Notes under the pieces: model-generated | Told to the model about the DNA's origin: nothing | Seen by the model: the letters and a program-made list of their open reading frames with translations, nothing else | Databases searched by the model: none | Source of the DNA: an uncultured Sphingomonadaceae bacterium | GTDB taxonomy: Bacteria > Pseudomonadota > Alphaproteobacteria > Sphingomonadales > Sphingomonadaceae | Reading direction: 5' to 3' | Assembly: GCA_902806235.1 (NCBI GenBank) | Contig: CADCVW010000043.1 | Coordinates: 1-64,000 of the forward strand | Length of the DNA stretch: 64,000 nt | Made by a program: the position numbers and the translations under genes | Shown: positions 1 to 64,000 of the stretch, one piece after another | Layout: the number at the start of each line of letters is the position of its first letter | Position numbering within the stretch: position 1 is the first letter of the stretch

Positions 1-298
1 GGTCGGGGTCGACGAGCGCGGCGACGACGCGGGAAACCCCCCCCGCCGCGAGCAGGTCGGCGCAGGCCGGGCCGCGGCGGCTGCGGTGCGCGCAGGGTTC
101 AAGCGTGGTGTAGGCGGTCGCTCCGCGCGCGGCCTCGCCCGCCTGTTCGAGCGCGACGGCCTCCGCGTGGGGCCGCCCGCCCGGCCGCGCCCCGCCGCGG
201 CCGACGACGCGGCCGTCCTTGACCAGCACGCAGCCGACGGAAGGGTTCGCCGCGGTCCGCCCCCGGCCGCGCTCCGCCAACGCCAGCGCCGCGCCCAT
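1..298 (-). CDS. ribD: Riboflavin biosynthesis protein RibD, N-terminal deaminase part (truncated by window start)
   Basis: Reverse-strand translation MGAALALAERGRGRTAANPSVGCVLVKDGRVVGRGGARPGGRPHAEAVALEQAGEAARGATAYTTLEPCAHRSRRGPACADLLAAGGVSRVVAALVDPD; HAE and TLEPCxHxxxxxPC zinc motifs. Frame not listed in the ORF track; a CTG start slightly upstream is possible. Confidence 0.9.
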   Translation of the reverse strand, partial: MGAALALAERGRGRTAANPSVGCVLVKDGRVVGRGGARPGGRPHAEAVALEQAGEAARGATAYTTLEPCAHRSRRGPACADLLAAGGVSRVVAALVDPD

Positions 299-315
299 CC
301 AGCGAAAATCTGCGG

Positions 316-633
316 TCAGATGCCCAACCGGCGCTCAAGCCTCTGGTACTGGCGCTGCCGCTCGGCCCTGAGCAGCGCGCGCTGCCGGCTGTCGATTTTC
401 TGCTGGGCGACGATATCCGCGTCCGTGCGGTTCGCGCTCCAGGACTCGGCGTAGATCAGCTGCGTCGGCGGCTTCATGTCCTTCTTCGCGTCGTGGTGGA
501 AACCCCAGATGATCATCCCCGGCAGCGCGAGCGCGAGCGCCCCCGCAATCAGCGGCTGCTTGCCGCGGCCGGCGAGGAAGGAGCGCAGGTCGGCGAAGGC
601 CGCGCGCGGCGAGGAGGGACGGGGAAGCGCCAT
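316..633 (-). CDS. Conserved hypothetical protein, one predicted TM helix
   Basis: ORF from MALPRPSSPRAAFADLRSFLAGRGKQPLIAGALALALPGMIIWGFHHDAKKD...; hydrophobic segment then charged C-terminus; abuts ribD. Confidence 0.6.
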   Translation of the reverse strand: MALPRPSSPRAAFADLRSFLAGRGKQPLIAGALALALPGMIIWGFHHDAKKDMKPPTQLIYAESWSANRTDADIVAQQKIDSRQRALLRAERQRQYQRLERRLGI

Positions 634-680
634 GGCGGCCAAGATAAGGCGCAGGGCGTTCCCCCGCCAGTGGTCCCGGT

Positions 681-1376
681 TCAGGCGTTCTCCAGCAGGA
701 AGCGCACCATCATTGTTTTGCTCGCCTCCACCGGGCGGCCGTCCTCCGTCGCGGGCTTGAAGCGCCAGCGGCGGAGCGCCTGCTCGCGCGTGGCTTGGCA
801 GAAGGCATCGCTCGCCGCGCGCACGCACTCCACCGCCGCCACGCGCCCGTCGCGGCCGATCGTCACGCGCACGGTGACGTTGCCCTCGTTCTCGGCGCGG
901 AGCTCGGAGGAAGGATAGTCGGGCTGGAGCGCGCCAGCGTAGCGCGGGTCGAGCCGCGCGTCGACGCGCACGGGCGGCGCCTTCGGTTCGGGCTGGGGAA
1001 CGGGGAGCGGCGGAGGCAGCTTCGGGCCGAGCGCGAGGTCGGGGGTCGGCGGCCCCGGCGGGAGCGGCAGGGACGGAGCGGGCGCGTCCGTCCGGTCCAC
1101 TGGCGGCATCGGGCGCGGCAGCGGCGGTGCGATGATTGGATCGGGCAGATCGAGCACCGAAGGAGCAGTCTTTGGTTGTTCGACCATCAGCTCGGGCGGG
1201 GGCGGCGGCTTCAGCGGAATGTTGATCGCCTCCGTGATCACTGGCTCATGATCGAAGATCACCGGTCCCTTGGCGAGCAGCAGCGCGGCGACCGCCGCGG
1301 CGTGCGCGGCGTCCACCAGCGCCAGGCTCGCGGGGCTGGAGCGGCGCTGCGCGGCGAAACCTCCGATTGCGGGCAT
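681..1376 (-). CDS. TonB family protein / energy transducer
   Basis: Pro-rich central region (LKPPPPPELMVEQPK...) and TonB C-terminal domain (PDYPSSELRAENEGNVTVRVTIGRDGRVAAVECVRAASDAFCQATREQALRRWRFKPA). Confidence 0.85.
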   Translation of the reverse strand: MPAIGGFAAQRRSSPASLALVDAAHAAAVAALLLAKGPVIFDHEPVITEAINIPLKPPPPPELMVEQPKTAPSVLDLPDPIIAPPLPRPMPPVDRTDAPAPSLPLPPGPPTPDLALGPKLPPPLPVPQPEPKAPPVRVDARLDPRYAGALQPDYPSSELRAENEGNVTVRVTIGRDGRVAAVECVRAASDAFCQATREQALRRWRFKPATEDGRPVEASKTMMVRFLLENA

Positions 1377-1503
1377 GATCTGTCTCCTTCTCCTGCGCCC
1401 GGCTGTGTCGTCGGTGCGATCGCAATATGTTACAACGTAACATGGACGAGAACAAGGAGGGAGCGGGATGGTTCCGCGGAGAACGGATTGAACACATTCC
1501 CAT

Positions 1504-1592
1504 CGTCATCCCGGGTCTGACCCGGGACCCACCTTCTCCTTTCGCAGCCGTGGTCGAAGGCGGGTGGGTCTCAGCTCAAGGCCAGGATGACG
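1504..1592. repeat. Intergenic imperfect palindrome, 'CGTCATCCCGG...CCGGGACCCACC' type
   Basis: cgtcatcccgggtctgacccgggacccacctt ... ggcgggtgggtctcagctcaaggccaggatgacg; related copy at 23309-23395. Confidence 0.7.
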
Positions 1593-1641
1593 GCGGTTCT
1601 CGACGACAGGCGGCCCGGCCAGAGGCAGGCGACCCCTACCC

Positions 1642-2544
1642 CTACTTCGCGACCAGGAACGCCTTCAGCTCCGCCCGGAACCGCGCCGGCTGGTCGAGCA
1701 TGATGAAGTGGGCGGCGTCCGGCACGCGCTTCAGCGTCGCCCGGCGCGCCCCCGCGTAGGACGCGCGGTAGAAGGCATCGACCCCCGCGTCGTTCAGCGG
1801 CGCTCCCGCGGGCGTGACGTAGAGCACGGTCATGGGGGCCGTCACCCGCGGCAGCTCCGGCCGCAGGTCGGTGGTGAGGATCTCGTAATAAGCGTTGGCC
1901 ACCGCGCCGCGATCGCTCGCCCGGCTGTCGGCGAGGATCGCGGGGCGCTCGGCCGCCGTCCGCACCATGCCGTCGATCGTCACCGCCAGCATCGCCTCAC
2001 CCTGCGGCGTGGGCGCGGCGCTCATCGCGCGCCGGATGTTCTCGGCGATCGGCCGCATCGTTTCGGCCGTGGTCGAGGGCCCGCCCACCATCGCGCTGGG
2101 GAACGGCGGCATGTCCACGACCATCAGCTTGCCCACCTTCGCCGGCTCGCGCGCGGCGAGCATCAGGCCGATGGTGCCGCCCATCGAATGGCCGACCACG
2201 GCCGGGGCCTTAAGCCCAGCGGCGCTGACATAGCGTCCGATCTCCGCCGCGACTGGCGCGGCGACCGGACCTTGCGCGTTGGCCTCCGGCTTTGTCCCCG
2301 CGAAGCCCTTTGCCTGCACCAGGTGGTAGCGGTAGCCGGGCACGCCCGCGATCGTGCTTTTCCAGATGCGCGGGGTGGAGCCGAGGCCGGGGATCAAAAC
2401 CACGTCGGGGCCGGAACCCGTCACCGTCACGCTGATCCGGTCGGACGCGAAAGGCCGCGGCGTCTTCGCCTCCGCCCCGCCCGCCGCGTTCGCGAGTCCC
2501 ATCAGCACGGCGAGCAGCGCCGCGCCCTTCCACAACAGCTTCAT
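1642..2544 (-). CDS. Alpha/beta hydrolase with signal peptide
   Basis: Signal-like N-terminus, VVLIPGLGSTPRIW, GHSMGG nucleophile elbow, C-terminal H (AAHFIMLDQP). Confidence 0.85.
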   Translation of the reverse strand: MKLLWKGAALLAVLMGLANAAGGAEAKTPRPFASDRISVTVTGSGPDVVLIPGLGSTPRIWKSTIAGVPGYRYHLVQAKGFAGTKPEANAQGPVAAPVAAEIGRYVSAAGLKAPAVVGHSMGGTIGLMLAAREPAKVGKLMVVDMPPFPSAMVGGPSTTAETMRPIAENIRRAMSAAPTPQGEAMLAVTIDGMVRTAAERPAILADSRASDRGAVANAYYEILTTDLRPELPRVTAPMTVLYVTPAGAPLNDAGVDAFYRASYAGARRATLKRVPDAAHFIMLDQPARFRAELKAFLVAK

Positions 2545-2655
2545 GACTTGACGCCTCCCCCGAGGAAGCTCCGGGAGTGCGCTTCCCCGAGTCGCGCGTC
2601 AAGCGGGCGGCGCGGCCTCGCCAAGCGGCCCACCGCGCGCTACGCACCGCCGGCC

Positions 2656-5403
2656 ATGACTCCGCATCTCTACCTCGTCGACGGCTCCTCCTACATCTTC
2701 CGCGCCTACCACCGGCTGCCCCCGCTCACCAACCGCCACGGCGAGCCCGCGGGCGCGGTGTACGGCTACACCGCCATGCTGTGGAAACTGGTGGAAAGCC
2801 TCGGCAAGGAGGAAGGCCCGAGCCACCTCGCCGTGGTGTTCGACGCCTCCGCCAAGACGTTCCGGAACGAGATGTACGGCGAGTACAAGGCGCACCGCCC
2901 GCCGCCGCCCGCCGACCTCGTGCCGCAGTTCCCGATGATTCGCACGGCGACCCGCGCCTTCTCGCTCCCCTGCATCGAGATGGATGATTTCGAGGCGGAC
3001 GACGTGATCGCCTCCTACGCGGTCGCCGCCCGGGCGGCGGGGTGGCACGTGACGATCGTCTCGTCCGACAAGGACCTGATGCAGATCGTCGACGAAGCGG
3101 TCGACATGCTCGACACGATGAACGACCGGCGGATGGGCGTGCCTTACGTCCGCGAGAAGTTCGGCGTGCCTCCGGAGCAGGTCGGCGACGTGCTCGCGCT
3201 GATGGGCGACAGCGTCGACAACGTCCCCGGCGTCCCCGGCATCGGGCCGAAGACCGCGTCCAAGCTGATCGCCGACCACGGCGGGCTGGAAGCGGTGCTC
3301 GCCGCCGCGCCGGCGATGAAGCCGGGCAAGCTGCGCGACAACCTCGTCGCCCACGCCGACGCCGCGCGGCTCAGCCGCCAGCTCGTCGCGCTGCGCCTGG
3401 ACCTGCCGCTTCCCATGCCGCTCGACGACTTGGGCATGAAGGGCATCCCGGACGGGCCGCTGCGGAGCTTCCTAGAGGACCAGGGCTTCAAGTCGCTCCT
3501 CACCCGGCTCGACCGCGCCGCGCCCGGCGCGGCCTCGGAGGCGCTCGCGCCGCCGCCCAAGGTGGACACGGCGCCGATCGACCGTTCCGCCTACGAGACG
3601 GTGACGGACGAGGCCGCGCTCGACCGCTGGATCGCGGACGCCTACGCCGCCGGCCGCGTCGCGGTGGACACGGAAACGGCCGAGCTCGATTCCATCTCGG
3701 CGGGGCTGGCCGGGATCAGCCTCGCCACCGCGCCGGGGCGCGCCTGCTACATCCCGGTCAGCCATGCGGGCGACGACCTGCTCGCCGAGCGCGCGCCGCA
3801 GCTCGGCGAGGAGCTGGTGCTCGCCAAGCTCCGCCCGCTGCTGGAGGACCCGGCGGTGCTCAAAATTGGCCACAACTTCAAATACGACTGGATCGTCTTC
3901 AGCCAGCGCGGGGTGCGGGTCGCTCCTCACGACGACACCCTGCTCATCTCCTTCGCGCTCGACGCGGGCAAGCACGGGCACGGCATGGACGAGCTGGCGT
4001 TGAAGCACCTTGACCACGCCTGCATCGAGTTCAAGCACGTCTGCGGCGTGGGCGCGAAGCGGATCAGCTTCACCAAGGTGCCGCTGGCGCAGGCGACGGA
4101 GTACGCCGCGGAGGACGCGGACGTCACCTTGCGCCTGTGGCTGACGCTCAAGCCCCGGCTGTCGGCGGAGCAGGTGACGGCCGTCTACGAACATGTCGAC
4201 CGCCCGCTCGTCGCCGTCGTCGGCGCAATGGAGACGCACGGGGTCAAGGTGGATGAGAGTGCGCTGGCATCGCTGTCCGAGGAGTTCTCCGGGCGGATCG
4301 CCACCTTGGAGGCGCAGGTGTACGAGGCCGCGGGCGGGCCGTTCACCATCGGCAGCCCCAAGCAGCTCGGCGAGGTGCTGTTCGACCGGCTGGCGTTGAA
4401 GGGCGGCCGCAAGGGCAAGAGCGGCGTGTGGTCGACGGACGTCACCGAGCTCGAGCGGCTGGCGGCCGGCGGCGCGGAGGTCGCCCGGCTGGTGCTCGAC
4501 TGGCGGCAGCTCACCAAACTTAAGGTGACCTACACCGACGCGCTGCGCGAGAGCATGAACCCGCGGACGGGGCGCGTGCACACCAGCTACTCGCTGTCCG
4601 GCGCGCAGACCGGGCGGCTGTCGTCGACCGACCCCAACCTGCAGAACATCCCGATCCGCACGGAGATCGGCCGCCGCATCCGCGACGCCTTCGTCGCCGA
4701 CGAGGGCCACGTCATCCTGTCTGCCGACTACTCGCAGATTGAGCTGCGGCTGGCGGCGCACATGGCCGACGTGCCCGAGCTCCGCGTGGCGTTCGCCGAC
4801 GGCGACGACATCCACTCGCTCACCGCCAACGAGCTGTTCGGCGAGGCGACCCGCGAGCGGCGCGCCCAGGCCAAGACGATCAACTTCGCCATCCTCTACG
4901 GCATCTCGCGCTGGGGGCTCGCCGGCCGGCTCGGCATCTCGTCGGAAGAAGCGCAGGACATGATCGACCGCTACTTCAACCGCTTCCCTGGCGTCCGCAA
5001 CTACATCGCGACCACGCTCGGCCAGGTCCGCCAGACCGGTTTCACCACCACCCTGTTCGGCCGCCGCACGCACTTCACCCGCATCAATTCCAAGCAGATG
5101 AACGAGCGCCAGGGCGCCGAGCGCGCCGCGGTGAACGCGCCGATCCAGGGCACTAGCGCCGACATCATCAAGCGGGCGATGACCCGCATGGTCCCCGCGC
5201 TCGACGCGGCCGGCTTCGGGACCACGCGGATGCTCCTCCAGGTGCATGACGAGCTGGTGTTCGAAGTGCCCGAAGGCGATGCCGAAGCGGTGAAGCCGGT
5301 GATCCGCGAAGTCATGGAGCGCGCCGCCGAACCCTTGGTCCAGCTCTCCGTCCCGCTCGGCGTCGAGATCGGGCACGGCCCAAACTGGGGCGCCGCGCAC
5401 TGA
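2656..5403 (+). CDS. polA: DNA polymerase I
   Basis: MTPHLYLVDGSSYIFRAYHRLPPL 5'-nuclease start; DTET 3'-5' exonuclease motif; polymerase motifs DPNLQNIPIRTEIGRRIRDAF, SADYSQIELRLAAH, QVHDELVFEV. Listed ORF is over-extended upstream. Confidence 0.97.
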   Translation: MTPHLYLVDGSSYIFRAYHRLPPLTNRHGEPAGAVYGYTAMLWKLVESLGKEEGPSHLAVVFDASAKTFRNEMYGEYKAHRPPPPADLVPQFPMIRTATRAFSLPCIEMDDFEADDVIASYAVAARAAGWHVTIVSSDKDLMQIVDEAVDMLDTMNDRRMGVPYVREKFGVPPEQVGDVLALMGDSVDNVPGVPGIGPKTASKLIADHGGLEAVLAAAPAMKPGKLRDNLVAHADAARLSRQLVALRLDLPLPMPLDDLGMKGIPDGPLRSFLEDQGFKSLLTRLDRAAPGAASEALAPPPKVDTAPIDRSAYETVTDEAALDRWIADAYAAGRVAVDTETAELDSISAGLAGISLATAPGRACYIPVSHAGDDLLAERAPQLGEELVLAKLRPLLEDPAVLKIGHNFKYDWIVFSQRGVRVAPHDDTLLISFALDAGKHGHGMDELALKHLDHACIEFKHVCGVGAKRISFTKVPLAQATEYAAEDADVTLRLWLTLKPRLSAEQVTAVYEHVDRPLVAVVGAMETHGVKVDESALASLSEEFSGRIATLEAQVYEAAGGPFTIGSPKQLGEVLFDRLALKGGRKGKSGVWSTDVTELERLAAGGAEVARLVLDWRQLTKLKVTYTDALRESMNPRTGRVHTSYSLSGAQTGRLSSTDPNLQNIPIRTEIGRRIRDAFVADEGHVILSADYSQIELRLAAHMADVPELRVAFADGDDIHSLTANELFGEATRERRAQAKTINFAILYGISRWGLAGRLGISSEEAQDMIDRYFNRFPGVRNYIATTLGQVRQTGFTTTLFGRRTHFTRINSKQMNERQGAERAAVNAPIQGTSADIIKRAMTRMVPALDAAGFGTTRMLLQVHDELVFEVPEGDAEAVKPVIREVMERAAEPLVQLSVPLGVEIGHGPNWGAAH

Positions 5404-6932
5404 TGAAGGAGGCCGCGGCGGGCGGGGGCGCCGCCGCGTCCACCACCGCCGATTCCGACATCGTCGCGCTCGCCCGGGGCGGGCGCACCAACATGTTCGG
5501 CTTTCTGCTACGCCTGGCCGCGCGGCTTCCCTTCCTGTTCGTCGCCGGTCGCCTGTACGGCGCGGAAACGCTCGGCCGCTTCGCCTATGCGGTGATCGTG
5601 GTTGAGTTCGCCGCCCAGCTCGCCACGCTGGGCTTGAAGCGGGGCTTGGCCGAACAATTATCCGCCGCCGACCGGCCGCACGTCCGCGTGGTCTGGGACG
5701 CGATGTTCGTGGGCGGCGTCGCCTCGGCGCTGGCCGCTGCGGCGCTGATGCTGTTCCCGCAGGCGATGTTCCCCAACAGCGACATGTTCGGGGTCGACTG
5801 GCTTTTGCCGCTGGTGATCTTTGCCATCGTCTGGTCGGACCTGAGCCTGGCCGCGCTCGCCTACCGCCGCGACGTTGCCGCCACCGTGCGCGCCCGCGCC
5901 GTGGTCGAGCCGTGGACGATCAGCATCGCCGCCGCCGCGCTCTACCCGCTCCACCCGCGCGACGGGCTGATCATTGCCTACGTCCTGTCGCTCGTCGCCG
6001 CGCTCGCGGCCTCGCTCTGGCCTTTCTTGCGCAGCTACGGGCCGCCCCGCGGGTGGCGACCGCAGCCGCGGCGGCTGGCGCGCGAGGCGTGGCACTTCAT
6101 GCCCTTGGCCGCCGCGGACGCGGTGGAATGGGGCTCGCGGCGGCTCGACATCGCCATCCTCGGCCTTTTCTACTCGCCCGCCTTCGTCGGCGTCTACTAC
6201 GTCGCGCAGCAGGTCGCGACCTTGCCGCAGAAGCTCAAGACGAGCTTCGACCCGATCCTCGGCCCCGTCATCACCCAGAAGCTCGCGGCGGGTGACCGCG
6301 CGGCGGTGGCCGCCCAAGTGCGCCAGGTCGGCTTCTGGATCCTCGCCGCGCAGGCTGGGATCGCTTTGGCGCTGGCTATCCCGGGCGAAGCGGTAATGGG
6401 GCTCATCGGCCCCAATTTCGTCCAGGGCACCGGCGTGCTCGCCTTTCTCCTCGCCGCGGAGGTCGCGGCGGCGGTGGCGGTGGTGTCGGAAGCGGCGCTG
6501 ATCTACGTCGCGCGCAAGCGAAACCTCCTGATCTCGCTCGGCATGATCGCGGTCCAGGCGGCGCTCTCCATCTTCTTCATCCGCGGCCTGCGCGACCTCC
6601 TGCCCCGCTTCGCCCTGCCCGAGGCCTGGGCCGCGGCGGGGCCGGCGGCGGCGCTGCTCGTCGCGCTCGGCCTCGCGTCCGTCGCCAAGTCGCGCCTGCT
6701 CGCCCGCCTGCTGGGCAGCCCCGTCTCCGGCTGGCGCTGGTCCTTGGTGTGGGCGGCGGCGGCGGCGGTGATCGTGGGCCAGCTCGCCATCCTGCTTCCC
6801 GAGTGGTTGGAACTGGCGCTGGGCCTGCCCGCGATCCTCCTGGCGTTCGGGGCGGTGATCTGGATCAAGGGGTTCACGGAGGAGGACCGGGTGCTGTTCC
6901 GGCGGAGGGCGCGGGTGGAGACGGCCAAGTAG
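5403..6932 (+). CDS. Oligosaccharide flippase / polysaccharide biosynthesis family protein
   Basis: Multi-TM protein with flippase-like N-terminus (RGGRTNMFGFLLRLAARLPFLFVAGRLYGAETLGRFAYA); start overlaps the polA stop. Confidence 0.75.
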   Translation: MKEAAAGGGAAASTTADSDIVALARGGRTNMFGFLLRLAARLPFLFVAGRLYGAETLGRFAYAVIVVEFAAQLATLGLKRGLAEQLSAADRPHVRVVWDAMFVGGVASALAAAALMLFPQAMFPNSDMFGVDWLLPLVIFAIVWSDLSLAALAYRRDVAATVRARAVVEPWTISIAAAALYPLHPRDGLIIAYVLSLVAALAASLWPFLRSYGPPRGWRPQPRRLAREAWHFMPLAAADAVEWGSRRLDIAILGLFYSPAFVGVYYVAQQVATLPQKLKTSFDPILGPVITQKLAAGDRAAVAAQVRQVGFWILAAQAGIALALAIPGEAVMGLIGPNFVQGTGVLAFLLAAEVAAAVAVVSEAALIYVARKRNLLISLGMIAVQAALSIFFIRGLRDLLPRFALPEAWAAAGPAAALLVALGLASVAKSRLLARLLGSPVSGWRWSLVWAAAAAVIVGQLAILLPEWLELALGLPAILLAFGAVIWIKGFTEEDRVLFRRRARVETAK

Positions 6933-6940
6933 AAGCATGT

Positions 6941-7044
6941 CGTCCCAGCGAAAGCTGGGACCGCTCTCGCAGATGACTGCCCCGCTACCGGCGTCGCTGG
7001 GCGGCGGTCCAGGTCGATAGCGGCCCCAGCTTCGCTGGGGCGAC
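6941..7044. repeat. Intergenic palindromic repeat 'GTCCCAGCGAAAGCTGGGACCGC'
   Basis: cgtcccagcgaaagctgggaccgctctcg ... gcggccccagcttcgctggggcgac; same family as 25190-25296. Confidence 0.75.
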
Positions 7045-7067
7045 GGCCAATCTCGGTGGAGCGTGGC

Positions 7068-8654
7068 CTAATGCCGGAAGTGCCGCATCCCCGTGAACAG
7101 CATCGCCAGCCCCGCCTCGTCCGCCGCCGCGATCACCTCCGCGTCGCGCACCGAGCCACCCGGCTGGATCACGGCGGTCGCCCCCGCCTCCACCGCGGCC
7201 AGCAGCCCGTCGGCGAAGGGGAAGAAGGCGTCGCTCGCCACCGCCGACCCCCGCGTCCGCGGCTCCGGCCAGCCCGCGCGGCGGGCGGCGTCCTCCGCCT
7301 TCCAGGCAGCGATGCGCGCGGACTCCAGCCGGTTCATCTGCCCCGCGCCGATGCCGGCGGCGGCGCCGTCGCGGACGTAGACGATCGCGTTCGACTTGAC
7401 GTGCTTGGCGACGAGCCAGGCGAAGCGGAGGTCCGCCATCTCTTGGCTGGTCGGCGCGCGCTTAGTGACCAGGCGCAGCCCCGCCTCGTCCAGCGCCCCA
7501 GCGTCGCGGTCCTGCGCGAGCAGACCGCCCGCGATGCTCCGCAGGCTCAGGCCCCCGCGCCGCGTGTCGGGGAGCGCGCCCGTCAGCAGCAGCCGCAGGT
7601 TCTTCTTCGCCGCGAAGCGCGCGCGCGCTTCCTCCGTCGCGGACGGTGCGACCACCACCTCCGTAAAGATGTCGGTGATCGCCTCCGCCGTTTCGCCGTC
7701 GAGCGGTCGGTTTACCGCGACGATGCCGCCGAACGCTGACACGCCGTCGCACTGGAACGCCGCGCGGTACGCCTCCAGCAGCGTGTCCCCGCTCGCCACC
7801 CCGCAGGGGTTAGCGTGCTTCACGATCACGCAGGTCGGCGGCCCGCCGGCGAATTCCGCGACGAGCTCCAGCGCGGCGTCCGCGTCGTTGAGGTTGTTGT
7901 AGGACAGCTCCTTGCCCTGCAGCTGCTCGGCCTGGGCGATGCCCCGCTCCGCGCCGCCGCGCGGGACGTAGAGCGCGGCGCGCTGGTGCGGGTTCTCCCC
8001 GTAGCGCAAGCTCTGCACCCGCGCGAAGCTCAGGTGGAGGCGCTCGGGCGGGCCGTCGCCTTCCCCGCTCGCGAACCAAGCGGCGATCGCCGCGTCGTAG
8101 GCGGCGGTGGCGGCGAACGCCTTGGCCGCGAGCCGCGCGCGGAAAGGCAGGGCGGTCGCGCCGTCCCGCGCCGCCAGCTCGGCCAGCAGCGCGGGGTAGT
8201 CGGCCGGGTCGGTGACCACCGCCACGCCCGCGTGGTTCTTCGCCGCCGAGCGGAGCATCGCCGGGCCGCCAATGTCGACGTTCTCGATGATCTCCGCGTC
8301 CGGCGCTTCCCGCGCCACCGTGTCCTCGAACGGGTAAAGGTTGACCACCAGCAGGTCGATTTCGCCGATGCCGTTTGCGGCCAGCGCCGCCTCGTGCTCG
8401 GCGTTCCCCCGCGCCGCGAGCAGCCCGCCGTGGACCGCCGGGTGGAGCGTCTTCACCCGCCCGTCCATCATCTCGGGAAAGCCGGTGAGCTCCGCCACGT
8501 CGCGCACCATCAATCCCGCGTCGCGCAAGGCCGCGGCGGTGCCCCCCGTGCTCACCAGCTCGACGCCGCGCGCCGACAGGGCGGTGGCGAGCTCGGCCAG
8601 CCCCGCCTTGTCCGACACGGAGAGCAGCGCGCGGCGGATTGGCACGTCGGTCAT
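7068..8654 (-). CDS. purH: Bifunctional AICAR formyltransferase / IMP cyclohydrolase
   Basis: [69 protein letters not shown]-terminal [11 protein letters not shown]. Confidence 0.97.
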
Positions 8655-9328
8655 GAGCGGAGCTCCGCGCCGCCCCGCAAGGCCGCGATGTTGGCGCGGT
8701 AGGCGTCGGGCCCGCCCCGGAAGGCGGCAGTGCCCGCGACGAGCACGGTCGCCCCCGCGTCGGTCGCCCGGCGCGCGGTCGCCGGGTCGACGCCGCCGTC
8801 GACCTCGACCTCGATGGGTTTGCCGATCCTCGAAACGCGCTCGGCCACCGCCTCCACCTTGCGGAGCTGGCCGTCGATGAAGCCCTGCCCGCCAAAGCCC
8901 GGGTTGACGCTCATCACCAGCACGAGGTCGACCTCCTCCAGCACGTAATCGAGCGCCGCCATCGGGGTCGCCGGGTTCAGGGAGACACCCGCCCGCTTGC
9001 CCAGGCTCCCGATACGCTGGATCGTCCGGTGCAGATGCGGCCCGGCCTCCGGGTGGACGGTGATGACGTCCGCGCCCGCTTCGGCGAACGCTTCCAGGAA
9101 CGGGTCGACCGGCGCGATCATCAGGTGGACGTCGAACGGCTTCGCCGAATGCGGGCGCAGCGCGCGCACCACGGCGGGGCCGATGGTGAGGTTGGGGACG
9201 AAGTGGCCGTCCATCACGTCGACGTGGACCCAGTCCGCGCCCGCTTCGTCGATCGCGCGCACCTCTTCCCCCAGCCGCGCGAAGTCGGCGGACAGGATGG
9301 AGGGCGCGATCTTCACGGGGCTGCGCAC
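8651..9328 (-). CDS. rpe: Ribulose-phosphate 3-epimerase
   Basis: [59 protein letters not shown]. Confidence 0.97.
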
Positions 9329-9386
9329 GGCGCGGGCCTAGCGGGGCGGGGTGGAGCGGGCAAGCGGGTGCGCCTCGCGCGGCCCG

Positions 9387-9466
9387 CCCTTCGACAGGCT
9401 CAGGGCTGACGGGGTTGTTGGATGTCTATTTGCCCAAAGCCGTCAGCCCTGAGCCTGTCAAAGGGC
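9387..9466. repeat. Intergenic inverted repeat, 'CCCTGAGCCTGTCGAAGGGC' family
   Basis: cccttcgacaggctcagggctgacggg...ccgtcagccctgagcctgtcaaaggg; family also at ~11.0, 12.4, 18.1, 19.7 and 26.5 kb. Confidence 0.8.
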
Positions 9467-9496
9467 AGGAAACGCGCACCGCCTTCGCCGGGCCGC

Positions 9497-10750
9497 TCAC
9501 TCCGCCCGCCGGAACCGCGCGAAGAAGAAGCCGTCCGCGCCGCCCTCCGCCGCCAGCGCCGAGGGCAGCACCCGGACGAAGCCGCGCGCGTCCGTCCGCG
9601 TCCAGGCCGGCAGCTCTTCCGGCGCCGGCGGCTCCGCCCGGTAGTCGCCGCGCCCCCACAGGAAAGTCTTGGCCACCGCCTCGCCCTCCTCCGGCTCGAG
9701 CGAGCATACCGCGTAGACCAGCCGCCCGCCCGGCCGCACCCACTCCGCCGCACGCGCGAGCATCGCGCCTTGCGCTTCCGCCAGCTCGGCGATCGCCCGC
9801 GGGCGGACGCGGTGGAGCACGTCGGGGTGGCGGCGGTAGGTGCCCGTCGCGCTGCACGGCGCGTCGAGCAGCACGGCGTCAGCAGGCTCGCGCGGCTCCC
9901 ACCGCAGCACGTCGGCCGTCACCACCTCGGCCTCTAGCCCCGTGCGCGCCAGGTTGTCGCGGAGTCGCGCGAGACGATTTTCGCTCGCGTCCACCGCCGT
10001 CGCGCGCCAGCCGGCGGCGGCGAGCTGCATCGCCTTGCCGCCGGGCGCGGCGCACAGGTCCAGGACGCGATGCCCCGCACCGCCGTCGCCCAGCAGCCGC
10101 GCGGGGAGCTGGGACGCGGCGTCCTGCACCCACCAGTCCCCGTCCGCGTAGCCGGGCAGCTCGGCCGGCGCCGTCCCGCGTGGCAGCCGCCGGTGGCCGG
10201 GCAGGAGCGAGGGCGCATCGGCGAAGCCCTCCGCCCCCGGCTTGAGCGCCACGTCGAGCGGCGGCGGCTCCGCCAGCAGCGCGCGCGCCGCCTCCACCTC
10301 CGCTTCTCCCCAAGCCGCGCGCCACCGCTCGGCGACCGCCGCGGGCAGCGTCGGCTGCTCGGGCAGCGCCGCGCCGTTGCGGAGCAACGTCCCGAACACG
10401 CCGTGGACGAGCCGCCGCGGACCGCCGTCGACCAAGGGCAGCACGGTGGCGATCGCCGCGTGCGGCGGGGTGCGCAGCCGCAGCGCCTGCGCGAGCGCGA
10501 TCCGCAGCGCCCCGCGCGCCTTGGCGTCCGGCGGCAGCGGCTTGGCCGTCGCCCCGTCGATCAGCGCGTCGAGGTCGGGCAGCCAGCGCAGCGCCTCGCC
10601 GGCGATGGCCAGCGCCAGCCGCCGGTCGTCCTCACGGGGGAGGCGCACGGCCTCCGCGTCCAAAGGCAGCCCGCGGCGCAGCACCCGGTCGAGAAGGTCG
10701 AGCGCCGCGCGCCGCGCGCCCGCGCCGGCGATGGTTTTGGAATCGGTCAC
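9497..10750 (-). CDS. RsmB/NOP family class I SAM-dependent RNA (cytosine-5) methyltransferase
   Basis: NusB-like N-terminus (RRAALDLLDRVLRRG), VLDLCAAPGGKAMQLA, DAPCSATGTYRRHPDVLHR, YAVCSLEPEEGE. GTG start at 10750 preferred over listed 10786. Confidence 0.9.
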   Translation of the reverse strand: MTDSKTIAGAGARRAALDLLDRVLRRGLPLDAEAVRLPREDDRRLALAIAGEALRWLPDLDALIDGATAKPLPPDAKARGALRIALAQALRLRTPPHAAIATVLPLVDGGPRRLVHGVFGTLLRNGAALPEQPTLPAAVAERWRAAWGEAEVEAARALLAEPPPLDVALKPGAEGFADAPSLLPGHRRLPRGTAPAELPGYADGDWWVQDAASQLPARLLGDGGAGHRVLDLCAAPGGKAMQLAAAGWRATAVDASENRLARLRDNLARTGLEAEVVTADVLRWEPREPADAVLLDAPCSATGTYRRHPDVLHRVRPRAIAELAEAQGAMLARAAEWVRPGGRLVYAVCSLEPEEGEAVAKTFLWGRGDYRAEPPAPEELPAWTRTDARGFVRVLPSALAAEGGADGFFFARFRRAE

Positions 10751-10788
10751 CGCTGGCAAATGGCCGCCCCGCTCCCGATATGCCACCC

Positions 10789-10959
10789 ATGACGAACCGC
10801 CGCCCGCCCCACGTCAAGCCGCCCGCCCACCTGTCCCCGTCGCCCCCGGTGCCCGATCCCGAGCCGGTGCCGGCCGCGACGGAGCACGGCGGGCGCAAGG
10901 GACCTGACCCCACCCGCTACGGCGATTGGGAGAACAAGGGCATCGCCATCGATTTCTGA
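10789..10959 (+). CDS. DUF1674 family small protein (SDHAF4-like), 56 aa
   Basis: MTNRRPPHVKPPAHLSPSPPVPDPEPVPAATEHGGRKGPDPTRYGDWENKGIAIDF; typical ...GPDPTRYGDWE.KGI..DF C-terminus. Below the ORF-track size cutoff. Confidence 0.85.
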   Translation: MTNRRPPHVKPPAHLSPSPPVPDPEPVPAATEHGGRKGPDPTRYGDWENKGIAIDF

Positions 10960-10994
10960 CGCGGATCGGGATCGGGCGTTCCGCACCCATTCCC

Positions 10995-11080
10995 CGTTCG
11001 GGCTGAGCTTGTCGAAGCCCTTCCTTCCCTTCGACGGCGGGGTATCCGGAAAGGCGTTTCGATAGGCTCAGCGCGAACGG
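10995..11080. repeat. Intergenic inverted repeat, 'CTGAGCTTGTCGAAGCCC' family
   Basis: gttcgggctgagcttgtcgaagccc ... gtttcgataggctcagcgcgaacgg. Confidence 0.75.
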
Positions 11081-11119
11081 AGTTTTGGGCAGCCGAGATG
11101 AAAGCGCGTCAGGCGGCGC

Positions 11120-11317
11120 TCAGCGCGCCCGGTCGTCCGCCGGGCCGCCGATCAGCAGGTAACGCCGATCGCAGTAGCCGCAGTCGATGAAGCCCTTCTC
11201 GTCCATCTGCATGAACACGCGCGGATGGCCCAGGGCGGGCGCGATCTCGCCGGACCCGTCGCAGGCGACGCGGCGCGAGCGGACGCGGATGACTTCGGGC
11301 GGGGGCGGCGCGACCAT
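11120..11317 (-). CDS. Zinc-finger domain-containing protein (zf-CHCC, NDUFS6-like)
   Basis: MVAPPPPEVIRVRSRRVACDGSGEIAPALGHPRVFMQMDEKGFIDCGYCDRRYLLIGG; C-x-H-CxxC pattern. Alternative start 11356. Confidence 0.85.
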   Translation of the reverse strand: MVAPPPPEVIRVRSRRVACDGSGEIAPALGHPRVFMQMDEKGFIDCGYCDRRYLLIGGPADDRAR

Positions 11318-11405
11318 GGGAACGGGCCGATAAGCGGCGCGCCGCCCGAAGTCCACCGGCCGTCCGTTGCTTGCGCCCTCCCTTCAAGCCGCTATGCCGC
11401 GCGCC

Positions 11406-12332
<927 letters not shown>

Positions 12333-12370
12333 GACGGTGTGAACGGTCCGATGAGCCAGAACACCGTTCC

Positions 12371-12478
12371 TCCTGAGCTTGTCGAAGCCTGTCCTGAGCG
12401 ACGCCGCAGGCGGCGTCGAAGGGGGCTCCCCTTCTTCTCCGCCCGTCGAAGAAGAGGGCTTCGACAGGCTCAGCCCCA
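12371..12478. repeat. Intergenic inverted repeat, 'CTGAGCTTGTCGAAGCC' family, with inner hairpin
   Basis: cctgagcttgtcgaagcc ... ggcttcgacaggctcagcccc; inner gacgccgcaggcggcgtc palindrome. Confidence 0.8.
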
Positions 12479-12502
12479 ACAAATCTCGAGCGAGCTGGGA
12501 CT

Positions 12503-14113
12503 ATGACGGTCGGCTCCGAAGCTTCCTACGACGTCGTGATCGTCGGCTCGGGCGCGGCCGGGCTCACCGCCGCGCTCAACCTCGCCGAGCGCTGCCGCGT
12601 GCTCGTGCTCGCCAAGGGCGGGCTGTCCGAAGGCTCCACCGCTTGGGCGCAGGGCGGCATCGCCGCCGTGCTGGAGGAGGGCGACAGCTTCGCGGACCAC
12701 GTCCGCGACACGATGGTCGCCGGCGCCGGGCTCAACGACCGCGATGTGGTTGAGTTCGTCGTGGAGGGCGCACCCGCCGCCATCGAGCGGCTCGCCGCGC
12801 TCGGCGTGCCGTTCAACGCCGGCGAGGCGGCGGAGCGCTGGCACCTGACGCGTGAAGGCGGGCACAGCCACCGCCGCATCGTCCACGTCGACGACGCCAC
12901 CGGCTGGGCGGTGCAGCAGGCGCTGGAGCGCGCGGCGGCGCTGAACCCCAACATCACGCTCCGCCCGCACATGGTAGCGGTGGACCTCGTCACCGGTCGC
13001 CATGCGGAGACGCCCAGCGCCGACCGGCGCGTGCGCGGCGTCTACGCCGTGAACAAGGAAACTGGCCGCGTCGAGCTGTTCACCGGCCGCGCGACCATCC
13101 TCGCCACCGGCGGCGCGGGCCGCGCCTACCTCTACTCCACCGCGCCCCGCGGCGCGACGGGCGACGGCATCGGCATGGCGTGGCGCGCGGGCTGCCGCGT
13201 GTCGAACATGGAGTTCATGCAATTCCATCCGACCTGCCTCTACAATCTGGAGACCAAGAACTTCCTGATCACGGAGGCGGTGCGCGGCGAGGGCGGGCAT
13301 CTCCGCTTGCCCGGCGACGGCCATCGCTTCATGCCCGATTTCGACCCCCGCGCCGAGCTCGCGCCCAGGGACGTGGTGGCGCGCGCGATCGACCACGAGA
13401 TCAAGCGGCTCGGGCTTGATTACGTCCACCTCGACATCAGCCACTTGGCCCCCGAGTTTGTCGAAGCGCATTTCCCGACGATCCACGCGAAGCTGTTGGG
13501 TTTGGGCATCGACATGCGGCAGGAGCCGATCCCCGTCGTCCCCGCCCAGCATTACACCTGCGGCGGCATCGTGGTGGACCGCAATGGGCGCACCGATCTC
13601 CCCGGCCTTTACGCCGCGGGCGAATGCACAGAGTCCGGGCTGCACGGTGCCAACCGGCTCGCCTCCAACAGCCTCCTCGAATGCTTCGTCTTCGGCGAGG
13701 CGGCGGCGAAGCACATCCTGGCCCACGCGGACGATCTTCCTCCGCCCCCGCCGATCCGCCCCTGGGACGAGAGCCGCGTCACCCATTCGGACGAGGAGGT
13801 CGTCGTGCACCACAACTGGCGGGAGATCCGCCGCTTCATGTGGGACTATGTCGGCATCGTCCGCACCACCAAGCGGCTGGAGCGAGCGCTGCGCCGGGTG
13901 GAGCTGCTGCGGGCAGAGGTGGACGAATATTACGGCCACTTCCGCGTGACACCCGACCTAATCGAGTTGCGCAACCTGGTCGAGGTGGCGGGGCTGATCG
14001 TCCGCTCCGCGCTCGCCCGCCGCGAGAGCCGCGGGCTTCACTACACGCTCGATTATCCGGAGATGCTGCCGAACGCGGTCGACACGGTGCTGACGCCGCC
14101 CGCCCACGGCTGA
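12503..14113 (+). CDS. nadB: L-aspartate oxidase
   Basis: YDVVIVGSGAAGLTAALNLA; GGLSEGSTAWAQGGIAAVLEEGDSFADHVRDTMVAGAGL; HRRIVHVDDATG; EFMQFHPTCLYN; GLYAAGECTESGLHGANRLASNSLLECFVFG. Confidence 0.96.
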   Translation: MTVGSEASYDVVIVGSGAAGLTAALNLAERCRVLVLAKGGLSEGSTAWAQGGIAAVLEEGDSFADHVRDTMVAGAGLNDRDVVEFVVEGAPAAIERLAALGVPFNAGEAAERWHLTREGGHSHRRIVHVDDATGWAVQQALERAAALNPNITLRPHMVAVDLVTGRHAETPSADRRVRGVYAVNKETGRVELFTGRATILATGGAGRAYLYSTAPRGATGDGIGMAWRAGCRVSNMEFMQFHPTCLYNLETKNFLITEAVRGEGGHLRLPGDGHRFMPDFDPRAELAPRDVVARAIDHEIKRLGLDYVHLDISHLAPEFVEAHFPTIHAKLLGLGIDMRQEPIPVVPAQHYTCGGIVVDRNGRTDLPGLYAAGECTESGLHGANRLASNSLLECFVFGEAAAKHILAHADDLPPPPPIRPWDESRVTHSDEEVVVHHNWREIRRFMWDYVGIVRTTKRLERALRRVELLRAEVDEYYGHFRVTPDLIELRNLVEVAGLIVRSALARRESRGLHYTLDYPEMLPNAVDTVLTPPAHG

Positions 14114-14162
14114 GGATGGGCGCGGGCAAGCCCCTCTCTTCAGGGGGAGGGGGCTAACTCCC

Positions 14163-15521
14163 TCACGCCACCGCGCCCGCTTCGGCCCCGGCCGCCGCGC
14201 GCAGCCGTTCCACGGCCCGCTCCCGCCCGATCAGCGGCAGCAGCGCGCGCATGTCCGGCCCGTGCTCGCGGCCGGTAAGCGCCAGGCGCAGCGGCAGGAA
14301 CAGCGCGCGACCCTTGCGCCCCGTCGCCTTGAGCGCGTCGGTCAGCGCGCCCCACGGATCGCCCGCCCAGTCGATGCCCCCGGCTTCGTCCGCCGCGAAG
14401 AGGAGGAAGGCGCGGTCGTCGTCGCCGAAGACTTCAGGCGGGGCGACCGATCCTTCGACCACTGCCCACCAGTCCGCCGCCTCCGCCACCCGCGCCAGGT
14501 TGGGCCGGATCGCCTCCCACGCCGCCCGGTCCATCCCCGCCGGCAACCGGTCGGCCACCGCCTCCCACGGCAGTCCGTGGACGATCCGCGCGTTCAGCCC
14601 CTCCAGCTCGTGCAGGTCGAAGCGCGCAGGGGCACGACCGAAGTCGGCGAAGGAGAAGCCCTCGGCCAGGCGGGAGAGGTCGGCCACGGGCTAGACCGGC
14701 TTGGCCGTCCCGAGCCGCGCGAGCAGGGCGGCGACCGCGACCGGCTCGATCCTCGCCTCGCGCAGCTCGTCCGCGCCGAAGGACCCGAGCCGCTTGCTCA
14801 GCTTGCCCTCGTCGCCGACGAGCAGCGCGGCGTGGGCGAACCGCGGCGGTTCGGCGCCGAGCACGTCGAACATCTGCACCTGCGCCGCCGTGTTCGATAC
14901 ATGATCCTCGCCGCGCACCACATGAGTAACGCCCATCTCGACGTCGTCGACCACGGAGGGGAAGAGGTAGAGCCAGCTCCCGTCTTCGCGCCGGACCACG
15001 GGATCGGACAGCTGGCGCGGGTCGAAGCGCTGGGAGCCGCGGATCAGGTCGTCCCATTCGATGGGCGAGTCCTCGTCCAGCCGGAAGCGCCAGTGCGGCC
15101 GCCGCCCTTCCGCCTCCAGCGCCGCGCGCTCGGCGTCCGACAGCCGCAGCGCCGCCCGGTCGTAGATCGGCGGCAGCCCGCGCCCGAGCAGCACCTTGCG
15201 CTTGATGTCGAGTTCCGCCGCCGTCTCGTAGGCCGGGTAGATGCGCCCCGCGGCTCGCAGGCGCTCGAACGCTTCCTCGTACAGCGCGGACCTCGCCGAC
15301 TGGCGCGCTTCCCCGTCCAGGGTCAGCCCGAGCCATCGGAGGTCCGCGCGGATCGACTCTACGAATTCCTCCTTCGAGCGCGCGGCGTCCGTGTCGTCGA
15401 TGCGGAGCCACATCCGCCCCCCGTTCGCCCGCGCCCACAGCCAGTTGTGGAACGCGGCCCGGATGTTGCCGATGTGAAGCCGCCCGGTGGGCGACGGCGC
15501 GAAGCGGGTGACGACGGACAT
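14163..15521 (-). pseudogene. gltX: Glutamate--tRNA ligase reading frame interrupted by one in-frame TAG (14691-14693)
   Basis: Catalytic half (14691..15521: MSVVTRFAPSPTGRLHIGNIRAAFHNWLWARANGG...KLSKRLGSF...LLARLGTAKPV*) and C-terminal half (PVADLSRLAEGFSFADFGRAPARFDLHELEGLNARIVHGLPWEAVADRL...) are in the same frame, separated only by TAG. Confidence 0.85.
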
Positions 15522-15552
15522 GGACCGCGCTTAGGCCCGCCCGCCCGCCGCC

Positions 15553-16059
15553 TCAACCGAAGAGCAGGCCGTTCAGCACCCGCCCCGGCACGAAGGCGAA
15601 AACGCCCGCGGTGAGGAGGCCGACATAGGCTCCGATCACCGCGTAACGGTGCGCGGTCATGTTGCCCGTCCGCGCCGCCCACACCGCGCGGGCGATCGAC
15701 AGGGGCGTGACGACCGAGAAGACGTGGATCGGGCTGAACCCGCCCGTCAGCCCGGTGAGCCAGAAGCTGGACACGGACGCGCCCAGCATCAGCGCCATCC
15801 ACAGCCGCCCGGCGACCCGGTGCGGCCGGTCGCCCTTGCGCCGGGCGAGCAGCCACGCGCCCAACGGGATCGCCGGCACCGCCGTCCCCAGGTGGACGGC
15901 GAGCGCGGGCGACCAGTCCTCGTCCGTCCCGCCCCCCGGCGCCATCGCGCCCGACAAGGCCACCAGCAGCACCGTGACCAGCACCGTCCCGACGGCGGTC
16001 GCCGCCACCACCCACGGGTTCACGCCCGCCGTCCCGCCCCTTGCCGCCTTGCTCGCCAT
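15553..16059 (-). CDS. DUF2306-like membrane protein
   Basis: Multi-TM; WSPALAVHLGTAVPAIPLGAWLLARRKGDRPHRVAGRLWMALMLGASVSSFWL. Start between 16059 and 16074. Confidence 0.65.
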   Translation of the reverse strand: MASKAARGGTAGVNPWVVAATAVGTVLVTVLLVALSGAMAPGGGTDEDWSPALAVHLGTAVPAIPLGAWLLARRKGDRPHRVAGRLWMALMLGASVSSFWLTGLTGGFSPIHVFSVVTPLSIARAVWAARTGNMTAHRYAVIGAYVGLLTAGVFAFVPGRVLNGLLFG

Positions 16060-16100
16060 TCCGCCGCGCTCCATGTTCGCCTGCGAAGGGAAGGCACGGC

Positions 16101-17018
16101 ATGACGACGGCCGGCAACGACGGTTTCGCGGGCGGCGCGGACGGCTTCGCCGGCGGCGCGGACGCCCGTTCGCGCGACGCGAACGGGACGCCCGGCCCGC
16201 GCACCCGCCTCGCGCGGCGGGTTGCGGTCGAGCTGTTCGTCACCGCGGCCGTCGGCGCGGTGTTCGGGTTGCTCGGCCCGTTCGGCTCCTTCCCGATCCC
16301 CTTGGGCGAGCGATTGATCGTCTGGGTGTTGTTGATCCTCGCCGGCTACTTCATCTTCCGGCCGCTGGGGATCGTCGCGCGCTGGGCGGCGACCGCCGCC
16401 CGCGTGCCACTGTTCGCCGCCGAGCTCGGCGCGGCGCTGCTTGCGGCCGTGCCGATGAGCTTCGTCGTCGCCGCCTCATTTCGCCGCCTTTACGGGGTGC
16501 TCGGCGGCGGGAACTGGTTCGCCGAACTTTACCCGCAGGTGCTGCTGGTCGGCGTGCTCATGCGCGTGCTCGTCTTCGTCCTGTTCGAGCGGGAGCGCGT
16601 CGAGGCCGACGCGCCCGCGTCCGCCGCCCCGCTTCCGGGCGCGGCCCCGCCCGTCGACGCCGCCCCGCCGCTCGCGGCGACCCCGCCCCGCTCCCGTTTC
16701 CTCGACCGTTTACCGCCCGGCCTCGGCCGGCTGCGCGCGCTGGAGATGGAGGACCACTACGTCCGCGCGCACGGCGCGGCTGGCAGCACGCTCGTCCTGC
16801 TGCGGATGCGCGACGCGGTGGCCGAACTCGGCGCGGACGGGACTCAGGTGCATCGCAGCTGGTGGGTGGCGAAGGACGCGGTGGAGCGCGTCGAGCGCGA
16901 CGGCCGCAACCTGCGGCTCCGGCTCGCCGGGGGGCTCCTCGTCCCCGTGTCGCGCGCCCAGGCGGCGGAGGTGCGCGCCTGGGCCGAGGCCGCTTGCCGG
17001 GCGCGGGCGGCGGGTTAA
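16101..17018 (+). CDS. Membrane-anchored LytTR-domain DNA-binding regulator
   Basis: Several N-terminal TM helices and C-terminal LytTR-like stretch (LRALEMEDHYVRAHGAAGSTLVLLRMRDAVAEL...QVHRSWWVAKDAVERVERDGRNLRLRLAGGLLVPVSRAQAAEV). Confidence 0.8.
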   Translation: MTTAGNDGFAGGADGFAGGADARSRDANGTPGPRTRLARRVAVELFVTAAVGAVFGLLGPFGSFPIPLGERLIVWVLLILAGYFIFRPLGIVARWAATAARVPLFAAELGAALLAAVPMSFVVAASFRRLYGVLGGGNWFAELYPQVLLVGVLMRVLVFVLFERERVEADAPASAAPLPGAAPPVDAAPPLAATPPRSRFLDRLPPGLGRLRALEMEDHYVRAHGAAGSTLVLLRMRDAVAELGADGTQVHRSWWVAKDAVERVERDGRNLRLRLAGGLLVPVSRAQAAEVRAWAEAACRARAAG

Positions 17019-17051
17019 AGGAGGCGGCCACCTCCCCGACAAGGCGGACCC

Positions 17052-17987
17052 ATGAAGCTCCTCGCCGGCAACTCGAACCTGCCGCTCGCGCGCGCCATCT
17101 CCGACTATCTCGAGCTGCCGCTGACGGAGGTCAGCGTGCGCCGCTTCGCCGACGAGGAGATCTTCGTCGAGGTCCACGAGAACGTCCGCGGCGAGGACGT
17201 GTTCGTGCTCCAGTCGACCGCTTACCCGGCGAACGACAACCTGATGGAGCTGCTGATCTGCATCGACGCGTTGCGCAGGGCCTCGGCTAGACGGATCACC
17301 GCGGTGGTGCCCTATTTCGGCTACGCCCGGCAGGACCGGAAGCCCGGTCCCCGCACGCCGATCTCCGCCAAGCTCGTCGCCAACATCATCACCACCGCGG
17401 GCGCCGACAGGGTGCTGTCCGTCGACCTCCACGCCGGGCAGATCCAGGGCTTCTTCGACATCCCCACCGACAATCTCTACGCTGCGCCCGTGATGTCCGC
17501 CGACATCCTGGCGCGCTGGGCGGACCGGGCGATCACCGTGGTGTCGCCGGACGTCGGCGGCGTGGTGCGCGCCCGCACGCTCGCCAAGCGGCTCAGGAAC
17601 GCGCCCCTCGCCATCGTCGATAAGCGGCGCGAGCGCGCGGGCGAATCAGAGGTGATGAACATCATCGGCGAGGTGGAGGGCCGCTTCTGCGTCCTCGTCG
17701 ACGACATCGTTGATTCGGCCGGCACGCTCTGCAACGCCGCCGCGGCGCTCCGCGCGGGCGGCGCGGAGGAGGTCGTCGCCTACGTCTCCCACGGCGTGCT
17801 GTCGGGCGGGGCCGCGGCCCGGGTGGCGAAATCGGAACTTGCCGAGCTCGTCGTCACCGACTCCATCTGCATGCCGGACGCGGTAAAGGAGGTGGCGAAC
17901 CTGCGCCAGCTCACCATCGCCCCGCTTCTCGCGGAGGCGATCAAGCGCATCGCGGACGAAAGCTCGGTGTCGAGCCTGTTCGACTGA
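17052..17987 (+). CDS. prs: Ribose-phosphate pyrophosphokinase
   Basis: [80 protein letters not shown]. Confidence 0.95.
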
Positions 17988-18027
17988 GGGCGGGTCGGGA
18001 GGAGCAAGGCGGAGCGCGCCAACCCTC

Positions 18028-18120
18028 TCCCCGTCAGCCCTGAGCCTGTCGAAGGACGGGCCACGCGCACCGCGGTTGGCGCGTGCGGCCCGCCCTTCGA
18101 CAGGCTCAGGGCTGACGGGG
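18028..18120. repeat. Intergenic near-perfect inverted repeat (~90 bp)
   Basis: ccccgtcagccctgagcctgtcgaaggacgggccacgcgcaccgcggttggcgcgtgcggcccgcccttcgacaggctcagggctgacgggg. Confidence 0.85.
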
Positions 18121-18132
18121 TAAGGAGCGCGC

Positions 18133-18918
18133 ATGAGTTTCTCAACCAACCCCGCCGACCTCCTCCTCGCCCACCGCCTCGCCGACGCCGCGGGCGACGC
18201 CATCCGCCCCCTGTTCCGCGCCCGCTTCGCCGTCGAGCATAAGGTGGACGCCTCCCCCGTCACCGAGGCCGACCGCGCGGCGGAGGCCGCCATGCGCGCA
18301 ATCCTCGACGCGGAGCGGCCCGACGACGGCGTGATCGGCGAGGAGTACGGCGAGAAGCCTGGCCGCTCCGGCCGCCGTTGGGTGCTCGACCCGATCGACG
18401 GCACCCAGAGCTTCGTCGCGGGCCGCCCGATCTTCGGCACGCTGATCGCGCTGCTCGAAGGGGACCGCCCCGTCCTCGGCGTCGTCGACCAGCCGATCGC
18501 GCGCGAACGCTGGAGCGCCGCCGCCGGGCGGCCGACCGAGCTGAACGGCGCAGGCGTCGCGGCGCGGACGGGGCGGGGGCTGACGCAAGCCCTGCTCGCT
18601 TCCACCAGCCCCCGCTTCTTCGGCGCGGCCGACCTCAAAGGCTTCGCCCGGATCGAGCGGGCGTCGCGCCAAGCGACCGTGTTCGGCGGCGACTGCTACA
18701 ACTACGCGCTGCTCGCCTCCGGCCACCTCGACCTGGTGGTCGAGGCCGGCCTCAAGCTCCACGACTTCGCCGCGCTCGTCCCCGTGGTCGAAGGCGCGGG
18801 CGGGGCGATGGCCGACTGGAACGGCCGCCCGCTCCACGCAGGGAGCGACGGCCGGGTGATCGCCGCAGGCTCGCGCGCGCTGCTGGACGAAGCGGTCGCG
18901 CTGCTCCGTTCCGGCTGA
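18133..18918 (+). CDS. hisN: Inositol monophosphatase family protein, HisN-type histidinol-phosphatase
   Basis: KVDASPVTEADRAAE; GEEYG; WVLDPIDGTQSFVAGRPIFGTLIALL; DCYNYALLASGHLDLVVE. Confidence 0.85.
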   Translation: MSFSTNPADLLLAHRLADAAGDAIRPLFRARFAVEHKVDASPVTEADRAAEAAMRAILDAERPDDGVIGEEYGEKPGRSGRRWVLDPIDGTQSFVAGRPIFGTLIALLEGDRPVLGVVDQPIARERWSAAAGRPTELNGAGVAARTGRGLTQALLASTSPRFFGAADLKGFARIERASRQATVFGGDCYNYALLASGHLDLVVEAGLKLHDFAALVPVVEGAGGAMADWNGRPLHAGSDGRVIAAGSRALLDEAVALLRSG

Positions 18919-19022
18919 ACCTTGCCTACCTCGCGCGCCGCCCCTATAGGCGCGCGCTTCCCCCATCAGGTGGAAACCGATCGCCCGGCCAGTGAGGGCT
19001 GCCGTGGCGCTCGCGAAACGTC

Positions 19023-19037
19023 GACCCCGCGAGGGTC
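19023..19037 (+). promoter_or_regulatory. Small hairpin in the rpmI leader
   Basis: gacccCGCGAgggtc just upstream of aaggag RBS and the rpmI ATG; function unknown. Confidence 0.35.
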
Positions 19038-19052
19038 AACAAGGAGACGAAA

Positions 19053-19256
19053 ATGCCCAAGCTGAAGACCAAGAGCGGGGTGAAGAAGCGCTTCAAGCTC
19101 ACCGCCACAGGCAAGATCAAGCACGGGGTCGCCGGCAAGCGCCACCGGCTGATCAGCCACAACGGCAAGTACATCCGCCAGAACCGCGGCACTTTCGTGC
19201 TGTCGGAGGCCGACACCAAGACGGTGAAGGCCTGGGCGCCGTATGGCTTGAAGTAA
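19053..19256 (+). CDS. rpmI: 50S ribosomal protein L35
   Basis: [67 protein letters not shown]. Confidence 0.98.
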
Positions 19257-19274
19257 GAAGGAGGACGAACCGAC

Positions 19275-19655
19275 ATGGCACGCGTCAAGAGGGGCGTCAC
19301 CACCCGCGCCAAGCACAAGCGCATCCTGGAACAGGCCAAGGGCTACTACGGCCGGCGCAAGAACACGATCCGCATCGCCCGCCAGGCGGTCGAGAAGGCG
19401 GGGCAATACGCCTACCGCGACCGCAAGGTGAAGAAGCGCAGCTTCCGCGCGCTGTGGATTCAGCGCATCAATGCGGCGGTCCGCGTGGAAGGGCTGACCT
19501 ACGGCCAGTTCATGCACGGGCTGAAGCTCGCGGGCGTCGAGCTCGACCGCAAGGTGCTCGCCGACATCGCGGTGCACGAGGGCGAGGCGTTCCGCGCCAT
19601 CGTCGCCCAGGCGCGCGCGGCGCTGCCGGCGGAGCCGCAGGCGCTCGCGGCGTAA
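19275..19655 (+). CDS. rplT: 50S ribosomal protein L20
   Basis: [70 protein letters not shown]. Confidence 0.98.
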
Positions 19656-19690
19656 ACCGATTGGGGGAGGGGGAGCGCCGCTCCTCCCTC

Positions 19691-19778
19691 CCCCGTTCGC
19701 CCTGAGCTCGTCGAAGGGCATTCTTTCTTCTTCGCACGGAAGAAGGGGAGGGCTTTGACCAGCTCAGCCCGAACGGGA
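19691..19778. repeat. Intergenic inverted repeat, 'GTTCGCCCTGAGCTCGTCGAAGGGC' family
   Basis: ccccgttcgccctgagctcgtcgaagggc ... ggctttgaccagctcagcccgaacggg; overlaps the over-extended pheS ORF start. Confidence 0.75.
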
Positions 19779-19787
19779 TTGTTCGTC

Positions 19788-20915
19788 GTGGCCGACCTGG
19801 ATCAACTAGAGACCGAGACCCTCGCCCGCATCGCGGACGCGGCCGATCTCCCCGCACTCGACGCCGCGCGCGTCGCCGCGCTCGGCAAGCAAGGCAGCGT
19901 TAGCGCGCTGCTGAAGACGCTGGGCGGCATGACGCCCGTGCAGCGCCAGGCCGAGGGCCCCCGCATCAACGGCCTGCGCGAGCGCGTCGCCGCCGCCGTG
20001 GCTGAGCGCAAGGAAGCGCTGGAAGCGGCCGCGCTCAACGTCCGCCTCGCCACCGAGCGGCTGGACATGACGTTGCCGCTGGCCGCGTCGCCGCGGGGCA
20101 CCGTCCACCCCGTGTCCCAGGTCATGGACGAGCTCGCCGAGGTGTTTGCCGACCTCGGCTTCGCCGTCGCGACCGGGCCGGAGATCGAGGACGACTGGCA
20201 CAACTTCACCGCGCTCAACATTCCCGAGAGCCACCCGGCGCGGGCGATGCACGATACCTTTTATTTCGGCGACAGCCCGACCGGCGGCGAGCAAAGCTCG
20301 CCGTCCGACGGCGGCTCCGCCGCCGCGAGCCGGCCGAAGCGGATGCTGCTGCGTACCCACACCTCGCCGGTCCAGGTCCGCGCGATGACCTCGCAGCCGC
20401 CGCCCCTCCGCGTGATCGCCCCCGGCCGCGTGTACCGGTCGGACTCGGACGCGACCCACACGCCGATGTTCCACCAGATCGAAGGGCTGGTGATCGACCG
20501 CGGCATCCACCTCGGCCACCTCAAATGGACGCTGGAGACCTTCCTCCGCGCCTTCTTCGAGCGCGACGACGTCGTGCTGCGCCTGCGGCCCTCCTACTTC
20601 CCTTTCACCGAGCCCTCGGTCGAGGTCGACGTCGGCTACTCGGTCGAGAACGGCCGCCGCGTGATCGGCGGGGCGGAAGGCTGGATGGAGGTGCTCGGCT
20701 CCGGCATGGTTCACCCTAAGGTGCTCCGCGAATGCGGGCTCGACCCGGACGAGTGGCAGGGCTTCGCCTTCGGCACGGGGATCGACCGGCTGGCGATGCT
20801 CAAATACGGCATGGACGACCTCCGCGCCTTTTTCGACGGCGACCTGCGCTGGCTGCGCCACTACGGCTTCGCTGCGCTCGACGTGCCGACGCTCTCCGGG
20901 GGGCTCAGCTCGTGA
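19788..20915 (+). CDS. pheS: Phenylalanine--tRNA ligase alpha subunit
   Basis: [104 protein letters not shown] start at 19788 preferred to TTG at 19755, which lies in the repeat. Confidence 0.95.
20286..20324. repeat. Triple-hairpin palindromic element inside pheS
   Basis: GGCGAGC-AAA-GCTCGCC / CCGTC-C-GACGG / GGCGG-CTCCG-CCGCC, contiguous; encodes the low-complexity loop [16 protein letters not shown]. Confidence 0.7.
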
Positions 20916-23284
20916 AGTTCACCCTATGCTGGTTGCGCGAGCACTTGGAGACGGACGCGCCGCTGGGCGCTATCGTGGAGAAGCTCACCGCAATCGGCCT
21001 GGAGGTTGAGGGGGTGGAGAACCCGGCGGAGAAGCTCGCCGCCTTCCGCGTCGCCCGCGTGCTCACCGCCGAGCGGCACCCGCAGGCCGACAAGCTGCAA
21101 CTGCTGACGGTGGACGCTGGCGAGGGCGCGCCAATCCAGGTCGTCTGCGGCGCCCCCAACGCGCGCGTGAACCTGATCGGCGTGTTCGGTCCGCCGGGCG
21201 CCTACGTTCCCGGTTCCGGCATCACGCTCAAGGTCGCCGCGATCCGCGGTGTGGAAAGCCGCGGCATGATGTGCTCGGCGCGCGAGCTGGAGATCGGCGA
21301 AGGGCACGATGGCATTATCGAGCTGCCCGATGACGCGCCGGTCGGAGCCTCCTTCCCCGACTACGCCGGCCTCGCCGACCCAGTGATTGACGTCGCGGTG
21401 ACGCCCAACCGGCAGGACGCGATGGGCGTGCGCGGCATCGCCCGTGACCTCGCCGCCGCCGGGCTGGGCAAGCTCCGCGCGCTGGACGTGCCCTCCATCC
21501 AGGGCACCTTCCCGTGCCCGATCGAGATTCGCACGGACGACCCGGCCGGCTGCCCCGCCTTCTACGGCCGCGCGCTCCGGGGGGTGCGCAACGGCCCCTC
21601 GCCCGACTGGCTCCGCCGGCGGCTGGAGGCGGTCGGCCAGCGCTCGATCAGCGCGATGGTCGACATGACCAACTATGTCATGCTGACCCACGGTCGCCCG
21701 CTCCATGTCTATGACCTCGCCAAGCTCCAGGGCGCGCTCGTTGCCCGGCGCGCGCGCGACCGCGAGGAGCTGGTCGCGCTGAACGGCCGCACGTACCGGC
21801 TCGACGCGGAGATGACGGTGATCGCCGACGACTGCGCCGTGCATGACATCGGTGGCATCATGGGCGGCGAGCATTCGAGCGTTACGGAGGAGACCACCGA
21901 CGTTCTGATCGAGTGCGCCTATTTCGACCCGCAGACGATCGCCCGCACCGGGCAGCGCCTGTCGCTCGCTTCCGACGCGCGCACCCGCTTCGAGCGCGGG
22001 GTGGACCCGGCCTTCCTCGACGACGGGCTCGCCGTCGCGACGGCGCTCGCGCTGGAGCTGGCCGGCGGCGAGCCGTCCGAGGTCGTCCGCGCCGGCTCTC
22101 CGCCGGACCTGTCGCGCCGCATCCCCTTCAACCCCGCGCGCACCCTCGCGCTCGCCGGCGTCGATCTATCCCCCGACGAGCAGCGTGCGATCCTGGCGCG
22201 TCTCGGCTTCCGGGCGAAGGGCGACGCGGTCGTCGCCCCGTCGTGGCGCCGCGACGTCGAGGGTCCCGCCGACCTCGTCGAGGAGGTAGTCCGCATCGCC
22301 GGGCTCGACCGCGTGCCTTCCACCCCGCTCCCCCGCCCGCCCGGCGTGGCCAAGCCTACCGCCACCCCCGAGCAGCGGCTCCACCGCCGCCTACGCCGCG
22401 AGGCCGCCGCACGAGGCTTGGACGAGGCAGTGACGTGGAGCTTCATCGGCGAGGCCGCCGCGGCGCTGTTCGGCGGCGCGGCCTGGACGCTCGCCAACCC
22501 GATCAGCGACGACATGCGCGCGATGCGGCCGTCCATGCTCCCCGGTCTCGTGTCCGCCGCTCGCCGCAACCGCGACCGCGGCGAGCGGAGCGTGCGCCTC
22601 TTCGAGCTCGGCCGCCGCTACCTCGCAGACGCGGAGCGCCCCACGCTCGGCCTGCTCCTCGCCGGCGAGCGGAGCGGCCGCGACTGGCGGGACGGCTGCG
22701 CGCGAGGCTTCGACGCCTACGACGCCAAGGCGGAGGTGCTCGCGCTGCTCGCCGCCGCGGGCGCGCCCATTGAGCGGCTGCAGGTCATGGATGCCGCCGG
22801 CCCGCCCGGCGTCTACCATCCCGGCCGCTCTGCCTCCCTGCGCCTCGGGCCGAAGACGGTGCTCGCCGACTTCGGCGAGCTCCACCCCGCGGCGCTCCGC
22901 GCGCTCGACCTCGCCGCGCCCGCCGTCGCGGCCGAACTCTACTTGGACGCGCTGCCCAAGCGCCGGACCTCCGGCCCGTTCCGCCCCGCCTTCCGGCCGG
23001 AGGCCCTGCAGGCCGTCCGGCGCGACTTCGCCTTCCTCGTCGATGCGTCGCTGGCGGCCGACCGCCTGCTCGCGGCCGTGCGCGGCGCGGATAAGGCGGC
23101 GATCGCCGACGCCGCGGTGTTCGACGTCTTCACCGGCGCGGGCGTGGAGCAAGGGAGCAAGTCGGTCGCGGTGGAGGTGGTGCTCCAGCCGAGCGAGCGG
23201 AGCTTCACGGACGCGGAGCTGGCGGCGATCTCCGACAAGGTGGTCGCCGCGGCGGTCAAGCTGGGCGCGCGGTTGCGGGCCTAG
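20912..23284 (+). CDS. pheT: Phenylalanine--tRNA ligase beta subunit
   Basis: [36 protein letters not shown] (GTG start overlapping the pheS TGA); tRNA-binding domain; C-terminal B8-like domain ending [13 protein letters not shown]. Confidence 0.96.
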
Positions 23285-23308
23285 GGCGAGCCGCTTTTTG
23301 TAATCATT

Positions 23309-23395
23309 CGTCATCCCGGCCTTGAGCCGGGACCCACCTGCCCTTCCACCGCTGGAGCGGAGGGAAGGTGGGCCCCGGGTCCAGTCCGAGGTGAC
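23309..23395. repeat. Intergenic palindrome, 'CGTCATCCCGGCCTTGAGCCGGGACCCACC' type
   Basis: cgtcatcccggccttgagccgggacccacctgcccttcc...ggaaggtgggccccgggtcc...gtgacg. Confidence 0.75.
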
Positions 23396-23423
23396 GAAGT
23401 ACTGATAGTAGCCGTGATCACGC

Positions 23424-24011
23424 CTACCGCCCCAGCAGGAACACCGCGTGCTCCGCGCGCCAGTTCGCGCCCCTCGCCCCGCACCGCCGGTCGCTGGTCA
23501 GAAACCACGCCCGTTCCGCCCGCCACCCGCGCTCGGCGACGAGCGCGCGGAAGTCGGCCACCGTCAGCTGGTGGATGTTCGCCGTCTCCCACCAGCTCAC
23601 CGGCAGCGCGGCGGTGACCGGCATCCGCCCGGAGCGGAGCAGCGCCCAGCGCACCTGCCAATAGGCGAAGTTGGGGAAGCTCACGAAGGCGCGCGGCGCG
23701 ATGCGCAGGAGTTCGGCCAACACTCGGTCGGGGTGGCGCACCGTCTGTAACGTCTGGCTGAGGATCGCATAGTCGACCGCGTCGTTCGGGTAGTCGGCGA
23801 GGTCGCGGTCGGCGTCGCCCTGCACGACGGACAAGCCCCGCGCCACCGCCGCCGACACGTTCGCGCCGTCGATCTCGATCCCCCGCGCGTCCGCGTCGCG
23901 GAGTGAGCGAAGCGTGGCTAGGAGCCCTCCGTCCCCGCAGCCCACGTCGAGCACGCGAGCGCCGCGGGGTACGTGGTCGGCGATGACGCGGAGGTCGGGG
24001 CGGAGGCTCAC
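23424..24011 (-). CDS. metW: Methionine biosynthesis protein MetW
   Basis: [34 protein letters not shown]...[43 protein letters not shown]...[25 protein letters not shown] start overlaps the metX stop. Confidence 0.93.
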
Positions 24012-25177
24012 CGCTCGCCCGCCCGGAGGAACCCGTCCACCACCGCGCGCAGCTCCGCGTTCTCCAGCAGGAACGCGTCGTGGCCGAACGGCGAGCGCAG
24101 CTCGACGAAGCTCGCCGGCGCCCCCGCCGCGTGGAGCGCGCGCACCACCGCGCGCGACTCGGCCGTCGGGTACAGCCAGTCGCTGTCGAAGCTGACGACG
24201 CAGAAGCGCACCCCCGCCGCCCCCGCCCCGCGGAACGCGTCGGCGAGCCGCCCGCCGTGCTCCTGGCCTAGGTCGAAATAATCCATCGCCCGGGTGATGT
24301 AGAGGTAGCTGTTCGCGTCGAAGCGCTCGACGAAGCTCAAGCCCTGGTGGCGCAGGTAGCTCTCCACCTGGAAGTCCGCGTCGAAGCCGAACCGCAAGGC
24401 GTCGCGGTCCTGCAGCCGCCGCCCGAACTTCTCCGTCAGCCCCGCTTCCGACAGGTAGGTGATGTGCGCCGCCATCCGCGCCACGGCGAGCCCCGCCGCC
24501 GGCGGCTCCCCGCCGTAGTCGCCGCCGCGCCAGCGCGGGTCGGCCATGATCGCCTGCCGGCCGACCTCGTGAAAGGCGATGTTCTGCGCCGAATGCCGCG
24601 CGGCGGTGGCGATCGCCACCGCCGCCGCCACCCGCTCGGGGTAGACCGCCGCCCACTGCAGCGCCTGCATTCCGCCCATCGAACCGCCGACGACGGCGCG
24701 GAGCTTCGCAATCCCCAGCGTGTCGAGCAGCGCTCCTTGCGCCCGCACCATGTCGCGCAAGGTGATCACCGGGAAGCGCATTGCGTAGGGAGCGCCGTCG
24801 TCCGGGTGCGCGCAGGCGGGGCCGGTGGTGCCCGAACAGCCGCCGAGCACGTTGGCGCAAATCACGAAGTGGCGCGCGGGGTCGACCGGGCGGCCTGGCC
24901 CCACCATCCGCTCCCACCAGCCGGGCCTGCCCGTGAGGGGATGGGGGGAGGCGACGTGCTGATCGCCCGTCAGCGCGTGCAGGATCAGGACGGCGTTGGA
25001 AGCGGAGCCGTCGAGCTCGCCGTAAGTCTCGTAGGCGACGTCCACTCGCGCGAGCGTCCCGCCGCCGTCCAACGGCAGCGGGTCGGGCAGCCGCAGGACG
25101 CGGGCCGGGGCGGGGCGAGCGACCACGGGGCGGGGCTTAGGAGCGCACTCGCAACGCGACAAGCGAGGGACGGTCAT
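24008..25177 (-). CDS. metX: Homoserine O-acetyltransferase
   Basis: [90 protein letters not shown]. Confidence 0.95.
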
Positions 25178-25189
25178 CTTGCTGAAGCA

Positions 25190-25296
25190 CGTCGCCCCAG
25201 CGGAAGCTGGGGCCGCTCTCGAAGAGGACCGCCCCACTACCACCGATGAAGGAGGCGGTCCGCGTCGAGAGCGGTCCCAGCTTTCGCTGGGACGAC
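25190..25296. repeat. Intergenic palindromic repeat 'GTCGCCCCAGCGGAAGCTGGGGCCGCTCTCG'
   Basis: gtcgccccagcggaagctggggccgctctcg ... cgagagcggtcccagctttcgctgggacgac; related to 6941-7044. Confidence 0.8.
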
Positions 25297-25369
25297 GCTC
25301 GACTCGTCGAGCGGCCGTCCCCGCCCCCATCCTTGCCACCCCCGCCCCCCGCTCGCTACGGCCGCGCCC

Positions 25370-26464
25370 ATGACCGCACCCGTCCCCAAGCCGTACGTCC
25401 TCGCCATCGCCCCTTACACGCCCGGCCGCGCCACCACGGAGGACGGCCGCCGCGTGACCAAGCTGTCGTCCAACGAAAATCCGCTCGGCACGAGCGCGCA
25501 CGCCCGCGAGGCCTTCGCCGCCGCCGCGGGCGCGCTCGAACGCTACCCCGACCCCGCCGCCGCCGCGCTGCGCGACGCGCTCGCGGCCAAGTACGGGCTC
25601 GAGCCCGAGCGGATCATCTACGGCCAAGGCTCCGACGAGCTGCTCCACCTCGCCGCCGGCGCCTTCGCCGGGGTCGGCGACGAAGTGCTGATGATGCGCT
25701 ACGGCTTTTCGGTCTACCCGATCGCCGCGCGGCGGGTAGGCGCCGAGCCGGTAGTGGTGCCCGACCGCGACTACGGCACGGACGTCGACGGCCTTCTCGC
25801 CGCCGTCACCGAGCGCACCAGAATGGTGTATTTTGCCAACCCGAACAACCCGACCGGCACCTTCATCCCGCGTAGCGAAGTCGCGCGGCTCCACGCCGGG
25901 CTGCGCCCCGACATCCTGCTTGTCCTCGACCATGCCTACGCCGAGTATCTTGCGGACGAGGACGACGACGGCGGGCTGGACCTCGCGCGCGCCCACCCCA
26001 ACGTGCTCGTGTCCCGCACCTTCTCCAAGATCCACGGCCTCGCCGCCGAACGGATCGGCTGGGCCTACGGCTCGGCGGAGGCGGTCGACGCGATGCACCG
26101 CATCCGCGCGCCGTTCAACGTCACCGCGGCGGGGCAGGCGGCGGCGGTGGCGGCGGTCGGCGACGACGGCTTCGTCGAGCGCAGCCGCGCGCACAACGAG
26201 CGCTGGCGCGTGTGGTTCGAGGGCGAGATTGCGAGCATGGGCAACCGCGGCTTGCGCGTGGTGCCGTCCAAGGCGAACTTCCTCCTGATCCTGTTCGAAG
26301 GCGAGCTGAGCGCGGAGGCGGCCTACCGCGGGCTGATGGAGCACGGTTACATCGCGCGCTGGCTCCCCGGCCAAGGCCTAGGCCACGCGCTGCGCATCAC
26401 GATCGGCACGGAGGAGGAGATGCGCGGCGTGGCGGCGGCGCTGCGGACGCTGGCGGGGGCCTGA
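25370..26464 (+). CDS. hisC: Histidinol-phosphate transaminase
   Basis: [70 protein letters not shown]. Confidence 0.92.
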
Positions 26465-26482
26465 GGACGAGTCCAACCCTGT

Positions 26483-26572
26483 CCCCGTCAGCCCTGAGCT
26501 TGTCGAAGGGCGGGCCACGCGCGCGAACGGTGATGAGTGTCGCCCGCCTTTCGACAAGCTCAGGGCTGACGG
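26483..26572. repeat. Intergenic inverted repeat, 'CCCCGTCAGCCCTGAGCTTGTCGAAGGGCGGGC' family
   Basis: ccccgtcagccctgagcttgtcgaagggcgggccacgcgcg ... cgcccgcctttcgacaagctcagggctgacgg. Confidence 0.85.
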
Positions 26573-26575
26573 AGC

Positions 26576-27304
26576 CTAGGTGGGTCCGGCCATAGTGGAC
26601 GGCCCCGGGCCCGCTCCCTGCATCGCGTTGATCGCTGCGTGCACCCGCCGCTCGATCTCCTCACGCGGCAGCCCGGCGGGAATCGGCTCCCCGAAGCGCC
26701 ACGTTACGGCGCCCGCGCGCTTCGCGAACCCCCGCCGCGGCCACAGCCGCCCGCTGTCGAGCGCGACGGGCACCACGGGCAGCTTCAGCAGCTTGTACAA
26801 CCCCGCGAAGCCCGCTTGGAGCGGCGGCGCCTCGCCGACGGGGACGCGCGTGCCTTCAGGAAAGATCACGATCGGCCGGTTCGCCGCCACTGCCGCGCGC
26901 CCGTCCGCGAGCATCCGGCGGAGCGAGGCCGCGCCGCCCTCGCGGTCGACCACCATCACCCCGTATCGTCGCGCCGCCCAGCCCCAGAAGGGGATGCGCG
27001 CCAGCTCCTGCTTCAGCACCACCACCGGCCGCTCGAACACGGCAAGCGTTTCCACCGCCTCGTACATCGACTGGTGCTTGATCGCGACCAGCACCGGTTC
27101 GTCCGGCACCCTGCCGTCGATCCGCGTGCGGATGCCCAGGAGGTGGGTGGCGCACCAGCGATGGTAGCCCGCCCAACCCTTCACCGCCCAGCGCATCGCC
27201 CGCGGCCCCGTCGCCGCGCCGGCGGCGGCGGCGACCGACCAGAAGATGGAGCCGAGGTAGAAGACAACGGTGAACAGGACGGTGCGGAGCGCCGCGACGG
27301 CCAT
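26576..27304 (-). CDS. Lysophospholipid acyltransferase family protein (PlsC-like)
   Basis: AIKHQSMYEAVETLAVF (HxxxxE-like), VVDREGGAASLRRML, IVIFPEGTRVPVGEAPPLQAGFAGLYKLLKLPVVPVALDSGRLW. Confidence 0.88.
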   Translation of the reverse strand: MAVAALRTVLFTVVFYLGSIFWSVAAAAGAATGPRAMRWAVKGWAGYHRWCATHLLGIRTRIDGRVPDEPVLVAIKHQSMYEAVETLAVFERPVVVLKQELARIPFWGWAARRYGVMVVDREGGAASLRRMLADGRAAVAANRPIVIFPEGTRVPVGEAPPLQAGFAGLYKLLKLPVVPVALDSGRLWPRRGFAKRAGAVTWRFGEPIPAGLPREEIERRVHAAINAMQGAGPGPSTMAGPT

Positions 27305-27837
27305 CACCAGCCTCCCAGCACCGCGGCGCGGCGCAGCAGGTACTTGTTGTACTCGGTGAACAAGGTGGTGAAGCGTGGCTGGCTCGGAATTGCGTCGGCG
27401 AACAAGGTCACGTCGTCGTCGAGCATCCGCCCCAGCTCGAAGCGCGCACGCGGCATGTGCCAGTCGGTGGTAATCAGTCGCACCGACCGGTAACCGCGCT
27501 GGCGCACCCACGCCGCGGTCTCCTCCGCGTTAGAGCGCGTGTCCACCGCCTCGCGGCCGAGCTCTACGCAGCAGGCGAACAGCCTGGCGTCGGCTCGCGC
27601 CGCGAGGGCGAGCTCGTTGCGCCGCACGCTGGGATCGACGCCCGACACGAACATTCGCACAGCGCGCTCCTCCTCCATCAGCGCCACGCCGCGCGCCAGC
27701 CGGCCGGGGCCGCCGGTGAGCACGACGATTGCGTCCGACCGCCGCTCGGCGTCGGCGGCGTCCGGCAGCATCACCGCGAACAGCGCGTAGCCGAGCAGGT
27801 ACAGCAGCACGGGGATGGACAGGAGGCGCGCGATCAT
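27304..27837 (-). CDS. YdcF/DUF218 family protein
   Basis: SDAIVVLTGGPGRLARGVALM...DTRSNAEETAAWVRQRGYRSVRLITTDWHMPRARFEL. Confidence 0.88.
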   Translation of the reverse strand: MIARLLSIPVLLYLLGYALFAVMLPDAADAERRSDAIVVLTGGPGRLARGVALMEEERAVRMFVSGVDPSVRRNELALAARADARLFACCVELGREAVDTRSNAEETAAWVRQRGYRSVRLITTDWHMPRARFELGRMLDDDVTLFADAIPSQPRFTTLFTEYNKYLLRRAAVLGGW

Positions 27838-28730
27838 GGGCCGCGCCGCAGCGCGCGGAGCAGGGTCGCGCGCGCGACCAGGGTCGCCAGGAGCACGCCC
27901 GCCGCGGGCAAGGCCGCGAGCAGCGCCCAGGACGACGGGCGCAGCGCGGCGAGCGAGACCAGCGACGACTGGAGCTCGGCGAGCCGCGCGCCGAGCAGCA
28001 GCAGCACCGCGGCGGCCGCCGCGAGCGCGACCGCCCCGCCGAACACGGCGTCGAGCGCGATGCGCCGCTGGAACAGCCGAACGATCTGCCGGTCGGTCGC
28101 GCCGAGCAGGTGCAAGGTCTCGATCGTGCCGCGGTGCCCGTTCAACGCGGCGCGCGCGGCGAGCGCCACCACCGCTGCGCTCGCCGCCAGCATTAGGACC
28201 ATTAGGCCGGCGGCGAGCAACCGGAGCAGCCGGACGAGGTCGGCGACGGGGGCGAGCCACCGGCCGTTGGCGTCCACCCGCGCCGCGGGCACGGCGGCGC
28301 GGAGCCGCGCCCGCAGCTCGTCGACCGCCGCCGCGCCACCCGCCAGGTCGACGTCGATCATCGCGGGCAGCGCGACTTCCGCGGCGAGCGCGCCCTCGCC
28401 GAGCCCGGCCTCGACCAGCGCCGCCACCTCCGCGTCGGGCACGCGCGCGGCGCGGCGCGTAGCGGGGTCAGCGGCCAGCAGCTGTAGCGCGCGCGCCGTG
28501 CCCCGCTCGCGCGCGGCCGGGTCGGCTTCGACGATTTGCACGGTGACCCGGTCGGCGATCCCTTCGCCCAAGCCCGCCGCCGCGCGCGTCATTGCTAGCC
28601 CGCCGGCAGCGGCGAGGATGAGCAAGAACAGCATAATCGCGAGCACCCAAGGCATTGGCCCTTCCGCCCGGCCGTCCGGTAGCAGCCGGCGCTCGGGCGC
28701 GTCCAGGCGGAGGGAGGCCGGCTGGCGCAC
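27834..28730 (-). CDS. ftsX: Cell division protein FtsX-like permease
   Basis: FtsX topology; VQIVEADPAARERGTARALQLLAAD; RGTIETLHLLGATDRQIVRLFQRRIALDAVFGG; adjacent to ftsE. Confidence 0.88.
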   Translation of the reverse strand: MRQPASLRLDAPERRLLPDGRAEGPMPWVLAIMLFLLILAAAGGLAMTRAAAGLGEGIADRVTVQIVEADPAARERGTARALQLLAADPATRRAARVPDAEVAALVEAGLGEGALAAEVALPAMIDVDLAGGAAAVDELRARLRAAVPAARVDANGRWLAPVADLVRLLRLLAAGLMVLMLAASAAVVALAARAALNGHRGTIETLHLLGATDRQIVRLFQRRIALDAVFGGAVALAAAAAVLLLLGARLAELQSSLVSLAALRPSSWALLAALPAAGVLLATLVARATLLRALRRGP

Positions 28731-28736
28731 GGCGTG

Positions 28737-29462
28737 TTAGCCCGCCGCCGCGAGGGCGGCCGCGCGCGGCGGGTGCGCGAACTCGCCGGTCGGGTCCGCG
28801 ATCGTCCCGTGCTCCAGCCGGAGCAGCCGGGCGCGCCCCGCCCGGCCGAACAGGTGGACGTCGTGGGTGGCGATTACCACGGTGGTGCCGAGCTGGTTCA
28901 GGGCGTCGAACAGGTGGAGCAGGCGCTCGGCCATCCCCGGGTCAACATTGCCCGTCGGCTCGTCGGCGACGAGCAGCTCCGGCCGGCCGATCACCGCTCG
29001 GGCGATGGCGACGCGCTGCTGCTCGCCGCCCGAAAGGGTGGCGGGCTTGGCGTCCTGCCGCTTGCTCAAGCCGACCCAGGCGAGCATCTCGCGCACGGGC
29101 TCCCGTAGGTCGCGCTCGCTCGTCCCCGAAACGCGCAGAGGCAGGGCGACGTTGTCGAACGCCGACAGGTGGCGGATCAGCCGGAAATCTTGGAACACCA
29201 CGCCGATCCGCCGGCGAAAGGCGGGCAGCCGGTCGCGCCCCAGCGCCGCTACGTCCTCGCCGAACAGGCGCAGGAGGCCGCGGGTCGGCCGTTGCTGGAG
29301 GTAAAGGAGCTTCAGGAGCGAGGTTTTGCCCGCGCCGGACGGCCCGGTGAGGAAGTAAAAGCCGCCGCGGGTCAGGCGCAGCCGGACGTCGCGCAGCGTT
29401 TCGGCCCCGGCGTCGCTGTAGCGCAGGCCCACATTCTCCAGCTCGACGACGTCGCCCGCCAA
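28737..29462 (-). CDS. ftsE: Cell division ATP-binding protein FtsE
   Basis: [82 protein letters not shown]. Confidence 0.93.
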
Positions 29463-29601
29463 CTCTTCCTCGCCCCGCCCCCGGGTTCCTCGAACCTAGC
29501 CGTCGCACGGCGCGCCGCGCAAGGCAACGCGGGGCCGCGGCTTGCGGAAAGCCGGGCGAGGTGCTTGAAAGCGGCGCTTCGGCTCACTGCAGGCGCTGCG
29601 C

Positions 29602-30324
29602 ATGATCCTCACCTGCCCCAGTTGCGGCGCTTCCTACGTCGTGCCCGATGATGCGGTGGGGCCTGATGGCCGGCAGGTGCGCTGCGCAAACTGCCGCAGC
29701 AGCTGGTTCCAGGCGCCCGCCGCCCCCGCTCCCGCGCCGCCGCCCGAGCCGGCCCCCGCCGCGGCCGCCCCCGAGCCGGTCCCGGCCGAGCCGCCGCCGA
29801 GTTCCCGGCCGATACCCGCCGCCCCGCCCGTCGCGCCGCCGGTCGTGTTGTCTCCGATCGCCGCCAACGTCGCCGACCACGACCCCGCGCCGCGGCCGCG
29901 GCCGCGCCGCCGCTGGGGCCTGCTCCTCGCCGCGCTCGCGCTGGTTAGCCTGCTCCTGGCGCTGCTGGCGCTCGCTTATCTCGCGCCGCGGGACTTCGGC
30001 GCGCGCTTCGGGCTCGCCGCGGCTGAAGGGGCCGGGCCGCTCCGCCTCGCCGACATCCGGCACGAGCGGCGGATGCTGGAAAGCGGGGTGGAGCTGTTCG
30101 AGATCAACGGCCGCATCCGCAACCCGACGGACGCGGAGCAGCCGGTCGGCCCCCTGCGCGCCCGGCTGGTCGACGCGAACCGGCGCACCGTGCGCAGCTG
30201 GCGGATCGATCCGCCGGTGAAGCGGCTCGCCGGCGGAACCTCCGTACGCTTCGACAGCGCGGGCATCGACGTACCACCCGCCGCGACCAAGCTCGTCGTC
30301 AGCTTCGAAGCGGCCGGCGGCTGA
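29602..30324 (+). CDS. MJ0042-type zinc-ribbon domain protein with TM helix
   Basis: [37 protein letters not shown]; Pro/Ala linker; TM; C-terminal DUF3426-like region. Confidence 0.88.
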
Positions 30325-31663
30325 CCGCGGCGAAGCGGCCGCCCTGCAGCGCGGCGGCGGCGGCCATCGCGATCCCGGTCGCCCAGATCAGCCCCTCGCC
30401 CCCGCCGCCGCGCGAAACGAGCCACGCGCCGAGCCCGGCCTGGACGCCTAAGAACGCGACGATGCTGATCGCGCCCGCCGCGACCTGGTCGCCCAATGAG
30501 CGGAGCGCGTAGACCAGCACGATCTGCAGCGCGTCGAAGGCGATGAACGGGCTGAGCAGGCGGAGCATTGGCGCGGCCGCCGCGATCACCGCCGGGTCGT
30601 CCGTGAACAGCGCGACCAGCGGCTCGGCGAACAGCAACAGCCCGGCCGCGGCGGGCAGGGCGGTCAGAACGGCGAGCGCCGCCGCCACCCCCGCCCGCCG
30701 CCGCGCGACGCGCGCTGGGGCGCCTTCGCCCACCGCGTTGCCTACGCGCACGCCGGCCGCCGAGCCGAAGCCGATACCGACGGCGAGCAGGAAATTGTGG
30801 AAGGAGAACACCGTCTGGAACGCAGCGGCCGTCTCCGCGCCGAGCCGGGTGGACAGCACGATCAGCCAAGAGAAGCCGAGCATCTCCAGTCCGGCGGCGG
30901 CGGCCGGGGCGAGGCCGAAGCGGAGCAGCCTTCCGGCGCGGGACGCGGCGCGCCGCCAGACCGCGACGCTTTGCACGTCGCGCACGCCGCGCTCGCCCGC
31001 GCCGTCCATCGCCCACACGGACCACAGCGCCGCGAGCGCGCCGAGCAGGGACGTCACCGCCGTCGCGAGCGCCGCCCCCGTCGCGCCCAGCGCGGAGAAC
31101 GGCCCGTGCCCGCCGACCCAGGCCCAGGCGAGCAGGGCGTTGACCGGCAGCATCGCGACGTTGATCGCCATCACCCGCCGCGGCCGGCTGCACCCTTCGA
31201 GGAAATAAGCGAGCGCGCAGAGCAGGAACTGGGACGGGTAGGCGAGCGCCATCGCCCGGACCACCCGCGCGCCGTCGTCCACCAGCGCTTCCCCGACGCC
31301 GATCAGCCGCAGGAAGTCCGCCGCGCCGCCCAGCAGCGCGGCCATCGCGGCGAGCCCCAAGCCGACGGACAGCAGCGCCCCCCCGCGCAGCACCTCGCCG
31401 CTTTCCCGCCGTTCGCCCGCACCCTCCGCGCGCGACACGAGCACCAGCACGCCCGACAGGGCGGCCAGTCCCATGACAATGGAGATGAAGGTGATCGCCC
31501 GCCCCGCCGCCAGCGCTGCGAGCTCGCCCGTTCCCGCCCGGCCGACGATCGCCGTGTCGGTAAGGTGCATGATCGTCCAATTGAGGTTGGTCACCGCCAC
31601 CGGCCAGGCGAGCGCGGCCACCCACCGCGCTTCCCCGCGCCATCCCGATGCGTTGCCCGTCAT
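30299..31663 (-). CDS. MATE family efflux transporter
   Basis: [74 protein letters not shown]; 12-TM pattern; 3' end overlaps the convergent zinc-ribbon gene. Confidence 0.88.
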
Positions 31664-31708
31664 GCCCGACGCACGTAGGCGCGCGGGACGAACGAGGGGA
31701 GGGCGCGG

Positions 31709-32809
31709 ATGCACATCGGGATCCTGACGGGGGGCGGCGACGTGCCGGGGCTGAACCCGTGCATCCGCGCGGCGACGGAAGCCGCGCTCGACCGCGGCTG
31801 GCGCGTTACGGGCCTGCGCGGCGGCTGGGCTGGGGCGCTCGCGGTCGACTCGGCTGACCCGGCAAGCGTCGCCCGCCACACGGTCGTCCTCGACCGCGAC
31901 CGGGTGCGCGGGATCGATCGGCTGGGCGGCACCATCCTCCACACCTCGCGCCTCGACCCGCGCGATGCCGACGGCACCGACCGCACGGGCGACGTGCTGC
32001 GGCTAATCGAGGCGCTCGGGCTGGACGCGCTGCTCACCCTCGGCGGCGACGGCACGCTCCGCTTCTCCGCCCACCTGTCCGCGCTCGGCGTGCCGGTGAT
32101 CTCCGTCCCCAAGACGATGGACAACGACGTCTGGGGCACCGATTATTGCCTCGGCTTCGCCACCGCCGTCAGCCGCTCGGTGGAGGCGATCAACGCGCTC
32201 CGGACCACCGTCGAGTCCCACGAGCGGGTCGGCGTGGTGGAGCTGTTCGGCCGCCGCTCGGGCGAGACCGCGCTGCTCGCCGGCTTCCTCGCCCAGGTCG
32301 ATCGCACGCTGATCGCCGAAGCGCCGGTGGACCCGGCCCGGCTCATTCCCCTGCTGCTCGCCGACAAGGCGGCGAACCCGGCGAACTACGCCATGTGCGT
32401 GGTGTCCGAAGGCGCGCGGCTGATCGGGGAGGGCGACGACGCCGAACGCTCCAAGCCCGCCACCCAGCGGAGCGACGCGGGCGTCGGCCAGCGCCTCGCC
32501 CGCGCGATCGAGGGCGCCCCCGGCGGCTCGGGCACCGTGGTCCAGGAGCTCGCCTACCTGATGCGCGCGGGCGAGCCCGACGCGCTCGACCGCATGGCGG
32601 GCATGGCCTTCGGACTGCTGGCGGTGCAGCTTCTCGCCGAGGGTATCGACGGCCGCATGGTCGCGCTGGTGGACGGCAACTACGAGCACGTCACGGTCGA
32701 CGCGCCCTTGGGCGGAGTGAAGCGCGTGGACGTCGCGCGACTCTACGACGAAGGCGCCTGCCGCGCCCGGCTCGGCCGCGTGCTGGGCATGCCGATGCTG
32801 CTCCACTGA
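31709..32809 (+). CDS. 6-phosphofructokinase family protein
   Basis: MHIGILTGGGDVPGLN; LLTLGGDGTLRFS; VPKTMDNDVWGTDYCLGF; VVELFGRRSGETALLA. Confidence 0.92.
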   Translation: MHIGILTGGGDVPGLNPCIRAATEAALDRGWRVTGLRGGWAGALAVDSADPASVARHTVVLDRDRVRGIDRLGGTILHTSRLDPRDADGTDRTGDVLRLIEALGLDALLTLGGDGTLRFSAHLSALGVPVISVPKTMDNDVWGTDYCLGFATAVSRSVEAINALRTTVESHERVGVVELFGRRSGETALLAGFLAQVDRTLIAEAPVDPARLIPLLLADKAANPANYAMCVVSEGARLIGEGDDAERSKPATQRSDAGVGQRLARAIEGAPGGSGTVVQELAYLMRAGEPDALDRMAGMAFGLLAVQLLAEGIDGRMVALVDGNYEHVTVDAPLGGVKRVDVARLYDEGACRARLGRVLGMPMLLH

Positions 32810-32865
32810 CGCCCGCGCCGCGGCGGTTGCGCTCCTGGCGGGGCTTCGCTATCCCCCGCCGCCGT

Positions 32866-32952
32866 GCGGTCGTGGCGGAATTGGTAGACGCGCAACGTTG
32901 AGGTCGTTGTGTCCGAAAGGACGTGGAAGTTCGAGTCTTCTCGACCGCACCA
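32866..32952 (+). tRNA. tRNA-Leu (anticodon GAG), CCA encoded
   Basis: gcggtcg...cgaccgc acceptor stem, D-arm tggcggaattggtaga, anticodon loop ttGAGgt, class II variable arm tgtccgaaaggacgt, T-loop ttcgagt, 3' accA. Confidence 0.95.
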
Positions 32953-33134
32953 AACAGTCGGTTAGATCCTGAGGTCTCCTACCTAGGTTGAGGCCAAGCC
33001 AGACTCTCGGCGCAGTTCCGGGCCTTTTCCACGCTAAGCGGAAACGCATTGTGGTCAGGAGACGCGCGAGAGCGGTTCGTTTCTCGCCGTGATCGGCTGC
33101 CAGTCTCCGCCCCAAAGAAATTGGCTGCAGGCGC

Positions 33135-33159
33135 TCAGGCCAGCCCGAGAGCCGCGCGT
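33135..33159 (-). repeat. 25-bp direct repeat copy A (extreme 3' end of a recombinase-like gene)
   Basis: tcaggccagcccgagagccgcgcgt, identical to 38736-38760; reverse strand encodes RAALGLA*. Confidence 0.85.
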
Positions 33160-33513
33160 CATGTCCAGCTCTTCGTGAGAGCGTCATCGAGACGAAGCAT
33201 GGATAAGGGTAGGCGACGAGCATACCGTTACATGATCGCGGTGGATGCCTTCATGCGAGTGCTGAGCGACCTCTGCCGGATTGACTCGGCGGCATGGTCG
33301 CGGTCGGGCCGGTGTCGGCCATAACCAACCACGACCGCTGTGCGCCCATCAAAAACCATTCGGGCGCGACTCGCGGCCAGACTTAACGTCTGATCGCTGC
33401 GAGGCTGGACGATCGATCGTGACCGTGCTCAACATGCGCCGGGATGTCTCGAGCATCGGAAATGCTCCACGGCACGTATCGCGGGGTGACCGGATCGGTA
33501 CGGGAGAGTTGCG

Positions 33514-35028
33514 ATGGCCAGCATCGGCGTCGGTCCGGCCGGCGCTATCCATACCGCGGTTCCGCCGCTTGGGCTCGGCACGCGGGTCAGCTACGGCGTC
33601 GGGGCGGTCGCCAATGGAACCAAGAACGCGGCATTCAGCACCTATCTGATGCTCTACTACAACCAGGTGATCGGCATTTCGGCGGCGATTGTGTCGGTGG
33701 CGATCGCGGCGACGCTGTTCGTCGATGCGCTCGCTGATCCGCTGATCGGGCGCTGGTCCGACGTTACCAGATCGCGGCTGGGGCGTCGGCATCCCTTCAT
33801 CTACGGTGCCGCGATCCCGACGACGATCTTCTTCGTCCTTGCCTGGTTCCCGCCGGCGGGCATGACGCCCGTGCAGACCGGTTTGTGGATCTTCGGCACC
33901 GCGATGGTGGCGCGCGTGTCGATCAGCGCGTTCGAGATCAGCTCCTCCGCGATGACGCCCGAACTGACGGAGGACTATCAGGAGCGCACCAAGCTGTTCT
34001 CGCTGCGTTACCTGTTCGGCTATGTCGGCGCGTTCGGGTTCACCGGATTGTCGCTCGCGCTCATCTTCCGCTCGACGCCCGAGTACGTTCGGGGCCAGCT
34101 CAATCCGGACGCGTACGCCACGTTCGCTTGGCTGGGCGGGGCCGTGATCCTACTCGCGATCCTGATCTGCGGGATCGGTACGCAGAGCCGCATTCCCTAT
34201 CTGCGCCAAGCCGAGACGCGCGACACCAGAGGCACGCTCGGCCGGCACCTGCGCGAGATGAAGGTCGCGCTCGGCAACCGCGCTTTTCTGTCGATCTTTG
34301 GCTTCGGCGTAATGAAATACTCCGCCATCGGGCTGTACACCGCGACGAGCCTGTATTTCGGCACCTACCTGTTCAAGCTGAACGGGCTGCAGCTCGCGCT
34401 GCTGACTTTCGACTCGCTGGTCGCCGCGGTGATCGCCGCCCCGCTGGCACCGATCGTCAGCCGCGCGATCGGCAAGCGCAACAGCTCCATGATCTTCGCA
34501 GTGGCCGGCGTGGCGCTGGGACAGCTGCCGCTGCTGCTAAGCTATCTGGACCTGTTTTTCGTGCCCGGCGACGCGTTGCTGGTGCCGACCCTGTTCGTGA
34601 TCGGCGCGGTCTACGGCGCGATGGTCGCCATCTCATTGATTAACACGTCGTCGATGCTCGCCGACGTAGTCGAGGACAGCGCCGTCAGGACCGGACACCA
34701 CGATGCGGGAATGTTCTTCGCCGCGTCAAGTTTCATGCAGCAATGCTCGGGCGGGGTCGGCATCTTCGTCGCCGGGCTGATCCTCACCCGGTCCGACTTC
34801 CCCGAGCGCGCGCGCCCCGACCAAGTGACCGCGGCAATGACCGACAGCCTGCTAATTCACTACATCCCGACGTCGATGACGCTGTGGGCGGTCGGCTGCC
34901 TGTTCCTGCTCTTCTACCCAATCAACAGGTTGCGGCACGAGGCAAATGTCGAGACGCTCAGGATGCGGGCGATGCAGGCGCGCGAGAACGAGCTGAGCAA
35001 CGCGCCAATCGGAGCGCCCGCGCGATGA
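33514..35028 (+). CDS. MFS transporter (GPH-like cation symporter type)
   Basis: SYGVGAVANGTKNAAFSTYLMLYYNQVIGISAAIVSVAIAATLFVDALADPLIGRWSDVTRSRLGRRHPFIYGAA; 12-TM pattern; ATGA overlap with next gene. Confidence 0.9.
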   Translation: MASIGVGPAGAIHTAVPPLGLGTRVSYGVGAVANGTKNAAFSTYLMLYYNQVIGISAAIVSVAIAATLFVDALADPLIGRWSDVTRSRLGRRHPFIYGAAIPTTIFFVLAWFPPAGMTPVQTGLWIFGTAMVARVSISAFEISSSAMTPELTEDYQERTKLFSLRYLFGYVGAFGFTGLSLALIFRSTPEYVRGQLNPDAYATFAWLGGAVILLAILICGIGTQSRIPYLRQAETRDTRGTLGRHLREMKVALGNRAFLSIFGFGVMKYSAIGLYTATSLYFGTYLFKLNGLQLALLTFDSLVAAVIAAPLAPIVSRAIGKRNSSMIFAVAGVALGQLPLLLSYLDLFFVPGDALLVPTLFVIGAVYGAMVAISLINTSSMLADVVEDSAVRTGHHDAGMFFAASSFMQQCSGGVGIFVAGLILTRSDFPERARPDQVTAAMTDSLLIHYIPTSMTLWAVGCLFLLFYPINRLRHEANVETLRMRAMQARENELSNAPIGAPAR

Positions 35029-36671
35029 CGACGTCGGCATGGTGCTACGCAAACCTGTGGGAGTCGGTCGCCGCCGCGCTTCCGCTCGAACCGGCGATCA
35101 TCCAGGGCGAGCGGGTCGTCACCTTCGCGGCGTTCGACGCCGCCGCCGACGCACTGGCTGCGTTCCTGCTCGTCGAGGGGCTCGGTCGGCAGGCGAAGGT
35201 CGCGGTCTATGCCGCCAACCGCCCCGAGTATCTCGTCGGCTGCTTCGCCGCGTTCAAGGCTGGGCTGGCCCCCTTCAACGTCAACTACCGCTACGGGCCC
35301 GAAGAGGTCCGCTTTCTCCTCGACAATGGCGACGCCGAAGCCGTGCTGTTCGACGCCGCCTTCGCCCCGGTGATCGAGCCGGTGCGCGCGGCGCTCCCCG
35401 GCGTGAAGGCGTGGATCGGGATCGAGCGGGACGGCGCGCCTGTACCCAATTGGGCGACCGACTATGACGCGGTCGCGTCGCGGCGGCCCGCCATGCGCCC
35501 GGTCGTCGCGCCTTGGGGTCGACACGAGGACGACCTGCTGCTGCTCGTCACCGGCGGCACGACCGGCATGCCGAAGGCGGTGATGTGGCGGCAGGGCGAT
35601 CTCCTGGCCAAGGGCGGCTACGGCGCCAATCCGCTGATGGGGCTGCCCCCGCTCGGCGCGCCGGAGGAGGCGGGCGCGCGCGCGCTGGCGACGCCGATCC
35701 GGCCGAGCTCGCTGATCGCCCCGCCATTGATGCACGCGACCGGGCTGATCGCGGCGTTCGGCGCGATCGGCTTCGGCGGCGCGGTGATACTGCTTCCTCA
35801 TCGCCGATTCGAGCCCGAGGTCGTGTGGGACACGGTCGAGCGCCGGCGCGTCACGCGGATGACAATCGTCGGACAACCATTCGCGCAGCCTCTGCTCGAG
35901 GCGCTCGTCGCCCATCCCGGGCGCTGGGACCTGACGTCGCTCGTGGTAATCGGGTCGTCGGGCGCGATGTGGAACCGCGAGAACAAGCTGGAACTGGTCG
36001 GCCGCATCTCCCAGGCGCAGCTAATCGACAGCTACTCGTCGTCCGAAGCCTTCGGGATGGGCATCTCAACGACGACCGCTACGGGCGAGAGCGCCACCGC
36101 CGCCTTCGTGCTGGGGCCGGATTGCGCGATCTTCACCGAGGACGGTCGCCGCGTCGAGCCGGGATCGGGCGAGAGCGGGCGGCTGTGCGTCAGCGGGCCG
36201 ATCCCGCTGGGTTATTACAAGGACCCGCTGAAATCGGCGGCGACTTTTCCGGTCCATGAGGGGCGGCGCTGGTCTATGCCCGGCGACTGGGCGACCATCG
36301 ACGCCGACGGCACCGTCCAGGTGCTCGGGCGCGGGTCGCAATGCATTAACACCGGCGGCGAGAAGGTCTTTCCCGAGGAGGTCGAGGAAGCGCTCAAGCG
36401 CCATCCGGCGGTGCGAGACGCTGCGGTGACGGGCGTGCCCGACCCGCGCTACGGCGAGCGGATCGCGGCGCTGGTCGAGCCGTATCCCAACGTGAACACG
36501 GGCGAAGCGGAACTGATCGCGCATGTCCGCGGGCAACTCGCCCCATACAAGGCGCCGCGCCACGTGCTGCTGGTCGACAGTATCGCGCGCGCGCCTAACG
36601 GAAAGCTCGATTATCGGGCGATCAAAGACCGCGCGCTGGCCGCCTTCGCGGTCGGGACGGCGATCCCGTGA
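35025..36671 (+). CDS. Acyl-CoA synthetase (AMP-dependent synthetase/ligase)
   Basis: LLLLVTGGTTGMPKAVMWRQGD; DSYSSSEAFGMG; VLGRGSQCINTGGEKVFPEEVEEALKRHPAVRDAAVTGVPDPRYGERIAALVEP; PNGKLDYRAIK. Confidence 0.93.
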   Translation: MTTSAWCYANLWESVAAALPLEPAIIQGERVVTFAAFDAAADALAAFLLVEGLGRQAKVAVYAANRPEYLVGCFAAFKAGLAPFNVNYRYGPEEVRFLLDNGDAEAVLFDAAFAPVIEPVRAALPGVKAWIGIERDGAPVPNWATDYDAVASRRPAMRPVVAPWGRHEDDLLLLVTGGTTGMPKAVMWRQGDLLAKGGYGANPLMGLPPLGAPEEAGARALATPIRPSSLIAPPLMHATGLIAAFGAIGFGGAVILLPHRRFEPEVVWDTVERRRVTRMTIVGQPFAQPLLEALVAHPGRWDLTSLVVIGSSGAMWNRENKLELVGRISQAQLIDSYSSSEAFGMGISTTTATGESATAAFVLGPDCAIFTEDGRRVEPGSGESGRLCVSGPIPLGYYKDPLKSAATFPVHEGRRWSMPGDWATIDADGTVQVLGRGSQCINTGGEKVFPEEVEEALKRHPAVRDAAVTGVPDPRYGERIAALVEPYPNVNTGEAELIAHVRGQLAPYKAPRHVLLVDSIARAPNGKLDYRAIKDRALAAFAVGTAIP

Positions 36672-37154
36672 GCATCCGGAACAACGCATATATCGCCGGC
36701 GCGTTCGAGCATTCGACCCGGCTCGCGCCCGACAAGACTACGCCGCAGCTGCACGCCGAATGCGCCGCCGGAGCGCTCGCCGATGCCGGCCTCTCGCTCG
36801 GCGTCATCGACGGCTATTTTGCGCGGGCGACGCGCCGGGCTTCGGCGCGCTGTCAATGATCGACTATCGGGCCTGCGGCGAACCGCACTGGTACCTCGCG
36901 CGCTTTGTCCCTTCTGCCTGTTAGCCGACACGAACTGGGAGGAATGCATGGGGCTTGGCACGCTATACAGCGTCTCGCCGATGCGCCGCGCCCCAGCGCC
37001 GTACACGCTCGCCTACGTCGCTTTGGACAAAGGGCCGGCGATGCTGACCAACATCGTCGGCGATCCAAACGCGCCGGCGAGTGGCGACCGGATGCGGGTC
37101 CGTTTCGTCGCCACCGACGGCGGCCCCCCGGTGCCGATGTTCGCTCCCGCATGA
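36668..37154 (+). pseudogene. Collapsed thiolase N-terminus joined to zinc-ribbon/OB-fold (DUF35) C-terminal remnant
   Basis: MSIRNNAYIAGAFEHSTRLAPDKTTPQLHAECAAGALADAGLSLGVIDGYF then, in other frames, FCAGDAPGFGALSMIDYRACGEPHWYLAR and ALCPFCLLADTNWEECMGLGTLYSVSPMRRAPAPYTLAYVALDKGPAMLTNIVGDPNAPASGDRMRVRFVATDGGPPVPMFAPA*. Confidence 0.8.
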
Positions 37155-37262
37155 CGACCGCACCACCGACGCTCGCGGCGCGCGAGGCGGCGTACGATCG
37201 GTTCGTCCTCGATAATCTCCCGCGCAACTACCTCGCCAACTTCGTCTACGGCATGCTCGGGG
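37151..37262 (+). pseudogene. 5' remnant of an MFS transporter gene
   Basis: MTTAPPTLAAREAAYDRFVLDNLPRNYLANFVYGMLG, then sequence switches to antisense DUF5681-like coding. Confidence 0.6.
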
Positions 37263-37450
37263 CGCATGGTCGCTTGAACGGCGGGCATCTGGACCACCTT
37301 GTCGCCCTCCTTCACGCTCACGGGCCGGTAGTGCTCGTTCAAGATCAAGTGATCGGCGGGCAGGTCAGCCGGATTGTACGGCAGATTTAGGAGCGGCCGC
37401 TTGCGCGGCCGGCCCTTCGGGTTGCCGGACACGCCCGGCTTGAACCGGAT
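37263..37450 (-). pseudogene. DUF5681-like protein N-terminal remnant
   Basis: Reverse strand FKPGVSGNPKGRPRKRPLLNLPYNPADLPADHLILNEHYRPVSVKEGDKVVQMPAVQATMR; 'KPGQSGNPKGRPRK' signature; truncated at the MFS remnant. Confidence 0.65.
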
Positions 37451-37698
37451 GTGGGCCGGCGGTCGACAACGACTGCGTCGCGCACCAAGCAGTTTTTAAG
37501 TGGTTGTGATGATCCAGCTGAACGAAGGTCGGAGATTCATCGCCGATTTCCGGGAGCTTCGCCGACTGCAGCGCGGGTGAGGTGTAGTCGGAGACTCGCC
37601 CATCCGCCTCTCGATCCGGCGCGGAGCGTACAGTGTGCTCGGGTCGCCGAGACCTGACCGCAGATTGCACGGCCTACCCATTGCGCTGACGTACTCAG

Positions 37699-38586
37699 CT
37701 AAGCCCGCTCCCTGACGAGCAGGGTCGGTGCGATATGACTGCGGCGTAAGGCAACGATCAGCACGCCTAGCAGCGCCAATGCGGCACCCACGGCCATCCG
37801 GGTATCGAAGCGGTCGCCCGTGATCAGCACGCCAAGACCAATCGTCGCGAGCGGCGTCATCAGCGTCAGGGGTGCGAGCAGGTTGGCCTCGTAGCGCTGA
37901 ATAAGGCCATAATAAGCGGTGTGCGCTACGACCGACACGATGAGCGCGGAGAAGATGACCGCCGCGACGAACCCCCATCCCGCTCCCAGCATCGCTTCCC
38001 ATTGCCTGGTCTCGAATAGGAGCGAACCGGCCGCCAATGGCCAAAGCGAAGCGAAGCCCACCCAGGCTTGAAACTGCAGCGGGCGAATCTCCTCCATCTG
38101 TTTCAGGAGGATCGCCCCGACCGAGCCGGCGGCGGCGGCCGCAGCAACGAACCATAGCCCGCGCGACAACGAAAGGCCTTCGGGGTTCCAGATCACGGTG
38201 AGCGCGCCGATCATGGTCAGGAGCACCCCCAGACCGCGTCGCCATCGGATCCGCTCGCCGAGCACGGCCACGGACAGCAGCGTGGTGATGGGCACGCCCA
38301 ACTGCACCACGATTGCCGCCGCGGAGGGGCTCGCCGTTTGCAGGCCGATGAAGAGCAGCGCGAAGTTGCCCCCGCCCATGAGCAAGCCCACCAGCAGGAT
38401 GCGCCAAAGCGGGCGAGGCGCCGGCAACAGCCAAGGCAGGGTCACGGCTGCCACGAGCACGAAGCGGACGGCGGCAAAGGCCAGCGGCGGCACGTCCCAG
38501 TGGCCGACGACAACCTTGCTGACGACGTTGCTCATGCCCCAAGCGAGGCAGATCAGCACCAGAACCGCGAAATCGCGCGCTGCCAA
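37699..38586 (-). CDS. EamA/DMT family transporter
   Basis: Ten-TM pattern; LICLAWGMSNVVSKVVVGHWDVPPLAFAAVRF; GLLMGGGNFALLFIGLQTASPSAAAIVVQLGVPITTLLSVAVLGERIRWRR. Confidence 0.9.
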   Translation of the reverse strand: MAARDFAVLVLICLAWGMSNVVSKVVVGHWDVPPLAFAAVRFVLVAAVTLPWLLPAPRPLWRILLVGLLMGGGNFALLFIGLQTASPSAAAIVVQLGVPITTLLSVAVLGERIRWRRGLGVLLTMIGALTVIWNPEGLSLSRGLWFVAAAAAAGSVGAILLKQMEEIRPLQFQAWVGFASLWPLAAGSLLFETRQWEAMLGAGWGFVAAVIFSALIVSVVAHTAYYGLIQRYEANLLAPLTLMTPLATIGLGVLITGDRFDTRMAVGAALALLGVLIVALRRSHIAPTLLVRERA

Positions 38587-38735
38587 GCCATCAGCTCCAG
38601 CTGAGATCCGTCCGCGATCATCGGCAACATGCCACCTAGGCGGATGAGAGTACTCGGCGCGGCGCTACCGACCGAGCGCGAGTAGCGCAAGGCGAAGGGG
38701 TCCGCGCGGAATAGCGCGTAGAGAGGGTGGCCATA

Positions 38736-38760
38736 TCAGGCCAGCCCGAGAGCCGCGCGT
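38736..38760 (-). repeat. 25-bp direct repeat copy B
   Basis: tcaggccagcccgagagccgcgcgt, identical to 33135-33159; here the 3' terminus of the recombinase remnant. Confidence 0.85.
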
Positions 38761-39530
38761 TGTTCATGCCAATCGAGCGGCAGTTGGAGAGCAAGCAAGC
38801 GCTTAGCGGAAAGCGTGGACGGTTGCCGCCCGTCGATGACCTTGCCGATGATATCAGGCGCCAGATGACTGAGGGCGAAAAGCCGACCCAGCCGAGACCG
38901 GCAACGACCCGCTTCCGCCGCGATCCGGCTGAGCGGCTGTCCCAGCTTCCCGAGCACCAGCGTCTTAACGGCTGCCGCTTCAGCAAGCAGGGCGACGAAC
39001 TCTTCGTTCCGTTCGCACTGCGGTTTGGGTGCTGGTTGATCGCCGGGGATGACGAGCCGCACCTCGTGCCCCCGCCGCACCCGCATCGCGTCGGCCGTTA
39101 GAGGAGTCTCGTGCTCGCACCTGCTGGCGTCAGATAGTGCGCTGAGGGTTTCAAGCAGCGCCGTACCGATAGCGATGATGCAGATCGAATTCCCTCCGAG
39201 TTCGACCTTGGCGACGAGCGCCCGCACGAGTGCGACCCGGTCCGCAGATGGGCCGCACGCGCGGATGCCGCTCAACCGCTTGGCTGCTAGCACCGCGGTC
39301 TGAATCGAGGCTGGGCTTGCCTCCTAGACGATGAGTTCGTGCAAGCGCACTTGGTCTGTGAGCAGCCTGCGGAAGCAGCAGGTGAGGATGGACTCAACAT
39401 CATGAGCTGAGATCCGCCAAGCCGGCTGATTCCCGACTCGTAACTGATTGCCGTGAGTCACGTAATATCGATGACGGCGGCCGTTTTTGACAGCGTGGCT
39501 CGGTGACATAGGTATATTTCCGCAGTGGTA
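38736..39530 (-). pseudogene. Serine recombinase C-terminal remnant, interrupted by in-frame TAG (39324-39326)
   Basis: Reverse strand NIPMSPSHAVKNGRRHRYYVTHGNQLRVGNQPAWRISAHDVESILTCCFRRLLTDQVRLHELIV*EASPASIQTAVLAAKRLSG...RLGRLFALSHLAPDIIGKVIDGRQPSTLSAKRLLALQLPLDWHEQRAALGLA*; lacks the N-terminal catalytic domain. Confidence 0.75.
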
Positions 39531-39881
39531 GCTCGTCGCTGCTGAAGGCACCAACGGTAACGTCGGCTCTAGAGTGTTCCGAGTGACTAGTCCCAGCCAT
39601 AGCCTCGATCGGGATAGCTACATAAACGGACGTCTGGTTTAGGAGAGTGACGTAGCAGCGCTGAACGTGCGCATTTGGGTCCTTTAGGATCCGGCAGCTA
39701 TGTAAGCGGAAGTCGGCCTTTCGCCTTTGTCTCGCTCGGAGGCCGCCGGTCCACTGCTGGCTACCGATGGTCATCCATGTCGTCCGGCCTCCGGAGGAGC
39801 GCAACGTCTCGGTGCTGTTTTCCAAACGTGGCGCGCTTCTCGGGTGCTGACCAGCGGGTCCTACAACGTTAAGGCTGGGCC

Positions 39882-42800
39882 GTGCAGGGCACCACAGATC
39901 TTTGGCGGTTCTTTATCGATCGTGGAGGCACGTTCACTGACGTGGTCGCCCGCGCGCCGGACGGGCGGTTACTGACCGCCAAGCTCTTGTCGGAGGATCC
40001 CAACCGCTACCACGACGCGGCAGTAGAGGCGATCCGGCGGCTGACGGGCGTGGCTGACGGGCCGCTGCCCCCGGCCGAGGTCCGGGTCGGCACCACAGTC
40101 GCCACCAACGCGCTGCTCGAGCGCAAGGGCGAGCCGAGCTTGCTCGCGATCACCCACGGCTTCGGTGACGCCTTGCGCATCGGCTATCAGGACCGACCGG
40201 ATATCTTCGCGCGCGTGATCCGCTTACCCGACCCGCTCTACGCCCGCGTGTTCGAGGTGGACGAGCGGGTGGACGCCGACGGGCGGGTGCTGCGGCCGCT
40301 CGACCTCGACGACGCCAAGCGCGGTTTTCAAGCGGCGTACGACGCGGGCCTGCGCGCGATCGCGATCGCGCTGATGCACGGCTATCGCTCTCCCGAACAC
40401 GAGCGCGCGCTGGCCGAGCTGGCGAGAGGAATCGGCTTCCGCCAAGTGTCGGCGAGCCACGACGTGGCGCCCGTCATCAAGCTCGTCGCGCGCGGCGACA
40501 CCACGGTGGTCGACGCGTACCTCTCGCCGGGCCTCGGGTGCTACGTCGCGGAACTCGAGCGCGCGCTCGGCGGGGCGCGGCCGCTGTTCATGCAATCGAA
40601 CGGCGGGCTGGTCGCGGGCAAGCGTTTCCGCGGGCGCGACGCGCTGCTGTCGGGGCCGGCGGGCGGGATCGTCGGCATGGCGAGGACCGCCGAGGCCGCC
40701 GGGTTCAGCCATGTCATCGGCTTCGACATGGGCGGCACCTCGACGGACGTGTCGCTCTATGCGGGGCGGTTCGAGCGGCGGCACGAGGGCGTGGTAGCGG
40801 GCGTGCGCGTGGTCGCGCCTACCCTGCGCATCGACACGGTCGCCGCGGGCGGGGGATCGGTCTGTCTGTTCGAGGGCGGGCGCTTCCGCGTCGGCCCCGA
40901 GTCGGCGGGGGCCGATCCGGGGCCAGCCTGCTACCGTCGCGGCGGGCCGCTCACGGTGACCGACTGCAACCTTCTCCTGGGAAAGATCCAGCCCGAGCAC
41001 TTCCCGCAGGTGTTCGGGCCGGCAGGCGACGAGCCGCCCGACCGCGTCGCAGCGGAGGCGGGGATGGACGCGCTGCTCGATCGGGTGGAGGCTGTGACGG
41101 GCCGGCGCCCCGGCCGCGAGGAAGCGGCGGAAGGGCTGGTTGCGATCGCGGTCGCCAACATGGCGGGAGCCATCAAGGCGGTCTCAGTCGCGCGGGGGCA
41201 CGATCCCGCCGCCTACACGCTCGCCTGTTTCGGCGGCGCGGGCGGGCAGCACGCCTGTCTGGTCGCCGACGCGCTGGGGATGGAGCGGGTGATGATCCAC
41301 CCGCTCGCGGGCGTGCTCTCGGCCTACGGGATGGGGCTGGCTGACCGGCGCGTGCTCAGGGAGGCGACGGTGGCGTTGGCTCTGGAAGATAGCGACGGGC
41401 TGGAAGCTGCGCGGGCAGAGCTGGAGAACAGGGCGCGCGACGAGCTCGCGGCGCAGAGCGTGACGGAGGACGTCCGTGCGGAGTCCCGCGCGAAGCTGCG
41501 GTTCGCGCGGGCGGATTTCGGGATCGAGGTGCCATTCGGCCCAGCCGACGCGATGCACGTGGCGTTCGACGCGGCGCACCGTGAGCGGTTCGGCTTCGTC
41601 GGCGAAGGCGCGCTGGTGGTTGAGCAATTACGCGTGGAGGCGGTGGCAGCCGCGGGCGAGGCCGCCGCGGCGGCCACGCTCCCGTCGGAAAGCGCGCCGC
41701 CGGTCGCGGATGTCACAACCTACCTTGCCGGCGAGCCCCATCGCGCGCCGCTGTTTGAGCGTTGCGGGCTGGCGGCGGGCGCGGAGGTGAGGGGGCCGGC
41801 GCTGATCGTTGATCCCGTGTCGACCACGGTGGTCGAGCCCGGCTGGACCGCGCGCGTGTATGACGAGGGCAGCCTGGTGCTGGCCCGCCATGCGCCGCGC
41901 GCGCGGGCGACGACGGGCGCGGAGCTCGACCCTGTGCGTCTCGAAATCTTCGCGGGCCTGTTCATGGGCATCGCCGAAGAGATGGGCGCGGCGCTCCAGC
42001 GCTCCGCCTCGTCGGTCAACATCCGCGAACGGCTCGATTTCTCCTGCGCGCAGTTCGACGCGGCCGGGAATCTCGTCGCCAACGCGCCGCACATCCCCGT
42101 GCACCTGGGGAGCATGGGCGAGAGCATCCGCACCGTAATCGAGAGCCGGCGCGGCACGATGAAGCCGGGCGACGTTTACGCGCTGAACGCGCCGTACCGC
42201 GGCGGCACGCACCTGCCCGACATCACCGCCATCATGCCCGTGTTCGCGGGCGGCCTCGATCCCGCCTTCTTCGTCGCCGCGCGCGGGCATCACGCCGACG
42301 TGGGCGGGATCAGCCCCGGTTCGATGCCGCCCGACAGCCGCACAATCAGGGAGGAAGGAGTGATCCTCGACGACGTGGCCGTCGTCGACGGCGGTAAGTT
42401 CCGCGAAGCGGAGCTGCGCGCGCTGTTCGCGTCCGGAGCCTTTCCCGCGCGCAACATCGACCAGAACATCGCTGACCTCCGCGCTCAAGTCGCCGCCTGC
42501 GCCCGCGGCGCGCGAGGGTTGGAGGCGCTGGTGGCACAGCACGGGGCGGGAACGGTCGCCGCCTACATGGAGCATGTGCAGGCCCACGCCGCCGACGCCG
42601 TGCGGACGCTGATCGCCGACCTGCCGGAGGGCGCGTCCGCGTACGAGCTCGACGACGGCTCGGTCGTGCGGGTCGCGGTGCGCGTCGACCGCGCGCGGGG
42701 CCGGGCGGTGGTCGACTTCACCGGCACGAGCCGGCAGCACCCCGGCAACTTCAACGCCCCGCGCTCGGTGGTGCGCGCGGCGGTGCTCTACGTCATGCGG

Positions 42801-43454
42801 CTGATGGTGGGGCGGAGCATCCCCTTGAACGACGGCTTCCTGCGCCCGGTGGAGGTGGTGATCCCGGACGGCTCCATGTTGTCCCCGCGTTACCCCGCCG
42901 CGGTGGTGGCGGGCAATGTGGAGGTGAGCCAGGTCGTCACTGACGCGCTGCTCAGCGCGCTGGGCGCGATGGCGGGCAGCCAGGGCACGATGAACAATCT
43001 CACCTTCGGCGACGCCGAGCGGCAATATTACGAAACGATCGCCGGCGGCGCGGGCGCCAGCCACGATGGCGAGGGCGCGTCGGCGGTGCAGACGCATATG
43101 ACCAACAGCCGCCTGACCGACCCGGAGGTGCTGGAGGCGCGCTTTCCCGTGCTGCTGGAGGAGTTCGCGATCCGGCGCGGGTCGGGCGGCGACGGCGCGC
43201 GGCGCGGCGGGGACGGCGCGGTGCGGCGGATCCGCTTTCGCGCACCCATGCGCGCCGCAATCCTGTCCAACCGCCGCCGCGTGCCGCCTTTCGGCCTAGA
43301 CGGCGGCGGGCCGGGCGCTCCCGGCATCAACCGCGTCGAGCGCGCGGACGGCTCGGTCGAGCCGCTGGGCGGCACCGCCGCGGTCGAGATGGCGCCGGGC
43401 GATGCGGTCGTGATCGAGACGCCGGGCGGCGGCGGATGGGGGAAGTCGAGCTGA
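39882..43454 (+). CDS. Single-chain hydantoinase/5-oxoprolinase (HyuA-HyuB fusion)
   Basis: [59 protein letters not shown]; HyuB half ([60 protein letters not shown]); C-terminal PGGGGWG. True start may lie slightly downstream of 39882. Confidence 0.93.
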
Positions 43455-44110
43455 TGCTGGTGCTGGCGGGCGTGGCGGTTATTGCGGGCGGGTTCCTACT
43501 CCGGTTCAACCCGCTGCTGGTGGTGCTCGCGTCCGCGCTCGTCAGCGGGCTTGCGGCGGGGCTCGATCCGCTGCGAGTGGTGTCGGTCTTCGGGAAGGCG
43601 TTCAACGACAGCCGCTACGTGTCGGCGATCTACATCGTGCTGCCGGTGATCGGGCTGCTCGAGCGCTATGGCCTCCAAGCCCGCGCGCGCGCCCTGATCG
43701 GCCGCTTCGCGCGTGTGACCGCCGGGCGGTTGCTGCTCCTCTACCTTCTATTCCGGCAGGTCACCTCGGCGTTGGGGCTGACCTCCGTCGCAGGCCACGC
43801 GCAGACGGTGCGCCCGCTCGTGGCGCCCATGGCGGAGGCCGCAGCCGAAGGGCAGGGCGCGGGCGATCAGGGCGAGCGCGTCAAGGCGCTGACAGCGGCC
43901 ACCGACAATGTGGGCCTGTTCTTCGGCGAGGACATTTTTATCGCGATTGGCTCCATCCTGCTGATGGTGGGCGTGCTCCAGGGCTACGGCATCGCCGTGG
44001 AGCCGTTCGAATTATCCGTTTGGGCGATCCCGACGGCGGCGGCGGCGTTCCTGGTCCACGGGGTGCGGCTCCACCTGCTCGACCGGCGGTTGGGGCGTAG
44101 CACGAAGTGA
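43454..44110 (+). CDS. DUF969 domain-containing membrane protein
   Basis: [60 protein letters not shown]; overlaps the oxoprolinase stop. Listed start 43436 also possible. Confidence 0.85.
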
Positions 44111-45018
44111 TCGGCCTCAACTTCGTCTACGCGGTCGCGGGCTCCGTTTTTGCGCTGTTCGCGGCGTTGGCGCTCATCGACGCGCCGCGCCGGGCCGCCA
44201 ACTCCGCCTTTTACGCTCTGCTCTCCTTCAGCTTCTACGCGGGCGACATCATCGGCGATTTTGGCAATGGCCTGCTCGTCGTCGCGCTCGCCGCCATCGC
44301 CGCCTCCGGCCGTTTCCAAGCCCGCCCGCGCGAAGCGTCGCCCGAGCGGCCCAGAGGCGACGCGCTGTTCGCAGCCGCGCTGGTGATCCCCGCGATGGCG
44401 CTGGTCGGCACGCTGCTGTTCAAGCAGGTCCCCGCGCTGATCGACGGTCGGCAGGCGACGCTGGTGGCGCTGGCGCTCGGCGTGCTGCTGGCGCTTGGGC
44501 TGGGCTACGCCTGGCTCCGGCCCGGTTCGGCCACGCCGTTCCGCGAGGGACGGCGGTTGATGGACGATGTGGGCTGGGCGGCGGTGCTGCCGCAGATGCT
44601 GGCGAGCCTCGGCGCGGTGTTCGCGCTGGCGGGCGTGGGCGACGTCGTGGGCGAGCTCGTCGGCGGCGCGATCCCGCAAGGAAGCCTTCTCGGCGCGGTC
44701 GCGGCCTACGCGGTCGGCATGGCGCTGTTCACGATGGTGATGGGCAACGCCTTCGCGGCGTTTCCGGTCATGGCGGCGGCGGTGGGCGTGCCGATCCTGG
44801 TGCGGCAGTTCGGTGGCGATCCTGCGCCCGTCGCCGCGATCGGCATGCTGGCCGGCTTCTGCGGGACGCTGATGACGCCCATGGCCGCCAACTTCAACCT
44901 GGTGCCCGCAGCGCTCCTCGAGCTCAAGGACCGCAACGGCGTGGTGAAGGCGCAGGTGCCGACCGCCGTGCCGCTGCTCATGTTCAACGCCGCCCTGCTC
45001 TGGTGGGTGCTCTCGTGA
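44107..45018 (+). CDS. DUF979 domain-containing membrane protein
   Basis: Multi-TM; FAALALIDAPRRAANSAFYALLSFSFYAGDIIGDFGNGLLVV; TMVMGNAFAAFPVMAAAVGVPILVRQFGGDPAPVAAIGMLAGFCGTLMTPMAANFNLVPAALLELKDRNGVVKAQ; ATGA overlap with DUF969. Confidence 0.85.
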   Translation: MIGLNFVYAVAGSVFALFAALALIDAPRRAANSAFYALLSFSFYAGDIIGDFGNGLLVVALAAIAASGRFQARPREASPERPRGDALFAAALVIPAMALVGTLLFKQVPALIDGRQATLVALALGVLLALGLGYAWLRPGSATPFREGRRLMDDVGWAAVLPQMLASLGAVFALAGVGDVVGELVGGAIPQGSLLGAVAAYAVGMALFTMVMGNAFAAFPVMAAAVGVPILVRQFGGDPAPVAAIGMLAGFCGTLMTPMAANFNLVPAALLELKDRNGVVKAQVPTAVPLLMFNAALLWWVLS

Positions 45019-46016
45019 CCCGGCTGGATCAGGCGACCGCTGAGAGCTTCGCCCAGCTCACGCTGTCGCACATCGGCCGGGAGTACCCGCACAAGCTCGA
45101 CCATGTCCTGAACAGGCCGGAGGACGCCGCGACACCGTCGACGCTTCACCCGATCTTTCACGGCAGCTTCGACTGGCATTCCTGCGTGCACGGCTGGTGG
45201 CAGTTGCTGCGCCTCATGCGCCTCTTCCCCGGCATAGCGCAGGCGAACGAGATCCGCGCGGGGGCGGACGCCATGCTGGCCCATGACAGGGTTGCGGGCG
45301 AACTGGCCTATCTCGACCGGCCCGGGTCGGCGGGCTTCGAGCGGCCTTACGGCTGGGCGTGGGTGCTAGCGCTGCACGGGGAGGCGGCGCAACACGAAGC
45401 GGGCTGGGCCGCCGCGCTCGAACCGCTGGCGCGGGCCTTCTCCGCGCGGTTCAGGGCGCATCTGCCGAAGCTCACTTATCCGATCCGCACCGGCACGCAT
45501 TTCAATACCGCCTTCGCGCTGACATTGGCGGGCGAGTGGGCGGCGGCGTACGACCGGGCGCTTGCGGAGCTGATCGAACAGCGCGCTCGCGCTTGGTTTG
45601 AGGCCGACCGCCACTGCCAAGCGTGGGAACCCGGCGGCGACGAGTTCCTTTCCCCCGCGCTGATGGAGGCGCTGCTGATGAGCCGCGTACTCGGCCGCGA
45701 CGCGTTCACCTGGTGGTTCGACGCTTTTCTGCCCGAACTCGCGGAGGGACGTCCCGCGACCTTGTTCGAGCCCGCGCTCGTCTCCGACCGCTCGGACGGC
45801 AAAATCGCGCATCTCGACGGTCTCAATCTCAGCCGAGCCTGGTGCTGGCGTGGGATCGGCCGAGCGCTGGGGGAGGAACACCGATTCGTCGCCGTCACGG
45901 AGGCCTCAGCGCAGCGACACCTTGCGGCCAGCCTGCCGCATATAGCCGACGATTATATGGGTACGCACTGGCTCTCCACCTTCGCGCTGCTTGCGCTTGA
46001 TGAGGAAGCTCGCTGA
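45015..46016 (+). CDS. DUF2891 domain-containing protein
   Basis: HPIFHGSFDWHSCVHGWWQLLRLMRLFP; RPYGWAWVLALHGEAAQHE; YPIRTGTHFNTAFALTLAGEWA; GTGA overlap with DUF979. Confidence 0.85.
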   Translation: MTRLDQATAESFAQLTLSHIGREYPHKLDHVLNRPEDAATPSTLHPIFHGSFDWHSCVHGWWQLLRLMRLFPGIAQANEIRAGADAMLAHDRVAGELAYLDRPGSAGFERPYGWAWVLALHGEAAQHEAGWAAALEPLARAFSARFRAHLPKLTYPIRTGTHFNTAFALTLAGEWAAAYDRALAELIEQRARAWFEADRHCQAWEPGGDEFLSPALMEALLMSRVLGRDAFTWWFDAFLPELAEGRPATLFEPALVSDRSDGKIAHLDGLNLSRAWCWRGIGRALGEEHRFVAVTEASAQRHLAASLPHIADDYMGTHWLSTFALLALDEEAR

Positions 46017-46429
46017 ACCGTCATCATGCCCCCGCTCGCCCGGCTAGCTCCGGCCCGGCAACCAGGAGATAGGCGCGATCGAGCTGCCCCAAGGTCGTTA
46101 GCCATTCACTCAGAAAGTTGGCTTCGGGCTAACTGGCCGGCCGGGTGACAAGTCGAGCAAACTTCGGGCGGCAGCCGCCGCGGCAATCGTCTGTACGAAC
46201 GTCTAAACCGGGAAGCGGCGAGGCGCCGGGAACGTCTGACTCTGGGTCTTTGCGGCACCGTCAAGCTGACGATCTTCGGCTGTTCGTCTCGATTCTGGTG
46301 CGGCCCCGACGCTGCCAAGCATCCATTAAGTCAGCCACAACGATGAGCTGATCCTGAGGTGGAAATCAAAGGCAGACCTCCATTGATTTGGGCCCAAGAT
46401 GTCGCGCGTGGCCCGGGACAAGGCCCGGC

Positions 46430-47821
46430 TCACCAACGAGCGATCTTGACGAAGAGCGCGGTTCCCAGCCCCATCGCCACCATGGCGATCGCCGACAAGA
46501 CGAACAGCGCCCAGAGTGGCGCGGCCGCCGCCGACAACGTCCAGCCGCCGAGCACGACGATCGTCAATCGAAGACCTTGCGCCGTGATCGCGCCGCCGAC
46601 CCGCCCCGCACCTTGCGACGCGAAATAAAGGCACAGGCCGAGACCGAAGAACGCGAAGGCGAAGCCCGCGACGCGCAGGTAGCCGTATGCCGCAGCCCGG
46701 ACCGCCGGGCTGTCGGTGAAAACGTCGGCCCAAAATCCAGGCATCAGCACGACCAGCATGCCGAGCACTCCCAGCGCCGAGGCGGCGAGCCCGCCCGCCG
46801 TCCATGCAATACGACGAGCCCGATCGATGTCCCCCGCGCCGATCGCGGTACCGACCATCGGCACGCACGCGACGCCGACCGAGAACGCGATAGGGATCAG
46901 CAGGAACTCGAACCGGACGCCGATCCCATAGCCGGCCAGCGCCTCCGGTCCGAAGCGGGCCACGAGCGCGGTCAGGACCAGGACGGTGGCGACCGACAAC
47001 AGCGGCGACAGCATCGCGATCAGGCCGACCCGCATGATCTCGCCGAACCGGGCGACGTCGAGCAAGCCTGGGTCGAGCCGCAGCCGCAGGCGCGCCCTGG
47101 TCGAGCGAAGATAGGCGAACAGAACCAGAGCCGCGCCGGAGAAGGCCACGAGCTGACCCAACGCGACGCCGGCCATCCCTAGGCGAGGGACCGGGCCGAT
47201 GCCCAGCCCCAACACGCCGCCGACCGCCACTTGGACCACGCCGGCCGCCAACAGCGTATAGGCAGGTACCGACATGTTGCCTGAGCCGCGCGCGACCGAC
47301 GCGAGCATGTTGGTGGCCCAGATCGCGACGATTGCCAGTGCGGCGACATTTGAATAGTCGACCGCCTCATCGAGCACCCGACCCGTTCCGCCGAGGCGCT
47401 GGTACACCGACGGCCCGAGGTTGAGGACGGCGATGGTGAAAAGCAGCCCCAGCACCAGGCCAATCACGAGCGAGCTCAACGCGAGCGCCTGGGCGCGACC
47501 GTCGTCGCCGCCGCCGAGCGCCCTGCTGATGGCCCCCGACACCGTGCCGCCCATCGCGCCCGCGGACAGCATCTGCATGAGCATGAAAATCGGAAAGACC
47601 AGCGCTATGCCGCCGAGCGACGCCACACCCAGCGAGCCCACATACGCCGTTTCCGCGATCGACACGACCGTGGCCGAGCAGAGCGCGATCAGATTGGGTA
47701 GGCTCAGGCGGACCAGCGTCGACAGGACCGGGCCATGGCGGAGCAAATTCGCGCGAGCCGCGGCCGCTGCGGCGATCTGCCGCGTCCGCTCCGCAACGGG
47801 TTCGCTCGTCGTCGCGGTCAC
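46430..47821 (-). CDS. MATE family efflux transporter
   Basis: HGPVLSTLVRLSLPNLIALCSATVVSIAETAYVGSLGVASLGGIALVFPIFMLMQMLSAGAMGGTVSGAISRALGGG. Confidence 0.9.
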   Translation of the reverse strand: MTATTSEPVAERTRQIAAAAAARANLLRHGPVLSTLVRLSLPNLIALCSATVVSIAETAYVGSLGVASLGGIALVFPIFMLMQMLSAGAMGGTVSGAISRALGGGDDGRAQALALSSLVIGLVLGLLFTIAVLNLGPSVYQRLGGTGRVLDEAVDYSNVAALAIVAIWATNMLASVARGSGNMSVPAYTLLAAGVVQVAVGGVLGLGIGPVPRLGMAGVALGQLVAFSGAALVLFAYLRSTRARLRLRLDPGLLDVARFGEIMRVGLIAMLSPLLSVATVLVLTALVARFGPEALAGYGIGVRFEFLLIPIAFSVGVACVPMVGTAIGAGDIDRARRIAWTAGGLAASALGVLGMLVVLMPGFWADVFTDSPAVRAAAYGYLRVAGFAFAFFGLGLCLYFASQGAGRVGGAITAQGLRLTIVVLGGWTLSAAAAPLWALFVLSAIAMVAMGLGTALFVKIARW

Positions 47822-48054
47822 GCCGCGATCACCAACAGGGTCGTGGCACCTTGACTGTGCAGGCGCTCCAGCAGTTTGTAGGCGTGGCGACTCGGCGTCC
47901 CCTTGAACATCTCGCGCCCGACATCGAGATCGGCCGGCGTGAAATCGAGCGCGTCGTTGATCGATGGACGACCGCCGGCGGCGAACATGGCCGCGACGCG
48001 GATGAGGCTGTCGGAGCTGATGACCTGCGAGACCGGCGCGGGGGTCAACATCAT
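47818..48054 (-). CDS. Small protein of unknown function between TetR and MATE genes
   Basis: 78-aa ORF overlapping both neighbours by 4 nt, suggesting translational coupling; no recognised domain. Confidence 0.55.
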   Translation of the reverse strand: MMLTPAPVSQVISSDSLIRVAAMFAAGGRPSINDALDFTPADLDVGREMFKGTPSRHAYKLLERLHSQGATTLLVIAA

Positions 48055-48647
48055 AAACCGAGCTTCCCGATGAGCGTCTGAAGCGTATCGCGCAGGACCG
48101 CGTCGGAAAGCGGACCCTTGCCGACCGCCCGCGACATCCCGACGCTGCCGATCATCGCGGCGAGAACTCCGTGGGCCTCCGCTCGAGGATCGGCCACGCC
48201 CAGCCTAATCATCACGGCCTCAATCTTCGAGGCGAGCTTATCGACGCCTTGGACGAAACGGGCGCGCGTGACGCCCGAAACGCGCGCCATGTCGGACGAC
48301 AGGGCAGGAAGCGGGCACCCACGCTCGGGCTGGTCGCGATGTTCGGGCGAGAGATAGGACGTGAGGTAGGCGCGAAACGCGGCTCCCAAGTCGGCCGTCT
48401 CGTCCGCCAAGGCGTCGTCCAAAGCCCGCGTCTGGCGACGCGCGTCGTCGAACATCGCATCGACCGCTTCCGCGATCAGATCGTCCTTCGACCCGAAGTG
48501 CGCGTAGAAACCGCCATGGGTCAGCCCGGCGTCGGCCATCACGGCGGCCACCCCGAGCTGGTCGGGACCCTTGATACGAAGCTGGCGCGCCGCGGCCGTC
48601 ACGATGCGCGAGCGGGTTTGCGGCTTGTGCTGGTCACTATAACGCAT
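48051..48647 (-). CDS. TetR/AcrR family transcriptional regulator
   Basis: MRYSDQHKPQTRSRIVTAAARQLRIKGPDQLGVAAVMADAGLTHGGFYAHFGSKDDLIAEAVDAMF helix-turn-helix. Confidence 0.92.
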   Translation of the reverse strand: MRYSDQHKPQTRSRIVTAAARQLRIKGPDQLGVAAVMADAGLTHGGFYAHFGSKDDLIAEAVDAMFDDARRQTRALDDALADETADLGAAFRAYLTSYLSPEHRDQPERGCPLPALSSDMARVSGVTRARFVQGVDKLASKIEAVMIRLGVADPRAEAHGVLAAMIGSVGMSRAVGKGPLSDAVLRDTLQTLIGKLGL

Positions 48648-49534
48648 CGCCGCTTCCCGTTTATATGATGATGTTAATACAAAAGGTCGGTCTGGAGCAA
48701 GCGGCCTGAGCTCAAGCCGTAAGCTCCGGCTTCGTCCGACCATAAGCGCGGAGCAGAACCTGAACGAACCTCCGGTTGTGGGGTCCGGCACAAGCGAGCT
48801 GAGTGCCCGCCTGTGGGCCTGTGCTGTCGCGCCGAAGTGGACGCTCGGCAGAGCATTTTGGCAGGCAGCTAAGCGGCCGTTCGAGGTGGCGTTCTCGGCC
48901 CACGGCGCCAGATGTTATGCGCGGCGGCCTCGCTGGCGTGCATTGCGCCCAGTGACGGGCGATCCGATCCGCTATCACGACGGGCGCATGCGAACGACCT
49001 TGATCCGCGCCCCATCTAACCTCGGCCTGCGACCGCTGTACCCCGGCCACGTGCCCGGTACCTGGCGCGCCCCGCTTATAGTGCTGAGCCGCAGTCCGGC
49101 ACCCGCCTGCGCAGCGGACCCGCGATGCGTGCCTTTAAACTCCGGCCCGCGGACGGCGTAGAGGACGTTGCGCGCCAAGGTTTGCTGCCGATCGTCGGCC
49201 GAGTGTTGAGCGGGGCGCTACCGCAGGAGCGCGAGCAGGCGCTCGTCGCGGACGTCGCGGCCGGTCATGCTGCGGCTGTCCCTCCCCGGCCGGTCGGCTT
49301 CATCGTAGCGGCGGCTGATCCCGAGCCGATCGGGTTCGCGCCGCGGGCGATCAGCGATCAATTGGTTGACGGCGGCCCGCCGACCACGGCAATCTCGACG
49401 GAGGGGCCTCGCGTTTCTCGATCGAACGGCACGTGGGGGAGGGCTTCCGCATCGCGCCGAATGTCGGTTCGCAACCGTTCCTCCGGGCTTCCGAAGCCGC
49501 GGGCTTATAGTTTCTTGGAGGTGGAGCGAACGTC

Positions 49535-51046
49535 ATGCGGGGGAGCTTTATGGCTGCGGCGGCGATCGCCGCCCTGCTCGTGGGGGGGGCGGGACAGGCG
49601 GAGACGCTGCGCGAGGCGCTCGTCCAGACCTACAACAGCAACCCGACGATCACGGCGCAGCGGGCGCAGCTGCGCGGCTTGGACGAGGCGGCTTCGGTCG
49701 CCCGCGCGGCCCAGCGGCTGCAACTGGCGGGCACGGCCGGCGTCAACCAGGACCTGACGCGCACCGGCGGCGGCAACGGCCGCAACTTCAACGCCGGCGT
49801 CGACGTCAGCTACCCGTTGTTTAGCGGCGGCCGCATCCGCAATCAGATCCGCGCCGCCGACACGCGGGTCGAGGCGGGGCGAGCGGTCCTGCGGGCGACG
49901 GAGGGCGACATCTTCACCGAATCCGTCGCCGCCTACATGGACGTGACCCGCGATCGCGCGATCGTCGCCTTGAACGAGAACCAGGTGCGCGTTCTCGAAT
50001 CCAACCTGCGGGCCAGCCGCGACCGCTTCGAGGTCGGCGACCTCACGCGCACCGACGTTGCCCAATCGGAAGCGCGGCTCGCGCTTGCGCAGAGCGACCT
50101 CGCCTTGGCGCAGGGGCGGCTACGGGGGAGCGAGGAGAACTATCGGCGGGTAATCGGTGTCCTTCCCGGTGAGTTGCAGCCGCCGCCCGGCCTGCCGCCG
50201 CTGCCCGGCACGCCGGAGCAAGCGGTGGACATCGCGCTCGCCAACAATCCGGACCTGATCTCCATCCTAGCGGAGGTCCGCGCCGCCGGTCTCGACGTCT
50301 TCGTGGCGCGCGCCGATCGCCTGCCGACGGTGGACGCCGTCGGCTCGAGCCGCTATACCAACTTCCTCGGCTCGCAGGACGAGCGCTTCCCCAGCGCGCC
50401 TCCTGGCACGCTTCCCAATACCGAGTCGAACTCCGGTCTGGGCGTGCAAGCCCGGATCCCGATCTACCAGGGGGGTCTGGTGGGCGCGCGCGTTCGCCAA
50501 GCGCAAGCGTTCCAGAGTCAGTTGCTCGAGCAGGGCATCGCGATCGAGCGCAGCGTCGTCGCCGATGCCCGCGCCGCCTTCGCTGCCTACCGCGCCTCGC
50601 TGGACGCAATCCGCTCGAACGAGATCGCGGTGGCCGCGAACAGGCTCGCGCTGGAGGGCGTACGCGCGGAGCAGGGCGTCGGTACCCGCAACGTGCTCGA
50701 CGTGCTCAACGCCGAACAGGAGTTGTTGAACAGCCAGGTGTCGCTCGTCACCGCGCGCCGCGACAGCTACGTCGCGGGCTTCCAGCTCCTGAACGCCATG
50801 GGCCAGGCGGAGGCTGCCGACCTCAACCTCGACGGCATCGGCCCGCTTTACGACCCGCAGATCAACTACGATCGCAGCATCCGGCGCAGGTCGGATTTCG
50901 GAGACGATCCGCGGCCGACAGCCACGGCGACCCGCACCGTGGCGGGTCCGCCCGCGCCGGAAGCCGGTCGGTCGGCGCCCCGGACACCGGCACAAGGGCC
51001 TCAGCCGACCTCCCGCAACACCCCCACGACAGAGCCGCGCCAGTAA
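49535..51046 (+). CDS. TolC family outer membrane protein
   Basis: AETLREALVQTYNSNPTITAQRAQLRGLDEAASVARA; DVSYPLFSGGRIRNQIRAADTRVEAGRAVLRATEGDIFTESVAAYMDVTRDRAIVALNENQVRVLESNLRASRDRFEVGDLTRTDVAQSEARLA. Confidence 0.93.
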   Translation: MRGSFMAAAAIAALLVGGAGQAETLREALVQTYNSNPTITAQRAQLRGLDEAASVARAAQRLQLAGTAGVNQDLTRTGGGNGRNFNAGVDVSYPLFSGGRIRNQIRAADTRVEAGRAVLRATEGDIFTESVAAYMDVTRDRAIVALNENQVRVLESNLRASRDRFEVGDLTRTDVAQSEARLALAQSDLALAQGRLRGSEENYRRVIGVLPGELQPPPGLPPLPGTPEQAVDIALANNPDLISILAEVRAAGLDVFVARADRLPTVDAVGSSRYTNFLGSQDERFPSAPPGTLPNTESNSGLGVQARIPIYQGGLVGARVRQAQAFQSQLLEQGIAIERSVVADARAAFAAYRASLDAIRSNEIAVAANRLALEGVRAEQGVGTRNVLDVLNAEQELLNSQVSLVTARRDSYVAGFQLLNAMGQAEAADLNLDGIGPLYDPQINYDRSIRRRSDFGDDPRPTATATRTVAGPPAPEAGRSAPRTPAQGPQPTSRNTPTTEPRQ

Positions 51047-51338
51047 GCGCGAGTCCTCGATCGGACTTCGACCGAGGTTGGTCGCGAAGTACTTGATCTT
51101 GCTCCGGCTGCGTCAGCGTTGCTCTGGATAGCGGTCGTCCACGTCTTGTGAAGATTGGTCGGGGTGCTGCGAAACCTCGCACTAGACATTGCGTCCCGCC
51201 CTGGGCCATTATGGCCAGCCGACAGGTTCGCCGAGAGCGCATGCGGCTATGCGGCTCCGCGCGGGACAGGCCAAAGCCCGCGCATGGCGGGCCGGCGTTA
51301 GGATAAGGTGAAGGACGCGCCGCGCCGGCGCAGTTCGC

Positions 51339-52838
51339 TCAGGACGCGGGCTCGAGGACCCGCTCCGCCTTCGCTCCCGCCGCCCGCCCGAACGCCATCG
51401 TACCGTCGTCCACCCGGCCGTAGCGGAGCGAGACGAGGTCCAGCGCGTAGTTCTGGTTGAGCCGCCACGGCTTCTTCGCGCCTTGCTTGGGCAGCTCGGC
51501 CAGGGCCCTCTGGATGTAGCCGGAGGAGAAGTCGACGAAGGGCGTCTCGCCCGCGTCCGGGTCGCGCCGCGGCACGCACAGGTCCAGCCCGCGCTTCCCC
51601 ATGTGGTTGAGCAGGCGGCAGACGTACTCGCACGTCAGGTCCGACTTTAGCGTCCACGACGCGTTGGTGTAGCCGAAGCAGAAGGCGAGGTTGGGGACGT
51701 CGGAGAACATCATTCCCTTGTACATCAGCTGGTCCGGCAGCTTCACCGGCCGCCCGTCCAGGCTGAAGCGCACACCCGCGAGCAGCTGGAGCTTGAGCCC
51801 AGTCGCGGCGACGATCACGTCCGCGGGCAGCTCCTTGCCCGATTTGAGGCGGATGCCGTCCGGCGTGAACCGCTCGATGTGGTCGGTGACGACGCTGGCG
51901 GAGCCGTTCTTGATCGCCCCGAACAAGTCGGCGTCTGGCACCAGGCACAGCCGCTGGTCCCACGGGTTGTAGGAGGGGGTGAAATGGGTGTCGACGTCGT
52001 GGTCGGGGCCGAGGTGCTCGCGCACCCCCTTCAGGATATTCTCCCTCACCTTGCCCGGCCGCCGCCGCGCGAGCTGGTAGAAGGCGAGGCCGAGCAGCAC
52101 GTTCTTCCACCGCGTCAGGCGGTAGGCGAGGCGGCCGGGCAAGCGCCGCCGCAGCCAGTTCGCCACCGCGTCCTCCGCTGGCCGCGCAACGATGTAGGTC
52201 GGCGAGCGCTGCAGCATGGTGACGTGGGCGGCGTGCTTGGCCATCTCCGGCACGAGCGTCACGGCGGTCGCGCCCGAGCCGATCACCACGACCCGCCGGC
52301 CCGAATAGTCGTGGTCCTCCGGCCAGAACTGCGGGTGAATCACCTCGCCCCGGAAATCGCCGGCCCCGGGGAAGTCGGGGAGGTGGCCTTGGGCATAGTC
52401 GTAGTAGCCGGAGCACATGAACAGGAAGCGGCAGGATAGCTCGCGCTCGCCCTCGTCCGTCTCCACCGTCACGGTCCACCGCGCGTCGGCGGACGACCAG
52501 TCGGCGCGGACGAGCCGGTGGCGGAAGCGGATGTGGGGCAAGATGTTGTATTCCGCCGCGGTCTCGCGGATGTAGTCGCGGATCGACGGCCCGTCGGCGA
52601 TCGCCTTGGCCTTGGTCCAGGGTTTGAACGCGTAGCCCAGCGTGTGCATATCGCTGTCCGAGCGGATGCCGGGGTAGCGGAACAGGTCCCACGTCCCGCC
52701 GATTGCCTCGCGCGCTTCCAAGATCGCGAAGCTGCGGTCGGGGCAGCGCTGCTTGAGGTAGTAGCCCGCGCCGATACCGGACAGCCCGGCCCCCACCACC
52801 AGCACGTCGAGCTGTTCGGGCCGTCGTTCGCTCTGCAT
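51339..52838 (-). CDS. Flavin-containing monooxygenase (class B / Baeyer-Villiger-like)
   Basis: LDVLVVGAGLSGIGAGYYLKQRCPDRSFAILEAREAIGGTWDLFRYPGIRSDSDMHTLGYAFKPW; VVVIGSGATAVTLVPEMAKHAAHVTMLQRSPTYI. Confidence 0.92.
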   Translation of the reverse strand: MQSERRPEQLDVLVVGAGLSGIGAGYYLKQRCPDRSFAILEAREAIGGTWDLFRYPGIRSDSDMHTLGYAFKPWTKAKAIADGPSIRDYIRETAAEYNILPHIRFRHRLVRADWSSADARWTVTVETDEGERELSCRFLFMCSGYYDYAQGHLPDFPGAGDFRGEVIHPQFWPEDHDYSGRRVVVIGSGATAVTLVPEMAKHAAHVTMLQRSPTYIVARPAEDAVANWLRRRLPGRLAYRLTRWKNVLLGLAFYQLARRRPGKVRENILKGVREHLGPDHDVDTHFTPSYNPWDQRLCLVPDADLFGAIKNGSASVVTDHIERFTPDGIRLKSGKELPADVIVAATGLKLQLLAGVRFSLDGRPVKLPDQLMYKGMMFSDVPNLAFCFGYTNASWTLKSDLTCEYVCRLLNHMGKRGLDLCVPRRDPDAGETPFVDFSSGYIQRALAELPKQGAKKPWRLNQNYALDLVSLRYGRVDDGTMAFGRAAGAKAERVLEPAS

Positions 52839-52991
52839 GGGCCACCTTCCGTTGCGCGCTGCAACTTGGTCGGGAACGCCGCAGAAATCAACGCGCTAGG
52901 CGCGCGTCGTGATGCGCGGAAGCCGCACCCGGACAGCCATCGTTCAGGCGCCGAACTTAGGCTCTTTCCTTGCCAGCGCTTTGCTGAAAGC

Positions 52992-55139
52992 ATGGCGTCA
53001 GTTTCCGGGCGGGTTCCCTTGTCGCGTATTTCCAGACTTCTCCGGGCCACGGCCCTCTGCACCACCCTCGCGCTGTTCGTCGCCGGACCCCTCCGTGCGC
53101 AGGAGGCTCCCGTGCCGGCCGCCCCCGAGCAGGAGTTGGTCCCGCTCGACTTCGACCAGCCCATCATCTCCGACGAGGAGTTCGAGCGCTCGCTCCCGTC
53201 GCTCGATGCCCCGCAGACTCCCGAGGCGCCGGTCGGCGTCGCGACCCCCGCCGCGCCGCGCCCGGGCCTGGCCGGCGAGCCCGGCGTCGAGACCCCGGCG
53301 GAGGTGCTCGCTGACGCGCCCGCCGTCGATCCTGCGCTCGACGAGCCGCTGCCGGCGATCGCCGGCTTCGACGTTACGACGCCGGAGGCGACGCCGGACG
53401 ACGACGACGCGCCCGCCACCGTGCGCTACGTGCTCAACGTCGAGGGGCTGCGCGAGGTCGGTCTGCAGGGCCGCTTCCGCGACCTGGCCGCTCTGGAGGG
53501 CAGCGGCCGCGCCACCCGCGCGCTGATCGCCTCGCGCACCCGCGACGACCAGGGGCTCGCCATCAGCCTGCTCCGCTCCCAGGGCTATTTCGACGCCACC
53601 GCGACCTCGGCGATTGAGCCGCTGCCCGAGGAGGCGGGGCGGCTCCGCGTGACGATCGCCGCCGTCCCCGGCCCGCGTTACGATTTCAGTGAGATCCGCG
53701 TGACGGGGGCCGAGACGATCCCGCCCGCGCTCGTCCGCGACGCTCTCGTGATCCGTTCCGGCGAGCCGATCGTCGCCGACGCGGTGATCGCGGCCGAAGC
53801 GAACGTCGCCGTGCGGCTGCCTCAGCAGGGCTACCCGTTCACGGAGGTCGGCGAGCGCCGCATCGACCTCAACCCGGACACCACCACCGGCGACTACACC
53901 CTGCCCGTGTCGCCCGGCCCCCGCGCGCGCTTCCGCGGCTACCGGACGGAGGGCGACCTGGCGTTCAGCGCGAAGCACGTCGGCGTGCTCGCCCGCTTTG
54001 ACCGCGGCGAACTCTACGATAGCCGCCTAGTCGACGACCTGCGCGAGGCGATGATCGCGACCAGCCTCTTCTCCTCGGTCGCCGCCGCCCCCGTCCGCAC
54101 CGCCGAGCTCAGCCCCGAGGGCGACGAGTACGTCGACATCCTCGTCACGCAAGACGCCGGCCCGCCGCGCTCGCTCACCGCCGCGCTCGGCTTCTCCTCC
54201 GGCGAGGGCTTCCGCGCTGAGGGCGCGTGGGAGCACCGCAACCTGTTCCCGCCGCAGGGCGCGCTGCGCGCCGCCGCCGTGCTCGGCACCCGCCAGCAGT
54301 CTCTGGAGGGACGCTTCATCCGCTCCAACTTCCACCGCCGCGATCGCACGCTGGCGCTGATCGCGGAGGCCGGGCGCTTCGACTACGACGCGTTCCTCGC
54401 CTTCACCGGGCGGCTCTCCGCCCGGCTGTCGCGCGAGTCGACGCCGATCTGGCAAAAGCGGATCACCTGGGCGTTCGGCGCGGAGCTCGTCGGCACCAAC
54501 GAGTCCTTCTACGACTTCGCCGCGGGCGAGCGGAACCGCGGCACCTTCTTCATCGGCGCGATCCCCGCGCAGGTCGGCTTCGATACTTCCAACAACCTGC
54601 TCGATCCGACCCGCGGCTTCCGCCTGCTCGCCCGCACAAGCCCGGAGGTGTCCCTGCGCGGCGGCGCGACGCCCTACGTCCGCAACCAGCTCGAAGGCAG
54701 CACCTACTACCCTGTGCGGAGTAACCTGGTGATCGCCGGCCGCGCGCGCTTCGGCTCCATCGCGGGGACGACGCGCGACAGCATCGCCCCTTCACGCCGC
54801 TTCTACGGCGGCGGCGGCGGTTCGGTGCGCGGCTACGGCTTCCAGGAGCTCGGCCCCCGCGACCCGAACGGCGATCCGGTCGGCGGGCGCTCCCTGACCG
54901 AGTTCTCGCTCGAAGCGCGCTACCGCTTCGGCGATTTCGGCATCGTGCCCTTCATCGACGCGGGCCAGGTGTACGACAAGGAGCTGCCCGGCTTCAGCGA
55001 CCTCCAGTACGGAGTCGGCGTGGGCGGGCGCATCTACACCAATTTCGGGCCGCTGCGCGCCGATGTCGCTATGCCGCTGAACCGCCGCGCGGGGCAGGGG
55101 CGGGTGGCGCTCTACATCTCCATCGGACAGGCCTTCTAG
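52992..55139 (+). CDS. tamA: Autotransporter assembly complex outer membrane component TamA (BamA/Omp85 family)
   Basis: POTRA-like N-terminus, Omp85 barrel (GGGGSVRGYGFQELGPRDPNGDPVGGRSLTEFSLEARYRFGDFGIVPFIDAGQVYDKELPGFSDLQYGVGVGGRIYTNFGPLRADVAMPLNRR), terminal aromatic F; directly followed by tamB. Confidence 0.92.
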   Translation: MASVSGRVPLSRISRLLRATALCTTLALFVAGPLRAQEAPVPAAPEQELVPLDFDQPIISDEEFERSLPSLDAPQTPEAPVGVATPAAPRPGLAGEPGVETPAEVLADAPAVDPALDEPLPAIAGFDVTTPEATPDDDDAPATVRYVLNVEGLREVGLQGRFRDLAALEGSGRATRALIASRTRDDQGLAISLLRSQGYFDATATSAIEPLPEEAGRLRVTIAAVPGPRYDFSEIRVTGAETIPPALVRDALVIRSGEPIVADAVIAAEANVAVRLPQQGYPFTEVGERRIDLNPDTTTGDYTLPVSPGPRARFRGYRTEGDLAFSAKHVGVLARFDRGELYDSRLVDDLREAMIATSLFSSVAAAPVRTAELSPEGDEYVDILVTQDAGPPRSLTAALGFSSGEGFRAEGAWEHRNLFPPQGALRAAAVLGTRQQSLEGRFIRSNFHRRDRTLALIAEAGRFDYDAFLAFTGRLSARLSRESTPIWQKRITWAFGAELVGTNESFYDFAAGERNRGTFFIGAIPAQVGFDTSNNLLDPTRGFRLLARTSPEVSLRGGATPYVRNQLEGSTYYPVRSNLVIAGRARFGSIAGTTRDSIAPSRRFYGGGGGSVRGYGFQELGPRDPNGDPVGGRSLTEFSLEARYRFGDFGIVPFIDAGQVYDKELPGFSDLQYGVGVGGRIYTNFGPLRADVAMPLNRRAGQGRVALYISIGQAF

Positions 55140-58100
55140 ATGGCCGACCGTGATCCCGGCATCGTCGTCAGCGAAGCGCCCGCCGCGCCGCCCCCGCCGC
55201 GCGGTCGCCGCATCGCGCTGTGGATCGCTGCGGCGCTGGGCGTCCTGCTCCTGCTCGCCGCCGCGCTCTTCTTCGGCGCGAACACCGACTTCGGCCGCCG
55301 CATCCTCGCCCGCGAATTGAGCAAGATCGAGACGGAGACCGGGCTCAAGATCGGCATCGGCCGGCTCGAAGGCTCAATCTACGGCGACCTCGTTATTCAC
55401 GACCTCACGCTCAGCGACCCCCGCGGCGTGTTCCTCCGCGCGCCGCGCGTCGAGCTCGACTACGAGCCCCTGGCCTACCTGCGGCGCAGCCACGTCGACA
55501 TCGACGAGCTCCACGCCCCCTTCGTCCGCGTCCTGCGGACCCCGGAGCTCCGCCCCGGCGACCCCAACGCGCCGATCCTCCCCGATATCGACATCGACGT
55601 CGACGACCTCCGCATCGACCGGCTGCTGCTCGAGCCGCCCGTCACCGGTCGCCGCCACCTCCTGTCATTGCAAGGCGAGGCCCACATCGCCGATCGCCGC
55701 GCGCAGGTCCGCGCCGCGGCTGTCGCCCTCGTCGGCCCCGGCATCGCCGGCGGCGACCGGCTTCAGCTGACGCTCGACGCCGTCCCCGACAACGACCGCT
55801 TCGACGTGGACGCGCGGCTTGCAGCCCCCGTCGGCGGGCTCGTCTCCCAACTGTCCGGCGTGAACCAGCCGATCGTCGCCGAGATCAAAGGCCAGGGCGG
55901 CTGGCGCAACTGGCGCGGTTCCGCGCGCGCGCTGCTCGGCGGCCAGCCCTTCGCCAATCTCCAGCTCGCGAACAGGGACGGCACCTTCACCGTTCGCGGC
56001 CCGGTGAAGCCCGACCTGCTCGTCCCCGAAACCTACCGCCGCCTGCTCCAGCCGGTGCTCGCCGTCGACCTCACGACGACCCTGGCCGAACGCCGCGCCG
56101 ACACCAGCCTCCGCCTGCGCTCCGACGCCTTCGACGTCGCCGCCAACGGCATCGTCGATCTCGGCGAGAGCCGCTACGGGAACCTCCGCATCAACGCGCG
56201 CCTGCTCCAGCCCGGCGCGATCGCCCCCAACCTCCGTGGCCAGGACGTGCAGGCCGCGTTCGTCCTCGACGGCCCCTTCGCCACGCCTACCGTCGGCTAC
56301 GACGTTCGCGCGACCGCTCTCGGCTTCGGCGCCACCACGCTCCAGAACGTCCGCGCCACAGGCCAAGCGCGCGTCCAGGAAGACCGCATCGTCCTGCCGG
56401 TGGCCCTCCGCGCCGCCCGCGTGCTCGGCCTCCCCGCCGCCGCCGGCGAGCTCCTCACCAATGTCCGCGTGGACGGCTCCCTCCTCATCAGCGGGCCGAA
56501 GATCCTGTCGGAGAACCTCCGCCTCCGCTCCGACCGCTTGAACGCCACGCTCGTCGTCGCCGCCGACGTCGCCCGCGGGCAGTACCGCGGCGCGTTCAAC
56601 GGCCGCGTCGAGGACTACGCGGTGCGCGGCGTCGGCCTGGTCGACGTCACCACCGACCTGAACATCGTCCAGCAGGGTGCCGGCTACGCTATCACCGGCC
56701 GTTTCGCCGCGCAGACCAAGCGGCTGGAGAACGCCGGCGTCCGCGACTTCCTTGGCGGCAACGCTTTGGTCCGCGGCGACATCGCCATCGCGCCGAACGG
56801 CGTCATCGGCGTCGCCAACGTGCGCCTCGCCGCGCCCCTCGTCACCGTGACGAACGGCCGCGGCCGCTACGACCCCGCATCCGGCGCGCTCGCTTTTACC
56901 GGCTCGGCCGTCACCCGCGAGTACGGGGCTGTGCAAGTGGCCGTGTCGGGCACCATCGCCCAGCCCAACCTTCGCTTGCGCGCGCGCAATCCGAACTTCG
57001 GCGTGGGCCTGCGCGACATCGACGCCGACGTGCGCGCGGTCGCCGGCGGCTACTTCGTCCGCGCCACCGGCCAGTCCGACTACGGCCCCTTCTCCGCCGA
57101 TCTGGCGGTAATCCAGGGCGCGCAGCTCGCCTTCGACATCCGCCGCCTGACCTTCGCCGAGATCAACTTTGCCGGCCGCATCGTCCGCACCGCGGCCGGC
57201 CCCTTCGCCGGTTCGCTGACGGCGAACGGCCGCGGCCTCGACGGCACGATCCAGCTCGCCGCCCAGGGCCGCTACCAGCGCGCCACCGTGCGCGCCCGCG
57301 CCAACGGCGCGACCATCCCCGGGCCCGAGCCGATCCTGATCGCCCGCGGGCTGATCGACGCCACCGTGGTGCTCTTCCCCGGCCGCCCCGCGATCGTCGG
57401 CCAGGCCCAGCTCGCGGGCGTGCGGCGCGGCGCGCTGCTCGTCGACGCGCTGCGCGCCCGCGCCGACTATCAGGCGGGCGTCGGCACGATCCAGGCGGTA
57501 GCGAACGGGCGCAGCGGCGTCCCCTTCCGCGTCGCCTTAAACAGCCGGCTCACCCCTGACTTCGTCCGCGCCGCCGCGCAAGGTCAGGTCGGCGAGCTGC
57601 CGTTCCGCCTCGCCAACCCCGCTACGTTGCGCCGCACCGGCGGCGATTGGGTGCTCGATCCCGCGACGCTCGTCCTGCCGCAGGGCAACGTCCGCCTCGC
57701 CGGCCGCTTCGGGCGGACCACGCTGCTCCAGACGCGCTTTGACGGGCTCGATCTCCGCATCGCCAACGCCTTCGTCCCCGACACCGGCTTCAGCGGCCGC
57801 GCTTCGGGCTCCGTCGATTTCCAGCAGACGGGGGCCGACGCCTTCCCCCGCGCCGACGCGCGGCTTACCATCGTCGACTTCGCGCGCGCCACCGTCACCG
57901 GCGCGTCCATGCCCGTGAACGTCGCGCTGGCCGGCGCGCTCCGGCCCGACGGCGGCGCGTTCAACGCGGTGATCCGCCGCAACGGCGGGCTGATCGGCCG
58001 CGCGCAGGTGCGGCTCCAGCCCGTCGGCGGGCGCGGTTCTTGGACCGAACGGCTGCTCGCCGCGCCGCTCGCCGGCGGCATCCGCTACAACGGCCCGGCC

Positions 58101-59360
58101 GACGTGCTGTGGTCGTTCACCGGCATCGCCGACCAGCAGCTGTCCGGCCCGATCGGCGTCGCCGCCGACTTCTCCGGCCGGGTGAACCAGCCGCAGCTGT
58201 CCGGCATCGTGCGGGCTAACGCGCTGGCTTACGAGAACGCCGAATTCGGCACCCGCGTGTCGAGCATCCAGCTCCAGGGTCGCTTTGACCGCTCGACTTT
58301 CGAGCTCACCCGGCTCGCCGGCCGCGCCGGGCGCGGCACGGTGACGGGCTCGGGCCGCGTCGGGCTCGCCGCCGCCAGCGGCTTCCCCATCGACATCGGC
58401 CTGCGCTTCGCCGAAGCCCAGCTCGCGCGCTCCGACCAGATCGGCGCTACCGTCTCCGGCGACCTGCGCGTCGTGAACAGCGCAGCCGCGGGCGCGTCCA
58501 TCCGCGGCGACCTGACGCTGCCCCAGGCGCGCTACCGCGTGCAGCGCGCGGCCGCCGCGCAGGTGGTCGAGCTCACCGGCATCCGTCGCGCCGGCGCGGC
58601 CTACCCGCCCGTCGCCGTGCGCTCGGCCGCGACGCCGAGCCAGTGGGACCTCGACATCGCCGTGCGCGCGGACAACCAGATCTATGTTTCCGGCCTGGGC
58701 CTCGACAGCGAATGGCAGGCCGACCTGCGCGTCCGCGGCACCTCGGCCACGCCGGAGGTGACGGGGGAGGCGGAGGTGCTGCGCGGCACCTTCTCCTTTG
58801 CCGGGCGCCGGCTCGAGCTCGACGAGGGCCGCATCCTGTTCCGCGGGCAGCGGCCGATCAACCCGACCATCGACATCTCCGCCAGCACCACGGTGGAAGG
58901 CATTACCGCGCGCATCAACGTCGAGGGCAACGCGCGCACCCCGCGCATCGCCTTCTCCTCCACGCCCGCCCTGCCGCAGGACGAGGTGCTCGCCCGCCTG
59001 TTCTTCGGCGGCTCAGTCAGCCAGATCTCGGCCGCCCAGGCCGTCCAGCTGGCGGCCTCGCTCAACGCGCTCCGCGCGGGCGGCGGCGGGGGCGGGGGCG
59101 GCCCGCTCGGCAAGCTGCGCGGCACCGCCGGCCTCGACCGCCTCCGCATCCTCGGTGCCGACCGCGCAACCGGACGCGGCACCGCCATCGCCGCCGGCAC
59201 CTACGTGTCCAATGACATTTACGTGGAGGTGATCACGGACACCCGCGGCTTCACCGCCACCCAGATCGAGATCGCGCTGAGCCGCGCGCTGAGCCTGCTC
59301 AGCCAAGTGGGGTCGTCGGCGGGGACGGGGGTGAATTTGAGGTATTCGAAGGATTATTAA
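55140..59360 (+). CDS. tamB: Translocation and assembly module protein TamB
   Basis: 1406 aa; N-terminal TM then LARELSKIETETGLKIGIGRLEGSIYGDLVIHDLTLSDPRGVFLRAPRVELDYEPLAYLRR; C-terminal DUF490 region (GTFSFAGRRLELDEGRILFRGQRPINPTIDISAST...LPQDEVLARLFFGGSVSQISAAQAVQLAASL). Confidence 0.94.
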   Translation: MADRDPGIVVSEAPAAPPPPRGRRIALWIAAALGVLLLLAAALFFGANTDFGRRILARELSKIETETGLKIGIGRLEGSIYGDLVIHDLTLSDPRGVFLRAPRVELDYEPLAYLRRSHVDIDELHAPFVRVLRTPELRPGDPNAPILPDIDIDVDDLRIDRLLLEPPVTGRRHLLSLQGEAHIADRRAQVRAAAVALVGPGIAGGDRLQLTLDAVPDNDRFDVDARLAAPVGGLVSQLSGVNQPIVAEIKGQGGWRNWRGSARALLGGQPFANLQLANRDGTFTVRGPVKPDLLVPETYRRLLQPVLAVDLTTTLAERRADTSLRLRSDAFDVAANGIVDLGESRYGNLRINARLLQPGAIAPNLRGQDVQAAFVLDGPFATPTVGYDVRATALGFGATTLQNVRATGQARVQEDRIVLPVALRAARVLGLPAAAGELLTNVRVDGSLLISGPKILSENLRLRSDRLNATLVVAADVARGQYRGAFNGRVEDYAVRGVGLVDVTTDLNIVQQGAGYAITGRFAAQTKRLENAGVRDFLGGNALVRGDIAIAPNGVIGVANVRLAAPLVTVTNGRGRYDPASGALAFTGSAVTREYGAVQVAVSGTIAQPNLRLRARNPNFGVGLRDIDADVRAVAGGYFVRATGQSDYGPFSADLAVIQGAQLAFDIRRLTFAEINFAGRIVRTAAGPFAGSLTANGRGLDGTIQLAAQGRYQRATVRARANGATIPGPEPILIARGLIDATVVLFPGRPAIVGQAQLAGVRRGALLVDALRARADYQAGVGTIQAVANGRSGVPFRVALNSRLTPDFVRAAAQGQVGELPFRLANPATLRRTGGDWVLDPATLVLPQGNVRLAGRFGRTTLLQTRFDGLDLRIANAFVPDTGFSGRASGSVDFQQTGADAFPRADARLTIVDFARATVTGASMPVNVALAGALRPDGGAFNAVIRRNGGLIGRAQVRLQPVGGRGSWTERLLAAPLAGGIRYNGPADVLWSFTGIADQQLSGPIGVAADFSGRVNQPQLSGIVRANALAYENAEFGTRVSSIQLQGRFDRSTFELTRLAGRAGRGTVTGSGRVGLAAASGFPIDIGLRFAEAQLARSDQIGATVSGDLRVVNSAAAGASIRGDLTLPQARYRVQRAAAAQVVELTGIRRAGAAYPPVAVRSAATPSQWDLDIAVRADNQIYVSGLGLDSEWQADLRVRGTSATPEVTGEAEVLRGTFSFAGRRLELDEGRILFRGQRPINPTIDISASTTVEGITARINVEGNARTPRIAFSSTPALPQDEVLARLFFGGSVSQISAAQAVQLAASLNALRAGGGGGGGGPLGKLRGTAGLDRLRILGADRATGRGTAIAAGTYVSNDIYVEVITDTRGFTATQIEIALSRALSLLSQVGSSAGTGVNLRYSKDY

Positions 59361-59715
59361 GCGGCACGCCGCCTGATCAAGACGACCTCGAGGCCGGCGC
59401 GCTCCGCAACCTTCGGCCATAGCTGATCGGCGGTCCACGCCGGGCTCCGCTCGCGGCGGGCGAGCGCGAGGCAGAAGCGATCGCCCAAGGACAATCCGGC
59501 GTCAATGGTGAGCGGGCGGAGCATATCGGCAAGGACAGCAGCGCCTCGACGGACTCCCGCGATGCGCCCCGTTGCGCGTAGAAAGTCGCGACCTCGGTCA
59601 AGTTGACGCTGCTGATCGCCGCGCCGTCAATCCGGCTCGCTACCTGATCCGCTCTCGTTTCCGCCTTCAGCATCGCGAGCAGGGCGGAAGCGTCGAGAAT
59701 CAGGCTCCCCGCCAC
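59361..59715 (-). pseudogene. VapC-type PIN-domain toxin, frameshifted
   Basis: MAGSLILDASALLAMLKAETRADQVASRIDGAAISSVNLTEVATFYAQRGASRESVEALLSLP in one frame; ADMLRPLTIDAGLSLGDRFCLALARRERSPAWTADQLWPKVAERAGLEVVLIRRRAA* in another. Confidence 0.82.
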
Positions 59716-59794
59716 CCGTCAGCCCGAGCCGCTCGCGAACGTCGGCCGGCAGGCTGAGACTGCCGTCGGGCGCTATCTCCACCTGCACTGTCAT
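59700..59794 (-). pseudogene. AbrB-type VapB antitoxin remnant, truncated
   Basis: MTVQVEIAPDGSLSLPADVRERLGLTGG, then sequence runs directly into the toxin start; C-terminal toxin-binding part missing. Confidence 0.7.
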
Positions 59795-59867
59795 TCGATT
59801 ACGCCTCCGGCCGTCGCGCGCGAGCATGGTGCAGGTGGTGAACTGCGGCAAGACGTCCGGATAGTCT

Positions 59868-60791
59868 TCATGCCGCCAGCGCCTCTCTCGCCCTAGCTGC
59901 CGCCTTCGCGTGCTCGCAGATCAATTCGACGATCCGCGGCACCTCCTTGGGCGGCAGGTCGTGCGCCATGCCCTCGATCAGCTCCAGCCGTGCGCCGCGC
60001 ACGCGCGCGGCCGTGTCCACGCCGCCCTCCTTCGGCACCAGCCGGTCGGCCGTGCCGTGAATCACCAGCGTCGGGACCCTGATCCGCGCCAGTGCGTCGG
60101 CCCGCCCGCCGCTCGCCAATATGGCGAGTAGCTGGCGGCGTACGCCCGCCGGGTTGTACGCCCGGTCGAGCGCGCGCTCGACCAGCGCGCGCCGCTCGAC
60201 GTCGCCGCGTCCGCCGGGAGTGCCAATTGCGTCCATCAGCTCCACGCCGAAGCGGACCAGCGTCTCCCGGTCGCTTCCCTCCGGCCGCTTGGCGAGCAGC
60301 CGGCGGCGCAGCTCGGCGGGCGGCCCGGGGAGCCCGCGCGCGCCGGAGGTCGACATGATGGAGGTAAGGCTGAGCACCCGGTCCGGCGCGTCGGCCGCGA
60401 CCAGCTGCGCGATCATGCCACCCATCGATGCGCCGACGAGGTGCGCCCGCGCGAGCCCCAAGCTGTCCAGCAGCCCCAGCGCGTCCCGCGCGAGGTCGGG
60501 GAGCTTGTACGGAACCTTCGGTCGCAGGCCGATCGCCTTCGCCGCCGCGACTATCAGCGGGTGGGTCGGGCGGAACTGGTTGAGGTGGGTCGACAGGCCC
60601 GCGTCGCGGTTGTCGTAGCGGATCACGCGGAAGCCGCCGGCGGCGAGCCCGTCGACCAGCGGCTCCGGCCAGTGCACCAGCTGCGCGCCCAATCCCATGA
60701 TCAGCAGGATCGCGGGATCCTGCGGATCGCCCACCTCCTCATAGGCGAGCCTCACCCCGTTCGCCTGCACGGTGCCGCTGCGGTAGGCCAT
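59868..60791 (-). CDS. Alpha/beta fold hydrolase
   Basis: MAYRSGTVQANGVRLAYEEVGDPQDPAILLIMGLGAQLVHWPEPLVDGLAAGGFRVIRYDNRDAGLS; GASMGGMIAQ; VIHGTADRLVP; ELIEGMAHDLP. Confidence 0.9.
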   Translation of the reverse strand: MAYRSGTVQANGVRLAYEEVGDPQDPAILLIMGLGAQLVHWPEPLVDGLAAGGFRVIRYDNRDAGLSTHLNQFRPTHPLIVAAAKAIGLRPKVPYKLPDLARDALGLLDSLGLARAHLVGASMGGMIAQLVAADAPDRVLSLTSIMSTSGARGLPGPPAELRRRLLAKRPEGSDRETLVRFGVELMDAIGTPGGRGDVERRALVERALDRAYNPAGVRRQLLAILASGGRADALARIRVPTLVIHGTADRLVPKEGGVDTAARVRGARLELIEGMAHDLPPKEVPRIVELICEHAKAAARAREALAA

Positions 60792-60931
60792 GCGCGCTCC
60801 TTCCGATCGTTTCGCACGCAGAACGCGCGCGGCCGCCGCTCGGCTCCCGCCGGGGTTGACGTGCATCAAGATTGCGCGTCGGGCGTTGTGCCGGAATCAA
60901 GGTCGGCGCGACCGGCTGGGAGAGGTGGAAA

Positions 60932-62425
60932 ATGCAGCAGCTCAGCGCCCAGGACGCGTCCTTCGTCTATCTGGAAACGCGCAACACGCCGATGCACATC
61001 GGCTCCGTCGCCATCTACGATCCGTCGACCGCGCCCGGCGGCTTCGTCCGCTTCAAGGACATCCTGAACCATATCGAGGGCCGCCTCCACCTCGCCCGCA
61101 GCTTCCGTCAGCGGCTCCAGCGCGTGCCGGGCAACCTTGATCACCCTTACTGGGTGGAGGACGACAGCTTCGACCTCGAGTTCCACGTCCGCCACATCGC
61201 GCTGCCGCAGCCCGGCGACTGGCGGCAGCTGTGCATCCAGGTCGCCCGCCTCCATTCCCGCCCGCTCGACATGACCAAGCCCCTCTGGGAGTTCTATGTC
61301 GTCGAAGGGCTCGACAAGGTGGAGGGCCTGCCGCCCGGCTGCTTCGCGCTCGTCAACAAGGTCCACCACGCCGCCATTGACGGCATGAGCGGGGTGGAGA
61401 TGACCTCGGCTATCCACACGCTGGAGGCGGACGCGCCGCCCCCGCCGCCGCCCGCGGAGGAATGGCGCGCCAAGCCCGCGCCCGGCGCGGGCGAGCTCCT
61501 GCTGCGCACTCACCTCAACAACGTCGCCCAGCCGCTGCGCATGCTCGACATGTGGCGCGATGCCTTGCCCGGCTTCGCCCGACTCGGCCGGGGCCTGGGC
61601 CGGCAGGAGCTCAGCCTCGATGGCCTGCGCGCCGCGCCGCGCACGCGCTTCGCCGGGCGCGTTGGCCCGCACCGCGTGTTCGAGGGCCGCGCTTTCAGCC
61701 TCGCCGACGTGCGCGCGATCCGCGGGGCCGCGCCGGGGGCGACCGTCAACGACGTGATGCTCAGCGTCGTCGGCGGCGCGCTGCGGCGCTACCTCCAGGC
61801 GAAGAACGAACTGCCCGGCGAGTCCTTGATCGCCATGGCCCCCATCTCCGTCCGGGCGGAGGGGGAGAAGGGCGACCTCGGCAACCTCGTCTCGGCGATG
61901 ACGGTGGCCTTGGGCACCCATATCGAGGATCCGTTGGGAAGGCTGCGCCACGTCGGCGAGCAGGCGCGCGCCTCCAAGGCGCTCACCAACGCGGTCGGCG
62001 CGCGGACCTTGTCCGAATATTCCAAGCTTATGCCCGCCGCGCTCGCGGGGCTCGGCGCGCGGCTCTACACCAGCCTCGGGCTGGCTGAGCGGTCGGCGCA
62101 GATGTTCAACTGCGTCGTCACCAACGTCCCCGGCCCGCGCGTGCCCATCTTCATGGCGGGCGCGCGGATGGTGACCCAGTTCGGGCTGGGGCCGATCTTC
62201 GACGGCATGGGGCTGATCCACCCCGTGTACAGCTACGGCGACAGCCTCACGGTTTCATTCAACTCCGACCGCGAGATGATTCCGGACCCCGGCTTCTACG
62301 CCGACTGCCTCCAGGCATCGTTCGACGCGCTCAAGGACGCGGCCGCCGCGACCGCCGGACCCGCGGCCGCCGCCGGACGTTCGCGCAAGACCACCACACC
62401 AGCGACCCAAGGAGCCGCCGCATGA
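60932..62425 (+). CDS. Wax ester synthase/diacylglycerol acyltransferase (WS/DGAT) family O-acyltransferase
   Basis: MQQLSAQDASFVYLETRNTPMHIGSVAIYDPS; VNKVHHAAIDGMSG (HHxxxDG); TVNDVMLSVVGGALRRYL; CVVTNVPGPRVPIFMAGARM. Confidence 0.93.
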   Translation: MQQLSAQDASFVYLETRNTPMHIGSVAIYDPSTAPGGFVRFKDILNHIEGRLHLARSFRQRLQRVPGNLDHPYWVEDDSFDLEFHVRHIALPQPGDWRQLCIQVARLHSRPLDMTKPLWEFYVVEGLDKVEGLPPGCFALVNKVHHAAIDGMSGVEMTSAIHTLEADAPPPPPPAEEWRAKPAPGAGELLLRTHLNNVAQPLRMLDMWRDALPGFARLGRGLGRQELSLDGLRAAPRTRFAGRVGPHRVFEGRAFSLADVRAIRGAAPGATVNDVMLSVVGGALRRYLQAKNELPGESLIAMAPISVRAEGEKGDLGNLVSAMTVALGTHIEDPLGRLRHVGEQARASKALTNAVGARTLSEYSKLMPAALAGLGARLYTSLGLAERSAQMFNCVVTNVPGPRVPIFMAGARMVTQFGLGPIFDGMGLIHPVYSYGDSLTVSFNSDREMIPDPGFYADCLQASFDALKDAAAATAGPAAAAGRSRKTTTPATQGAAA

Positions 62426-62889
62426 CCGACAACCGGATGACCGACACGCTCAGGAACGCGGGCGAAGGCCTGCGCAACGCCGGCCAGCGCGTCGCGGAGA
62501 ACACGCAGAGCATCAACCTCAAGGTGATCGAGCAGGCCGAGCAGAACGCGCAGGAAGCGTTCCGGGCGATGCGCGCCGCCGCCGCCGCGCGCTCGGTGAA
62601 CGAGGTAATGGAGATCCAGACCAACTACGTCCGCGAGCAGAGCAGCCGCGGCATGAGCCAGATCCGCGAAATCGGCGACCTAATCGCCAATTTCGGCCGC
62701 CAGGCGATGGGCGCGGGGATGAGCGGCATGGCGATGGGCGCGCAGGCGGCGTCGGGCGCGGCGTCCAGCATGGCGCAGTCCGCGTCGGACGCGACCAGCG
62801 CGATGGCGCAGTCGGCGGGCGCGGCGGCGGCGAACGTTTCCCCCTCCACCGCCGGCGGCGGGGAGAGCGGCGGCTCCGGCCAGGCTTAA
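62422..62889 (+). CDS. Phasin family protein
   Basis: Helical, Ala/Gln-rich; NLKVIEQAEQNAQEAFRAMRAAAAARSVNEVMEIQTNYVREQSSRGMSQIREIGDLIANFGRQA; ATGA overlap with WS/DGAT. Confidence 0.82.
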   Translation: MTDNRMTDTLRNAGEGLRNAGQRVAENTQSINLKVIEQAEQNAQEAFRAMRAAAAARSVNEVMEIQTNYVREQSSRGMSQIREIGDLIANFGRQAMGAGMSGMAMGAQAASGAASSMAQSASDATSAMAQSAGAAAANVSPSTAGGGESGGSGQA

Positions 62890-64000
62890 GCCGCGGCGCA
62901 GCGCGCGGCGGGCGCGATCGGCTGCGCGTCTTCGACGGCGCGCAGCCGCACCCCGTCGTCCATCTCTTCCGCAAAGCATGCCCAACGCCCGCGCCCTCCG
63001 TCCTTGGCGCGGTAGAGCGCGATGTCCGCGCGCCGCTTGAGTTCGACCGGATCCGCCGCGTCGCCGGGCGCGAAGGCGACGCCGATGCTCGCCCCCGCCG
63101 TCACCCGCGCGCCGAACAAATTCGCCGGCTCCCGCATCGCGGCGATGATCCGCTCGCACAGATCCTCCGCGCCGTCCCGCGCGCCCGCGCCGGTTCGGAC
63201 GATCGCGAACTCGTCGCCGCCCAGCCGCGCGACACCGTCCCCCGCGCAGGCCGCCAGCCGCCGCCCGAACTCGACGATCAGCGCGTCGCCCGCCGGGTGG
63301 CCGAGGGTGTCATTGACCTGCTTGAACCGGTCGAGGTCGAGGTAAAAAAGCGCGATCCCGCCCTCATCGCGGGCGAGCGCCGCGAACGCCCCCGCCAGCC
63401 GCTGGTCGAACGCCGCGCGGTTCGGCAACCCGGTGAGCGCGTCATGAAAGGCGAGCCGCTGCGCCTCCCGCTCGCTCGCCCGCAGCGCCGCCGTCGCCCG
63501 CCGCACCCGCGTCAGCAGCGCGGCGACGACCAGCGCGACGAGCAGCAGCGCCGCCCCCAGCACGGGCGCGACCTGCCGCGCCACCGCCAGCCCCGGGCGG
63601 AACGGGCGCCACGCGAACCAGCCGACCAGCCGCCCGTCCCTCGCGCGGAACGCGAGCCGCGCCTCGCCCTCCGCCGCCCGCGCCCCCGCCGGGCGGAAGC
63701 GCGCCCCGCCGAACTGGTAGCGCTCCGCGACCGCGCGCAGGAAACCACCGTCGAGGTAGCGCACCGACAGGTGGAAGTATTCGCTCCCCGGTGCCTGCTC
63801 GATATCCCCCGTGTCCGACACGATCGGCTTGAGGCTGAGCAAGGCCGGCCGCCCGTCGACCAGCGCCAGCTCCGCCGTGGTCGGCGTCGGGTCCGCCGCG
63901 TCCTCGCTTAGCGGCGCCTCCGCCCGCCGCAGCTCCCCGGCCAAGGGCAGCGCCGCGCCCGCCACCGCGCCGAACGCCTCCGGCTCCGCGCGCCGCCCGT
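62886..64000 (-). CDS. GGDEF-domain diguanylate cyclase with N-terminal CHASE4-like sensor (truncated by window end)
   Basis: TM segment; DALTGLPNRAAFDQRL; FYLDLDRFKQVNDTLGHPAGDALI; VARLGGDEFAIV; VTAGASIGVAFAP. Confidence 0.9.
   Translation of the reverse strand, partial: GRRAEPEAFGAVAGAALPLAGELRRAEAPLSEDAADPTPTTAELALVDGRPALLSLKPIVSDTGDIEQAPGSEYFHLSVRYLDGGFLRAVAERYQFGGARFRPAGARAAEGEARLAFRARDGRLVGWFAWRPFRPGLAVARQVAPVLGAALLLVALVVAALLTRVRRATAALRASEREAQRLAFHDALTGLPNRAAFDQRLAGAFAALARDEGGIALFYLDLDRFKQVNDTLGHPAGDALIVEFGRRLAACAGDGVARLGGDEFAIVRTGAGARDGAEDLCERIIAAMREPANLFGARVTAGASIGVAFAPGDAADPVELKRRADIALYRAKDGGRGRWACFAEEMDDGVRLRAVEDAQPIAPAARCAAA

Follow-up and report, generated by a model that had tools for sequence, protein, structure and literature searches.

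The window analysed here is a stretch of 64,000 nucleotides within contig C43 (71 kb) of a draft assembly (2.72 Mb in 112 contigs, about 90% complete), whose host belongs to a Sphingomonas-type family and has Sphingomonas and others of that group as its nearest named relatives. Positions 15521 to 14163 on the minus strand form a single 452-codon frame closed by a terminal stop, in which HIGN, KLSKR and the C-terminal region of a GluRS are all present. This gene, which we call gltX2, contains exactly one internal stop, a TAG. The features of the locus are:

12503..14113, plus strand: nadB-like gene (L-aspartate oxidase), convergent neighbour of gltX2, frame intact; a distant match to the SdhA profile, with no stops
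14163..14690, minus strand: gltX2 frame continued past the stop, with the remaining stem-contact part and the anticodon-binding region; none of 57 conserved positions changed
14691..14693, minus strand: in-frame TAG, codon 277 of gltX2; aligned with Glu in 72 of 83 homologues and with a stop in none
14691..15521, minus strand: N-terminal reading frame of gltX2 (GluRS2), 276 aa, running to the amber; HIGN and KLSKR intact, PF00749 matched
17052..17987, plus strand: presumably prs (ribose-phosphate pyrophosphokinase); 82% identical to the prs of genome G011, and next to gltX2 in several relatives too

At the edge of the window, ribD (positions 2-310, minus strand) is truncated by the contig start, and a further ribD-like piece lies on contig C75.

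The sequence-only reading had described a single in-frame amber codon with no change of frame, and homology running across the stop bears this out. The TIGR00464 profile, whose cut-off is 290 bits, gave 257 bits for the stretch upstream of the TAG and 40 bits for the stretch downstream; with the TAG read through, the score was 305 bits, and the read-through frame matched PF00749 with E = 1.4e-62. The best relative aligns with the read-through product across residues 1-444, so that homology spans the TAG; a chance juxtaposition of two reading frames is ruled out by the shared frame and by this continuous homology. Protein identity to the named nearest relatives reaches at most about 74% over the N-terminal part, and the relatives compared for gltX2 belong to genera other than the host's.

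The TAG had also been placed between the catalytic and anticodon-binding domains, which did not hold: it lies before the end of PF00749, in the stem-contact part of the protein. In the host's own GluRS1, the PF00749 catalytic domain covers residues 74-376 and reaches far past the point aligned with the TAG, while in gltX2 the Anticodon_2 match is confined to residues 392-443. An AlphaFold model of GluRS2 from a relative (L005; 442 aa, same numbering, mean pLDDT 89.6) places the site in a loop that links helices 260-269 and 283-288. In terms of GluRS domains, the modelled stop position is within the stem-contact region and not at the catalytic/anticodon-binding border. The GTG noted two codons past the TAG is present (14687-14685, minus strand), at what is an ordinary variable residue among relatives.

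The gene had been taken for an ordinary GluRS, and a second gltX had been suggested because alphaproteobacteria that lack GlnRS often carry two copies; a complete GluRS1 is indeed encoded on contig C40, and the interrupted gene is not the canonical one. The genome encodes three class-I Glx proteins, namely this GluRS1, the interrupted gltX2 and a GluQRS on contig C41; a profile search found no GlnRS over the cut-off, and GatB, the GatCAB subunit searched, is intact. The catalytic motif is HIGN in gltX2 versus HIGG in GluRS1, gltX2 falls in a clade separate from the GluRS1 of the same genomes, and its product is 38% identical to the host's GluRS1 versus about 70% to the GluRS2 of relatives. Proteobacterial GluRS2 is marked by H-phi-G-N where GluRS1 has H-phi-G-G; the GluRS2 of Acidithiobacillus ferrooxidans and Helicobacter pylori places Glu on tRNAGln and not on tRNAGlu, and GluRS2 is found together with GatCAB and, as a rule, in genomes that lack GlnRS, a typical but not strict association since some genomes have both (Dasgupta and Basu 2014, PMC3927822). 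By motif and phylogenetic placement, the interrupted gene is a GluRS2 and not a canonical GluRS, and its product is predicted, by analogy with the characterised enzymes, to charge tRNAGln with Glu. As a GluRS2 beside an intact GluRS1, it is therefore not a broken essential single-copy gltX. A comparison by eye of the specificity residues in GluRS1 between genomes with and without GluRS2 gave no clear difference.

The comparison with relatives that had been proposed for the TAG shows how isolated it is. The 83 aligned homologues carry GAG (57), GAA (15) or other sense codons at codon 277, and none has a stop there; a Glu codon is the likely ancestor, in line with the suggested change from GAG to TAG. 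Of positions with at least 90% conservation among relatives, 0 of 57 are changed in the half after the stop and 9 of 147 in the half before it, mostly conservatively. Ranked from the lowest identity, the N-terminal half stands 8th of 77, somewhat beyond the typical divergence; the C-terminal half shows average divergence, and third-position GC is 0.93 before the stop and 0.91 after it. Because the half behind the TAG is fully conserved, the stop must be very recent or not real. An old, decaying paralogue or pseudogene, one of the options raised earlier, is rejected: we found no second lesion and no relaxed constraint, and the damage is limited to the TAG.

We then searched some 0.92 Mb of distinct sequence, roughly one third of the genome, for isolated stops, meaning lone stops flanked immediately on each side by coding signal, and judged the candidates by homology. 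Besides gltX2, three otherwise intact conserved genes in this third of the genome carry an isolated in-frame stop:

L245:14450-14452 (contig C14), minus strand: TAA at residue 167 of sdhA; 951.9 bits over the full profile
L158:18983-18985 (contig C95), minus strand: TAG in the agmatine deiminase gene (aguA); PF04371 matched across the stop with E = 5.5e-95
L201:5143-5145 (contig C101), plus strand: TAA just past the GDSL motif of a GDSL autotransporter esterase, identified by homology

The interrupted sdhA is the only copy in the genome. It differs at 3 of 339 invariant positions, all conservatively, and is otherwise intact, and where it has the stop its relatives carry Phe or Tyr; a real ochre codon in the sole gene for the succinate dehydrogenase flavoprotein is implausible. 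The aguA stop sits at the TTEQCLL motif, where Glu would be expected in this family, and an unusual Leu follows within the usual NPNRN motif. All four stops are a single G>T/C>A change away from a plausible codon, either that of the relatives or, for aguA and the autotransporter, one guessed from the motif; since this class accounts for about 48% of the single-base nonsense targets, the pattern is no more than suggestive. A control scan of 400 kb of an intact relative (G047), judged by eye, gave no clear isolated stop, which proves little because about 1.7 cases would be expected there at an equal rate.

Whether GluRS2 can be lost was addressed in a survey of 301 genomes of the family, 280 of them good. 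GluRS2 is kept in 267 of these 280 and is absent from all sampled members of two genera, g93 (n = 5; G101, G170, G225, G266 and G302) and g76 (n = 2; G084 and G161; 99-100% complete). These genomes have one GluRS over the cut-off and no GlnRS, and in the five genomes compared this lone enzyme is 33-35% identical to canonical GluRS1 and falls outside its clade; G288 shows a resembling pattern. Sequence divergence and tree position suggest that the GluRS1 and GluRS2 pair was jointly replaced in both genera by one foreign-looking GluRS, which in turn suggests that the two enzymes usually act as a pair. In G011 (99% complete), a vertically inherited GluRS1 and GatB are kept while gltX2 and GlnRS are absent, and on its 1.24-Mb contig C12 (L242) two unrelated genes lie between ribD/TonB-like genes and prs, the place of gltX2 in relatives; loss of gltX2 alongside a canonical GluRS1 therefore does seem possible. 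G017 also has no GluRS2, but is weaker evidence for dispensability because it has no sdhA match either and its ribD locus is rearranged. The absences in G089, G157, G176 and G018 were rejected as losses, as these are fragmented drafts and G089 holds a C-terminal fragment. In a single-contig genome that is 86% complete, gltX2 appears as two overlapping matches in different frames (G008:C1:74247-75556), probably a frameshift or indel error. A literature search found no work on the essentiality of gltX2 in alphaproteobacteria.

Taken together, we consider it most probable, at roughly two chances in three (0.66), that the TAG is a single-base consensus error of a metagenome-type assembly in an otherwise normal GluRS2 gene. 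Sequencing error had been among the options first listed, and it fits best because gltX2 is otherwise intact and equally isolated stops occur elsewhere in the assembly, including in the sole sdhA; the near-universal retention of GluRS2 in the family points the same way. Against it, the stops are few (four), the G>T/C>A pattern carries little weight and G011 has apparently lost gltX2. From these observations we infer a wrong base at the TAG. In the living cell, an intact gltX2 would then supply the usual second GluRS, which, if it behaves like characterised proteobacterial GluRS2, would charge tRNAGln with Glu for amidation by GatCAB.

A genuine and very recent nonsense mutation or strain-level allele that inactivates gltX2, leaving GluRS1 to charge both tRNAGlu and tRNAGln, is the main rival, possible but doubtful. 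The host does have intact GluRS1 and GatB, and G011 manages with a vertical GluRS1 and GatB in the absence of gltX2 and GlnRS; moreover, two of the three other interrupted genes are plausibly non-essential, so that some of the stops could be genuine nonsense alleles. Yet GluRS2 is retained almost throughout the family, the seven g93 and g76 genomes swapped GluRS1 as well, which suggests that GluRS1 usually needs GluRS2, gltX2 carries no second lesion, and the sole sdhA of the same assembly is interrupted by a stop as well. We give little credence to a real amber from which the cell still obtains a working GluRS2, be it full-length through regulated or background readthrough or assembled from two pieces; neither of these earlier suggestions found positive support. 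Readthrough or suppression yielding the full-length enzyme would agree with the strong constraint past the stop, and TAG followed by C, as here, is a leaky stop context. It is nonetheless very unlikely: the suppressor tRNA with a CUA anticodon that had been proposed is not among the 38 tRNA genes found, RF1 is intact, and every relative compared has a sense codon here. The tRNA result is no proof of absence, because the tRNA set of this incomplete assembly is itself incomplete, with seven expected tRNAs missing (Phe, Ile, and some Leu, Arg, Thr and Ala). General recoding of TAG is rejected on the same tRNA search and RF1 together with the use of TAG as a common terminator, which closes 122 of the 473 long coding-like frames sampled (some of them antisense shadows). 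Since the sdhA and autotransporter stops are TAA, which an amber suppressor does not read, one such suppressor would not explain the set. Still harder to credit is a two-piece GluRS, made of the 276-aa catalytic fragment and a C-terminal fragment restarted at the GTG at 14687. The GTG is conveniently placed as the second codon past the TAG and the site is in a loop of the modelled relative, but that loop is inside the stem-contact region, which makes a two-piece enzyme unlikely; no ribosome-binding site is apparent upstream of the GTG, whose position is variable, and no relative has gltX2 split at codon 277.

As the sequence artefact that we favour, the TAG is most likely not new biology, and its practical value is caution: because this assembly has isolated, false-looking stops, other calls of broken genes made from it should be viewed with care. 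Were the stop real and the gene functional, the supply of Glu-tRNAGln would surprisingly hinge on getting past a stop codon, by readthrough or by a way around it; were it real and inactivating, the host would be a natural experiment on whether GluRS1 of an alphaproteobacterium can charge both tRNAs. The apparent joint replacement of the pair in g93 and g76 is worth study in its own right.

Among known systems, gltX2 resembles the GluRS2 of alpha-, gamma- and epsilonproteobacteria in its H-phi-G-N motif, in the canonical HIGG GluRS1 and GatB alongside and in the lack of a GlnRS over the cut-off, and differs in that the uninterrupted frame expected of a proteobacterial GluRS2 is broken here by the amber at codon 277. 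The fragment before the stop is similar in length (276 aa) to GluQRS (YadB), which has the catalytic domain without the anticodon-binding domain; unlike GluQRS, it reaches none of the GluQRS cut-offs and has gltX_bact as its best match, and a separate GluQRS is encoded on C41. Naturally split aminoacyl-tRNA synthetases do exist, such as the alpha/beta LeuRS of Aquifex, and gltX2 likewise spreads one enzyme over two neighbouring reading frames. A split synthetase would be cut at a domain border, carry start signals for both parts and be conserved in relatives, whereas gltX2 is cut away from the border, shows no apparent start signal for the second part and is split this way in no relative. A further likeness is to the isolated nonsense errors of draft and metagenome assemblies, with which gltX2 shares a lone stop, an intact conserved gene around it and further cases in the same assembly.
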